Below, piece after piece: positions 1-64,000 of a DNA stretch of 64,000 nucleotides. Numbering within the stretch: position 1 is the stretch's first letter; each line of letters begins with the position of its first letter. The DNA is from Zygaena filipendulae. Its lineage: Eukaryota; Arthropoda; Insecta; Lepidoptera; Zygaenidae. The notes below the pieces were generated by a model. It ran no database searches. It worked only from the letters and a program-made list of their open reading frames with translations, and was not told where the DNA came from. Location of the stretch: the NCBI GenBank assembly GCA_907165275.2, contig CAJRBF020000005.1, positions 434,001 to 498,000 on the forward strand, written 5' to 3'. A program made the translations under genes and the position numbers.

Positions 1-899
1 ATACACTATTAAAGGAGCATTTCTTCAATAAAGAATTACAAACTATGACTGAATATATTAAATACACGCGCAGTGCCTTAAATCCACAGCTAGTAATTCC
101 ACACTACGTTAACTTGTATGGGAAGCGCTCATTAGAATACCAAATACCAAATCTTATAAACGAACTACCTACTAAAGTGAAAAATGAATTAAATAACAGA
201 AATATTGGATACAAACTAAAAACATATTTTTTGGCTAATTCCGCGATTCCCAATAAAAAATAGCTATCGGTTTTTATTTTTACTTTTTTTTTTGTTTACT
301 ATAAAAAAACACAGTATAAAATGAATACAATAATAACAATATATATATAATAAACATAATATACCTAATATGCGTATATGTAAACACTTGATATTTGTAT
401 ATTGTGTATGTATTGATGAGTCGTCAATAGTATAAATATAAATTATCTGCCGGCTAAGGACTTCAAATGCGACGAAAGTAGGTATTGTAAGAAGAATCAT
501 GCTGTATGTGGTTGGGAATGCATGATTGTTTTTTTTTTTACCGTACAATTAGTCCGCTCTCGATGACTCACGCACGCATTGCATGCTCTTCACGGGCGCT
601 AGTGTGGCAAACACTCGCATAATCCTAACTACACGCGTGTGACTGTAATTGTAGTTATACGTATGGCTGTAATTGTAGTTATGCGTGTGTGGTTGGGATT
701 ATGCACCTGCCTTACCCCAGTCTTTTTAGTACCTACCTACCTAGCCTTAATTTAATTTATACACAGAGAATAATGTAAATTTAGCCTCAAACCGTCGCAG
801 TGCACAGACAAACCAAATTTGGTTTTTGTTGCACTGGAAATATGTGAATTTTTGTATTTTGTACTTATTGGTTTTTAATAAAAAAAAAAAAAAAAAAAA
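1..899 (+). mobile_element. 3' end of a non-LTR retrotransposon (LINE), cut by window start
   Basis: The segment holds the last codons of a reverse-transcriptase ORF (to 263), about 600 bases of AT-rich 3' untranslated sequence, an AATAAA signal at 877-882 and a poly-A run ending at 899. At base 900 the sequence switches abruptly to a minus-strand RNase H coding region, so this LINE was inserted into that older element. The 5' part and the left target duplication lie outside the window. The clade is not certain; the C-terminal protein pattern fits the Jockey/CR1 group. Confidence 0.6.
3..263 (+). pseudogene. C-terminal fragment of a LINE reverse transcriptase ORF2
   Basis: The frame is open from the window edge to the stop at 261-263; the ATG at 45 is probably internal, not the true start. 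The protein shows the tail found at the C-terminus of many Jockey/CR1-type ORF2 proteins: a basic 'YGKRSLEYQIPNLINELP' block followed by 'YKLKTYFL'. No catalytic motif is present because the polymerase core would lie upstream of the window. It is followed by a long 3' UTR and poly-A, which supports the reading as an ORF2 end. Whether the complete element is intact cannot be judged here. Confidence 0.55.
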
Positions 900-1483
900 G
901 TTACAGTGTCCTCTCTATTTAACTTAATGCAATCCATCCAGGGAATTCTCAGAGGGTATGGCTGGATAGTTTTATACCATATACCTTTTTGTTTGGAGCG
1001 TTCGTCAAAGTACTCCTTCCACAAATCGTAACACCTGTTCTTCACAAACTTGACACAGTCTAGGTAGAAGGGTTGCACATCAAATGGAATGCCATCACTC
1101 GCAGCCTGTTTAGCCAGCATGTCCGCCGTCTCATTGCCGTGAATGTTAGTATGAGATGGGATCCATTGTAACGTAACGGTCTTTGCTTGGGATTTTAATT
1201 TGGAAATGATTTCCAAAATTCCATAGGCTATCGGGACTCCTCGAATCGTCGAGGTACACCGAGCCACATGTTGCAACGCGCTTCTGGAGTCTGTGAGAAT
1301 AACAAACTTCTCACCTTCTATGGTGCCGATGTACGATAAAGCTTCAGAAATAGCTACCAGTTCAGTGAACATTATACAGACATTTACGTTAATTTGGAAC
1401 TTTGCGGAGATGTCTAATTGGGGATCGTAAAAGGCCGCGCCAGTGCCATGGTCGTCTTTCGAACCGTCTGTGTATATAGAGTA
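900..1483 (-). pseudogene. RNase H domain of the same LINE, out of frame
   Basis: On the minus strand from about 1483 the translation reads 'YSIYTDGSK', the first catalytic Asp block of RNase H. It then gives 'MFTELVAISEAL' (catalytic Glu), 'ILTDSRSALQ' (second Asp) and 'WIPSHTNIHGNETADMLAKQA' (the HGNExAD block with His and the last Asp). All four acidic positions are present, so the domain itself is intact in sequence. However, its frame differs from that of the RT upstream, and the 3' part ends at the inserted poly-A at 899. The apparent C-terminal Phe run is just the poly-A read in reverse. Confidence 0.8.
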
Positions 1484-3579
1484 GTATCCTTGATATTTTC
1501 TATTTTACTTTTTGTCGCCGATATATCTAATCCCAGCTCCCGAAACAAATTGTACACAAGAACCAGAACAGCCTGAATTTTCTCTTCAGCTCTGTGCGCG
1601 TGTTTTTCGGTGATATATAGCACATAATCATCCGCATACTGAGATATAAACACATTACAATCGCGGACTTGCTTACAAATTTTGATAGTTGCCAGGTTAA
1701 ACAAGAGTGGAGATAGGGGATCTCCCTGAGCTAAACCACAGCCTGTGCTTCTAGAAACAGTGTAGTCACCTAAAACTATACTAAGACTCCTGTCTCGAAG
1801 GAATTTCCATAGGTAGCTACAGATCTTCAATCCAACACCTAAGTCATCCAGAATATATAACATAGTCTTTATGTCAACATTGTTATAAGCGCTATCAACA
1901 TCTAGAAAGCAGCCAAGTGTTACGTAACTTTTAGAAAATCCTATCTGTACTCGCGATACCAAACTGCTTAGATTATCCAAACAAGATCTCGATTTCCTAA
2001 ACCCAGTAGTCTCATTAGCCAAAAGTTCATTTTTTTCAATATACCATTCTAGTCTTTTGTTGATAATAGAGTGAAATATTTTACACAAACACGATATCAG
2101 GGATATCGGATGAAGAGATGCCACATCAGAGGAATTTCGACTAGCCTTAGGGATAGGGACAATCTGTATTTGGCGCCACTGCAAGGGTACAAATCCCTGC
2201 GTAAAGAATGAATTATATAAATTCAACAGAATAGATTTTCCACTGTCTGGGAGGTTTTTTATCATAGAAAATGCAATATTGTCACTGCCCGGTGCAGTAT
2301 CTTTAGGTTTTATGCTATTTTCTAGTTCACTCATAGATATAGGAATTTCTAGTTTTGTATTTGAAGAAACAAATCTGGGGTAACCGGGGCATACTGAACA
2401 CGGAGCCAAATTCCTAAGTAATTTCTCAGCGATTACCTGGTCTACTTGAAGGCCTATCGTTTTTCTGCCTTTTAGCCATCTCATACGTCGCCACATATCA
2501 CTAGATGAGGAAACATCATCGATAGATGAGCAAAATGCGCACCAGGATTCTCTTTTGGCTTTTCTGATCATTCTTTGCGTTTCTCTAAGTTTATCTTTAT
2601 AAAACATAAGATTTTCTGGCGTGGAGTTTTTCCGAAACTTGGCTAGTGCTCGCCTGCGTTCTGCTACAGCTTTTGACAATGAAGCGGACCAATAAGGCTT
2701 TGGCGCGAATTTACTTTGTGGAGTTAGCGGGATTTTGTAAAATGGAATGTGTTCGTCGGCTGCTCGATTTATACAATTTGAGAATTGATCATATGCTTCT
2801 TGAAGTTCATCAGACAGCCGAAGGGTAGAAAATGCTTTATCTGTGCTTTCTTTATAGGAGTTCCAGTCCGCCTTTTTGAGGTTTCTTTTTTTAATAAATT
2901 TTGAGGCATGGTTCGAAAAGGCAGTTATCTTTATTACCAAATGATCACTTGTTTCATTGGTCGAATACCATTCGAAATTAAGTGCCACGTCTGAGGTTGC
3001 AGTAGAAATATCTGGTGCAGATTCTTGCAGAATGTTATTTGATAGCCTGACGCGAGTGGGATTGCCGTTATTTAATGTTACAAAATTACTGTCCAATAGA
3101 GAATCAAATATTTGTGTCCCTCTCGTATCAACTTTATAGGACCAATTTGTATGGTGCGCATTAAAATCTCCTAGCACTAAAGCTTTTGCTGTCCACAAAG
3201 AGAAAATGTGATCCCAATCGTATGGCTGCGTTCGAATTGTAGGTGGACAATACACCGAGACTATATATTCAATGCTTTCACAATTAAAGATTCTGACACA
3301 TAAAATTTCGATTCCGGGATTATAAATTTGGATTGGGTGAATTTGAGATTTAATGGACGTGTGTGTTAGGATTGCTACTCCTCCGTAGCCATCATACCGA
3401 TCTAGACGAAAAATATTGTACCCTCTCACCTGAAAACTGCTATCAGGCTCTAACCATGTTTCAGACAATGTTGCAATATGTATTTGTTCTTGGGAAAGCA
3501 GTAACTCGAACTCCGTTAACTTAGGCCTAATACTCTGAGCGTTCCACTGAAGGATATTAAGTTTAGTTTGTCTCGCCAT
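1414..3579 (-). pseudogene. LINE ORF2: endonuclease + reverse transcriptase, truncated at the C side
   Basis: 721 residues. The APE endonuclease domain is at residues 1-220: N13 in 'QWNAQS', E40 in 'LSETW', 'GDFN' at 137-140 and 'SDH' at 211-213. The reverse transcriptase follows, with 'LDVDSAYNNVD', 'GLAQGDPLSPLLFN' and the catalytic YADD at 648-651. In full elements roughly 200 residues of thumb and connection separate YADD from RNase H. Here only ~40 in-family residues follow ('LGLDISATKSK'), and the frame then runs out of phase over the start of the RNase H domain and stops. The best reading is an internal deletion with a frame change near base 1490-1500, so the encoded enzyme would be incomplete. 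Confidence 0.8.
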
Positions 3580-4993
3580 TAAAAATTTTTTTCAAGAATC
3601 CTAGGTCTGCAAACTCCTTTGTCACATACGATAACAAACTCTCAAAACATGTCCTTAATACCTCTATTATCTTATCCTTTACAGAATTACTATTAAAGAA
3701 TATAATGTTTCTTAGTTTTTCTATTAATTGCTTGAGCGCTCCTGTATCTTCAGTCTTCTTGTTCTCCAAATCGTAACGTATATCTTCCATGATGCTGTTC
3801 CCAGGTTCCGAAGTGACATCCCAATCAATTATAGCCTCTGGATTAGTGTTACTCTTTTTCTTTTTCGTGTTCGTAGCACGGGACTGTTGAGGTTGAATCT
3901 CACGCCTAACCGGTGTATTTAAAACTTGCGCATAAGCGGGTGTGCTCTGAGAGGTCCGTATATCTCCTTCTCTTGGCTTTGTAGCTGATTGACGCTCGTC
4001 TCTCAAAGAGGCCGGCCCTCGCTCATTCCGTTCACATCTGGGTGGTGTAGGTGGTACATACATGGTGATTGCTCGCCTATACGAGCAATTAAAATTGGCC
4101 ATTATATCTCTAATGCGTTTTTCTTTTAGAAATACGGGACACACTTTTTCTAGCGCCATGTGACTTCCAGAACAGTTAATACAAGAGTATACTTGTGACT
4201 CACAGTTAGCGTGGTTATTTCCGCATTTAGGGCATATCACTCGTTTTGACGGACAAAACTTGACTGTATGTCCATACCTCCAGCACTTCGAGCACTGAGT
4301 GACAGGGAAGACGTACGGTTCTACTTGGATTCGCAAACCATAAATGTACACATGCGATGGTAATGAAGAGCCCTTGAAGCCTAGGCGAACGGTTTCACTT
4401 AGAGTCCATCCAGAGTCCTCGTTACTTCTCCGCTTAAGTCTTCTAACATCAGTCAATTCTGCTGTACTTGACAGGGTATCGAGTATTTCTTTGTCTGTTA
4501 GATTTAATTCTATATTTTTTATGATACCATAGGATATACCGACTTCATATGGTTTTTGAAATCGCCAGCCCATATCTAATAGTTGTGTACATGTCATTAA
4601 CTTATTAGCGCTCGACTCATTATTAATGCATATTAAAGCCTTAAAGGGATTTAAGTACTTAACTTTTTCGATATTGCTTATTTTGCATGATTCAAGTAAT
4701 TTCGCTAGTCCAAATTGCTTTGGTAGTTTTTCTTTGCACGATATATAGATTTCTATATAACAATGGTTAATCCTCTTTTCGTTTCTCTTTACCGTGGTCC
4801 ATTCATCCTCTTGGTCTATATCTTCCCGTCCTCTTTTCTTTCCTTTTCTATTACTATCATTTTCAATAGTTTCGTCTTCTAATTGTGATAACATCTCATT
4901 GTATTCAGATGGCCGATTTTCATTATTGATCGTCCCACTCACATAACTAATGCTTCCGACACTATCATCCGGTAATATGTCCTCCTCCATCAT
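3563..4993 (-). CDS. LINE ORF1 protein (gag-like, three zinc knuckles)
   Basis: A 476-residue ORF starting ATG-ATG. The N-terminal ~75 residues are acidic then basic (GKKRGRED). Residues ~75-230 look like the RRM-like/PRE region common in I and Jockey ORF1 proteins. Three zinc knuckles follow: C234-x2-C237-x4-H242-x4-C247, C254-x2-C257-x3-H261-x2-C264 and C271-x2-C274-x3-H278-x6-C285. The tail is charged, with Pro/Arg-rich stretches. The role in the family is binding the element RNA and forming the RNP. The frame is open throughout, so this is the best-preserved part of the element. The stop overlaps the ATG of ORF2 by 17 bases, suggesting coupled translation (inference). Confidence 0.8.
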   Translation of the reverse strand: MMEEDILPDDSVGSISYVSGTINNENRPSEYNEMLSQLEDETIENDSNRKGKKRGREDIDQEDEWTTVKRNEKRINHCYIEIYISCKEKLPKQFGLAKLLESCKISNIEKVKYLNPFKALICINNESSANKLMTCTQLLDMGWRFQKPYEVGISYGIIKNIELNLTDKEILDTLSSTAELTDVRRLKRRSNEDSGWTLSETVRLGFKGSSLPSHVYIYGLRIQVEPYVFPVTQCSKCWRYGHTVKFCPSKRVICPKCGNNHANCESQVYSCINCSGSHMALEKVCPVFLKEKRIRDIMANFNCSYRRAITMYVPPTPPRCERNERGPASLRDERQSATKPREGDIRTSQSTPAYAQVLNTPVRREIQPQQSRATNTKKKKSNTNPEAIIDWDVTSEPGNSIMEDIRYDLENKKTEDTGALKQLIEKLRNIIFFNSNSVKDKIIEVLRTCFESLLSYVTKEFADLGFLKKIFNGETN

Positions 4994-5000
4994 AAATAGA

Positions 5001-5844
5001 GTGCATTATAGTTTGCACTCGTGTAGATGCAACCCGTATGAATAAGCGCACAAAACCGGTTTAGTTCGAGTAGTGGGAATACGATCACTATGTGCAGACG
5101 ATAAACGCAACACACGTGCCACCAGCTCGAGTAGTAAACTCCGAATCCTGTACCGAATGTGTTCTATGTACAATGCAATCAGTGAAGACCTAGACATTTT
5201 TTCTACCTCCGAATCAGATATTAAGAAATTTTTTAAACCGTTATTGTATTCAAAATTTTTCTATATTCCCAAAAACCTCTATGTTTATTTTATTTTGTTT
5301 GTTTTTTACTATGGCACTACTTTAGGTGCAGGTTGTGTTCACTTCGAGAAGGTCATACACTGTTTTGAAATTGTGAAATAAGTTTTTTTAAGTGTTTTAC
5401 ATGTGTATTGTCCAGTTTGGTGAACCTTAAATAAAAAATAAAAAAATAATATTAATAAAATTATAATTTGTTATCTACCCACATACAGATTGTCAACGAT
5501 GAAGTTTTAAACTCGTGAATTATCAATGTGTCGTATTTTGTCGGGTAGTTGTAGCTTTTCACTACTGCTTCGCATAATTAGTTCGATTCTTAAGATGCGA
5601 AATAGATCATTCGTGACGTTATTGTAGTTCTTTGTCAGAATGAATGGACGTTATCATGGTTTCATTGTCAGATATCTGTTGCAAATGAAACGAGCGTATC
5701 GGGCGGTAGCGTTTATTGCACTGCTCGTCCCTGCATCTTACATCGATATACCTCTAGATACCTACTTACTAACATCCCTCCACCTTTAATAACAAAAAAT
5801 ATTTTCTTAATTACAACTTATAAATAATTTAATCGTCTTTGTAA
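5001..5844. other. Stretch without a gene
   Basis: Bases 5001-5200 may be the 5' UTR of the minus-strand LINE. An A-rich run at 5430-5460 resembles a degenerate 3' end of another retroelement. The rest is AT-rich and shows no coding signal I can support. Confidence 0.4.
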
Positions 5845-6267
5845 TTAACAACTTTTGACCGTATCCAACGTAGAGCAGCTCGAATCGTCGATGACAAGGC
5901 TATTTCTGATCGGCTTGATCTTTTGGCGTTACGTAGAGATGTTGGTTCACTCAGCATCTTCTACCGCATCTATCATGGGGAGTGTTCAGAGGAACTGTTC
6001 GGATTAATCCCGGCTGCTGAGTTTCGTCACAGGACATCGCGTCAAAAATACCACGCATACCATCTTGATGTCTGGAAATCCACAACTGCGCGATTTCTCA
6101 GACACTTTCTGCCCCGCACAACCACTCTGTGGAATCAGCTTACGCCGGCAGTTTTTCCGAACGGATACGACCTGAGAACCTTCAAAAAACGAGACTTCTC
6201 CTTTCTTAAAGGCCGACAACGCACCTGCATGCCTTCTGGTGTTGCAGATGTCTATGGGCGACTGTAA
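5845..6267 (+). pseudogene. C-terminal ORF2 fragment of a LINE
   Basis: The frame opens at 5845. Family-like residues start near 5857 with '[19 protein letters not shown]', continue through '[20 protein letters not shown]' and '[19 protein letters not shown]', and end with '[16 protein letters not shown]' and a basic tail. This is the typical C-terminal region after the RT thumb in Jockey-type insect LINEs. No polymerase motif is present because the copy is 5'-truncated. The ATG at 5923 is internal. Confidence 0.7.
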
Positions 6268-6326
6268 TCACTTATCATCAGGTGTGCCACCTGCCCGTTT
6301 GCCCCCTATTCCATAAAAAAAAAACA
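5845..6326 (+). mobile_element. 5'-truncated LINE 3' end
   Basis: It contains the C-terminus of a LINE ORF2 (open from 5845, stop at 6267). A short 3' tail follows, with 'tcatcaggtgtgccacctgcccgtttg' (split here only as a description of the 3' UTR at 6278-6304) and an A-run at 6316-6325. This short 3' tail is widespread in lepidopteran genomes. 5' truncation is the usual outcome of LINE insertion. Confidence 0.75.
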
Positions 6327-6339
6327 ACTTTTCGCGTTC

Positions 6340-6884
6340 TACGCGCTGGTACTGGTAACGGCGGGGACCCCGGGTCAGGCTCGCCGTCTGCTTCCGGATC
6401 TGCATCCGGCTCGTCCTCTCCCTCCTCCGCGTGAGCTGTCGTAGTCGTTCCTTGCGGCATGGGCGGAGGTGGGGGCGGGGGCGGAGGCGCTCCCAGTACT
6501 GCCCCCTTAGCAATATTACAAACGTTTCTTATCTATTCTCATTCTATAACTACTGACGTTTAAGCGTAAGCTATTCTCTGTATAGAAAAGTTGGTAGCCA
6601 TGTCAATGTTACGCTCTAAGATCGATAACGCTCAGTGAGCGGAAAAATAGCTCACAACGCGTTATGGCATTCACAGAAAGATCATAATGCGAAATTCGCG
6701 TTATGGCTCTAATAAAAACGCGCACTGCCTTGATAAACGATTTCATATTTTCGTTTTGTTGTTCAAATAGTTCGCGCCAATAATTATCACCACTATTGTT
6801 CACACTACACATATTATCACTTTGAGATCTTTCTGCCCGCTCATATCCCAATTCTGATGTCGCGTTAAGCTCGGAATCAGCCAT
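6340..6884 (-). pseudogene. Gag-like fragment, interrupted by a repeat
   Basis: Minus-strand reading starts at an ATG at 6884. It gives an acidic N-terminus, then 'WRELFEQQNENMKSFIKAV', resembling the start of some LTR-retroelement gag proteins. From about 6729 to 6499 the frame crosses a sequence that recurs at 7090-7318, so this part looks inserted. Beyond it, minus-strand 6500-6340 reads as a Pro run followed by an acidic 'EEGEDEPDADPEADGEPD' tract in a different ORF. A single interrupted gag is my inference. The Pro-rich part could equally be unrelated GC-rich sequence. Confidence 0.35.
6499..6729 (+). repeat. Direct repeat, copy 1 (~225 bp)
   Basis: Shares long, nearly identical stretches with 7090-7318. 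Examples are the run starting 'acaaacgtttcttatctatt' and the part around 'gaaaagttggtagccatgtc'. It could be part of an LTR or a short element. I see no clean TG..CA ends. Confidence 0.8.
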
Positions 6885-7089
6885 TGTAGGGTACGTGTGG
6901 GCGGGTACGGGCAGAAAAATAAAAGATTCGGTTTTAGATTAATCACAATAAATTCACTATTAGGGTAATTCAGAAATCAAACACAGTTTCTTAACGGTAG
7001 GTACGCGATACGATTCCCACGAGACATGCGTACCTAAGCACCGACGATCGAACCAAGAGAGTGATCGTGTTGTTCTGTGCGCGCCGCTC

Positions 7090-7365
7090 CTGCCACCTTA
7101 GCCATATTACAAACGTTTCTTATCTATTCTCATTCTATAACTACTGACGTTTAAGTGTAAGCTATTCTCTGTATAGAAAAGTTGGTAGCCATGTCAATGT
7201 TACGCTCAAAGATCGAAAACGCTCAGTGAGCGGCATAATAGCTTACAACGCGTTGTGGCAATCACAGAAAGACCAAAAATAGCGAAATTCGTGTTAAGGC
7301 TCTAATGAAAATGCGCATGACGCGTTGTGGTAATCACAGAAAGACCAAAATGCGAAATTCGTGTC
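7090..7365 (+). repeat. Direct repeat, copy 2, with an internal tandem duplication
   Basis: Second copy of 6499-6729. Its right part is itself duplicated: 'cacagaaagaccaaaa' with flanks occurs near 7262 and again near 7336, about 71-75 bases apart. Bases 7366-7698 are AT-rich and hold nothing I recognise. Confidence 0.75.
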
Positions 7366-7698
7366 GTGGCTGCATATGCAATAGAATAGAACGTTGTCGA
7401 TTAAAAAGCACGCATCGTCAAAGTGCTAGCATAGTTGCATTTTTGACAATCGCTTGCGTATCGTAATCGAAGTTTTTGAACGTTCACTTAGCGAACTCCG
7501 AAACCCTGTAGAGCACGTTAAGAGAATAGAAAAGTTCTAAGACTGCGAAGTTAATATTGTGATTTTGCACATAATTTTCCGTATTTAACGGATAAAATAT
7601 ACACTTAATGTACTTTATTTACATAATAACTAATAAAGTTAAATAATTATTAACATTAAACAATAACAAAACGATTTAATTGACTAGTTTGATGACAC

Positions 7699-7990
7699 CA
7701 AAGCTAAGATGTTGTGATAAGCTCATAATGAAGAAGTGTGGAAGCAGTGGTCACAGAAACCTTAAAGAAGTGAAGTGGAAATAGTAGATACCGTCGGTGC
7801 CTGGAGGCGGTGCCGCCAGTCGCCTAGTTGGATGTACCTAAGATGTTGTGATAGCTTGTGATACGCTCATATTGAAGAAGTGTGGAAGCAGTGGTCGCAG
7901 AAGCCAGAAGTGAAGTGGAAATAGTAGTAAGGTATAAGTACCGTCAGAGCCTGGAAGCGGTGCCGCGAGCTGCGCCAGTCCAGTACCATG
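7699..7990 (+). repeat. Tandem duplication of a ~140-bp unit
   Basis: Both units contain 'ctaagatgttgtgata', 'gaagaagtgtggaagcagtg', 'agaagtgaagtggaaatagt' and a GC-rich end 'gaagcggtgccgc'-like, at ~7702 and ~7840. The two units have diverged by small indels. The function is unknown. Confidence 0.8.
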
Positions 7991-8616
7991 GTCTGCGCTA
8001 GTGTGCGAAACCATTACGTAAAGCGGCTCTTTGACTTTCGATTTTGAGTGAACCACTGTGATTTTGGAAAAATTTACAAAAAGTTATCGGAAAAAAAGTT
8101 AATACCTAACTGCTCTCTTGTTTCAAATTGTAAATGCATGCAGTGGCGTGGCAGTTAGTTGAGCATTCAGTAGATAATAAAAGGAATGTTGAACACTGTA
8201 CCTATTTAAAAATGATTATGGCTTAGTAAAGTAGGTAAGAGAAGTGATTGATGTGTAAGCACATTACAACGTTCAGCATAACAGTGTCCTTCACTATATC
8301 TAATCCTAATGTAAACAAAAAATTAACAATTACATTTTGTGTGTTACAAGAACATTGTTTTACTACCAACACAATTGCTTTCAATGGCACATAAAGCCAA
8401 AGGTAGAAATAATGTAACTCCAACTCCGTACATAGGTAGCCAAAATTAGGTAAGTCAAGGAAGGGCCATGCTTGTTTAATAAACAGCTATGAAACAAAGT
8501 AAATTAATATTAGGGAAAATTGAGATCTTTCCTTGCTAGAAATAAATAATAATAAGAATAAATGTTTATTTGTTAAATGGATGTGAATGATTCAATAAAT
8601 TGTATGGAATTTATCT
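7991..8616. other. Stretch without a gene
   Basis: AT-rich and non-coding as far as I can see. No retroelement end or structured repeat is obvious. Confidence 0.4.
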
Positions 8617-9285
8617 CTAATTAATAGAAATAAATTTAATTAATTAAAATATTGTGTTGTTCACAGTCCCAATATCAGTATAATAACAATAATGTGTAGG
8701 CAAGCACATTGAATTGTAGGGTTACTATGCTCTTTAATTGTAATGTTTCATGTTCTGCATATTATCAACTTTTTGTAATCAAAATTTTAATTTTCATCAC
8801 CATGTCACAACTCACAACTGTTTTTACCTTTTGATATTGTTAAAAGAACTGTAATTGGACATACACTTGTATATTGTAATAATTATCACCTAATTTATTT
8901 CATTGTTTTCTATTAGTAGCAACATGACATCAATACTTTTTGTATACATGTTTAAACTCTTTATGTACCTACCTATCCTATTTAGTGTATTTACTACTCA
9001 GTTGGTGTATCTAATCTTAAGTGATCCCTACTAATAGGTATACTAATATTATAAATGTGCAAGTATTCCTATCAGTTACCTTTTCGAGCCTTAACTAGGT
9101 ACCTACTTAACTGATCATCATGAAATTTCTCATACCTACATAATATGGTGGAGAAAAGGACTTTCATCCTTACTAATATTATGAACGCTAAAGTTTATGT
9201 ATGGATATTTGTTACTCTTTCACACAAAAACTACTGAATGAATCTTAATGAAACTACAATATTATTTTTATATATATAGGATTTT
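8617..9285 (+). repeat. Dispersed repeat, unit 1 (uninterrupted copy)
   Basis: The left half (8617-8915) matches 9286-9490. The right half (8916-9285) matches 30452-30800. It therefore represents the unoccupied form of the site into which the 21-kb LTR element inserted: 'ttctatta' at 8908-8915 runs directly into 'gtagcaacatgac'. Its last ~110 bases resemble the short dispersed elements seen at 30705, 38008 and 50028. Confidence 0.8.
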
Positions 9286-9490
9286 ATCTATAATTAATAG
9301 AAATTAATTGAATTAATTAAAATATTGTGTTGTTCACAGTCCCAACATCAGTATAATAGCCATAATGTGTGTGTTAAATGAACTGTAATTGGACATGAAC
9401 TTGTATATTGAAATAATTATCCTCTATATCCTGATGGTCTTATAAATAAATAAATAATTATCACCTAATTTATTTTATTGTTTTCTATTA
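9286..9490 (+). repeat. Dispersed repeat, unit 2, left half
   Basis: Aligns to 8617-8915 with an internal deletion. Shared parts are 'aaatattgtgttgttcacag', 'gaactgtaattggacat' and the end 'ttgttttctatta'. The last four bases ATTA (9487-9490) are the left target duplication of the LTR element that follows. Confidence 0.8.
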
Positions 9491-10114
9491 TGTAAATAGT
9501 GATTTAGGTATTCTGTACTAATATGTTAAAATTGATTAATATTATTATGATTCTTATGCTATGTATTGTGATTCTTAATTTAAATAATTATACCAATGTT
9601 TATTAAAGTGATTTAAATTGCATTTCCATGGCCAATTCATATTTAATAACTGGCAACATTGTGAATTCATAGACTGTAGAGTAAATAAAATGTTATTTGA
9701 GATAGCGGGAAAAACGCGCGGGAGAACATGCTTACATAATGGCAGCAACAAAGGATCGAGTCAGTGGTGCTGGTGATTTCCTAGATGGAAGACATCATAA
9801 CATCGAAAGTTAAGTATTGGTAGACAGTTTTGGCTCTATTTAATGCTTGTAATAATAATTGTGATTACAGTATTGTTCTCATAAAATATACTGTTCAAGC
9901 TTAACTTTAGCTTCAGAGATTTGATTACTTTGTGCGTAACATGTTTTGAGATTCCTATTGCTTATCTATACTGGCTTTGATTATTATAGAATTTGATACA
10001 AATTATATCAAAGAGTTTTTATTATAATTGGTAATACAGACACAAAGGAATAGTTTTGTTAAAATCAGGTTGTTTTATTTACTAGGTATCCTTACTAATG
10101 CTAATAATTTAACA
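9491..10114 (+). repeat. Left LTR of the 21-kb element
   Basis: 624 bp, TGT..ACA. By eye it differs from the right LTR at two positions near base 9525-9530 and is otherwise the same, so the insertion looks young. The sequence after it ('tttcagaagtgggatt') resembles a primer-binding site whose first bases are not the usual TGG. The tRNA is not verified. Confidence 0.85.
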
Positions 10115-11927
10115 TTTCAGAAGTGGGATTATTAAGGATTCAAGCAGCCAAAGCATTCTCGGAGTCCTGTTAAACGAAACGACGGTCATGGATCACTTCC
10201 AGATCCTGGGCGCCATGGCGGCCTAGGGATAAACTGTACTTTACGGGACGCTGGTCTGGCGTTTCATATTTATTTGTTAGAAACTACACAATGCAAGAAG
10301 TCTTTCCGTGAAGTCGGTTTTTTAAGCAACCTAGTAGTTTTCGAGAAATAAATTATTAAAAATCGCAAAATTAGATCAACATTTTTGATTAATTTACGTC
10401 ACTACTTTGACTGACTACCAACCTTATAAAACTACGATCTGTCATTTGCGTTTCCTTACTATAGGGCGCCCCGACTCGGATAATTTAGGTGGTTATTTTC
10501 TTTTATGACCACCCAGAAATTAGGAGCCCCGCGATGTGTATGTATGTGTGTATATTTGATGTGTGTATATTTGATATATGTGATGTGTGTATTTTAATGT
10601 GTTATACGAATATGCATTTGTATAACACATTAAAAGGTTGTGGTCTTTAAGTTAGTTTTCAAATTCGAATCTTGTTTAAAACAATAGTCACAGTTTTCTT
10701 TTTTGATTATATGCCAACATTCATTAATAATACTTAAATAGATACGTATAGAGAACAAAATCAGTTTTAGAGTATTATCATAATTTACCTTCAACGATAA
10801 GTAATATTTTACTGCTAGGTGCCTACTATCCCCCGCGATTCAACCCGCGAAATTCCTTTCCATCCGGATAAAATGTACCTACCTTATTGCCTATTTCACT
10901 TTTATCCATACCTAACCTATTAAAATATCTGTTTCCCCGCTGATTTCCCAGCGTGAATTTTGATATTTCGGCAGGAATTCTTTGTTTGGAAATGGAAAGT
11001 ACGTGTCACTCCTGTGCTGTGTCAGTATCTTTTATAAAGGAATTTTAAGAATCTGTTCAGTAGTACCAGAGACTACCCACTACATCCAAACTTACAAAGT
11101 TTGCAAACTTATATAACTTTACCTCCGTATATTATCTAATAGGCGCCAATAAGGACATAAGATCCATTTTTGTTTGTTTACTTGGTTGTTTGTAATGGAT
11201 AGACTTCTTTCTTTTCTACAACTAGAACTTGTCCAGAAGGTGTCAAAGCATAGTCAGATTACATACAATTGTTCTAAATAGACTCTGAGACCGATACAAT
11301 CTCGACAGACGAGTCAGGTGGATAGCATAGAAGAATTGATAGTTAATTTTGGGTTTGGTGCGCTTGCGATCTCCCGGTACGGTTCTGATCGTTTGGCGGT
11401 TGGGAAGCAGTCCCTTATTCATACTTTTTTTTAAAATTAATGTATGTGTTGTGTCAAATAAAGTTCTTTCAATGTCAATTTAATCTAGGCACTTGAGGGA
11501 AAAAGAATTTACTCTACCAATTGTGTAAGGAATAACTAGCTGGTTAACTAGTTAAAGCGATTTTGATTATTGGATTTAATTACTAATGGATTAGGTACAA
11601 AAATTAAATACTGGAATATATGGTCATGTACACACTGTGCAATAGAGAATAAATAAAAAAAAAAAAAAAAAAAAAATGTACCTGATGTACTTACCTATAC
11701 TAAAGTAATGGTTAAAAGTGGTTGATAATCTAAGTGATGGATGGTATAAAAGTAATAATTAATGGAATAATTAAATGGATCTCTGGTATTAATGAATAAA
11801 TTGGACTAAATGAATAAAATATTGGTAAAAATGGAATTACTTGAATAATTGGATAAATTGGATAAAAAAAAAATATGGTTGAAAATAAAATGGTTATAAA
11901 TAATGGAATAATAATGAATGGTTATAA
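10115..11927. other. Non-coding left interior of the 21-kb element
   Basis: No gene. It contains a TG-rich stretch (10540-10590) and a strong palindrome (10592-10635). A 3'-end-like sequence with AATAAA is near 11458, and an A-run at ~11648-11676 looks like a LINE poly-A. From 11740 there is a low-complexity region rich in 'aatgg'. Confidence 0.5.
10592..10635. repeat. 44-base near-perfect palindrome (hairpin)
   Basis: The 15-base arm 'ttttaatgtgttata' at 10592-10606 is repeated as its exact reverse complement at 10621-10635. Pairing continues inward (C-G, one G-T wobble, then A-T, A-T, T-A) to a four-base loop at 10612-10615. Confidence 0.9.
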
Positions 11928-12396
11928 ATTATGGTTTTTTTTTTTTTGCTTCTGGCAACCCTACGAATAACAGCTGATTTTCTAAGTCCCGTAAATTTTA
12001 TTAAATTTTAATTGTAATTTTGATAATTAAAGCTCAATTCCAATGTAATAGATTAAATTTGTGATAAATGATAAGTGATATTAATAGGTTTTGCGTTTTA
12101 AACTGGATTTGGTGTGATTTGTAAGAGTTCAATGATTGAGAGTGACAGGTAGTTTTGGTGTTCATATTTTATGATTTATTTGCTAATTTTTACCAATTAA
12201 ATACTAAATTAACTAGCTTTCTCGGTTTATAACTGATATATTGCATTGTCGCTCGTATATTGTCTGTGTTAATTGTGTAATTTCACTGATTATTACAATT
12301 TACCGGTAACCTAAAACTACCCGTTCTTGTGAAACAACTCCTTGAAATATATATATTTTTTCTTTTTTTGATAATATTTCATTTATAAAGTACAGA

Positions 12397-14007
12397 ATGA
12401 CGACCCGTAAGGCTTTGGCTCGCCAGGAGGAGGCTAAACTCCAACTGGTTTTACAGGAATTAAAGGTTTCCAAGGACTTGTGTGCACAACTCACAAGTGA
12501 AAGAGAAGATAATGAAAGAGAGCTCTTACAATTAATCAATAGCAATAGCAAATTGAAATCAGAAATGTCAGCTTTATATTCAAAATATAATTGTATTGTT
12601 GAGGAGCGGGACCATCTCCAGAATATTGTAGATAGGTTTGACCAGTGCAGTGAAGAGTATGAGCAAGTCCTCAAAAAGACTTCTACACTGGAGCGGGAGG
12701 TTAGTGATGCCCATCTACACATCTCCGACCTGGAAGACGCTGCTCAAAATGTCACTGTGCAGCAAAATGAAAGTTTATTTCACGAGTTAGTGGAGATTGC
12801 CCCGCAGTTGGTTTCTGCTACAAAAATTAAACCAATTGTGACTATAGACCTCACAAAGGATGAGTCAACAATCAATACCAAACTTACAAGAAATTTGTTG
12901 CATTGTAGCAGGAACAAACTTAAAAAATATATAAAAATTAATAGATACATTAGAAAAACTCAGAAATTAATAAAAAGTCAAAAATCCATATCATTGTGTG
13001 CAAAGGCTAGTAAAGAAAATATTACATTGTTGGATGATTTAGAAAGATGCACAAATAAATTACAAAGTAGTAGGTTACAGTTTGAAGCTGACACTCAACA
13101 ATTAAAATTACAAATCCAACAACTAACAGATTCCCTACATTCAATTAATAAAAAATATGAGACATCTCAAGTTGTGATTAGGGAGTACTCTTGTGCAGTG
13201 AATGATCTTATAAAACTTTCAAACAGTAATACAGACTCTCACAACTCATCGGTAAACAATCACAGGAGTAATTTTGTTCGCTCAAGTCATTCGCAGCGGG
13301 GGAGTGGGCCCTCTTCCTCTTCTAATGTCTCAATGCATGAAGGTTTGAGTGTCTGTTCTGAGCAGTCATTAAACTCTATGCAAAAAACGATTATGTTTAG
13401 TGATGACATAGGAAGAAATATGGGTTCTATTATAAACTCTCATTTCAAGGGACATTCTATCCTTAATAACTGCTCACCTTCAGCAAATTTTCATGATATT
13501 CTAAATAAAATATTGCAAAGTAATCTTAAAGATTACACAAATTTAATTATTTTTGTCAAAAATAGGGGAAATGTATGCAAAAAAGATCTTATTAAATATT
13601 GTGATTATTTGGCAAGCCTAAACTTAAAAAAGATAATTTTGTTTACATTCCCCTACTGTAAAACATTGCCAGAAGCAGAAAACAACCTTAGATATAAACT
13701 GAATGAGTGTTTATACACTATCTCAAAGTATAATGAAAAATTTCATGTAATTGACACTAACACTTTTGTTAGTAATAAAGTATATTATTTGACAAAAGGT
13801 AGGCATTACCTTTCCCATAATTTTAAGCGACAGGTAGCATTTTCGCTATCATATTTTTTAAATATTTCAGCCAAGAACTTGGCTACTAACTCTGCCTCTA
13901 TTGAGCAGTTTACTGACAACTATATTGACATGGAACACAACAATAATGTTGACATTCTTAGTAATAACTTAATTACATTGGAATCAATTCCAAATCATTT
14001 AAATTAA
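12397..14007 (+). CDS. LINE ORF1 protein: coiled coil plus C-terminal esterase-like region
   Basis: 536 residues, uninterrupted. Residues ~5-125 and ~210-260 are rich in Glu/Lys/Leu heptad-like patterns and probably form coiled coils. Residues ~270-320 are Ser/Asn-rich and disordered. Residues ~365-480 ('NLIIFVKNRGN', 'KKIILFTFPYCKTLPEAENN', 'YNEKFHVIDTNTF', 'RHYLSHNFKRQVAFSL') resemble the SGNH/GDSL-type esterase region found in ORF1 of CR1-group LINEs. The final 'HYLS..' stands where 'HLN..GK' is expected, so catalytic competence is doubtful. The role would be RNA-particle formation. Family knowledge supports the esterase idea; I cannot confirm it by search. Confidence 0.7.
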   Translation: MTTRKALARQEEAKLQLVLQELKVSKDLCAQLTSEREDNERELLQLINSNSKLKSEMSALYSKYNCIVEERDHLQNIVDRFDQCSEEYEQVLKKTSTLEREVSDAHLHISDLEDAAQNVTVQQNESLFHELVEIAPQLVSATKIKPIVTIDLTKDESTINTKLTRNLLHCSRNKLKKYIKINRYIRKTQKLIKSQKSISLCAKASKENITLLDDLERCTNKLQSSRLQFEADTQQLKLQIQQLTDSLHSINKKYETSQVVIREYSCAVNDLIKLSNSNTDSHNSSVNNHRSNFVRSSHSQRGSGPSSSSNVSMHEGLSVCSEQSLNSMQKTIMFSDDIGRNMGSIINSHFKGHSILNNCSPSANFHDILNKILQSNLKDYTNLIIFVKNRGNVCKKDLIKYCDYLASLNLKKIILFTFPYCKTLPEAENNLRYKLNECLYTISKYNEKFHVIDTNTFVSNKVYYLTKGRHYLSHNFKRQVAFSLSYFLNISAKNLATNSASIEQFTDNYIDMEHNNNVDILSNNLITLESIPNHLN

Positions 14008-14060
14008 ATAATAGGACAACAGAGAAGTCCTCTGGCACTAGTTTAACTAATTTAGCTGAC

Positions 14061-14798
14061 ATGTCCAATGATTGTTATTATCTAGAACAGAGCCGAAACA
14101 AAAAACCTATTTCAAATAAATGTTGTATTAACCTTGTGCATCAAAATATATATTGTATGACAGCAGGCAAGCAGCTGGAGCTGGAATTATTCATGAATTC
14201 GGAGAATATTAGTATTATGTGTATTACAGAACACTGGTTAAAGGCGCACCAACTCATGTTTAGTTTCAGCAATCACCAGGCCGGCAGCTCATTTTGCAGG
14301 GTGAATGCAATACATGGAGGGTCACTAATTTTATTAAATAAAAAACTTAAGTTTAAAGAACGAAAAGATATTGTGTCTCTCTCTGTGGAATGTGTAATAG
14401 AGCTTGCTTGTGTAGAATTGGAGCGATTTATTATTGTTTGTGTATATAGACCTCCTTCTGGTGACTACAATTATTTTTCAGAAGTTATGGATGTTACTTT
14501 ATCCAAATTAAGTAACTGTGGTAAGAATCTGTTTGTTTGTGGAGATTTTAATGTTAATATTCTTGAAAAAACCTCCACATCACTTAATATCCTAAATTTA
14601 TTCAAATCATATAATCTTTTGCACTTATTTATGGAGCCTACTAGGATATGCACTACCACTTCTACATGTTTAGATAATATTTATAGTGATGTAATTCCCA
14701 AGTACAAGAACATTATTAATAAATTAGACTCTGATCACTCTGGTCAATTTATAAATTTTGAAATAATTAAAAAACCTTTGGCTAAAAAAAAAAATTAG
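14061..14798 (+). pseudogene. LINE ORF2, endonuclease part (frameshifted)
   Basis: 245 residues of APE-type endonuclease. Visible motifs are 'HQNIYCM' (metal-binding Asn block), 'CITEHWL' (catalytic Glu), 'YRPPSGD', 'CGDFNVN' (Asp/Asn) and 'LDSDHSG' (SDH at the end of the domain). The frame ends in an A11 run (14784-14794) followed by a stop. The RT frame is open across the same run and continues the protein, so one base has been gained or lost in the homopolymer. It may be a real inactivating mutation or an assembly error. The gap to ORF1 is 53 bases. Confidence 0.8.
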
Positions 14799-14802
14799 TT
14801 AT

Positions 14803-16953
14803 GTGCCGGTAACAGCTGATCGCTTGGAGCGTATGAGAGTTGATTTGATTAGTAACTTGCCTTTTTTACAATCCAATTTAGATCCAAATTCTTTATATAA
14901 TTCATTCTTTCATTCATTCACTAATCAGTTTAACACAATATTTAGTTCCAGAGTGATTACAGTTACTGAAAGTCCAGTGTTTAGCGATTGGGCAACGGTA
15001 GGAATACATAAAAGTAGGCAAGTGTTATACAAGTTGTACTATGAAAGACAGTTCAACAATGGTGAAGAGTTTAAAGAATATTTAAAATCATACTCAAAGA
15101 TTTTCAAAAACGTTTGCGTGTTGGCTAAATCGCATTTTATCAGTTCTAAGATCAAAAATAGTAATAATAAAATTAAGGCTACATGGAAAGTAATTAATGA
15201 AGAAACTGGTAAAGCTAAATTTAATGATACTACTTTCAAGTTATGTGTTAATGGAAAAGTTATTAAGTCAGATTTGGAAGTCGCGAATGAGTTTGAAAGC
15301 TTCTTCGCTAATATACCAGTTTCTTTAACCAGCACTTTAAGCTCTTCCACCACGATTTCGGAGTCTCTTCTTAAGGCGAATGTTCCAGAATGTGCTAGTG
15401 AATTTAATTTTAGCTATGTAAGTGTATTTGATATTTTTAAGGTTTTTAAGACAATAAATCTTAAGAAAACCGCCGATTTGTGGGGGATTTCTGTTACGAT
15501 TATAAATTCATTGATTGAAATTATTGCACCAGATTTAGTTATTATATTTAATAGATGTATAGACTGTGGTGTGTTTCCTGACCTAATGAAGTATAGTAAA
15601 ATAACACCTTTGTTTAAAATAGGTAGTACATCGGACCCTAATAACTTTAGACCAATTTCGGTACTACCAACATTTAGTAAAATATTTGAAAAGCTTATGC
15701 TAGACCAACTTATCATATATTTTTATAGAAACGACTTGCTGCATCATAAACAGTTCGGTTTTACTCGTGGTCGCTCTACAACTGATGCAGGAATCAAATT
15801 AATTGAAAATATTTTTGAAGCTTGGGAGGAGTCACGCGACGCTTATGGAGTGTTTTGTGATTTGTCCAAGGCATTTGATTGTGTTTTGCATACAACTTTG
15901 GTCAGGAAGCTACACTACTACGGAATAAGAGGCGTGGCTTTGGATCTTCTTACTTCCTATTTAAGTGATAGGATCCAAAGGGTTGAGGTCAACGGCAAGC
16001 GATCAAATGGATCTGCCGTAATGATGGGTGTACCGCAAGGATCTATATTAGGACCATTCCTGTTCCTTGTCTATATAAACGACTTACCTTATCTGGTGAA
16101 GGAGACCCATGAGATAGTATTGTTTGCAGATGATACATCTTTAGTATTTAAGGTTAATAGACAGCAATCGGCTATAGACGATGTGAACAATGCTCTCTCT
16201 AAAATAGTACACTGGTTTAATGCTAATAATTTATTACTAAACCGCAGTAAAACTAAATGTATTAGATTCGTAACAAAAAATGTCAAACAGGTTAAAACGA
16301 GTGTAAAACTTAACAATGACGATTTGGAACTGGTCGATGAAACTGTCTTTCTGGGTATAACACTAGACGCAAAATTACAATGGGGCTCACATATAGAAAA
16401 GCTATCGGGCAGACTTAGCTCAGCTGCTTTTGCTGTTAAGAAAATTCGTCAAATAACTGATATTAATACTGCACGTCTAGTTTATTTTGGTTATTTTCAC
16501 AGCATTATGTCATACGGTATACTGCTGTGGGGTAATGCCGCAGACATCGAGTCTATATTCGTGTTGCAGAAACGAGCTGTTCGGGCCATCTATAAGTTGG
16601 GCCCTCGGGAGTCATTAAGAACTAAATTCAGCGAGTTTAAAATAATGACTGTATACTCTCAGTACATATACGAGAATTTATTATATGTTCACAAAAATTT
16701 AGGCAACTTTAAGAAAAACAGTGACTTACATAATCATAACTTAAGAAATAAAGACAAACTCACTGTGCCTACTAGTAGGCTGCATAAAATTTCTAATTCT
16801 TTCAAAGGGCAATGTATACGCTTTTACAACAAACTGCCAAACGATGTGTTTGATTTGTCAATTAATAAATTTAAGAGCTTGATTAAACGCACTTTGTGCG
16901 ATAAAGCCTATTATAGCGTAAAAGATTATTTAAATGATACAAACGTTTGGTAA
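14803..16953 (+). pseudogene. LINE ORF2, reverse transcriptase part (frameshifted from EN)
   Basis: 716 residues are open from before 14803; the frame begins inside the A11 run, so no separate start codon is needed. Motifs in order are 'NNFRPISVLPTFSKIFE', 'FGFTRGRSTTDA', 'VFCDLSKAFDCV' (catalytic Asp), 'GVPQGSILGPFLFLVYINDL' and 'FADDTSLVF' (catalytic Asp pair). A thumb region follows, and a C-terminal tail ends 'AYYSVKDYLND'. There is no RNase H. The pattern fits the CR1/Jockey branch. Apart from the frame break the domain looks complete. Confidence 0.85.
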
Positions 16954-17039
16954 TGAGTTGCTCTTTTCTATTTTTATTTTATTTTTTCATTTGACGCGCA
17001 AGGTCAGATTTTAGATTATACTTTTTAAATGATTTTTTG

Positions 17040-17774
17040 TAAAGTTGTGTGCGTACTATGTAGCCGTTAGCGGCCTTACCTGTTTATTGAATTAAGAATC
17101 AATTTCATTGACACGATAGTGACTAGATATGTCATGCTCACTCAAATGTACCGCTGGCGGTGGCGTGTGAGTCGGGTCGCTCGGTTCCCTCTAATATGGT
17201 TGAGCGGGGCGGGGCTTACGAGCACGTCATACTCGTGAACGGGTGCTGTCAGTTGGTGCTGGTCATGGTCTGGTCTACTATTATAGATAATCCTAGTTTA
17301 ACTCCTAATGTATCTGTATCTGTACGATAGTTTATTGCTGGCTGCGGCTCATTGTTCTCACATAATGGGAATATCAGTGAACACTAATTTTATAGAATTT
17401 TTATTTGACAGGCAATATTAGACTATAGTTGTCATATTAATTGATTTGTTAAAAAGTTGTGTGCGCACTATGTAGCCATTACCGGCCTTACCTGTTTATT
17501 AAATTAAGAATCAATTTCATTGACACGATAGTGACTAGATATGTCATGCTCACTCAAATGTACCGCTGGCGGTGGCGTGTGAGTCGGGTCGCTCGGTTCC
17601 CTCTAATATGGTTGAGCGGGGCGGGGCTTACGAGCACGTCATACTCGTGAACGGGTGCCGTCAGTTGGTGCTGGTCATGTCTGGTCTACTATTATAGATA
17701 ATTCTAGTTTAACTCCTAATGTTTCTGTACGGTAGTTTATTGCTGGGTACGGCTCATTGTTCTCACATAATTAA
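17040..17774 (+). repeat. 3' UTR tandem duplication of the LINE (offset 412 bp)
   Basis: 17040-17366 and 17452-17774 are nearly identical. Both contain 'ttgtgtgcg', 'atgtcatgctcactcaaatg', the GC-rich 'ggttgagcggggcggggct' and 'cgagcacgtcatactcgtga'. The duplicated unit is unusually GC-rich for this LINE and could carry a promoter or RNP-binding signal (inference). Confidence 0.85.
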
Positions 17775-18072
17775 TTACAAGTTGAGTTACCACTAATTAT
17801 ATTATAGATATATCTGTATTGTAACTTTAAACTGACAGCGTGCTGCTGAAGAGTTTGTTGGCAGCTTCTTCTCTTCAGCCATAGCACTAGGAAGCTGTGA
17901 GGGGTGGATATTTTATGGGTGCTGTCATGGTAGCTGTAGTTATACTGACGTCAAAAAGAGCCACATTATGGGCCAAATTTGAATAAAGGATTTGACTTTG
18001 ACATTATGGTTGAAAATAATGGAGATAAAGAGTGTGAAATAAATTTATTTATTTATATATTTATTTATTGAT

Positions 18073-18370
18073 TACTAGCTGTGCCCCGCGATTTTGCTCG
18101 CGTGGATTTCGGAGTTCCCGCAAGAACTAATTATTGGAAATAAATGTAGCCAAGTTACTCCTTATAACATCAGCTAGGAAGCTGTGAAGGGTGGATGTTT
18201 TATGGGTGTTATCATAATAACTGTAGCTAATTATGTTGACGTCAAAGAGTCATATTATGGACCAAATTTGAATAAATGATTTGACTTTGACGATTTGCCA
18301 GTGAAAGTCCAGTTAAAATCGATCCAGCCGTTTTAGAGATTACCCGGAACAGACAGACATATAAGTAGTC
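18073..18370 (+). repeat. Short dispersed element split by a LINE 3' end
   Basis: 18073-18130 ('ctagctgtgccccgcgattt') and 18290-18370 ('ccagccgttttagagattac') are the two sides of a common lepidopteran short repeat. Between them, ~18172-18290 repeats the 3' end of the adjacent LINE (compare 17888-18002), including the TTTGAC end. It is therefore a second, strongly 5'-truncated LINE copy. Bases 18371-18687 hold no gene. Confidence 0.65.
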
Positions 18371-18687
18371 TTAGTTAGTAAGTGCCATATTATAATTATA
18401 CTTATTTTCATATTATGCATTTATTAAAAAGCTGTTAATTTTGAGTTACAAACAGACACATAAATTTTATTTATAATTATGTATGTATAGATTATTGTAT
18501 TTTTATATTTTATTTTGTTATATTATTATATTTTCCAGTCTGGGCGTGAATATATAATATACTATATCTATAGTGTAATATGGACATATGTAATAATATG
18601 TAGTAAATACCTATAGGTATACCAAGTTTGCTTGGTTGCCATGACACAAGCTTATAGCTTAGTGTGGGGTCAAGACGCTTATCTGTG

Positions 18688-19161
18688 TGTTGTGGATTAT
18701 TATTATTATGGGAATTTGGATTTTTGAATTCTTCTCAGCTAGACCGGTATTAATTGGCAACCACGGGCCAAAGCCAAGTGGAGGTTAGTTTAAGTGGAAG
18801 TATTAAGAGTTGTGTGGTTATCAGTTTGGAGGAGTTTGCGGACGATTCGACATGTATTTAGTATTACCGCCTTCTGCATAATTGTACGAGCTAGCTCGAC
18901 ACTATTTTTGGCCCAGATTAAACTTAGCTGATCGCGCTACTAATTTGGCCCAGATTAAACTTAGCTGATCGCGCTACTCGTGCATGCCCCCGCCACCAAC
19001 AAAAATGTGTATAAAAGGCCACAACTCAGAAATACAAGGTGTGTTCCACGGTGACAACAACAAGAAGTACTCGTTTACTTTCGGCCACCCTTCCCGTGGG
19101 CATCAACCAGTGACCACAGCCACAAGTCACTGAATCTATGCAGGAGCAAACAGCCCCTACA
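18688..19161 (+). repeat. Probable 5' LTR of the BEL/Pao fragment
   Basis: It contains a 36-bp tandem duplication ('tttggcccagattaaactta' and following) at 18907-18941 and 18943-18977, likely in the promoter region. A TATA box 'tataaaag' is at 19010-19017. No second copy exists in the window, so the ends are not proven. Confidence 0.5.
19010..19017 (+). promoter_or_regulatory. TATA box in the BEL/Pao LTR
   Basis: 'TATAAAAG' lies about 150 bases before the LTR end and the primer-binding site, where a transcription start for genomic RNA is expected. Confidence 0.5.
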
Positions 19162-19422
19162 TAATGGTCCTTCGAGCATCGCGTCACCACAACCTACAAC
19201 GGTGATACAGCGCACAACAACAACATCGTAGGAATGACTGATGCCACATCAGCTACGATAGCGAATCGGTTGGTCGGCCTCCCACAAGCGGGTTTCACCG
19301 GCTCAATTGAAAAGGCGCGCAACATATCGTAGCGAAAGGCAAAATCGTACGCCACAACGCAAGGCAAACAACCGAGATAATACCCACACAAACACACTGG
19401 GTATTGAACATCTACAATTAAA

Positions 19423-20220
19423 ATGGAAAGTCTACTTCAACGACAACAACTCATAACTGAGACAATTTTGAAGATAGAGTCCAACTTCAACAAGGATAGT
19501 AAGGAGCGGAAAACAACTGAATATCTCAAAAAACGATTGGAATCACTACAGGACCTTTGGGATGAATTCAAAACCAATCATCAACATCTTTCCAAGTTAA
19601 CGGACAAGACGGATGATTATTTCACGACTAATGCGTATGACTCGCTCAAAATGCAGTACGATCGCATCCACCGGCGACTGGAAACTTACGAACCAGTTGG
19701 GAAGGGGGAAGAGCGGGGAATGCCATCTAAAACAGATGAACTTATTTCTCAGCAAAGCACAAACTTCAAGGCATTCATGAGAATGGTGAACAACATCAAC
19801 ATTAACAAACTCACAGAAAAATGGGAACTTGAGGATAAACTGAAAGAACTTCAATCCCGCTGGGACACAATAGATAAAACTCACTGGGAAATTGATAACT
19901 TACATACAAGCTCAGACATCGATCATGAAATCGAATTCAACAGTTACGAAAATATTTTTGAAAAAACTAAGCGAGAATTAAACTGCAAACTCAACGCCTC
20001 TGACCACCACTACAAATCGGTTCCGACAGTTGAGATTCCAGCGTTTTACGGAGATCACGCACAGTGGCCAACGTTTAAGGATCTTTTCTGCGAAATAATC
20101 CATAACAACATAAAGTTAACAAAAACTCAGAAAATGCAACATCTAAAAACAAAACTAAAGGGAGAAGCCGAACGTATAGTCCAACATCTCGTAATATCGG
20201 CGGACAATTACGATATGTAA
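19423..20220 (+). pseudogene. BEL/Pao gag, N-terminal part
   Basis: 265 residues from the ATG at 19423. Residues ~1-200 are helical and charged ('LLQRQQLITETILKIESNF'...'LEDKLKELQSRWDTID'), typical of the BEL/Pao gag N-terminus. Residues ~205-262 are the conserved DUF1759-type core 'VEIPAFYGDHAQWPTFKDLF' with 'QHLKTKLKGEAERIV'. The frame stops at 'ADNYDM', where the family normally continues with the rest of gag and a fused pol. What follows is unrelated LINE debris, so the gene is truncated. Gag would form the particle shell. Confidence 0.75.
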
Positions 20221-20431
20221 GTGTACCTAGGTAATTGGAGGGTAGCGAAGGGTTGGTGCAGTTGACAAGGGATTTCAGATGGTGGTAGTACAACAGGGAT
20301 GAAGGTAATATTCTGTAATTTCCACATTTTTTGCTATTTCGTTTTGAGGTCAGTATATTTTGTAAGCTTTCAGATATTGTGCTCTACAGCCTGTGGGTTG
20401 AATTCCCTAGAACGCTGTCAGGTATGTATTT

Positions 20432-21090
20432 TTAATAAGAAATTGTTTCATTCGTCCTCAGTTTAGATTTGCTTGCAAGTTTCTGATGAATAATCTTAGC
20501 AACCTGGTCGTAGCGGTGTTTATAATCTTTTTGTACTATTGACTTGCAGACACTTATAAGATGCTGTATCGTTTCCGGGGCACCGTTACATTTTCTGCAG
20601 CTGTCATTTGATATATTATGGACTTTTAGTATATGCTTTTGGTAGTTTCGTGTTTCGATGACTTGGTCTTGAATGGCAAGCATAAATCCTTCTGTTTCGG
20701 GAACAGTTCACCCCAAGTAAGCCAGGCATTGGATGCTTCTTTATCGACGTTAGACTTGCACAAATTTTGCCGGTGTTGTCTATGCATACCCTTTTGAGTC
20801 CACTCTTGTATTTTTAGTTGTCGATCTGTTATTGTTTAGATTGATTGAAGCCCAAGTACTTGTCTCTTTTTCATTAAGCGAAGGTATCTGTTGGCCAGTC
20901 TGCATCTGAAAGGTAATATGACCCGACGTTTTTCCTTTGAAAAAGTTTCCGTAAGATCAGCCAAATAACATAGGTCTTTCGTGGTGGCGTACAATTTAAT
21001 ATCACCCATGTAGAGCAAATGGTTAAACTTTCCATCAGCTGGTTCATTACTTCCTGCAGCATAGTATTTTGAGAGATTTCCCATTTTCGT
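20432..21090 (-). pseudogene. Degenerate LINE reverse transcriptase, C-terminal half
   Basis: Minus-strand 21084-20836 reads 'FNHLLYMGDIKLYA', the RT active-site block with Gly in place of the first catalytic Asp. Then 20830-20690 gives 'NAWLTWGELFPE' in another frame. Then 20683-20432 gives 'MLAIQDQVIETRNYQKHI' with 'CRKCNGAPETIQHLISVC', a C-terminal zinc-ligand block (CxxC..H..C). At least one frameshift separates the parts. The replaced Asp would abolish polymerase activity, so this is an old dead copy. The clade is uncertain. Confidence 0.65.
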
Positions 21091-21103
21091 TGAATTTAAA
21101 ATA

Positions 21104-21402
21104 GGATAGAATACTCTTTATTGTATACAAGAATAATTTTAGTGTGGTAACAAAATAAAAATTTATAAATAAAGGCATACAAAAGGCTATCTTATCGCTT
21201 TACTAGCGATCTTTTCCAGACAACCTTTGGGTGGACAGGACAAAAACAGTAAATTTATATGTTGATTTGGTATATTATATGTATAGGTGAAACGAACCAT
21301 AAAATAATATAGAAGAGACACAAAGAAAAGATATACACAAAAAATGGATATACATAGATACACGCATAGATATAAAATATACACATAGAAAATATATACG
21401 TA
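21104..21402 (-). mobile_element. 3' UTR part of a LINE, separated by the errantivirus
   Basis: The minus strand reads 'ggttgtctggaaaagatcgc', 'gcgataagatagccttttgt' and 'acaataaagagtattctatcc', the common 3' end of a lepidopteran LINE. The other half of the same copy lies at 28949-29590, and the 7.5-kb errantivirus sits between them. The target duplication CGTA is at 21399-21402. Confidence 0.75.
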
Positions 21403-21712
21403 AATTATGGAGGCCACAGCCGAAGGATGTAAAAAAAATCAAAATTTATTATAATATTAATTTATTGTATTGAAATTTACAATATAAAAGACTATAATTA
21501 TAAAATGAAGTGTCTCCGGACGAGGTGGGTACCGAAGTGGTGTTTTTTCCCATCGTTCCGTGGTCGGTCTGTAAGATGCAGGTGCAACGTAGCGGCGTCA
21601 GCATTATTGGCTCATGTGGGAACCGCGGCGACTCAGCCTTGCGCAATACTGTCCATGATTCATATAAGGCTATGTGTACATTAGCTTTGTATTAGGGTCC
21701 GTACACATAACA
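21403..21712 (-). repeat. 3' LTR of the errantivirus-like element
   Basis: 310 bp. On the minus strand it starts TGTTATGTGTACGG directly after the polypurine tract 'gggtggagg' (21721-21713). It differs from the other LTR by one substitution near 21530, a 2-bp insertion near 21502 and the terminal base. Confidence 0.9.
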
Positions 21713-21733
21713 CCTCCACCCGTAGATCAGCAA

Positions 21734-23443
21734 CTATTTTAAGATGTTTAATGAAAAAGTTCCTGGATGCTGTTTTCTATCTTCAGATTGTTCTAATTCT
21801 TCCAATGGTATATTGTTAGTATTGGTGGATGTGGGTGTCTTGAATTTCTTGAAACTTCCATAGCGTCGATTCAGTACAATGAATATAAGTACTGCAGCAC
21901 CCAATAGTATACCATACATTGGTATCGTAGTATGGTATAATGCACTTGTAGGTAGATGTTCTATTTGAAGCGGAGCCTGGGCCGATATTTTATCTTGAAG
22001 GTTTCTAGTTCTTCCAGCTTGATTGAGTTCAGGGTAATAGTAGGCTTACTTGTAGTTTCCTCGTTATTATAATATGGAATTTTCATTATCTTCAACGGCT
22101 TTCCTTCTATGTGATTATTAATATTGATGATGGTGAATTCTTCAGTGCGTAGACGACAGGTCTGTGGAATGGTTGCTAGATAACTGCCGTAGAGTGTATT
22201 GTATTCTTCGCGTTCACAGGATAGCTGGACCTTCGTTGGTTGCGGAAATACGACTATGTAGTGTCTGTCATCTAGTTTTTCCATAAGTTGTCTTGAGATT
22301 GATACTTTGGTAGTCTTGCAGGATTCATTAGATTGTTGAAGAATTAATTTTTGTATGCAGTTCGGTTGAGATCGAATTTGATGTTCCATGCCTTCCTCAC
22401 ACAGGTACGCGTTGCTTAACTTCGGGCATTCAGCCGCAATGTACACGTAATAATTCTCATTGGTTGCTATATAAGGATAGGGAGGTACTAGGATTTGATT
22501 GAATTTATTAGGTAAAATGGATAATTTATAAAGATCATGATTGCGGGGAGACGATTGGAAACCTAAAGACTATAACTAATTTATTCTTATTAAAGTATGT
22601 GCCTGGCTTAATTACGTTATAATATTCTCTAATTTCTATATCTAATAACTGTTTCCTTTCGTAAATGGTGCTTAACTTAAGTAACATACTATTTAATATT
22701 TCTACACTTAACATTGAATGATGAGTGCTCGATGCACGCGTAAAAGCTAATATATCTTCTATTCTACTTAATTCACTTATTAAATCGTCTATATTCTCAC
22801 TAACTATCACTAACAATTGGGTCAATTTTGCGTACTTCAATAAATTGTCTTGGTATGACCTATTATCTCGAATGATTAAATGTATTGTCTTATTAATTCT
22901 ACTCTGATTGTCCAACATATTCGATAAAATATTCGTATGATGGGACATCCAATCTTTACTTAAACTGATAAAATTATTAAATTCAGATACTGTCCTATCT
23001 TGATTATCTTTTAGAACTTTAATGGCATCATCGTATTTTACTGCATCTGTATAGTCTAAGTTACCCGTTATACTTTTAATTACAGATCCCAAACCATCTA
23101 CTAGACCTCTTTTAATTCGAGTAGGTTCTAAGCCTTTTAAATGAGATGATGCTTTATCTAACTTAGCACTAAGGTAGTTAATTTGGGTGTCAAATAAAGG
23201 ATATGTTTTTTCAGGTAGTTGGGTCTTGAGTTGTCTTAATTGGTCTTGTACTATGTCAATCTTGTCTTTAATTTCGTTCAATTCAGTGTATTGTAGGAAG
23301 GTGTGATGATGAGTCACTAGCTGTACGGGTCCAAGTTTAAATGGTAGCAGTCCAGGTCCGTCATTAAAGCTTTCAAGTTTTATCTCTTGGGCTTGTACTA
23401 GGTGGATGATCAGTGTCAGGGTTAACCTGTAACAATGTAGCAC
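21734..23443 (-). pseudogene. env: env (envelope glycoprotein), broken by two frame shifts
   Basis: It starts at the ATG at 23443 and overlaps the pol end by 71 bases. The first part (23443-22535) has a hydrophobic signal-like N-terminus. A furin-type site RIKR at residues 109-112 is followed by a hydrophobic Gly-rich stretch that fits a fusion peptide, then long helices. The middle part (22446-21961) is Cys-rich. The last part (21919-21734) has a membrane span 'GILLGAAVLIFIVL' and a short charged tail. Frames change near 22540 and near 21995. The family relation is to insect errantivirus/baculovirus-F-like envelopes, which fuse membranes. In this copy the protein is interrupted. Confidence 0.8.
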
Positions 23444-26400
23444 TTTTTGGTACTCGTTTTAACCGTGACTTAGCTACGGGACCTCGTTTTCTAGACGTGT
23501 AAATATGTATAGGTAAATCGGCAAGAACAGTATCATGAGTATATCGGGGTGCTAACTTCTGTCTACTAGCTGATGGGTTTCTAATGAAGACTTGTTGTTC
23601 AGGCTGTAATTCTACTTCAGGTTCGCGGTCCCTATTTCTATTCTCAATGATATTAGTACGGTCAGGTAAAGTAAATTCATTTATAATGTCATATACTTTT
23701 TTCATCTGTTCCTTATGTGTCTGCATATACTGTTGTAATAATTGTTCAGTCGGGTTAAAGTCAAGGGGGTCTCGGGGGTCATAGTGTCCTGTTATTATGT
23801 CATAAGGTCGGCATTTAGTAAAGCTGTGGACAGAACTATTGTAGGCTAAAATGGCATATGACATTAAATTAGTTGCTGGTTCATCTCGTCGCTGCAGGCG
23901 TAAAATTCTAAGATGTTCCAATAACGTTGAGTGGAAGCGTTCTATAGTGCCATTATCGTTAGGTGCGTGAGCTAATGTTTTATGATGGGTTATTTTATGA
24001 ATTCGTGTAAATTCAGCAAACATTTGGTTCGTGAATTCAGTGCCTTGATCTGTAATAATTGTTAAAGGGAGACCATGGTGCGTGCAGAATGTTAGTAGTG
24101 CTTGAATAATACTCACTGCCGTGCCATCTCGCAATAGATAGGCTTGCCCATATTTAGAGAACACATCTACGAATGTAAGGTACTTTTCATTCTGAGCAGT
24201 AAAGAGATCCATATGAATGATTTCAAAAGGCTTTGTAGCCGCGGGGACAACATTAAATTGCTGTCTAATGGGATGGCGATCATATTTCGCCTGGCCGCAT
24301 ACAGTACATTCGTTAATATATTTAGTTATTTGCTCTTTCATTTTAGGCCAGTAATACTTCCGTGACAAGGCTAGGTAGCTTTCATTAATTCCTCGGTGAT
24401 TCGTTTTTCCGTCATGATAATGCCTTATTATATCTTGTTGCCTAAGATATTCCTTAAGGTTTTCAAGTTCTCTTTTTACTAAAACCAAATTCATAGACGA
24501 GTTCTTAAAATATTGCTGTAAAATCGGTACTATTGAAAACATACTAAGAGTTGGCGTAACTAATATACCTGTTTTAACTCTGGGGGAAACGTATTCTTTA
24601 ATCGCGTCAATCAAATCTCTTTCTAAGTTGGACTCGGATAATTGCACTGAAACTCGGGTATGAGTGTCAAACGGTTTCGTTACTTTCGGTCGTCCTTTTA
24701 TGTCACCAACTATAGTCAAACATAACTGCCTATGGAATTTATTAAGAGGATCGTCAGAGATTGGTATTTCAAGAATGGGATTTTCACTATCTGTATGTAC
24801 TGTCTCAGTGGATGATCCATGTAATGATGGGGCTGTATCAGTGGATGATCCATTCAGTGATGGTTGTCTTTCTGTGGGATTAACTACTAAAGAGTCTGTT
24901 TCCTCATTATTTAATTCAACTCGCGATAGAGCATCGGCGTAAGTGTTATATTTGCCCTTCTTATATATAACTGTATAGTCGTACTCACTTAGCTTAAGAC
25001 GCCATCGAGTGAGTCGTGAGTTCGGCTCCTTGATATTCATTATCCACTGCAAAGGCTTGTGATCGGTAAGTATTTTAAATTTACGTCCAAACAAGTATGG
25101 GCGGAAGTACTTGGTTGCCCAGACAATGGCAAGTAATTCTTTTTCAATCGTACTATAATTAATTTCACTTTCGTTAAGTGTACGAGAGGCGTACGACACA
25201 GGCTTATCGGATCCAACAGTTCCTTGAGAGAGTACAGCGCCTATTGCAAAATTGGATGCGTCCGTCGTCAGTATGAATTCTTTATTAAAATCTGGATATC
25301 TTAAGATAGGGTCATTAGTCAGAAGTGTTTTACATTTCTCAAAGCAATTTACGTACTCTGGGTCAAGGGTTATCTTTTTACCTTTCTTTAAGCATGAAGT
25401 CAGGGGTTTTGTGATGCGGGCAAAGTCAGGGATAAATTTACGGTAATATCCAACGAGTCCTAAAAACTGTTTAATTTCCTTTGGAGTTTTAGGTACTGGA
25501 TATTTTTGAATGGCTGAGATCTTGTCAGGGTTTGGTTTAATACCTTCATTACTTATAATGTGTCCTAAATACGCGGTTTCCATTTTTAAAAATTCGGACT
25601 TGTCCATCTGTATTTTGAAGTTTGATTCTTTCAATCTCTGAAATACTTTTCCTAAATTTACAATATGTTCCTGTAACGATGTGCTAAAGACGATAATATC
25701 GTCGAGATAGACGAGGCAGATAACGTTTTGTAGGCCTCATAAGACATTATCCATCACTCTTTGAAAGGTTGATGGAGAATTCTTAAGTCCCATGGGCATT
25801 CGAAGAAATTCGAAGTGCCCGTGTTCCACATTAAACGCGGTCTTGGGTATGTCGTTTGAATCCATCTCAACCTGATAAAATCCGCTAGCTAAATCTAGGG
25901 TACTAAAATACTGACACTTTCCTAGTTTATCAAGAACATCGGTTATGTTCGGAATAGGGTATTTGTCATCAATAGTCTTTTCATTGAATTTACGGAAATC
26001 GACTACGAGACGCCATTTTTGGCGACCTGAGGCATCTGCCTTTTTGGGGACTACCCAGATAGGGGAGCTCCAAGCCGAATCAGAAGGTCTTATTATACCC
26101 TGTTCCAACATTTTTGAAATTTGGTCTCTAACTTCCTGTCTATGTATAAAAGGATAGCGATAACTTTTAGTGTAAATCGGAACCTCATCAGTTGTCTTAA
26201 TACCGTATTTGATTTTATTAGTGAACGTTAATGGTTCTCCATCGATATAAAATACATCAGCGTAATTAGAACAGAGAGATAATAAATTAGCGCGTTCTTC
26301 ATCATTTAAATGTTCCGTACGTAGGCGAGAGAGTACTTCATTTACACGCGAGCTCGATTTTTCAGTGCCCGTGCACTCAATATTAAACAAGTTAGCGCTT

Positions 26401-27002
26401 GCGGGACGGTCTAACGAAAATATGATATCATTCTGCGTAGGGTTCTCTAATTCAACGATACCTCGACTGTTCCATACTATGGTTAAGCATTCGCGAATAT
26501 GACAATTACACAATACCTGTTCCTCTACAAGTACCTCACCGTCAGCTGCGTTGATTGGAATTCTAATTAATTTTGAACTATTAGCTGGGATCATGTCCTC
26601 ATATAAATTAACATTCCGGGAGTTATACATTTTTATCGGATTCACTGCTAATTTGGTATTCAATGTTAAATCTTTAAAATTAATTTGGGCTTCCCATTTT
26701 TGTAGTAAATCTGTACCTATAAGTCCGTCAAAGTGGTTATGAAAATTATAAATTAATAATGTTACGTTGTCAGGATCATTGAATTCAGAAAAACTAGGGA
26801 CAGTTATTGAATAATCATTCTGGCTTGTTGCGTGCACGTTAGTAACTTCAAATGGATCATAATTCAAAGGATAGTCAGAAAAATATTTCTTTACAGCATC
26901 CGGGCTGATGAATGATTGATTCGCGCCGGTATCAATTAGGATATTTAATGGTGGATTTGAAATACTAATATATGGTAACTGTCGCTGGGTTTGAAGATTC
27001 AA
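23373..27002 (-). pseudogene. pol: pol: protease, reverse transcriptase, RNase H, integrase; one in-frame stop
   Basis: 27002-25737 encodes the aspartic protease ('ILIDTGANQSFIS', 'HFDGLIGTDLL') and RT fingers/palm ('KWRLVVDFRKFN', 'FSTLDLASGFYQVEMD', 'PMGLKNSPSTFQRVMD'). A TGA at 25737-25739 interrupts the same frame just before the catalytic 'YLDD' (minus strand near 25710). 25634-23373 continues with 'TTDASNFAIGAVLSQG', 'TIEKELLAIVWATKYFRPYL' and 'TDHKPLQW' (RNase H). The integrase has a zinc domain 'HRGI..C-x2-C' and the catalytic triad in 'IHMDLF', 'IITDQGTEF' and 'NDNGTIERFH'. Pol is expressed by -1 frameshift from gag, so no ATG is needed. Confidence 0.88.
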
Positions 27003-27004
27003 TT

Positions 27005-28240
27005 CTATTTTAACTTTTTTGATTTCTGAACATTCTGAAAATCCTCACTAGTGGAAGGCTGGGGTTGCTCGTCAACCTCAGAATTATAATTCTCAGGGGC
27101 TTGCAAATCACCACTAAAATCAGATTCGGGACATTCATAAAACTCGTTATAATACTCATTATAATAATCAGATTCAAAGTACTCAGGATAATAATAGTTA
27201 TAATAATCTTCGTAGTTAGCACTTTCATTAACATTAACATCTCTAGACTTGAAATAATTATTCGGCGGCGGATTACCTGCTTTACGCCAATCATGACCAG
27301 ATGGGGGTAAAGTCTTTGTGACGTAGTGGCTAACTCCGCTCATCGGCTTCGGACCGTTATTGTACGGAGTTTGATTCCGAGGCGGCAATCGGAATACGTT
27401 ACTTTGTGGGTTGTAATTGGATGGTAGAGCCCTAAACATTTGCTGCGTACGGCTAGGCATTCTAAATTGGGGGTTAAATCTAAATTGCGGCGGCGGCGGT
27501 GGCGGCGGCGGCATTTGACACTGCCAATTAGAGTGCTGTGCTATGGGAGGGAACACAAATGGTTTAGGTACAGGGGCATGCAAAGAAGGCATAGGCATAA
27601 TCTTATTATTAATAGGCCGCTGTTGGTGCAATTTAGGATGGCTATCATTTCTGTGTTGTAAGTATATAACATTTAATTCTTCCTAAACAAATTCCAGTGC
27701 TCTTTCGATGCTATCAGGACGCATGCATCTGATTCGAGAACCTAAGGGTTCCTTAAGGCCTCGTACAAATGCTTGCATAGTTAGTTTTTTATAAAGTGTC
27801 CGTTTTGCATCTACAGTTGTAGGTAAAATATCATGTAAAGTCACGTACGTCATGATAGTACTAAAAAGCGTCTGGCATCTTTCATAAAATTCCTGTGGTG
27901 TACTAGAGCCTTGGGTCTGTAATGCTAAATCATTATATAGGGCTGTTTCATCCCTTTGGTCTGAAAAATTATTTATCAGAACATTCCTAATACCATTCCA
28001 ACTCTCGGGGATGCCATTAGAGTTTATGGTTCGAGTAGCTGAGCCCGTTACCTTATTAAGAATTCCATTTAATAACGAACTATTGTCTAATTCACATCTC
28101 GGTTCATTTTTAACATATTTCGCGACTAATTGATCACATATCCGAATAAATCTACGTACGTTTGGGTTCCCGTCGAACTCGGGAACTTGGCGTAAGGCCT
28201 TAAATATAATATCCGGATTATGTTCGTATTCAGTAGCCAT
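27005..28240 (-). pseudogene. gag: gag of the errantivirus-like element, one in-frame stop
   Basis: Starts at the ATG at 28240. The first block to 27683 is a retrotrans_gag-type domain ('VRRFIRICDQLVAKYV', 'LALQTQGSSTPQEFYERCQ', 'MQAFVRGLKEPLGSRIR'). An in-frame TAG at 27683-27685 ends it, but the same frame continues at once and reads on to 27005. The second part has a run of eight prolines, Pro/Arg/Asn-rich sequence instead of zinc knuckles, and a striking Tyr/Glu/Asp-rich tail. The gag end carries a slippery heptamer for -1 frameshifting into pol. The role would be the capsid. The stop makes this copy defective. Confidence 0.8.
27014..27020 (-). promoter_or_regulatory. Programmed -1 ribosomal frameshift site (A AAA AAG)
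   Basis: On the minus strand the gag codons read tcA AAA AAG, an X XXY YYZ heptamer in correct phase, 9 bases before the end of the gag stop codon region. A -1 slip leads directly into the protease frame. This is the expected gag-pol mechanism for this family. A downstream structure was not computed. Confidence 0.7.
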
Positions 28241-28618
28241 ATCTAAGTTCCTATTCGAATCTACTAATAAATCCCGTTGAGACTGTCTAGGACTAGCCTT
28301 AGGGGAGTCTGATCTTCTAGGATGAAAAATCTTGACTAATATTAAATCAAATTTCTAAAAATAAATTCGATGGGGAATTCAATAAATTAAAGGAATCAAT
28401 TACTAAGGAATAAAGGAAGCAACACGAGAGAAAAATCTTGTGCAACTCACATATACATTTTGATATTCTTTAACTTCGAAGTTTGGAAGTCCTCCGGCGG
28501 TGTTCCTCAGGTTCTCCGGATACTCGATGACGGCTTGAGAACCGGTCAGCCACGCGGGGCTCGGCCCGATTTCGATATTAGAAATCCTGGTATATTTCGC
28601 GCCACGCACTGACTCGAG

Positions 28619-28637
28619 TATCCTACCGACTGCGCCA
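28619..28637 (-). promoter_or_regulatory. Primer-binding site (tRNA-Ser type)
   Basis: The minus strand reads TGGCGCAGTCGGTAGGATA at the end of the 5' LTR. It is complementary to the 3' end of eukaryotic serine tRNAs (..CCGACTGCG-CCA), as used by 17.6/297-type elements. The leader 28618-28241 shows no ORF. Confidence 0.85.
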
Positions 28638-28944
28638 CTTATGGAGGCCACAGCCGAAGGATGTAAAAAAAATCAAAATTTATTATAATATTAATTTATT
28701 GTATTGAAATTTACAATATAAAAGACTATAATTAAAATGAAGTGTCTCCGGACGAGGTGGGTACCCAAGTGGTGTTTTTTCCCATCGTTCCGTGGTCGGT
28801 CTGTAAGATGCAGGTGCAACGTAGCGGCGTCAGCATTATTGGCTCATGTGGGAACCGCGGCGACTCAGCCTTGCGCAATACTGTCCATGATTCATATAAG
28901 GCTATGTGTACATTAGCTTTGTATTAGGGTCCGTACACATAACA
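28637..28944 (-). repeat. 5' LTR of the errantivirus-like element
   Basis: 308 bp, nearly identical to 21403-21712. It ends at the primer-binding site on the minus strand. The target duplication CGTA follows at 28945-28948. Confidence 0.9.
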
Positions 28945-28948
28945 CGTA

Positions 28949-29590
28949 CAATATTTATGGGTATAAATACTAATTTTATAAATGCGTTTAAACACAGATG
29001 CATACTATAAATAATAAGGTTACACTACAGCGAGTCACGATCCATGAGTGTGGTAGAAAGTCTTCACCAGGCTCTTAAAGGTGGGTAGTGATTTGGCCTG
29101 TTCGCACCTCTACAGGTAGCGAATTCCACAAGCGGACTGCTTGTACAGAGAAGGAATAATCATAAAAGTTGGTTCTAGGGGCAGGAATCATAAGAAGTAA
29201 GTTCTGGGATGATCGAACAGGCAGGTTATGGGAAGAAGATTGAAATACGAAGAGGTCTTTTAGGTAGTTGGGGGAAGGTGGATTGAACAGTATGCTATAT
29301 AGAAGGAAGAGGACATGCGCATTCCGGCGAAGGCAAATCGGAAGCCATTTGAGCTTGGTACGAAATTCGGAGACATGGTCATATTTGCGTAGACCAAATA
29401 TGAACCGGATACATAGATTCTGGAGGCGCTCAAGTTTATTTAGCTGCTCCTCGCTAATGTCAGTAAAGCAGGTATCGGCATAGTCGATCATTGGTAAAAG
29501 GAGTGATTGTGCTAACGCAACTTTAGTAGCAGTTGGAACTTGGAAGAAAATTACGTAATCGTCTAAGCGAGTCCGCAGATAAAATATTTG
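28949..29590 (-). mobile_element. LINE fragment, coding side (other half at 21104-21402)
   Basis: The C-terminal ORF2 region of a Jockey-type LINE, interrupted downstream by the errantivirus and 5'-truncated near 29590. Confidence 0.7.
29075..29577 (-). pseudogene. LINE ORF2 C-terminal fragment
   Basis: The frame is open from ~29577 to the stop at 29075; the ATG at 29491 is internal. It reads 'ALAQSLLLPMIDYADTCF', 'NKLERLQNLCIRFIFGLRKY', 'HVSEFRTKLKWLPICLRRN', 'APRTNFYDYSFSVQAVRLWN' and 'SLPVEVR'. This is the post-RT region of Jockey-type LINEs, with no catalytic motifs left. Its own 3' UTR lies across the errantivirus insertion at 21402-21104. Confidence 0.75.
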
Positions 29591-29823
29591 ATAAATGGTT
29601 CAATGCAAAATATTATTATTAATATTATTGGTTATTAAGGAATGAAATAAAATCTTATTATGGATAATGGATAGAAGTTAAGTGGAAGTTGGTGGAACTT
29701 AGTAACATGGATTGGATAAAAAAAGAATCATGGTTTGAATTTGTGTTACATTTAGATAAAGTGAAATTATTTTTACAAAACCTTTTTACTTTGCAGGGTC
29801 GCAAAGATGTCAGGATGGGCGAG

Positions 29824-30447
29824 TGTAAATAGTGATTTAGGTATTCTGTACTAATATATTAATATTGATTAATATTATTATGATTCTTATGCTATGTATT
29901 GTGATTCTTAATTTAAATAATTATACCAATGTTTATTAAAGTGATTTAAATTGCATTTCCATGGCCAATTCATATTTAATAACTGGCAACATTGTGAATT
30001 CATAGACTGTAGAGTAAATAAAATGTTATTTGAGATAGCGGGAAAAACGCGCGGGAGAACATGCTTACATAATGGCAGCAACAAAGGATCGAGTCAGTGG
30101 TGCTGGTGATTTCCTAGATGGAAGACATCATAACATCGAAAGTTAAGTATTGGTAGACAGTTTTGGCTCTATTTAATGCTTGTAATAATAATTGTGATTA
30201 CAGTATTGTTCTCATAAAATATACTGTTCAAGCTTAACTTTAGCTTCAGAGATTTGATTACTTTGTGCGTAACATGTTTTGAGATTCCTATTGCTTATCT
30301 ATACTGGCTTTGATTATTATAGAATTTGATACAAATTATATCAAAGAGTTTTTATTATAATTGGTAATACAGACACAAAGGAATAGTTTTGTTAAAATCA
30401 GGTTGTTTTATTTACTAGGTATCCTTACTAATGCTAATAATTTAACA
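29824..30447 (+). repeat. Right LTR of the 21-kb element
   Basis: 624 bp, matching 9491-10114. It is preceded by 'caggatgggcgag', a partly purine-rich stretch that may be the polypurine tract, and followed by ATTA (30448-30451). The interior just left of it (29591-29823) is AT-rich with no gene. Confidence 0.85.
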
Positions 30448-30451
30448 ATTA

Positions 30452-30885
30452 GTACCCTAAATGCAACATGACATGAATACTGTTTGTATACATGTTTTAA
30501 ACTCTTAGTGTACCTATCTACCTATCCTATTTATTACTCAGTTACTCTTAAGTGATCCCTACTAATATACTAATATTATAAATATGTATTCCTATCTGTT
30601 ACCTTTTCGAGCCTTAACTACTCAACTGATCAGCATGAAAATTTTCATACATAATATTATTGTGGATTAAATGACAATCTTTCATCCTTACCAATATTAT
30701 AAACGCTAAAGTTTGTATGTATGGATGTTTGTTACTCTTTCATACAAAAACTACGGAATGGATTTTAATGAAACTACAATATTATAGCTTATATATTAGA
30801 ATAATACATAGGGTACTTTTTATCCCGGAATCCCTGCAGGGTCTCCAAAATCAACATGGCTGAAACCACAGGTAACAGCTAGCAC
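30452..30885 (+). repeat. Dispersed repeat, unit 2, right half
   Basis: Matches 8916-9285 from 'gcaacatgacat' onward ('ttgtatacatgtttt', 'ttaccttttcgagccttaac', 'aaactacaatattat'). It then continues into the short-element end '..gtaacagctagc' near 30880. Bases 30886-31194 hold no gene. Confidence 0.8.
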
Positions 30886-31198
30886 AGAATAGAGAATTGC
30901 TCATGATGGTCTTAAAAATCTACACTAACTGAATTAAAACCCCAGGCAAAGTAGTATTAGGCAGATAGGTAAATATTATCATGTCATTGATATATTTAGG
31001 TACATTGAAATCATTCAGTTACTTTGAATGTCAAATTCTAAATCAACTAGGTATTTAATAATTAGTAAATAAAAATAAAAACACCCACTTAAAGGAATTA
31101 ATATATTATATTCCAAAGAAATTGGAGAATTAATACAGGAACAGAGACTTGAATAATGATACTTGTTTACTACTGTTATTGACAATTTCATATATTAA

Positions 31199-32211
31199 CA
31201 CGTTGACGCGCGGTACTACCTCACTGGTTTGACAGTTTTGACACTACTAATTTTCATACATTGCCCACGGGCGTAGTGTCACAACGCATAGTAAGTAAAA
31301 TAGAATATATGACAGAACGGACGTCTTGGGACGCAATAGGGCATGCTTCGTCATTTATAGTCACGCTAACTGTCAATGGAAAAGGTTCTTGTATTATTTC
31401 TAGCACTAAATCTTCATGATGTACTTCGGCATCTTCGTCATCATCATCATCATCATCTGGTCCACGAGTTGAAGATGATGTGGACTCACCAGAGGAAATA
31501 GCTGTAGTCTGTCGTTTGCATCTTCTCCGTGAGTCTTGAGTTTCATTCTCAGAACTCGAACTACCACCAGAAGGTACATATTCACCGTCAGTTCCGTATT
31601 CTCCGTCATCAGCGAAAGGATCCTCACTCGATTCAGGGGTAGAAGCAGCATCAAATAGGTCTTGAATCCGTTTCTGTTCCTTTTCAAACGACATCTGCAA
31701 AATCATTAGTTTCAAATTTGGTACAACAAAATCGTATTCAAAACATATATTACGAACACATATTGTACACACAATACTTGAATTAGTATTTTGTATGCAT
31801 AAATCAATAAAAATACTAAGAAATCAAACAATACTCACTTTCTAAAAAAAATTACGCGCGAAAACACTTGGCGAGAAGCGGGCGCACCGCAGCGGCGCAC
31901 TACTAGAATGATCGTTTGTAACTACGACGCCCACGAGCGTAGTGTGCGTATGGAGGGGATTATAAAAATATGGATGTGTGCGTGAAATTACTTTCTTCGA
32001 ATGAATTTTTTTAACTTGTGCTCTGCCAGTACGAGAGTCTTAGCTACATCTTTGGTGACAGTAAGATATGCCCTCCCTAAAGATATTATGAAAAATCGGT
32101 CGTCGTGTGGCGTACTGATTTTATTCGTGTAAGAACTTAGACGTCAACGGGCGTACTGTCGTATCACTTTTAATACCTATACGTCTGTGGACGTTACTGT
32201 CCGTCAACGTG
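31199..32211 (-). mobile_element. Non-autonomous piggyBac-like element (1,013 bp)
   Basis: TTAA at 31195-31198 and 32212-32215 flanks inverted ends: CACGTTGACG on the left, and the reverse complement of the right end reads CACGTTGACG too. Both features are typical of the piggyBac superfamily. Inside is only a short acidic ORF (31254-31694, minus). Related GC-rich motifs near both ends ('acgggcgta' type) may be transposase-binding subterminal repeats. It depends on an outside transposase. Confidence 0.8.
31254..31694 (-). pseudogene. N-terminal piece of a piggyBac-like transposase (probable)
   Basis: From the ATG at 31694 the ORF begins 'MSFEKEQKRIQDLF', then a Ser/Glu/Asp-rich region ('DPFADDGEYGTDGEYVPSGG') like the disordered acidic N-terminus of many piggyBac transposases. 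A basic 'RRRCKR' and a D7 run follow. The last ~65 residues have no family look and run into the left inverted end. No DDD catalytic domain is present. An upstream ATG at 31772 adds 26 residues without family pattern. The transposase reading is inferred from element type plus composition. Confidence 0.45.
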
Positions 32212-32215
32212 TTAA

Positions 32216-32524
32216 GGACCGACTATATCAGAAAGGCATTTATATGTTGCAGGTATTGATGATGACCTCAATCAGTGTAAAATTTCTAATAAATTGTAGA
32301 ACAGCAGCCATGACTTAAAATTTGCATCCCATTTTCATGCAGTTTTTTTGTGATCCCAATCGAAGACATTTCATTTTCCTCTGATGCTTATGCCGTCACC
32401 TTCTATTTCTTCATTTTCAACTTCTACTTATCAACTTAGCTCTTGCCATAACAAGTTTAAATCCAATTCTCATGTAGTTTTGTGATCCCAATCAAAGACG
32501 TTTTATTTGTGATGTATGATTTCA
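32216..32524. other. Stretch without a gene
   Basis: Contains a small imperfect direct repeat around 'gtgatcccaatc' (32337-32375 and 32472-32510). Nothing else is recognised. Confidence 0.5.
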
Positions 32525-33044
32525 AATAGAATAGAATAGAATAATTTTTATTGCGCAACAGACACACACAAGTTTTACAAACTTAATAACAAGATCACAA
32601 ACAAATTAATTACAAACTAAACTTAAAAAAGATATTGGTTGACTGGTTTTGGTCACGGTGTGTCTCTGCTGCTGCAAATGGCAGCTGACTCAGCATATGC
32701 TGAGGATGGGAACCCTCAGCGCTGGTTTTCAGTCAGCGCCAGCAGTCCCACGAGCGTCCCAGAGTGCGGCGCAGCGAAGTAGAAAAATAGATACATAAAA
32801 TAAGCGATACCATACATACGTAAATAGAATAGAAATTAGATAAATACACAATATCATATATTATATACAATCATTTTATAATAACTCAATACATACATAA
32901 GTAATATACACATACACATCATATCAATACATAATATGCATATATACACACACACACATACACACATGTACATGCATACGACGCAGACACGAGATAGCTG
33001 AAAACTGACATTCCCGATGCAACCACGGGGCCAAAAGGTCATAG

Positions 33045-35537
33045 TCAGTTACGGCGAGAAGTTTGGACAGGTAAGGAGAGATTCTGCTGTTCCAGCAGGT
33101 ATGCCTTGAGCTTGCGCCCAAAAGCATATCTACTAGATGCGTCTCGGACTGGAGGTGGAATGTCATTCCAACACTTGGACGCCGCAAACTTGAAGCTACC
33201 ACGAAAAGCTGCCGTTCGATGTGACGGAGTGAGAATTTTGTCTCTGTGTATGGAGCGCTGCCGGGATGACCACTCTAGCTTTTTATATAGGTACTCGGGA
33301 GCCTTGTTGCGTACCACACCAAACATTAGCGAGGCCAGATGGAGGCGCCTACGGGATTCCATATTCAGGAGCTTTGCAGCGCTCAAGTAAGGCGTGACAT
33401 GGGATCTGAAAGGAATTTTAAAACAGAAACGAGCACATGCGTTTTGTACTCGTTGTATTAATTTTCTTGTCCGGCCAAGTATACAGCCACCATAGACAAC
33501 ATCACAGTAGTTTAATCTAGACAGTATCAACGACTCACTCAGCCTAACACGCAAATCAGTGCTGAGATAATCGCGTATACCATACAGAACTTTGAGACGA
33601 TAAAAGCAGTTGCTGACCACGTTTTTGATGTGGCTTTCAAAATGTAGTTCACCATCCATGGTCACACCGAGATTTTTTGCTTCTATCACCCTTTCTACCG
33701 GTTTGTTCATGATAGCTATATTATTGACCGCAAGAGCTTGCACCGTATTATGGATTTGATTTTTAGTGCCAAGTACCATGTACTTAGACTTGCCAGGATT
33801 CAGAGCGAAACACCCCCTATCAGACCACGCAGCAATGTGATCGAGATCCCTGTTGATCAGATTGGCAGCCTCACCTGCTTTAGATGGTAATGTGGAAATG
33901 TACAACTGTGTATCATCAGCATAAAGATGGAATTTGCTACTCTCAATTTCGTTAACGACATCGGCACTATAAAGAATGAACAGCAGGGGCCCTAATATGG
34001 AGCCCTGCGGTACACCTCTAGTTAACTGTTTTGCTGCAGAGTATACCATAGTGCCATTATTTTTATGCAGACCTACTAATTGCGCGCGAGCCGACAGGTA
34101 ACTGTCAAACCACCGAACCGTAGCATTATCAAATCCATAATACGACATCTTCGATAGCAAGAGGGGGATACTCAGGCAATCGAAGGCCCTGGAGAAATCT
34201 AGCAATACCAGAATTGTGCTCCTTCCCTTGTCAAGCTCTGACAACACATTATCTACGACGTCAAGCAGAGCAGTCGCCGTACCTCGACCCCTCCTAAAAC
34301 CTGACTGTAAGTCAGGCAGTATACCATTTGTCTCCAGGTACTCCGACACCTGACCATACACAGCCCTCTCCACTATCTTAGACATGCAAGGAAGTATACT
34401 GATAGGACGGAGGTCAGACATGTGGACAGGGTTAGGCTTCTTGGGAAGAGGAGTAACTTTCGCCGTCTTCCAGTCGGTCGGAAAAGTGTTTGTCAGTATG
34501 CTTCGATTAACCATTTCAGTTAAAATAGGCAAAGTCCTCGGTAATGTCAGTAAGATCATGTCAATGTCAATCAGGTCAACTCCTTTAGCACTAGTTTTTA
34601 TTGTTGTCAGTATTTTTGCAATTGCAAAGGGAGTTAAAGTTCTAAGTGTAAATGTAGTAGCCTTGTCATGTCGATTAAATTCGAAATACGTCAAATCAGA
34701 AATGGAAACGTCAGTCTTACCGGGCAAATTCAAAAAGTGGTTATTTATCGCGTCAGCGTCATTGTAGTGTGAGGGTAGTTCCTGATTACGTTTTTCCGGC
34801 AGAACAGTGCGTTTGAGATTTTTCCACAGGCGCTTTGAGTCATCATACTGGTTTATATTTTCTTGGAAAAAGGCACGCTTCTCATAAATAAGGGCAGAGA
34901 CAACCAAATGTTTAAGATCTAAATAATATTTTTTGACTGTATTAGTTTTTGTTACTTTGTACCTTTTATGAGCCTCATCGCGAAGACGCATCATCAAACG
35001 CACAGTGTCTGTAAGCCACGGTTTTGGTGACTCCCTCCTAATAACAGTCCTTACAGGTGCATGTCTGTCAAAAAGTCCAGTAAGAAGTTCATTAAACTGT
35101 CTTACCATAGTGTCAATATCGTCAAGTCCAAGTAAATTGTCCCAGTCTATCAACTCCAAGTCCTTGTCAAAAGAGTCACGGTCTATGTTCTTTAGGGGTC
35201 GATAAGTCATAAATCTGGGCTGAGTTCTTTGTTTTTTTACGTCTAAATCCACAGTAATAAAGGCATACTTGCCCAGGTCCGGTATGTGTTGCACAACCAT
35301 GCCAGAGATGCGTGCGTCGGTGCAAACTAGGTCGATAGTAGTCTCGCTGTGATCAGTGAAGTGTGTGGGCTGATTAATGATTTGCGTTAAACTTAATGAA
35401 GTCAAGAATTGTGTCAAACATGTGTGGTTCCTATCATAAGAGTCAGAGTAGTTTATGTTGAAGTCACCCACCAAAACTATGTTGTCATAACCTGTAAAAG
35501 AAGTTATCGAGTCAGTGATTGCATCAAAGAATAGCAT
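33045..35537 (-). pseudogene. LINE ORF2: end of endonuclease plus reverse transcriptase
   Basis: 830 residues. It begins inside the endonuclease ('NIVLVGDFNINYSD', 'TTIDLVCTDARISG'). The RT follows: 'MSDLRPISILPCMSKIVE', 'QSGFRRGRGTATALLDVV', 'LVLLDFSRAFDC' (catalytic Asp), 'RGVPQGSILGPLLFILYSAD' and 'FHLYADDTQLYIS' (catalytic Asp pair). The C-terminal region has 'VQNACARFCFKIPFRSHVTP' and 'FAASKCWNDIPPPVR'. There is no RNase H. The true N-terminus is in the frame at 35524-35901, so a one-base change near 35530 splits ORF2. The apparent start at 35537 is not a real initiation site. Confidence 0.85.
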
Positions 35538-35901
35538 TCAGCCACGGGGGACGATAAGCCGTGCCAACCAGAAGCTTCTTCCCACCAACATTAACGCGGA
35601 GCCACATTTGCTCCACTGTAGGTGAAAAGGGGTGCGTGCAGAGCCGAGCTGCAACGCCGTTCCTCACATAGAAACCAACGCCCCCGCCACGCGCACGAAG
35701 CTCGCGAGGACGTGGAATATGGCGCAGTCGGTAGCCCGGTATGGTGGGCGCGCGGCCCTCCTCCCCCTCGCGAAGCCACGTCTCGTTAATAGCAACGAGA
35801 TCCGCTGTCGAATTGCTCGTCGCCACAATTAATTCATCGTGCCCCGTCCCCAGAGATCCGGCATTAAATAAACAAACTCTAAAACACTTAGACCCAGTCA
35901 T
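35524..35901 (-). pseudogene. LINE ORF2: N-terminal endonuclease part
   Basis: 125 residues: 'RVCLFNAGSLGTGHDEL' (Asn block), 'LVAINETWL' (catalytic Glu), 'RARGGGVGFYVRNGV' and 'VGTAYRPPW'. It overlaps the RT-bearing frame by 14 bases, where one base has been lost or gained. It is moderately GC-rich, in contrast to the AT-rich spacer upstream. Confidence 0.8.
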
Positions 35902-36407
35902 TGTGCTGGGGGATATATTTGAATTTTAACGAAGTTAGAGGGGACGGGGATTGGCGCGAAATAGTCGCAGCTAGGCGTAAGATTGTATGTATATGTATGC
36001 AATCAACCTCACAAAAAATAATACAACATATTGATATATATTTAAACAGTAATAAAATAAAAACAAATACATCTAATATATATAGATTAAACATTTGAAC
36101 TTTCATATAACGTAATACGCACTTCGATTTGCAAGATATAATAAAGCTAAATAAGATAAGGCTAATAAGTATATAATAAAACATAATAAAAAGTATATCA
36201 TTACATATTATAATACTAAAAGAAAAGCAGCCTAAAACTGCGTGAGTACTGCTGGCAACTAAAACAAAGACACACCGGGACAAAAACTTATCATAAATAT
36301 TAAAAAAATAAAATGAAGCAAATACATACTCAGAGAGATAAACATAGAAACAAAAAACAGAGTGGATACACGGTAAAAACAATTTCAGAAAATAGAACCG
36401 AGCAAAC
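35902..36407 (-). other. AT-rich spacer between LINE ORF1 and ORF2
   Basis: About 500 bases, far longer and more AT-rich than usual LINE inter-ORF gaps. One minus-strand frame (36430-35888, 180 codons) is open across the whole spacer and predicts a very hydrophobic, Phe/Ile/Cys-rich chain. I do not consider this good evidence for a gene. Confidence 0.5.
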
Positions 36408-37346
36408 TTATTTGTTTTTAAAAATATCAACTATGTCGCTTTCCTTGCGGATACGATGAGCCGGTTGACCCTCAGCGCGTCGCATGTAGACCCTCCCATC
36501 TCTGGTCCATACCCATCGCCAGGCGTGGAGTCGGGCTTCCTCGCGGGCTTTTGCGAACAATTGCCTATTTACTTTTGTCAGGCGTTCGTTGACATAAAAA
36601 TGCCGTGGCTCGCCGCTTAGCCCTAAATCAGCCGTGGTCGCGCTGCGGCGTACACGCGCCCCGCGCAGCAGCGCATCGCGCGTCGCTCGCCGCGACAGCC
36701 GCACTACCAGTGGCCGCGGTCGCCGCTCACCGTCCCCCGCGTTGCGCGGTCCGACCCGCTCGACGCTCACTATATCGCGTTCGTCCACCGGCACACCGAG
36801 CTTAGCTGATATCAGTGTGAGCAGATGCACAGGATTCTCACCACGCTCTTCAACGACATTGCTTATTTGGACGTCATTAGCTAGTAAGTCTTGATCCCGA
36901 TCACGCAGTTCCATCTGTAGTTTGCTAAGAGCCTCCTCCAAGACCCCAGTCCCGGCCGATACGGCAGCGTTCGCGAGCCCTCTCTCTATGCCGTCGACTC
37001 GCAGCTCTAAAACGTCGATACGTCCCACACATACCCCAAGGCCGTCACGAAAATCTTGAATCTCCCGCCTAAACTCCTGGATGTCAGTGCGCATGCCCTG
37101 CACCTCCTCACGCAGCTTCCACATCTCTCGTACCAACATTTGGAGCGGATCAGTAGATCTCGAGCTCTCGCCGTCGACATCGTCATCGCTATCAAACAAA
37201 CGCGGGCGCTTGCTACGAATGGTGACCTTTGACCCTTCCGTTGTACAACTTGATTGCGCAAGATTTGGCTCAGACGCCGACGCAGAGAGCGGAGATGCAA
37301 CCGACAATATCGCCCTAGGCGGAGTTCGTTCCGGATTGATAGGCAT
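36408..37346 (-). CDS. LINE ORF1 protein (coiled coil, Baculo_FP-C-like end)
   Basis: 312 residues, uninterrupted. The N-terminus is Ser/Pro-rich. A basic-acidic patch 'RSKRPRLFDSDDD' may be a nuclear signal. Residues ~65-160 are a long coiled coil ('MWKLREEVQGMRTDIQEF'). Residues ~190-310 have the pattern of the FP25K C-terminal domain found in ORF1 of many arthropod LINEs ('RPRPLVVRLSRRATRD', 'HFYVNERLTKVNRQLFAKAR', 'WRWVWTRDGRVYMRR'). It should bind RNA as a trimer. It is markedly GC-rich compared with its surroundings, while its own spacer is AT-rich. Confidence 0.8.
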   Translation of the reverse strand: MPINPERTPPRAILSVASPLSASASEPNLAQSSCTTEGSKVTIRSKRPRLFDSDDDVDGESSRSTDPLQMLVREMWKLREEVQGMRTDIQEFRREIQDFRDGLGVCVGRIDVLELRVDGIERGLANAAVSAGTGVLEEALSKLQMELRDRDQDLLANDVQISNVVEERGENPVHLLTLISAKLGVPVDERDIVSVERVGPRNAGDGERRPRPLVVRLSRRATRDALLRGARVRRSATTADLGLSGEPRHFYVNERLTKVNRQLFAKAREEARLHAWRWVWTRDGRVYMRRAEGQPAHRIRKESDIVDIFKNK

Positions 37347-38007
37347 ACTGATTGTCTGACGCTTGAATGCGTATCTCTTTTATGCGCGTAGCTATTACAC
37401 GTAGCTCGTAGTATTTGCTCGTAGCAGGCGTTCGTAGCTCGTAGCAAGGGGGCGTGCGCGCGGATGACGAAACCGTATTTCACAATATGCGTAACGGTTA
37501 CCGGTGGCTCAGCAGTCCGGAAGACGTCTCGCGCAGCAGAGAGCGGGGGTTCTAATCTTAGGTATCAACCAATGCTTTACCGCAGATTTGTCCTTTGCAC
37601 AGTGAGTAACACTCAAACTTCCATCTATTTCACTCTCGCACCGCCCAGTGGGCGTGAAACAACCAAAAGAAACACCAAAGAGTGATAAGGAATAGGAAAT
37701 CACACAATTAACCCAATCACAAATTAAGAAATAAATTATTAGAAAAAAGTTCGACCGTACCTATCACTTGTACACGTCCACGCAGCACGGCACGCTTGTG
37801 CGAATTAAAATCATACAGGATTTGTATGTTTGCTGTGTTTATATCATGTCTGCAACATAATTTAGAACAATTTTAGAGAAATAAAGCGTCAATTTTCTAT
37901 GCAAATGACTAAATATAGGACTAGTATACAAAAATAGGTGGGTGGGTAGGTATCTAGGTCTAGTTGCGTGCGTGGGTATCACGTAAGTAATCGTATATCT
38001 AATCTAA

Positions 38008-38228
38008 TATATATAAATCACGTGTCACGTTGTTTGTCCGATTCCGAAACTACTGAACGGATTTTGATAAAATTTTGCAACCGTTTATAATATGGCCCAA
38101 CTTAAAAGATAGGATAGTTTTTATCCCGGAATTCCTTCGGGAACTGAAGGACATAGAGTACTTTTTTCCCGCAACCTCCGCGGGAACTCCGAAATTACCG
38201 CGGATGAAATCGCGGGGGACAGCTAGTT
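38008..38228 (+). repeat. Short dispersed element
   Basis: It runs from 'tatataaatcacgtgtcacg' to 'gcgggggacagctagtt', with the internal 'aaactactgaacggattttg' and 'ttatcccggaattccttcgg'. This arrangement recurs at 30705-30885, 38720-39006 and 50028-50262. It is a common lepidopteran short repeat. Confidence 0.7.
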
Positions 38229-38719
38229 ATGTATGTAGGTATATTATTCCTGGGTATTAGAAAGATTAAAACGAAAAAAGAAGACTTTTACGTAATAGCT
38301 AATAAAATACGTACCTTTAAATGAATTCCAATAAAGCATACTGTTGCGAACTAGCTGAGATTCTAGTTTCCATACTATGGGTACAGGTTATCATTAAATA
38401 GGTATCTCAGTGAAAACAGACCACATTTCGGTCATCTCAAATTCATTTCTGCACTGTGTAAAATCATAATTGAAGATATTTTGTATTAAAAACACAACAA
38501 AACAATGTTTGAAACATTGTTTAGTATTTACTCCTGCGTTTTGAGTTTGACGTAAACTACGCACACCACAGACAATCTACACTGTTTTTTTTCTCTTCAC
38601 GTTACAGAACGAGCGATCAACGCATTTGTGTTGACATGGCTAGGAACTTGTCTACACAGAAAATTGCTCACGCCTAAACGTCGATAGTTACAGAATTAGA
38701 ATAGATAAAAAACTTTTGT

Positions 38720-39006
38720 GATATGGATCTAGTGAACCGTTTGTAAAAATTCTTTCACTTAAATAAGAAACTACAGTGATCTTGAGTGACATAGGCTACT
38801 TTTTATGATGGAAATCCCACGGGAACTCCGGAGATTGTGAGTTTGTGAGGTTGTAGGGGATAATCTCTGGATCTACAGAACCAATTTTGAAAATTTTTGC
38901 ACTTATAGGAAACTACAGTGATCTTGAGTGACATAGGGTACTTTTATCCCAGAATTCCTGCGGGAACTCCGAAATTACCGCTGGTGAACCCGCGGGGGTC
39001 AGCTAG
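38720..39006 (+). repeat. Short dispersed element with internal duplication
   Basis: The block 'gaaactacagtgatcttgag' with its flanks occurs twice, ~150 bases apart (38768 and 38919 region). The element end '..gcgggggtcagctagtta' is as in the copy at 38008. Confidence 0.7.
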
Positions 39007-39668
39007 TTAGAGATAAATTGCAACTTATTAAATGTAGTTTTGAATCATTCGCATCTGTAGGAAATAATGATAGGAACATGGAATTATAATAAGCAATTGC
39101 ACCAACATAGTTATAGATAATACAGCATACCAGATATCCGTAGGGAACACGGAGCAGTGCCTGGGACTTGCGACCCAGGTGTAGGTTTAAGAGGCTCCCC
39201 CACGCCAATAACCTTGGGCGCGCGAGCTTTCTTTCGTCCCACCCTACCTGACTCACCTCTGTGTAATTACGACATTTGAGTTATAAAAGCGCCATCTTTT
39301 AAAAAGTATTACTATTACTAATTATAATGCTTAGAACGACATCTAACAGATTTTCCTCGTACTACAATAAACTGCGGTGCAAGCGATAGCGGGAGGTTGT
39401 GTTGCGCACGTCATTTTTTTTTTTTTTTTGTTATGGCATCGCGCGGTTTGCGCATTTTGCCAGTTTCAAATTTCAGATTAGACAAGCTCTACCATTATAG
39501 ACCCGGAGTCCAGGCACAAATTTTATCACACAATATCATCACAATATTAAATAAAACTATGTAAATTTACTAGAAAAATTTATTCATACAATTTGTTTAT
39601 TGTAACAATCACAGTAAGTAACAGTAAAATGACTGTATTTTTAAATAAATAAAAAATGTAAAATACCT

Positions 39669-39956
39669 AGTTATGTCGCCAGCACCATCTAGTCGTCATG
39701 CGTTTCTTGCAGCCTAAGCTTTATATGATAAACACTCGCTGGACGCTAGTCCCGCGCCCACGCTTTGCGCACCTGACGATTTGATGATGAAGCATTGTCG
39801 GCCAGACGGCCACCCAGTAGTTTGTAAGCATTAGAATTAAGAAACTCCTTTTTGTATTCAGTCTGTACTAAAACACCTAAGGGCTAACACATTAAAGCTT
39901 TTTAATAATTAAATTGTCTTTTTAAAAAGCCCTCTCGAGCGCCCAAAAACTTGACT
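39669..39956 (+). repeat. 5' LTR
   Basis: 288 bp, starting AGTTATGTCGCC and ending AACTTGACT, like LTRs of the gypsy/17.6 group. No difference from 45946-46233 was seen by eye. Confidence 0.93.
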
Positions 39957-39973
39957 GGCGCAGCCGGTAGGAT
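39956..39973 (+). promoter_or_regulatory. Primer-binding site (tRNA-Ser type)
   Basis: TGGCGCAGCCGGTAGGAT starts on the last base of the LTR. It matches the serine-tRNA type seen in the other errantivirus (28619-28637) except for one base. Confidence 0.85.
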
Positions 39974-40618
39974 ATCTCGCGAAAATTGAATACCATCGAT
40001 CGCAAGCACAAAAATCGGTTTCGCGTGTGGTTTTTCAAGCAGATATCCCTACGAACAAATAAATACGTCTCCTGTTGGAAGCTCGTGTAAAGGTGTTGAC
40101 TGACTCCGGAGGACATGGGATTGAGCAGCTGGTGAGTAAACCTTTTCACATCCTGTCTCTATCATATTCCCAATTTTCTTCGTTAAAAAATATCCGAACT
40201 AAAATCGTCGGACTTATTAATTGCGTTTATCTGATTTTGTTTGCACTAAAATTGGCAACTTGTGATTCTCGTGATTAATTTGTGTTAGTATTAAGTGATT
40301 ATATTTTATAAATTAAGTATGTGTTATTTTTGCACAAAAATAGGCAAAATAATAATTGAATAAATTGAAATATCTGATGTTAAAAAGAATAATGAAAATT
40401 ATAATTGAATAATATATTAAAATGATAAATGAATAAAATATTTTAATGATAAGTGAAATACATTAAAATAAATAATAAATAATAAATGAAAATGATAAAT
40501 GATTAATATACTAAAATAAGTAAAGTTATAATTGAGTAATTTCTTTTGCATTTTTATAATTACATAATACATATAATTAATTTTCTTTTGATTTTTTTAA
40601 AATAATTTCTTTAAAATT

Positions 40619-41000
40619 TTGAAGTGAATTTCCTTACGTATCACATTATAATTATTGTTGTTTTTCTTACATTTTTATAATTAATTTCTTTAATATTTTG
40701 GTACGCAGTTCTTTACTTGTAATTACATAAATATTATATCAAATTGGAACGAAGTTTTTATTCGTAATTACATATTATTATAATTCTTTTTCTTTTTACA
40801 TTTTTGAACGAAGTGCTTTATTTTAATTGCATATTATAATTAATTTTCTGTTTACATTTTGGAACGAAGTTCCTTATTTTTCATACAGGTTATAATTAAT
40901 TTTCTTTTTATACTTTGGAACGAAGTTTCTTATTTTTAATTTCATATTATAATCAACTTTCTTTTTACATTTTGGAAAGAAGTTTTTTTTATAATTGCGT
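40619..41000 (+). repeat. Degenerate ~57-62-bp tandem repeats in the 5' leader
   Basis: At least five copies share 'ggaacgaagtt' (near 40746, 40807, 40862, 40918, 40975) followed by '..catattataatt' and a T/C-rich run; a more decayed copy is near 40619-40700. They sit between the primer-binding site and gag, the place where gypsy carries its insulator. The upstream leader 40360-40540 is a simple 'aatgataaatgaata'-like repeat. Confidence 0.75.
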
Positions 41001-41048
41001 ATACTTGTTGATTAAAATTAACATTCATAATTTGGTGATTCAATTTAA

Positions 41049-43271
41049 GTGAAAATGGAAGGAATTCAATTAATTCAAAAAGAAATTTTGTGTATTATTC
41101 CTAAATACGATGGTGACGAAAAATTATTAAATCTTTTTATTTCAAAGTGTGAATATGTACTTAGCGGTGCTAGAATACCAGGAAATTTAGCACAAGAATT
41201 ATATCTTTTTCACGCCATAAGCGGTAAACTTACTGGTAGAGCTGCGTCTCTACTTAGCGATAATCCCAATATAAAGTCATGGGATAGATTGAAAGAAATT
41301 CTTACACAACATTTCGGCGATCCGCGATCGGAAGCATGCATATTGATCGAATTAGAAACTATGAAAATAAAACATGGAGAGTCTTACATAGAGTTTTGTC
41401 ATAGAATCCAAAACGTGCGTAGTTCTTTGATAGCAAAAGTAGTTAGACTTACCGATGAAGGAACCAAAGCAGCAAAAATGATAATTTATAATAATACGGC
41501 TTTGAATGTATTTTTATATAGCCTACCTGAGAATTTAATTCATATTGTACGTTTAAAGGGTGGTGATACCCTCGAAAATGCTTTAAGTATTGTGACAGAA
41601 GAAGTAAATTTCAAATTCCAGTATAACGCACGAAATAAATTAGCTAAGCAACATAATCCGTTGATGCCAGTGCCTATGGCTCAAGGTTTTTACAAACCTG
41701 CATTTAATTTATCATCGAATAGTAATTTCAGATACAGTATTCCTAATAATAATATGGCTCAAGGATTTAATAAGCCCACAATTAATTCATCACCGAATAG
41801 TAATTTCAGATACGATATTCCTAATAACAAGCCTACATTTAACTTAACATCGCCGGTTAAATATGGCATTCCTCAAAACAACTTTAAGTATGGCATTCCT
41901 CAAAAAAATTTTAAGTTTGGCATTCCACAAGGGCATGCCATTAGACCTAACTTTTATCAGCCAAATTTTGCATCCCAAGGTCACCAATCTAGACCTTCAC
42001 CTTTTTATCAGGCACCTTTTCAACAGGCGCGCCCGCCTTTCCAATACGGTGGATACAAATTTGGAATCCCTCAGCAACAAGGTCTTAAATACGATATTCC
42101 AAACCAACAGGCACCTAAGCTTGAACAGACAGACGTGTCGATGCGCACAGCACCTATTAGACAAAATATGATACATGACTTATTTTATACTGAAGAACCA
42201 CCCCTAATTCAAGAAAACGATAACTACTACTATACAAACGAAGAAGATCAACCTAACGACCAACCCCCTAAAGATTGTAACATAGTTGAAAACTGTAACT
42301 TTACAACTAGAGTAGAGAAACCTCCTAGTTGTATAGTTGTAGAGAATAATGTAGAGAATAATGTAGAGACTGAACTCACTCAGGATTTTGATTTTTCTGA
42401 AAAAAACTTCGAAGGACATGGTGTGGTGATAAATTTTAATTCTTGTGATAGTATTCTAAAATTACCCCATATCGAAATCCCGGAAATCAACTCGAAATTT
42501 CTCATTGATACCGGAAGTACTCGTTCTTTTATCAGTCCTGCCAAAGCTAATGAATTCTTTAAAGAGTCTAAATATTATGAACCATTTACAGTAATGAGTA
42601 CGCATGCTAAAAGCTCGCATAACGAAGTTATTAATATCCCATTATTAAAAACATTCAAAAGTACATTGCCTCATACATTTTATATTTACGACATTGATGG
42701 ACGATATGATGGACTAATAGGCTCCGACCTTTTAAAAAAATTGTCAGCGACTATTGACATGAAAAATCAGACTCTACGGACACAAAATGCAACGATACCT
42801 ATACATTATAACCCACCGTACGAAATAAATGTACCACCTACATCCGAAGTACACGCAAAGATACCAAGTAACTTACAAAACGCAGACGATATTGTTAATT
42901 ATGATAATTTTGTTCAGAGAGATAGTGTACACATGCCTTCAGCTCAGTGCAATAACTTCTTTGTTGACACAGATAAACAAAATTTTGTTTCGAATTTGTA
43001 TGGAAAGAAATCTACCATATATACTGATCATAGACCGTTAGCTCGATTGAAATTTATAAAAGAGCCGAACAGTAAACTAGCGAGATGGAAACTACGTCTT
43101 GCAGGATTCGATTATCAAACTATTTATAAAAGCGGAAAGCAAAATTCCAATGCCGACGCTTTGTCACGGATGAAAATTAATTTATTAGAGGAAAAATATA
43201 ATAATTCTATGAAGGTGAACTTAGATAAAAAAGAGCCAAAAACTCCAATTTTACTTAAACAAGATAAATAA
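41049..43271 (+). CDS. Gag-protease fusion ORF with pol deletion (740 aa)
   Basis: Residues ~1-195 are a retrotrans_gag-type capsid region ('SWDRLKEILTQHFGDPRSE', 'ESYIEFCHRIQNVRSS'). Residues ~210-360 have repeated (R/K)(Y/F)xIP(N/Q) motifs (seven seen) in Asn/Gln/Pro-rich sequence. An acidic Asn-rich linker comes next, then protease ('KFLIDTGSTRSFISP', 'RYDGLIGSDLLKKL'). Shortly after, the frame jumps to the end of RNase H ('YTDHRPLARL', 'KQNSNADALSRM'). RT with its YxDD and the first RNase H Asp/Glu are gone, yet the frame stays open. No -1 shift separates gag and protease here. The start is the ATG at 41049 or the second ATG at 41055. Confidence 0.8.
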   Translation: MKMEGIQLIQKEILCIIPKYDGDEKLLNLFISKCEYVLSGARIPGNLAQELYLFHAISGKLTGRAASLLSDNPNIKSWDRLKEILTQHFGDPRSEACILIELETMKIKHGESYIEFCHRIQNVRSSLIAKVVRLTDEGTKAAKMIIYNNTALNVFLYSLPENLIHIVRLKGGDTLENALSIVTEEVNFKFQYNARNKLAKQHNPLMPVPMAQGFYKPAFNLSSNSNFRYSIPNNNMAQGFNKPTINSSPNSNFRYDIPNNKPTFNLTSPVKYGIPQNNFKYGIPQKNFKFGIPQGHAIRPNFYQPNFASQGHQSRPSPFYQAPFQQARPPFQYGGYKFGIPQQQGLKYDIPNQQAPKLEQTDVSMRTAPIRQNMIHDLFYTEEPPLIQENDNYYYTNEEDQPNDQPPKDCNIVENCNFTTRVEKPPSCIVVENNVENNVETELTQDFDFSEKNFEGHGVVINFNSCDSILKLPHIEIPEINSKFLIDTGSTRSFISPAKANEFFKESKYYEPFTVMSTHAKSSHNEVINIPLLKTFKSTLPHTFYIYDIDGRYDGLIGSDLLKKLSATIDMKNQTLRTQNATIPIHYNPPYEINVPPTSEVHAKIPSNLQNADDIVNYDNFVQRDSVHMPSAQCNNFFVDTDKQNFVSNLYGKKSTIYTDHRPLARLKFIKEPNSKLARWKLRLAGFDYQTIYKSGKQNSNADALSRMKINLLEEKYNNSMKVNLDKKEPKTPILLKQDK

Positions 43272-43334
43272 ACAAATATTATATTTTTTTTTTAAAGAAT
43301 ACATACGACGTAAAATAAAACATTTCTCTTAATT

Positions 43335-44060
43335 CGAAGCTGAAATACATCAAAAGCAATTTTAAATTCACAGAGGAATTAAGGAAACACTGGTGCATCT
43401 TAGGCGAATTTCCAGTTTAATTAATGCATGCGATATCTGTGAAAAATTTAAGTACATCTACGATCGTAAACCATTTAAACTAGTTATCTCAAACTCAAAC
43501 TAATCTGTTCCAGGAATTATTCATACATACTTTTTCTATAGAAGGAAGAAATTATTTAACGATAATATAATCGATGCTTTAAAGAACTTTTTTTTAATCA
43601 TTAAAAACAATGTAGTTCACTTACGATGAGTTTAAGGTGTATTTGAATACCTATTTCCATAAGTTCCAGCTAATCAAAACATTTAAATTATCTTATCGCT
43701 AATATACATTTTAAGTTTGTTTTTTTAATATATTTAAAGAGTTGCATTCTCTTAATTCAGTTGTTAGGCCTTTATATAACCGTGCTCCTTCAGACATAAT
43801 ATTTTTCTGTCCATATCCAGTTCTATGTTTAAAAAGTTTTAGCTTATTCTTGTCTCTTAAGTAAATCGACTCCAGAAGCAGTTAGAGCACTTATCAAATA
43901 TTTTTCAATATACGGTATCCCTAGCAGAATTAGCTCAGACCCCGGTACTGAATTTAATTACACATTAATCAAAGAAATATTATTTTATAAAATTGATTTT
44001 TCACATTGGTACTTCGCAAAATCCTAACTCTATGGGTATTGTAGATACCACTCTACTATT
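43335..44060 (+). pseudogene. Integrase remnant
   Basis: Around 43370 the plus strand reads 'HRGIKETLVHLRRISSL' followed by 'ACDICEKFKYIYDRKP', the zinc-binding HHCC region. Around 43924 it reads 'SRISSDPGTEF', the second catalytic Asp block. Stops and frame changes separate these parts; the first Asp and the last Glu blocks are not recognisable. Remnant only. Confidence 0.65.
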
Positions 44061-44429
44061 ATAGAATTTATCGTATAGCAAAATACCAACTAAAAATTAC
44101 TGATACTGCATCTGTTATGTCTTATACAATCCTCTTGTATAATCATTCTATATATTCAACTACGGTTCAAGCCATTATCAGCCAGGATAAATGTATTGTC
44201 ATCAAAATTGTTTGGGTCAGTGAATTTAATAAATTATAATACTGGCTTCAATTAAACTTGGTCTTATTATATTATGTTTTACATTAGGTACTTTTATATT
44301 AATACGTATCATGGAGTTGGCCGTGTACTAGACGCCATCTCTATATAGCATATACTAGTGATGTCCTATCATAATAGTGACGCACTCATAACAAAAATCT
44401 TAGATCTTAATTAGTTAGTTTATGATCAG

Positions 44430-45879
44430 TTAGAATTAAATATTAATAGTCTTCTTACTCTTAAACAACAATTTGGTAGCTGTTATCAAATGAAAGTATT
44501 CCTTACGATTTTATAGAAGTCGAAACACAAATAGAACATATTACGAGTAATATTAACGAAAAGTATAAACAATTGGTTCTCTCATTAAGAAAGACCTAAA
44601 CGCGGTTTCTCTTATACCTCTTGGTTCATTAATAAAATAATTTACTGGTAATTTGGATAATGATGACGCAATAATGTACGAAAGAAACTAAACAAGTCCG
44701 AACCGATAAGAAAATGAGAATTATCGCTGAAATGGTGGGTACCTACTATTATTACAATAGCCGACTCTACATTGAACAATTTCATTCAGTTGGAGGAAAG
44801 CTTACAAGATATTAACCGTTTATAACCGAATCAAAGTTGCTTCAAACAGGCAATAAAATAATTCACATATTTGATAATATTATTACAAATAATTTTCAAA
44901 CGCTCTACATCCGGCTGAACGAAATTGAAACAGCTGTTGCTTTTGCTAAAATTATGTTATTTCATCAATCAATTGTAGATACCGTTGAATTATTATTACT
45001 GTTAAAATAAATTTAAAAAACTGAAAAAATAGTTTTTCCAGCAATCATTGAAAATGTTTTTAAAATAGAGCAATTAATAGAGATTAAGGCATACGTGAAA
45101 CAAAATCAGATAAAGTTTATTATGCACATTCCATTAATTAGATATGAAGTTTTTAATTATTTTAAATTGATTCCTTTACCTGTGCATAATATCAGCAGTT
45201 GCATTACAACCCTTATCCTTCCTAAATACCCCTACCTTCTTGTGAAAGGGTTGAACACTAAGCCGCTCTCCCAGTCATGCAGTGAGATCGACGAAGCCCG
45301 TTTCCTGTGTTTTGAAAATAATGTCTCGCCGCTGATTGAAGATAATTGTGTTTCACACATTTGAGGTTTTCCACTAACATTTCAAGTTGTCACCCTGTTC
45401 CGGTGACTATTGATGACGTAAGAACTGCTCTTATTCAGCCCAATCGCTGGATAATTTACGCAAAAACCGAAATCCTACTCACAAAATACTGTGAAAACGA
45501 AATAACTCAAGAAAGCATCTGTGGAACCTATCTTTTATCCATGGATGACGATTTCCAAATTAAAATAAAAGAACTTAAGATAGAAAGACTCCAGCATCAG
45601 GGGAGAGACATAATTTACCCAGACTTCCCCTTATTTAATCTAACTAAGATAATAACCGAACCATCAGATGTCCAGAGAAAACCCTTCAACATAAACGGAA
45701 TAGATCTCATGAACATCCAGTTCCTGAATTATCTGCAGAAAAGTGAAAGTGAAATAATCAATAGTGAAAAAAGTGAAAGTGTCTTAGATCATAAGTACCT
45801 TAGCGTAGGCAATTTTGTGTTTTGCGTAATTATTATAATTATTTTATTACTTTTGCTACTTTTTGCCTATAAACATTAA
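44430..45879 (+). pseudogene. env remnant with intact membrane-proximal end
   Basis: 44440-44720 holds scattered env-like pieces, including a decayed cleavage-site region near 44600, with stops. 45095-45364 and 45346-45879 are two overlapping frames of the Cys-containing ectodomain end. The second ends with a membrane span (residues ~153-174, 'FVFCVIIIIILLLLLL') and a very short tail. The layout parallels env of the element at 21403-28944. No complete envelope protein can be made from this copy. Confidence 0.7.
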
Positions 45880-45936
45880 GAAATTTTGTGAAAAACCTCG
45901 AGATAATCCTCCTCTGTTGGATAATCTCGAACTTAC

Positions 45937-45945
45937 GGAGGGAGG
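45937..45945 (+). promoter_or_regulatory. Polypurine tract
   Basis: GGAGGGAGG directly precedes the 3' LTR, the plus-strand priming site. Confidence 0.8.
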
Positions 45946-46233
45946 AGTTATGTCGCCAGCACCATCTAGTCGTCATGCGTTTCTTGCAGCCTAAGCTTTA
46001 TATGATAAACACTCGCTGGACGCTAGTCCCGCGCCCACGCTTTGCGCACCTGACGATTTGATGATGAAGCATTGTCGGCCAGACGGCCACCCAGTAGTTT
46101 GTAAGCATTAGAATTAAGAAACTCCTTTTTGTATTCAGTCTGTACTAAAACACCTAAGGGCTAACACATTAAAGCTTTTTAATAATTAAATTGTCTTTTT
46201 AAAAAGCCCTCTCGAGCGCCCAAAAACTTGACT
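45946..46233 (+). repeat. 3' LTR
   Basis: 288 bp, reads as identical to 39669-39956. The target duplication ACCT follows at 46234-46237. Confidence 0.93.
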
Positions 46234-46286
46234 ACCTAGCCCGGAAGATTGCTTTTAAACAATAAGGTAACCAGTTGTTCTTTATT

Positions 46287-46760
46287 TAACCGACTTCAAA
46301 AAAGGAGGTTCTCTGTTTGACTTGTATGACTGTATTTATGTTTTTCCATGATAATCTTGCTTTTGACTGAACCGATTTTGATGCGGTTTTCGGAAAAGTA
46401 TTTATTACACTTAAGAGCAGGTTTTGTAAAAGGTTATGAGTTTGAACCGTATGTATGTATGTTTGTCCGCGATTATCATGCATCTACCTGAACTGATTTT
46501 GATGCAGTTTTCAGAAAAGTACAGTTTTTACATTAGGAGCAAGTTTTATTATTAACCGACTTCAAAAAAGGAGGAGGTTCACAATTTTTATGTTTGTATA
46601 TTCATTTATTTATTTTATAAGTGTATGTACATGTAAAATCGATTGATAAACTACACCGATTTTGATGATTCTTTTTTTATTTGAAAGCTTATAGTTTCCC
46701 ATTGGTCCCATATCAAGATCATCAGGATCTGAGTTCCACATCAGGGAGAAACCCTACTGC
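46287..46760 (+). repeat. 'accgacttcaaaaaaggagg' dispersed repeat, two copies in tandem
   Basis: Copies start at ~46288 and ~46554 with 'accgacttcaaaaaaggagg'. Both continue with a region containing 'ccgattttgatg'. It is a repeat family frequent in moths and butterflies. Confidence 0.75.
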
Positions 46761-48823
46761 TCGGCATAAGTAGAACGCTTAGATTAATACTGTTTCCATA
46801 TTATGTATCTATACCTTGATCAAATTCGATTACCGGTAACAAAGTGACAAAATGGAGAAAACAAGAAACAGATGAAAACAAGGAAACAGGTTAGCTAACT
46901 AGGTTACAGTTAGGTTAACTAAATAAGTTTAGTTAGTTTATCTACTGCACCCATACTGCACCACAAGCTCCTTGACTATATTTTTTTCGCATGGTGCTGT
47001 GGTGCAATGCAATGTGCAAAGTGTAAATACACGATCACACAACCGGCCGGCCGGCGCGCACGGCGATCTGAATGAAGCCATCATAATATGTAGTGTAATG
47101 TACTCCCTGTACATAGGTACCTAGGTGAAACTCACTTTGAACTTGTTGAAGGATCGAATTTTTTATTTTTTCCTAGATTTGGGACGTTCTCATCTTGTTC
47201 TTCTGCAGCGAGTTTCCTTTTTTTCCTAAAAAGATAAAAAGGTTTATATTTAGGTATACCTACAAATAACAATAAAGTAATAATAAAATAACTTTAAAAA
47301 AATAAAAGAAAAAAATAGTAACTAAACAAATTATACTAAAATAAAAAAAAAGCAAAAAACTCGCGACCAGGCAGAGATTCGAACCCGCAACTTTTTGGAT
47401 TGTGAAAATCAGTCATGGACATGGAAGTGAACTAGGTAAGTACCTAAGAACCTGTGGTTACTCTATTTCTGAAAACATTTGTGTATTTATTTACTTAGCT
47501 AGATGATACTCACGGGCACAGGTCCACTTCAGGTACATTTTCTTTATTACAGTCAGTTTCGAGCAATATTTGTCTATTTCTGAAAATGAACAATGTATTG
47601 TAGTTAGGTGGGAACAATACGATTACGTAACAGTTCTACCTACTTTACTTATTTGCTCATCACACTACTATAAATAGGTACATTACCTATTTCATTTTTT
47701 TAATCATGTTTCATGTCAACAAACCATAATCAGACACAAAGTAGGTAGGTGCAAACAAACATTTTATAACTTATATTATATATATACGTAGATAGGTACT
47801 TACTTTAATATTTTATTCATGTTTTTTGCGGTTTCTATTCTCCAATTCCGTCTTTTTTTTTCTTGTTCCGATTATTTCCCATTTCACTGCACTTTTAATT
47901 TCTTAGGTGATAAGTCGGTGTAAGAGACGACAAGCGACGCAGGTTCCCCTTTCGAATGCCGGAGCGCGACTGAACAGCGACTGAATTCAAGCGGTGAACG
48001 CGGTGAACTCGCAATATATCAGAATTTAATTTCTAACAAAAAACAAAAAAACATAATTTTCAATTGAGATCACATAGTACACGTATTGTATTATGTTGAG
48101 TTTCTATACAAAGTTTAATTAGTATGGATAAATGATTCATTGACTTCTGCGGTTTATTTGTATAAATCAGAGGGAAGTTTGTGATTTTTTTCTATCGAGA
48201 AAATTTTTAGTAATCGTGTTTTAACATCACACAGGACTTAGTGTATATCCTTAACTTTACTATATATTTTTTTCAATATTATTGATTGAATACTTTTATT
48301 GATATACAGGTTCAAAAGTGAGAGGTGGGGCAGTTCTAGCCTCCTATAGGCCCTTAATGGGGCCCCTTTACAATGCATGAACGCTCACCTCCACTGCCCG
48401 TGCTCCCGACTTAAGCAAACCTCTGGAAAGTATTAGATCACACAGCACAGCACACGTAATCACTATAGCCACTTTAGATTGATACGACACTGATACGACA
48501 CCATAACTGCACTGAACCGAACACAAAGTAACAATGACATGTGGCTAACGCATACCCGCGTTTTATATCAAGTTCTAACAAAGACGAGTCGGGCAATGGA
48601 GTGGAGCGGGGGAACGAACGAGTTACGACAACTATACGTCGGCGGGAAACGATATTGATAACGAAACTACCCTCACGCCGACACGGCCATACTGACATGC
48701 GCACGTCCTCGTGCGCTCTACGAACAGGAAGACATCTGAGAAAACTACTAATGTTAACGCTCGTTCATCCTGACATAGAATTCCTTAACGTCAATCTTAA
48801 TTGCAATCGTACAATTCAGTCAT
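46761..48823. other. Stretch without a gene
   Basis: AT-rich with a short inverted repeat (46957-47006), a tRNA-B-box-like match on the minus strand (47373-47385) and a more GC-rich part (48320-48780) of unknown origin. No ORF here has a recognisable family pattern. Confidence 0.5.
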
Positions 48824-49860
48824 TCAAAAAAGGGTTCGGCCTTCTCCCAGTAAATTCTTTGTCAAATTCAATACCACATGAAACCCATGTCCAGCTCCTG
48901 ACTTTTCTTCATCTTTTCGCGTATAAATTACTGAATAAGTATAACCCTCAGGTGTATATAATTTATATAACTTGATGCCATATTTGTGAGCTTTGTTTTT
49001 AATATATTGACGAAATTTGAGACGTCCTTTCCAAGGTACCATCGTTTCGTCGATAATCATAAATCTTCCAGGCTTCAAAGTTTCAGTAAATGATTTTAAA
49101 AGAAGATTAAGTACATTTCGTATCTTGTATAATTTATCTCCATTATCAATATTATCACTGAAATGCCAGAATTTTAATAAAAGCATTAAACGATCTCTAG
49201 GCATCAGGTTTGCTATATATTCATTTCGATAGCATTTCTTCTTGGACCAGTAAGAATTCACTGAAGGTAATTTATTGAAACCCATTACCATTAACATCCC
49301 CATAAACTTCTCCATCTCTGGAAATGTAGTTGGCTCCCAGGATTTCAAACGAGATTTTGGCTTTATAACGTGTGAGCTTAGATATTCAGCAGCATGCTTA
49401 TTAGTTTCCGCAACCATTTTTTCAATAATATCATTGGTAACAAATAACTTGTAGTAGTCAATGGGTTCATTTAGTTGTATATTTGGTGGAACATTTATCT
49501 GGCTTTTTTTGGTATATTGTGCAAAATCTGTTTGATTTAAATTTGAAATTTCAGTCCATTCTTCAGAATTCGTTATATAGGTATCTTCAATCGAAGAGCT
49601 TGCTTCAGAATCACTATCATATATTTCATCAAAATTTTGTTTTTTATAAGTTTCTATGACATCAGAAGTCGGGCTCTTTCTGGGTGGATCTAACTGCCTT
49701 TTTTCTTCATCAGATTTTGTTGCAGCAGTGATTGAGTTCCTTCTTTTTTAAGATATTTGTTGAGTATTAATTGAATCTTTCCTTCTTTTAGGTATTTGAT
49801 CGAAAATTTCTTCATCTTCGGATTCTGTGTCGGCTATAGTTGAAATTTTGTTACGTATCA
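48824..49860 (-). pseudogene. piggyBac-type transposase, truncated
   Basis: The frame is open on the minus strand well upstream of the ATG at 49417: 'SDSEASSSIEDTYI', 'PNIQLNEPIDYYKLFVTNDI'. An in-frame stop near 49748 precedes a further acidic block ('TESEDEEIFDQIPKRRK'). The body has 'KFMGMLMVMGFNKLPSVNSY', 'LMPRDRLMLLLKFWHFSD' and the first catalytic Asp block 'MIIDETMVPWKGRLKFRQYI'. Homology stops at 'LLGEGRTL', just before the second catalytic Asp block, so the catalytic domain is incomplete and inactive. I found no TTAA-flanked ends. It could be a relative of whatever mobilised 31199-32211 (speculative). Confidence 0.75.
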
Positions 49861-50027
49861 ATAAACTTTTAAAATCGTAATTATTAGTTCTGTGTGATCC
49901 TTTATTATCTGTATTCGTGTTCGTATTGAGCTCTCTACAGTTTTATTATAAGTATAGATATAGATACATTAATTATTATCTTTATATTGGCATAACTTTT
50001 TTATTTATGACCAGATTGACGTACAAT

Positions 50028-50262
50028 CCGTCAATATTATAAATGCAAAAGTAACTATGTATGTCTGTCTGTCTGTCGGTCTGTCTGTCTGTCTGTCTGT
50101 TACGCTTTCACAGCTTAACGGTTTAACCGATCATCACGAAATTTTGCATACACGTTGTCAGGGATACAGAGAAGGATATAAGGTAATTTTTATCCCGAGA
50201 TTCCTGCGGGATCTCCGAAATTAATACGGGTGAAACTACGGGTGACAGCTAGTTTCATGATG
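50028..50262 (+). repeat. Short dispersed element with (GTCT)n
   Basis: 'aatattataaatgcaaaagt' is followed by a GTCT microsatellite (50064-50100), then 'accgatcatcacgaaatttt', 'tttatcccgagattcctgcg' and the end 'gggtgacagctagttt'. Same family as 38008-38228 and 30705-30885. Confidence 0.75.
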
Positions 50263-50389
50263 AAAATTTCATCTAAATCGGATAATATAATATATAATCG
50301 GCATAGTGGTCAAGGGTGCACAGAGGCAGTAAGAACGGCAAAACTAAAAAAAATAAAAACTACAAAACCAGACGTCGATAACAGTAATT

Positions 50390-50412
50390 TAGTAGTAGTA
50401 GTAGTAGTAGTA
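50390..50412 (+). repeat. (TAG)n microsatellite at the satellite border
   Basis: About seven TAG units immediately precede the first satellite monomer. Confidence 0.9.
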
Positions 50413-53400
50413 CATGAAAATTGGCAAGTTGGTCCCCCATTATTTCAAAACCATTTTTGGTCCATGTAAACAACAGAACTATTTCTAAAATGTATATAGA
50501 TGTTCAGAACTATATGGGGGGCAACTAGAACTCATGCCATTTTTTAAATGTGTATAAAAAAAAGTTTTTCTCAATTTTCATCGAGTTTCCGAAAAATGTG
50601 ATTTTTTCTTAAATTTTTAGGTGCCCCTTAAAGAGTTCTACAAGTTTTTCCTATAACTTATTTCGATATAACCGATAAGAAAGACGCTAGGTTCAGATGA
50701 AAATAATTAGTTATTTTGGAAAAAAATAAAATATTCAAAAATTGATTTTTTTGTTAGAGTTCCGTTGGCCCCCCAAAGAGTTCTACACATTATCCCTATA
50801 ACATTTTTCGATTTGACTAATACTTTTCGCGGTACAAGGCCGTAAAAAAATTGGGAAATTATTTCAAAACCGTTTTTGGGATATGTAAACAACAGAACTA
50901 TTTCCAAAATATATATAGATGTTTAGAACTATGTGGGGGGCAACTAGAATTCATGCCATTTTTTTAAAAAGTTGTGTATAAAAAAAAGTTTTTCTCAATT
51001 TTCATCTAGTTTCCGGAAAATGAATTTTTTTCTTAAATTTATAAGTGCCCCTTAAAGAGTTCTACAAGTTTTTCCTATAACTTATTTCGATATAACCGAT
51101 AGGAAAGACGCTAGGTTCAGATGAAAATAATTAGTTATTTTGGAAAAAAATAAAATATTCAAAAATCGATTTTTTTGTTAGAGTTCCGTTGGCCCCCCAA
51201 AGAGTTCTACACATTATCCCTATAACATTTTTCGATTTGACTAATACTTTTCGCGGTATAAGGCCGTAAAAAAATTGGGAAATTATTTCAAAACCATTTA
51301 TGGGCTATGTAAACAACAGAACTATTTCCAAAATGTATATAGATGTTCAGAACTATGTAAGGGGCAACTAGAACTCATGCCATTTTTTAAAAAACTTGTG
51401 TATAAGAAAAAAGTTTTTCTCAATTTTCATCTAGTTTCCGGAAAATGAAATTTTTTCTTAAATTTCTAGGTGCCCCTTAAAGAGTCCTACAAGTTTTTCC
51501 TATAACTTATTTCGATATAACCGATAAGAAAGACGCTAGGTTCAGATGAAAATAATTAGTTATTTTGGAAAAAAATAAAATATTCAAAAATCGATTTTTT
51601 TGTTAGAGTTCCGTTGGCCCCCCAAAGAGTTCTACACATTCTCCCTATAACATTTTTCGATTTGACTAATACTTTTCACGGTACAAGGCCGTAAAAAAAT
51701 TGGGAAATTATTTCAAAACCATTTTTGGGATATGTAAACAACAGAACTATTTCCAAAATATATATAGATGTTTAGAACTATGTGGGGGGCAACTAGAATT
51801 CATGCTATTTTTTTAAAAACTTGTGTATAAAAAAAAGTTTTTCTCAATTTTCATCTAAATCTTCCGGAAAATGAAATTTTTTCTTAAATTTCTAAGTGCC
51901 CCTTAAAGAGTTCTACAAGTTTTTCCTATAACTTATTTCGATATAACCGATAGGAAAGACGCTAGGTTCAGATGAAAATAATTAGTTATTTTGGAAAAAA
52001 ATAAAATATTCAAAAATCGATTTTTTTGTTAGAGTTCCGTTGGCCCCCCAAAGAGTTCTACACATTATCCCTATAACATTTTTCGATTTGACTAATACTT
52101 TTCGCGGTATAAGGCCGTAAAATATGAAAATCGGGAAATAATTTCAAAACCATTTTTGTTGTATGTAAACAACAGAACTATTTCGAAAATGTATATAGAT
52201 GTTTAGAACTGTGTGGGGGGCAACTAGAACTCATGGCATTTTTTTAAAAACTTGTGTATAAAAAAAAAGTTTTTCTCAATTTTCATCTAGTTTCCGGAAA
52301 ATGAAATTTTTTCTTAAATTTCTAGGTGCCCCTTAAAGAGTCCTACAAGTTTTTCCTATAACTTATTTCGATATAACCGATAAGAAAGACGCTAGGTTCA
52401 GATGAAAATAATTATTTTGAAAAAAAAGAAAATATTCAAAAATCGATTTTTTTGTTAGAGTTCCGTTGGCCCCCTAAAGAGTTCTACACATTATCCCTAT
52501 AACATTTTTCGATTTGACTCATACTTTTCGCGGTACAAGGCCGTAAAAAAATTGGGAAATTATTTCAAAACCATTTTTGGGATATGTAAACAACAGAACT
52601 ATTTCCAAAATGTATATAGATGTTCAGAACTATGTGGGGGGCAACTAGAACTCATGCCATTTTTTTTAAAACTTGTGTATAAAAAAAAAGTTTTTCTCAA
52701 TTTTCATCTAGTTTCCGTAAAATGAAATTTTTTCTTAAATTTCTAGGTGCCCCTTAAAGAGTTCTACAAGTTTTTCCTATAACTTATTTCGATATAACCG
52801 ATAGGAAAGACGCTAGGTTCAGATGAAAATAATTATTTTGGAAAAAATAAAATATTCAAAAATCGATTTTTTTGTTAGAGTTCCGTTGGCCCCCCAAAGA
52901 GTTCTACACATTATCCCTATAACATTTTTCGATTTGTCTCATACTTTTCGCGGTATAAGGACGTAAAAAAATTGGGAAATTATTTCAAAACCATTTTTGG
53001 GATATGTAAACAACAGAACTATTTCCAAAATGTTTATAGATGTTCAGAACTATGTGAGGGGCAACTAGAACTCATGCCATTTTTTAAAAAACTTGTGTAT
53101 AAGAAAAAAGTTTTTCTCAATTTTCATCTAGTTTCCGGAAAATGAAATTTTTTCTTAAATTTCTAGGTGCCCCTTAAAGAGTCCTACAAGTTTTTCCTAT
53201 AACTTATTTCGATATAACCGATAAGAAAGACGCTAGGTTCAGATGAAAATAATTATTTTGGAAAAAATAAAATATTCAAAAATCGATTTTTTTGTTAGAG
53301 TTCCGTTGGCCCCCCAAAGAGTTCTACACATTATCCCAATAACATTTTTCGATTTGACTCATACTTTTCGCGGTACAAGGCCGTAAAAAAATTGGGAAAT

Positions 53401-56400
53401 TATTTCAAAACCGTTTATGGGCTATGTAAACAACAGAACTATTTCCAAAATGTATATAGATGTTCAGAACTATGTGAGGGGCAACTAGAACTCATGCCAT
53501 TTTTTAAAAAACTTGTGTATAAGAAAAAAGTTTTTCTCAATTTTCATCTAGTTTCCGGAAAATGAAATTTTTTCTTAAATTTCTAGGTGCCCCTTAAAGA
53601 GTCCTACAAGTTTTTCCTATAACTTATTTCGATATAACCGATAACAAAGACGCTAGGTTCAGATGAAAATAATTATTTTGGAAAAAATAAAATATTCAAA
53701 AATCGATTTTTTTGTTAGAGTTCCGTTGGCCCCCCAAAGAGTTCTACACATTATCCCAGTAACATTTTTCGATTTGACTCATACTTTTCGCGGTACAAGG
53801 CCGTAAAAAAATTGGGAAATTATTTCAAAACCGTTTATGGGCTATGTAAACAACAGAACTATTTCCAAAATGTATATAGATGTTCAGAACTATGTGAGGG
53901 GCAACTAGAACTCATGCCATTTTTTAAAAAACTTGTGTATAAGAAAAAAGTTTTTCTCAATTTTCATCTAGTTTCCGGAAAATGAAATTTTTTCTTAAAT
54001 TTCTAGGTGCCCCTTAAAGAGTCCTACAAGTTTTTCCTATAACTTATTTCGATATAACCGATAAGAAAGACGCTAGGTTCAGATGAAAATAATTATTTTG
54101 GAAAAAATAAAATATTCAAAAATCGATTTTTTTGTTAGAGTTCCGTTGGCCCCCCAAAGAGTTCTACACATTATCCCAATAACATTTTTCGATTTGACTC
54201 ATACTTTTCGCGGTACAAGGCCGTAAAAAAATTGGGAAATTATTTCAAAACCGTTTATGGGCTATGTAAACAACAGAACTATTTCCAAAATGTATATAGA
54301 TGTTCAGAACTATGTGAGGGGCAACTAGAACTCATGCCATTTTTTAAAAAACTTGTGTATAAGAAAAAAGTTTTTCTCAATTTTCATCTAGTTTCCGGAA
54401 AATGAAATTTTTTCTTAAATTTCTAGGTGCCCCTTAAAGAGTCCTACAAGTTTTTCCTATAACTTATTTCGATATAACCGATAAGAAAGACGCTAGGTTC
54501 AGATGAAAATAATTAGTTATTTTGGAAAAAAATAAAATATTCAAAAATCGATTTTTTTGTTAGAGTTCCGTTGGCCCCCCAAAGAGTTCTACACATTATC
54601 CCTATAACATTTTTCGATTTGACTCATACTTTTCGCGGTACAAGGTCGTAAAAAAATTGGGAAATTATTTCAAAACCATTTTTGGGATATGTAAACAACT
54701 GAACTATTTCCAAAATATATATAGATGTTTAGAACTATGTGGGGGGCAACTAGAACTCATGCCATTTTTTTAAAAACTTGTGTATAAAAAAAAAGTTTTT
54801 CTCAATTTTCATCTAGTTTCCGGAAAATGAAATTTTTTCTTAAATTTCTAGGTGCCCCTTAAAGAGTTCTACAAGTTTTTCCTATAATTTATTTCGATAT
54901 AACCGATAAGAAAGACGCTAGGTTCAGATGAAAATAATTAGTTATTTTGGTAAAAAATAAAATATTCAAAAATCGAGTTTTTTGGTTAGAGTTCCGTTGG
55001 CCCCCCAAAGAGTTCTACACATTATCCCTATAACATTTTTCGATTTGACTCATACTTTTCGCGGTACAAGGCCGTAAAAAAATTGGGAAATTATTTCAAA
55101 ACCATTTTTGGGATATGTAAACAACAGAACTATTTCCAAAATGTATATAGATGTTCAGAACTATGTGAGGGGCAACTAGAACTCATGCCATTTTTTAAAA
55201 AACTTGTGTATAAGAAAAAAGTTTTTCTCAATTTTCATCTAGTTTCCGGAAAATGAAATTTTTTCTTAAATTTTTAGGTGCCCCTTAAAGAGTCCTACAA
55301 GTTTTTCCTATAACTTATTTCGATATAACCGATAAGAAAGACGCTAGGTTCAGATGAAAATAATTAGTTATTTTGGAAAAAAATAAAATATTCAAAAATC
55401 GATTTTTTTGTTAGAGTTCCGTTGGCCCCCCAAAGAGTTCTACACATTATCCCAATAACATTTTTCGATTTGACTCATACTTTTCGCGGTACAAGGCCGT
55501 AAAAAAATTGGGAAATTATTTCAAAACCGTTTATGGGCTATGTAAACAACAGAACTATTTCCAAAATGTATATAGATGTTCAGAACTATGTGAGGGGCAA
55601 CTAGAACTCATGCCATTTTTTAAAAAACTTGTGTATAAGAAAAAAGTTTTTCTCAATTTTCATCTAGTTTCCGGAAAATGAAATTTTTTCTTAAATTTCT
55701 AGGTGCCCCTTAAAGAGTCCTACAAGTTTTTCCTATAACTTATTTCGATATAACCGATAAGAAAGACGCTAGGTTCAGATGAAAATAATTAGTTATTTTG
55801 GAAAAAAATAAAATATTCAAAAATCGATTTTTTTGTTAGAGTTCCGTTGGCCCCCCAAAGAGTTCTACACATTATCCCTATAACATTTTTCGATTTGACT
55901 CATACTTTTCGCGGTACAAGGCCGTAAAAAAATTGGGAAATTATTTCAAAACCGTTTATGGGCTATGTAAACAACAGAACTATTTCCAAAATGTATATAG
56001 ATGTTCAGAACTATGTGAGGGGCAACTAGAACTCATGCCATTTTTAAAAAAACTTGTGTATAAGAAAAAAGTTTTTCTCAATTTTCATCTAGTTTCCGGA
56101 AAATGAAATTTTTTCTTAAATTTCTAGGTCCTACAAGTTTTTCCTAAAGAGTCCTACAAGTTTTTCCTATAACTTATTTCGATATAACCGATAAGAAAGA
56201 CGCTAGGTTCAGATGAAAATAATTAGTTATTTTGGAAAAAAATAAAATATTCAAAAATAGATTTTTTTGTTAGAGTTCCGTTGGCCCCCCAAAGAGTTCT
56301 ACACATTATCCCTATAACATTTTTCGATTTGACTCATACTTTTCGCGGTACAAGGCCGTAAAAAAATTGGGAAATTATTTCAAAACCATTTTTGGGATAT

Positions 56401-59400
56401 GTAAACAACAGAACTATTTCCAAAATGTATATAGATGTTCAGAACTATGTGAGGGGCAACTAGAACTCATGCCATTTTTTAAAAAACTTGTGTATAAGAA
56501 AAAAGTTTTTCTCAATTTTCATCTAGTTTCCGGAAAATGAAATTTTTTCTTAAATTTCTAGGTGCCCCTTAAAGAGTCCTACAAGTTTTTCCTATAACTT
56601 ATTTCGATATAACCGATAAGAAAGACGCTAGGTTCAGATGAAAATAATTATTTTGGAAAAAATAAAATATTCAAAAATCGATTTTTTTGTTAGAGTTCCG
56701 TTGGCCCCCTAAAGAGTTCTACACATTATCCCTATAACATTTTTCGATTTGACTCATACTTTTCGCGGTACAAGGCCGTAAAAAAATTGGGAAATTATTT
56801 CAAAACCGTTTATGGGCTATGTAAACAACAGAACTATTTCCAAAATGTATATAGATGTTCAGAACTATGTGAGGGGCAACTAGAACTCATGCCATTTTTT
56901 AAAAAACTTGTGTATAAGAAAAAAGTTTTTCTCAATTTTCATCTAGTTTCCGGAAAATGAAATTTTTTCTTAAATTTCTAGGTGCCCCTTAAAGAGTCCT
57001 ACAAGTTTTTCCTATAACTTATTTCGATATAACCGATAACAAAGACGCTAGGTTCAGATGAAAATAATTATTTTGGAAAAAATAAAATATTCAAAAATCG
57101 ATTTTTTTGTTAGAGTTCCGTTGGCCCCCCAAAGAGTTCTACACATTATCCCTATAACATTTTTCGATTTGACTCATACTTTTCGCGGTACAAGGCCGTA
57201 AAAAAATTGGGAAATTATTTCAAAACCGTTTATGGGCTATGTAAACAACAGAACTATTTCCAAAATGTATATAGATGTTCAGAACTATGTGAGGGGCAAC
57301 TAGAACTCATGCCATTTTTTAAAAAACTTGTGTATAAGAAAAAAGTTTTTCTCAATTTTCATCTAGTTTCCGGAAAATGAAATTTTTTCTTAAATTTCTA
57401 GGTGCCCCTTAAAGAGTCCTACAAGTTTTTCCTATAACTTATTTCGATATAACCGATAAGAAAGACGCTAGGTTCAGATGAAAATAATTATTTTGGAAAA
57501 AATAAAATATTCAAAAATCGATTTTTTTGTTAGAGTTCCGTTGGCCCCCCAAAGAGTTCTACACATTATCCCAATAACATTTTTCGATTTGACTCATACT
57601 TTTCGCGGTACAAGGCCGTAAAAAAATTGGGAAATTATTTCAAAACCGTTTATGGGCTATGTAAACAACAGAACTATTTCCAAAATGTATATAGATGTTC
57701 AGAACTATGTGAGGGGCAACTAGAACTCATGCCATTTTTTAAAAAACTTGTGTATAAGAAAAAAGTTTTTCTCAATTTTCATCTAGTTTCCGGAAAATGA
57801 AATTTTTTCTTAAATTTCTAGGTGCCCCTTAAAGAGTCCTACAAGTTTTTCCTATAACTTATTTCGATATAACCGATAAGAAAGACGCTAGGTTCAGATG
57901 AAAATAATTAGTTATTTTGGAAAAAAATAAAATATTCAAAAATCGATTTTTTTGTTAGAGTTCCGTTGGCCCCCCAAAGAGTTCTACACATTATCCCTAT
58001 AACATTTTTCGATTTGACTCATACTTTTCGCGGTACAAGGTCGTAAAAAAATTGGGAAATTATTTCAAAACCATTTTTGGGATATGTAAACAACTGAACT
58101 ATTTCCAAAATATATATAGATGTTTAGAACTATGTGGGGGGCAACTAGAACTCATGCCATTTTTTTAAAAACTTGTGTATAAAAAAAAAGTTTTTCTCAA
58201 TTTTCATCTAGTTTCCGGAAAATGAAATTTTTTCTTAAATTTCTAGGTGCCCCTTAAAGAGTTCTACAAGTTTTTCCTATAATTTATTTCGATATAACCG
58301 ATAAGAAAGACGCTAGGTTCAGATGAAAATAATTAGTTATTTTGGTAAAAAATAAAATATTCAAAAATCGAGTTTTTTGGTTAGAGTTCCGTTGGCCCCC
58401 CAAAGAGTTCTACACATTATCCCTATAACATTTTTCGATTTGACTCATACTTTTCGCGGTACAAGGCCGTAAAAAAATTGGGAAATTATTTCAAAACCAT
58501 TTTTGGGATATGTAAACAACAGAACTATTTCCAAAATGTATATAGATGTTCAGAACTATGTGAGGGGCAACTAGAACTCATGCCATTTTTTAAAAAACTT
58601 GTGTATAAGAAAAAAGTTTTTCTCAATTTTCATCTAGTTTCCGGAAAATGAAATTTTTTCTTAAATTTCTAGGTGCCCCTTAAAGAGTCCTACAAGTTTT
58701 TCCTATAACTTATTTCGATATAACCGATAAGAAAGACGCTAGGTTCAGATGAAAATAATTAGTTATTTTGGAAAAAAATAAAATATTCAAAAATCGATTT
58801 TTTTGTTAGAGTTCCGTTGGCCCCCCAAAGAGTTCTACACATTATCCCAATAACATTTTTCGATTTGACTCATACTTTTCGCGGTACAAGGCCGTAAAAA
58901 AATTGGGAAATTATTTCAAAACCGTTTATGGGCTATGTAAACAACAGAACTATTTCCAAAATGTATATAGATGTTCAGAACTATGTGAGGGGCAACTAGA
59001 ACTCATGCCATTTTTTAAAAAACTTGTGTATAAGAAAAAAGTTTTTCTCAATTTTCATCTAGTTTCCGGAAAATGAAATTTTTTCTTAAATTTCTAGGTG
59101 CCCCTTAAAGAGTCCTACAAGTTTTTCCTATAACTTATTTCGATATAACCGATAAGAAAGACGCTAGGTTCAGATGAAAATAATTAGTTATTTTGGAAAA
59201 AAATAAAATATTCAAAAATCGATTTTTTTGTTAGAGTTCCGTTGGCCCCCCAAAGAGTTCTACACATTATCCCTATAACATTTTTCGATTTGACTCATAC
59301 TTTTCGCGGTACAAGGTCGTAAAAAAATTGGGCAATTATTTCAAAACCATTTTTGGGATATGTAAACAACTGAACTATTTCCAAAATATATATAGATGTT

Positions 59401-62400
59401 TAGAACTATGTGAGGGGCAACTAGAACTCATGCCATTTTTTAAAAAACTTGTGTATAAGAAAAAAGTTTTTCTCAATTTTCATCTAGTTTCCGGAAAATG
59501 AAATTTTTTCTTAAATTTCTAGGTGCCCCTTAAAGAGTCCTACAAGTTTTTCCTATAACTTATTTCGATATAACCGATAAGAAAGACGCTAGGTTCAGAT
59601 GAAAATAATTAGTTATTTTGGAAAAAAATAAAATATTCAAAAATCGATTTTTTTGTTAGAGTTCCGTTGGCCCCCCAAAGAGTTCTACACATTATCCCTA
59701 TAACATTTTTCGATTTGACTCATACTTTTCGCGGTACAAGGCCGTAAAAAAATTGGGAAATTATTTCAAAACCATTTTTGGGATATGTAAACAACAGAAC
59801 TATTTCCAAAATGTATATAGATGTTCAGAACTATGTGAGGGGCAACTAGAACTCATGCCATTTTTTAAAAAACTTGTGTATAAGAAAAAAGTTTTTCTCA
59901 ATTTTCATCTAGTTTCCGGAAAATGAAATTTTTTCTTAAATTTCTAGGTGCCCCTTAAAGAGTCCTACAAGTTTTTCCTATAACTTATTTCGATATAACC
60001 GATAAGAAAGACGCTAGGTTCAGATGAAAATAATTATTTTGGAAAAAATAAAATATTCAAAAATCGATTTTTTTGTTAGAGTTCCGTTGGCCCCCCAAAG
60101 AGTTCTACACATTATCCCAATAACATTTTTCGATTTGACTCATACTTTTCGCGGTACAAGGCCGTAAAAAAATTGGGAAATTATTTCAAAACCGTTTATG
60201 GGCTATGTAAACAACAGAACTATTTCCAAAATGTATATAGATGTTCAGAACTATGTGAGGGGCAACTAGAACTCATGCCATTTTTAAAAAAACTTGTGTA
60301 TAAGAAAAAAGTTTTTCTCAATTTTCATCTAGTTTCCGGAAAATGAAATTTTTTCTTAAATTTCTAGGTGCCCCTTAAAGAGTCCTACAAGTTTTTCCTA
60401 TAACTTATTTCGATATAACCGATAAGAAAGACGCTAGGTTCAGATGAAAATAATTAGTTATTTTGGTAAAAAATAAAATATTCAAAAATCGAGTTTTTTG
60501 GTTAGAGTTCCGTTGGCTGCCCAAAGAGTTCTACACATTATCCCTATAACATTTTTCGATTTGACTCATACTTTTCGCGGTACAAGGCCGTAAAAAAATT
60601 GGGAAATTATTTCAAAACCATTTTTGGGATATGTAAACAACAGAACTATTTCCAAAATGTATATAGATGTTCAGAACTATGTGAGGGGCAACTAGAACTC
60701 ATGCCATTTTTTAAAAAACTTGTGTATAAGAAAAAAGTTTTTCTCAATTTTCATCTAGTTTCCGGAAAATGAAATTTTTTCTTAAATTTATAGGTGCCCC
60801 TTAAAGAGTCCTACAAGTTTTTCCTATAACTTATTTCGATATAACCGATAAAAAAGACGCTAGGTTCAGATGAAAATAATTATTATGGAAAAAATAAAAT
60901 ATTCAAAAATCGATTTTTTTGTTAGAGTTCCGTTGGCCCCCCAAAGAGTTCTACACATTATCCCAATAACATTTTTCGATTTGACTCATACTTTTCGCGG
61001 TACAAGGCCGTAAAAAAATTGGGAAATTATTTCAAAACCGTTTATGGGCTATGTAAACAACAGAACTATTTCCAAAATGTATATAGATGTTCAGAACTAT
61101 GTGAGGGGCAACTAGAACTCATGCCATTTTTAAAAAAACTTGTGTATAAGAAAAAAGTTTTTCTCAATTTTCATCTAGTTTCCGGAAAATGAAATTTTTT
61201 CTTAAATTTCTAGGTGCCCCTTAAAGAGTCCTACAAGTTTTTCCTATAACTTATTTCGATATAACCGATAAGAAAGACGCTAGGTTCAGATGAAAATAAT
61301 TAGTTATTTTGGAAAAAAATAAAATATTCAAAAATCGATTTTTTTGTTAGAGTTCCGTTGGCCCCCCAAAGAGTTCTACACATTATCCCTATAACATTTT
61401 TCGATTTGACTCATACTTTTCGCGGTACAAGGCCGTAAAAAAATTGGGAAATTATTTCAAAACCATTTTTGGGATATGTAAACAACAGAACTATTTCCAA
61501 AATGTATATAGATGTTCAGAACTATGTGAGGGGCAACTAGAACTCATGCCATTTTTTAAAAAAACTTGTGTATAAGAAAAAAGTTTTTCTCAATTTTCAT
61601 CTAGTTTCCGGAAAATGAAATTTTTTCTTAAATTTCTAGGTGCCCCTTAAAGAGTCCTACAAGTTTTTCCTATAACTTATTTCGATATAACCGATAAGAA
61701 AGACGCTAGGTTCAGATGAAAATAATTAGTTATTTTGGAAAAAAATAAAATATTCAAAAATCGATTTTTTTGTTAGAGTTCCGTTGGCCCCCCAAAGAGT
61801 TCTACACATTATCCCTATAACATTTTTCGATTTGACTCATACTTTTCGCGGTACAAGGCCGTAAAAAAATTGGGAAATTATTTCAAAACCATTTTTGGGA
61901 TATGTAAACAACAGAACTATTTCCAAAATGTATATAAATGTTCAGAACTATGTGAGGGGCAACTAGAACTCATGCCATTTTTTAAAAAACTTGTGTATAA
62001 GAAAAAAGTTTTTCTCAATTTTCATCTAGTTTCCGGAAAATGAAATTTTTTCTTAAATTTCTAGGTGCCCCTTAAAGAGTTCTACAAGTTTTTCCTATAA
62101 TTTATTTCGATATAACCGATAAGAAAGACGCTAGGTTCAGATGAAAATAATTAGTTATTTTGGTAAAAAATAAAATATTCAAAAATCGAGTTTTTTGGTT
62201 AGAGTTCCGTTGGCCCCCCAAAGAGTTCTACACATTATCCCTATAACATTTTTCGATTTGACTCATACTTTTCGCGGTACAAGGCCGTAAAAAAATTGGG
62301 AAATTATTTCAAAACCATTTTTGGGATATGTAAACAACAGAACTATTTCCAAAATGTATATAGATGTTCAGAACTATGTGAGGGGCAACTAGAACTCATG

Positions 62401-64000
62401 CCATTTTTTAAAAAACTTGTGTATAAGAAAAAAGTTTTTCTCAATTTTCATCTAGTTTCCGGAAAATGAAATTTTTTCTTAAATTTCTAGGTGCCCCTTA
62501 AAGAGTCCTACAAGTTTTTCCTATAACTTATTTCGATATAACCGATAAGAAAGACGCTAGGTTCAGATGAAAATAATTATTTTGGAAAAAATAAAATATT
62601 CAAAAATCGATTTTTTTGTTAGAGTTCCGTTGGCCCCCCAAAGAGTTCTACACATTATCCCAATAACATTTTTCGATTTGACTCATACTTTTCGCGGTAC
62701 AAGGCCGTAAAAAAATTGGGAAATTATTTCAAAACCGTTTATGGGCTATGTAAACAACAGAACTATTTCCAAAATGTATATAGATGTTCAGAACTATGTG
62801 AGGGGCAACTAGAACTCATGCCATTTTTAAAAAAACTTGTGTATAAGAAAAAAGTTTTTCTCAATTTTCATCTAGTTTCCGGAAAATGAAATTTTTTCTT
62901 AAATTTCTAGGTGCCCCTTAAAGAGTCCTACAAGTTTTTCCTATAACTTATTTCGATATAACCGATAAGAAAGACGCTAGGTTCAGATGAAAATAATTAG
63001 TTATTTTGGAAAAAAATAAAATATTCAAAAATCGATTTTTTTGTTAGAGTTCCATTGGCCCCCCAAAGAGTTCTACACATTATCCCTATAACATTTTTCG
63101 ATTTGACTCATACTTTTCGCGGTACAAGGTCGTAAAAAAATTGGGAAATTATTTCAAAACCATTTTTGGGATATGTAAACAACTGAACTATTTCCAAAAT
63201 ATATATAGATGTTTAGAACTATGTGGGGGGCAACTAGAACTCATGCCATTTTTTTAAAAACTTGTGTATAAAAAAAAAGTTTTTCTCAATTTTCATCTAG
63301 TTTCCGGAAAATGAAATTTTTTCTTAAATTTCTAGGTGCCCCTTAAAGAGTTCTACAAGTTTTTCCTATAATTTATTTCGATATAATCGATAAGAAAGAC
63401 GCTAGGTTCAGATGAAAATAATTAGTTATTTTGGTAAAAAATAAAATATTCAAAAATCGAGTTTTTTGGTTAGAGTTCCGTTGGCCCCCCAAAGAGTTCT
63501 ACACATTATCCCTATAACATTTTTCGATTTGACTCATACTTTTCGCGGTACAAGGTCGTAAAAAAATTGGGAAATTATTTCAAAACCATTTTTGGGATAT
63601 GTAAACAACAGAACTATTTCCAAAATATATATAGATGTTTAGAACTATGTGGGGGGCAACTAGAACTCATGCCATTTTTTTAAAAACTTGTGTATAAAAA
63701 AAAAGTTTTTCTCAATTTTCATCTAGTTTCCGGAAAATGAAATTTTTTCTTAGATTTCTAGATGCCCCTCAAAGAGTTCTACAAGTTTTTTCTATAACTT
63801 ATTTCGATATAACCGATAAGAAAGACGCTAGGGTCAGTTGAAAATAATTAATTATTTTGAAAAAAAATAAAATATTCAAAAATCGATTTTTTTGTTAGAG
63901 TTCCGTTGGCCCCCCAAAGAGTTCTACACATTATCCCTATAACATTTTTCGATTTGACTAATACTTTTCGCGGTATAAGGCCGTAAAATATGAAAATCGG
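50413..64000 (+). repeat. Satellite DNA array, ~424-bp monomer, 32 copies counted
   Basis: The marker 'gtaaacaacagaac' or its 'gtaaacaactgaac' form recurs 32 times from 50471 to 63606 (mean spacing 423.7). Spacings fall in two classes, 420 and 425-426, explained by presence or absence of 'agtta' in 'aattagttattttgg'. Monomers near the left border (50.4-52.6 kb) are more diverged, as expected at an array edge; the array runs past the window end. Each monomer holds two direct copies of a 'GCCCC..AAAGAGTTCTACA' module. All ORFs inside are short and by-products of the repeat. Confidence 0.97.

What the first reader, a model, noticed from the sequence alone, without database searches (positions are those of the whole stretch)
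39669..46233. Errantivirus derivative with identical LTRs but no reverse transcriptase: a likely trans-mobilised gag-protease parasite
LTRs read as identical and ACCT duplications flank the element, so it inserted very recently. Yet RT is deleted and integrase and env are broken by many changes. The gag-protease ORF stays open for 740 codons across the deletion, as if it is still useful. A helper element must have supplied RT and integrase.
Basis: partly seen in the sequence, partly recalled or inferred. Interest (0 to 1): 0.75.

Follow-up and report, generated by a model that had tools for sequence, protein, structure and literature searches.

The report
Insect retrovirus satellite lacking reverse transcriptase
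This is a defective but recently copied relative of an insect endogenous retrovirus that has lost the enzyme needed to copy itself, keeps a fused capsid-protease gene under selection, and appears to spread by borrowing the machinery of an intact relative in the same moth or butterfly genome.

Summary
In detail: identical 288-bp LTRs, ACCT duplications, reverse transcriptase deleted, integrase and env broken, and a 738-codon gag-protease ORF across the deletion. It is not a one-off. The host genome (lepidopteran, judged by protein hits) holds 14 places with the same junction, from 12 insertions; target duplications match in 11 of 11 examined. In 8 of 12 the ORF is open. Gag and protease, in separate frames in the RT-bearing relative, are fused. 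Selection acted after the deletion: dN/dS 0.16 (gag core) and 0.22 (protease) against 0.71 behind the junction; in the nine copies without gross gag damage 13 of 13 indels keep frame, against 21 of 125 in leader, integrase and env. One RT-bearing relative with open gag, pol and env and about 99% identical LTRs was found. Parasite ends resemble it (LTR 1%, dS 0.08 in gag) while the core is old (protease dS about 0.96), and single copies carry patches nearly identical to it: recombination, hence probably co-packaging. Best reading: a long-lived, trans-mobilised satellite whose Gag-Pro still works, resembling mouse IAP I-delta-1. RT-less gag fusions in other Lepidoptera suggest recurrence. Helper action itself is inferred.

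The parts
39665..39668 (.). target site duplication ACCT, left
39669..39956 (+). 5' LTR, 288 bp
   Evidence: identical to the 3' LTR
39957..39976 (+). primer binding site, the same in the RT-bearing copy L017 (tRNA-Ser type by recall; the genome pattern search did not complete)
39977..41054 (+). long AT-rich leader with about 56-bp tandem repeats (40760-40984); helper-like (mean difference from L017 3%)
41055..42389 (+). gag part of the fused ORF (residues 1-445; 83% identical to L017 gag 1-416)
42390..42983 (+). protease part, in the same frame as gag here (in L017 it is in the -1 frame); weak Pfam aspartic protease at residues 481-558
42979..42999 (+). deletion junction; about 1,374 bp of L017 (all of RVT_1, first part of RNase H) missing; same junction in 14 of 14 places, with point differences
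42999..43271 (+). C-terminal RNase H remnant in frame, evolving about neutrally, and stop codon
43272..44400 (+). integrase remnant, broken
43578..43864 (.). interspersed repeat of about 285 bp inside the integrase remnant, shared by parasite copies, absent from L017, and found at many other places in the genome
44401..45929 (+). env remnant (Baculo_F type in L017), broken
45930..45945 (+). polypurine tract just before the 3' LTR
45946..46233 (+). 3' LTR, 288 bp
46234..46237 (.). target site duplication ACCT, right

Best explanation
The element is one copy of a non-autonomous errantivirus satellite lineage. Shown: one ancestral deletion removed reverse transcriptase and the front of RNase H; gag and protease are fused in one frame; the lineage made at least 12 insertions, and its gag core and protease stayed under purifying selection while the RNase H tail, integrase and env decayed. 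Inferred: its RNA, with the same leader, primer site and polypurine tract as the RT-bearing relative, is packaged in mixed particles built from its own Gag-Pro and the helper's Gag and Gag-Pol; helper RT copies it and helper integrase inserts it at ANNT targets. Template switching in mixed particles keeps its ends matched to the helper. Gag-Pro is probably retained because it helps its own RNA (cis preference), or because bad Gag would spoil the shared particle.
For: Same junction in 14 of 14 places. Matching 4-bp duplications, all ANNT, in 11 of 11 parasite insertions where both sides were read, with flanks that look unrelated; L017 has AAAT. ORF open in 8 of 12 insertions. dN/dS among the 8: 0.16 gag residues 1-200, 0.22 protease, 0.71 tail. 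Nonsynonymous:synonymous variants 15:26 (gag core) and 21:22 (protease) against 289:105 in tail, integrase and env, P 4e-6 and 0.0013. Indels before the junction in nine copies 13 of 13 multiples of three; leader, integrase and env 21 of 125. L017: gag 426 codons, pol open frame 1,292, env 486, identical LTRs. L010 at 45601-45945: 1 of 344 from L017, 29-36 from 8 other copies, 10 from L016.
Against: No RNA, particle or insertion assay. Only one assembly, so polymorphism is unknown. The gag core could have been refreshed by recombination with helper gag; the protease region (18% from L017) is safer, but rests on 43 variants. Not all of the ORF looks constrained: residues 401-470 do not differ from neutral (binomial P 0.10), and against the tail alone only gag 1-200 and protease reach P below 0.05 among the sub-regions. 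Four of 12 insertions have broken ORFs (two in-frame stops in L016, gag 5' deletion in C47, decayed L023, private frameshift and a stop in C42); with L019 the in-frame indels are 13 of 16, with L023 too 14 of 20. No RT-bearing source of the old core was found.
Confidence: 0.82

Rival explanations
1. Ordinary non-autonomous copies: the lineage spreads in trans, but the gag-protease ORF is only a leftover, open because the copies are young.
For: LTR pairs are identical in 7 of 9 parasite copies compared; 4 of 12 insertions have a broken ORF.
Against: Copies differ by 3-6% internally, so there was time for decay, and integrase and env did decay in the same copies. In-frame indels and variant ratios differ from the decayed parts.
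Confidence: 0.1
2. The helper is a different errantivirus family: RT and integrase come from one of the more distant families (66-75% identical in RT), and L017 is only a source of recombined ends.
For: The RT search gave one full L017-type copy but 15 long matches at 69% with near-equal scores.
Against: Recombined patches are L017-type, in leader, gag and env; LTR ends, primer site and ANNT targets match L017. LTRs of the other families were not read, so this is not excluded.
Confidence: 0.15
3. Mosaic ends arise by gene conversion between integrated DNA copies, not by template switching in particles.
For: Cannot be excluded for internal patches such as L022 44851-45150 (8 of 297 from L017, 24-28 from the other copies).
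Against: LTRs are locus-specific haplotypes with both LTRs alike in 8 of 10 loci; in L010 the env end and both LTRs are helper-like together, as reverse transcription predicts.
Confidence: 0.12
4. Assembly artefact or segmental duplication of one insertion.
For: The three C47 places have identical 200-bp left flanks and count as one insertion.
Against: The other flanks read look unrelated and each insertion has its own duplication.
Confidence: 0.02

Closest known systems
Mouse IAP I-delta-1 (1delta1) proviruses
   Same: An internal deletion joins gag to pol in one ORF; needs Gag and Pol in trans; causes most new IAP insertion mutations; the fusion protein is reported to act in cis (PMC6466679, passages).
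   Different: Insect errantivirus, not a vertebrate class II ERV; the deletion removes RT and keeps a selected protease; gag is joined to protease by a frame change separate from the deletion; env remnant present; cis action untested here.
Bovine ERVK[2-1-LTR] competent/defective pair, with MusD/ETn and KoRV-A/RecKoRV
   Same: Defective morph outnumbers the competent one (bovine); old central segment between helper-like flanks; recombination between the two (PMC10924933, passages).
   Different: Bovine defective elements have no intact gag, pro, pol or env ORF; here gag-pro is open and selected.
Plant TR-GAG elements
   Same: Non-autonomous LTR elements keeping gag (recalled; search listing only).
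   Different: Plant elements; no helper-matched mosaic or protease fusion known to me (recall).
Errantiviruses of Lepidoptera (TED-like, recalled)
   Same: L017 has 4-bp duplications, Gag and Pol in -1 frames and a Baculo_F-type env.
   Different: The window copy lacks RT and a working integrase and env.

Membership tests
Errantivirus (insect Gypsy-type endogenous retrovirus) | LTRs with primer site, polypurine tract and short target duplication | tested here: met
Errantivirus (insect Gypsy-type endogenous retrovirus) | gag, pol (PR-RT-RH-IN) and Baculo_F-type env in the RT-bearing relative | tested here: met
   L017, (gag has no Pfam match; protease by similarity to the window ORF)
Errantivirus (insect Gypsy-type endogenous retrovirus) | own RT, integrase and env in the window copy | tested here: not met
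   it is a derivative, not an autonomous member
Trans-mobilised non-autonomous LTR element | several independent insertions sharing the defect | tested here: met
   12 insertions
Trans-mobilised non-autonomous LTR element | RT-bearing relative with the same cis signals in the genome | tested here: met
   L017
Trans-mobilised non-autonomous LTR element | mobilisation depends on helper protein | not testable with these tools
   needs an assay
IAP I-delta-1-like gag-pol fusion parasite | one fused gag-pol ORF that is still made and useful | tested here: inconclusive
   fused ORF and selection shown; translation and cis action not tested

The most novel reading that the evidence does not exclude
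Lepidopteran errantiviruses repeatedly spawn long-lived satellites by the same route: loss of reverse transcriptase together with fusion of gag to what is left of pol. The fused Gag-Pro is kept because it works in cis, the satellites re-dress their ends from the helper by recombination, and they outnumber and may restrain the helper (12 insertions to 1 RT-complete copy found here).
Probability: 0.35. Interest if true: 0.78.

Novelty: new variant of a known kind. Interest (0 to 1): 0.6.

Why it matters
It is a natural case in which a retroelement lineage lost its polymerase yet kept its capsid and protease genes under selection through many rounds of copying. Within single copies the decayed integrase and env serve as built-in neutral controls, so the question of what a parasite of a retrovirus still has to make for itself becomes measurable. 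It is an insect counterpart of mouse IAP I-delta-1 and of the bovine competent/defective pair. The mosaic of old core and helper-like ends is a record of which RNAs were packaged together.

Tried and rejected
Independent deletions of separate full-length copies: rejected, same junction. Deletion as a spliced intron: no GT...AG at the apparent edges of the missing stretch; both helper edges carry a similar short A/T-rich string, more like a template jump (the edge is uncertain by some bases because the core has diverged). Env still in use as a gene: not supported, many frame-shifting indels and pN/pS 0.59. Structured RNA in the element: no Rfam match at gathering threshold in 39600-46300. Phage collection search with gag-pro DNA: no match, as expected for an insect element. 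C50 (L011) and C17 (L014) as further RT-complete or deleted copies: matches to L011 stop inside RT and those to L014 inside gag; neither was counted. A tRNA pattern search to identify the primer was asked five times and not answered, so tRNA-Ser is from recall only. Rows dropped before counts: L018 and L020 as duplicates of L019 in the divergence tables; L023 from mean divergences and from the variant counts; L019, L023 and L042 from the 13-of-13 indel count (one search gives the counts with L019 and L023); L042 (C42) has only 3.5 kb and enters the junction, ORF and fusion checks only.

Full report
Check of the observation. The two LTRs (39669-39956, 45946-46233) are 288 bp and identical. ACCT lies on both sides. 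The ORF from the ATG at 41055 has 738 codons. Pfam sees a weak aspartic protease and only the last 42 of 105 profile positions of RT_RNaseH, and no RVT_1.

Copies in the genome. The window lies in a 366-Mb assembly of 56 contigs. DNA spanning the junction (42800-43271) matches 19 places; 14, the window included, carry the deletion. The junction is the same in all 14, with point differences and, some 25 bp upstream, a 3-bp gap in L012 and the C47 copies. The three C47 places share one flank and count as one insertion, leaving 12. Left flanks of 11 parasite insertions were read and look unrelated; that of C42 was not seen. Target duplications match in 11 of 11 parasite insertions where both sides were read: ten and L023/L024 (ACCT/ACCT). 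All 11 are ANNT; so is AAAT at L017.

The RT-bearing relative. C23 (L017) keeps about 1,374 bp that the parasites lack. It has a 426-codon gag, an open pol frame of 1,292 codons in the -1 frame, and a 486-codon env, with RVT_1, RNase H, integrase and Baculo_F matches; its gag has no Pfam match. Its LTRs are identical to each other (0 of 288) and about 1% from those of the parasites. A genome search with its RT gave one full copy, one half copy (C50, 99%), pieces of one decayed copy (C22, 78-92%), and other families at 66-75% (40 of 57 candidates scored, so counts are lower bounds).

Frame fusion. Parasite residues 1-445 match L017 gag 1-416; residues 447-643 match pol 5-201; residues 642-729 match pol 653-740. 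So gag and protease, in different frames in L017, are one frame here. An alignment of the fusion region holds eight further parasite copies, L023 and L042 among them, and they share the fused state, though L042 has a private frameshifting gap close by; the remaining copies with an open ORF share it by their single frame, and L023 matches residues 65-695 in one frame.

Selection after the deletion. Eight of 12 insertions have the ORF open from the ATG, 716-765 codons; L015 ends early by a frameshift behind the junction. The four others are broken. Among the 8 (28 pairs) mean dN/dS is 0.32 overall; by region 0.16 (residues 1-200), 0.36 (201-400), 0.44 (401-470), 0.22 (471-600), 0.29 (601-643) and 0.71 in the tail behind the junction. 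Variants counted on up to 10 copies: 15 nonsynonymous to 26 synonymous in residues 1-200, 39:27 in 201-400, 21:11 in 401-470, 21:22 in 471-600, 11:8 in 601-643, 26:9 in the tail; 111:37 in integrase and 152:59 in env in the L017 frames. Against tail+integrase+env (289:105) residues 1-200 have P = 4e-6, protease 0.0013 and 401-643 as a whole 0.0017. Against the small tail alone the tests are weak: residues 1-200 P = 0.0013, protease 0.036, 201-400 0.19, 401-470 0.59, 601-643 0.24; and 401-470 does not differ from the neutral expectation (P 0.10). Distinct gap intervals before the junction in nine copies: 13 of 13 multiples of three; leader 3 of 30, integrase 14 of 56, env 4 of 39, tail 0 of 1; P = 1.6e-9 for 13 of 13 against 21 of 125. 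Adding the C47 copy with its gag deletion gives 13 of 16, adding also the decayed L023 14 of 20. Gap intervals are not all independent events.

Mosaic structure. Mean difference of ten parasite copies from L017 is 1.0% in the 5' LTR, 3.1% in the leader, 5.5% in the first gag part, 18% in gag end and protease, 14% in the RNase H tail, 8.4% in env, and 1.1% in the 3' LTR (nine copies); integrase aligns poorly. Synonymous distance of the window copy from L017 is 0.08 in gag residues 1-200 and 0.96 in protease. Single copies carry near-identical patches: L010 at 45601-45945 differs from L017 by 1 of 344 and from 8 other copies by 29-36 (10 from L016); L016 at 45751-45945 by 2 of 194; L022 in the leader at 40707-41054 by 0 of 302, with L015 1 from it. 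P for L010 against the window copy is 2e-10. An old core between helper-like flanks is the pattern described for the bovine, mouse and koala pairs (PMC10924933, passages).

A mark of retro-copying. Part of the integrase remnant, 43578-43864, is an interspersed repeat present at many other places of the genome and shared by parasite copies; L017 has no counterpart in the alignment there.

Age. Within-element LTR differences are 0 in 8 of 10 elements (window, L009, L010, L013, L015, L021, L022, L017), 1 in L012, 3 in L016. With a recalled butterfly rate of 2.9e-9 per site and generation, 0 of 288 bounds one insertion to under about 1.8 million generations (95%). The decayed copy L023/L024 differs by 5 of about 288, roughly 3 million generations, and already has the deletion. 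So the lineage persisted and was active recently.

Other Lepidoptera. The ORF finds 180 proteins (120 listed); those listed with an organism's name are lepidopteran. Of the 120, 104 match L017 gag alone, 11 pol alone, 4 gag+pol and 1 gag+env. The four gag+pol proteins lack RT: P0001 joins gag, pol 16-189 and 745-1292; P0110 (Pectinophora; end of gag only) pol 2-177 and 712-882; P0024 and P0114 (Maniola) start pol at about 701-703, so they lack protease too. Pfam finds no RT in them. The length window of that search shuts out full gag-pol fusions, so I searched with P0001 gag, which allows 625-1,990 residues: 5 proteins, P0001 included, none with RT; P0121 is a second Maniola protein with the same arrangement, 88% identical to P0114. 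On a gag tree of 111 rows the fused forms sit in separate well-supported groups: the window copy with L017, P0001, P0024, and the Maniola pair; P0056 (gag+env) is unresolved (P0110 was not on the tree). Caveats: NCBI entries may be gene models that skip RT as an intron, contigs of the others may be transcripts, the DNA was not read, and n is small.

Literature. I read passages on IAP (PMC6466679), on the bovine ERV (PMC10924933) and of a mosquito LTR survey (PMC3286476), which describes non-autonomous elements without coding sequence. No RT-less errantivirus with a selected gag-pro fusion appeared in the listings, an open-access library only; subscription journals are mostly missing from it.

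Verdict. [quoted passage not shown]

Noticed in passing
window 23376-27002 (-): A second Gypsy-type element: RVT_1 at 25740-27002, RNase H and integrase at 23376-25634 on the minus strand.
   Followed up: no
window 1417-3579 (-), 14803-16950 (+), 33048-35537 (-): Three further reverse transcriptase ORFs, two with an endonuclease domain (non-LTR type): the window is rich in retroelements.
   Followed up: no
window 43578-43864: A repeat of about 285 bp found at many genomic places sits inside the integrase remnant of parasite copies, so it was carried along by retro-copying.
   Followed up: partly
window 41675-41830 and about 42340-42410: The gag end varies between copies by whole tandem units (78 bp, 12 bp), in frame in the copies with an open ORF.
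   Followed up: partly
window 36411-37346 (-): ORF with a Baculo_FP_2nd domain, next to a non-LTR element.
   Followed up: no
L018, L019, L020 (C47): One parasite insertion present three times on a small contig with identical 200-bp left flanks: segmental duplication or assembly redundancy.
   Followed up: partly
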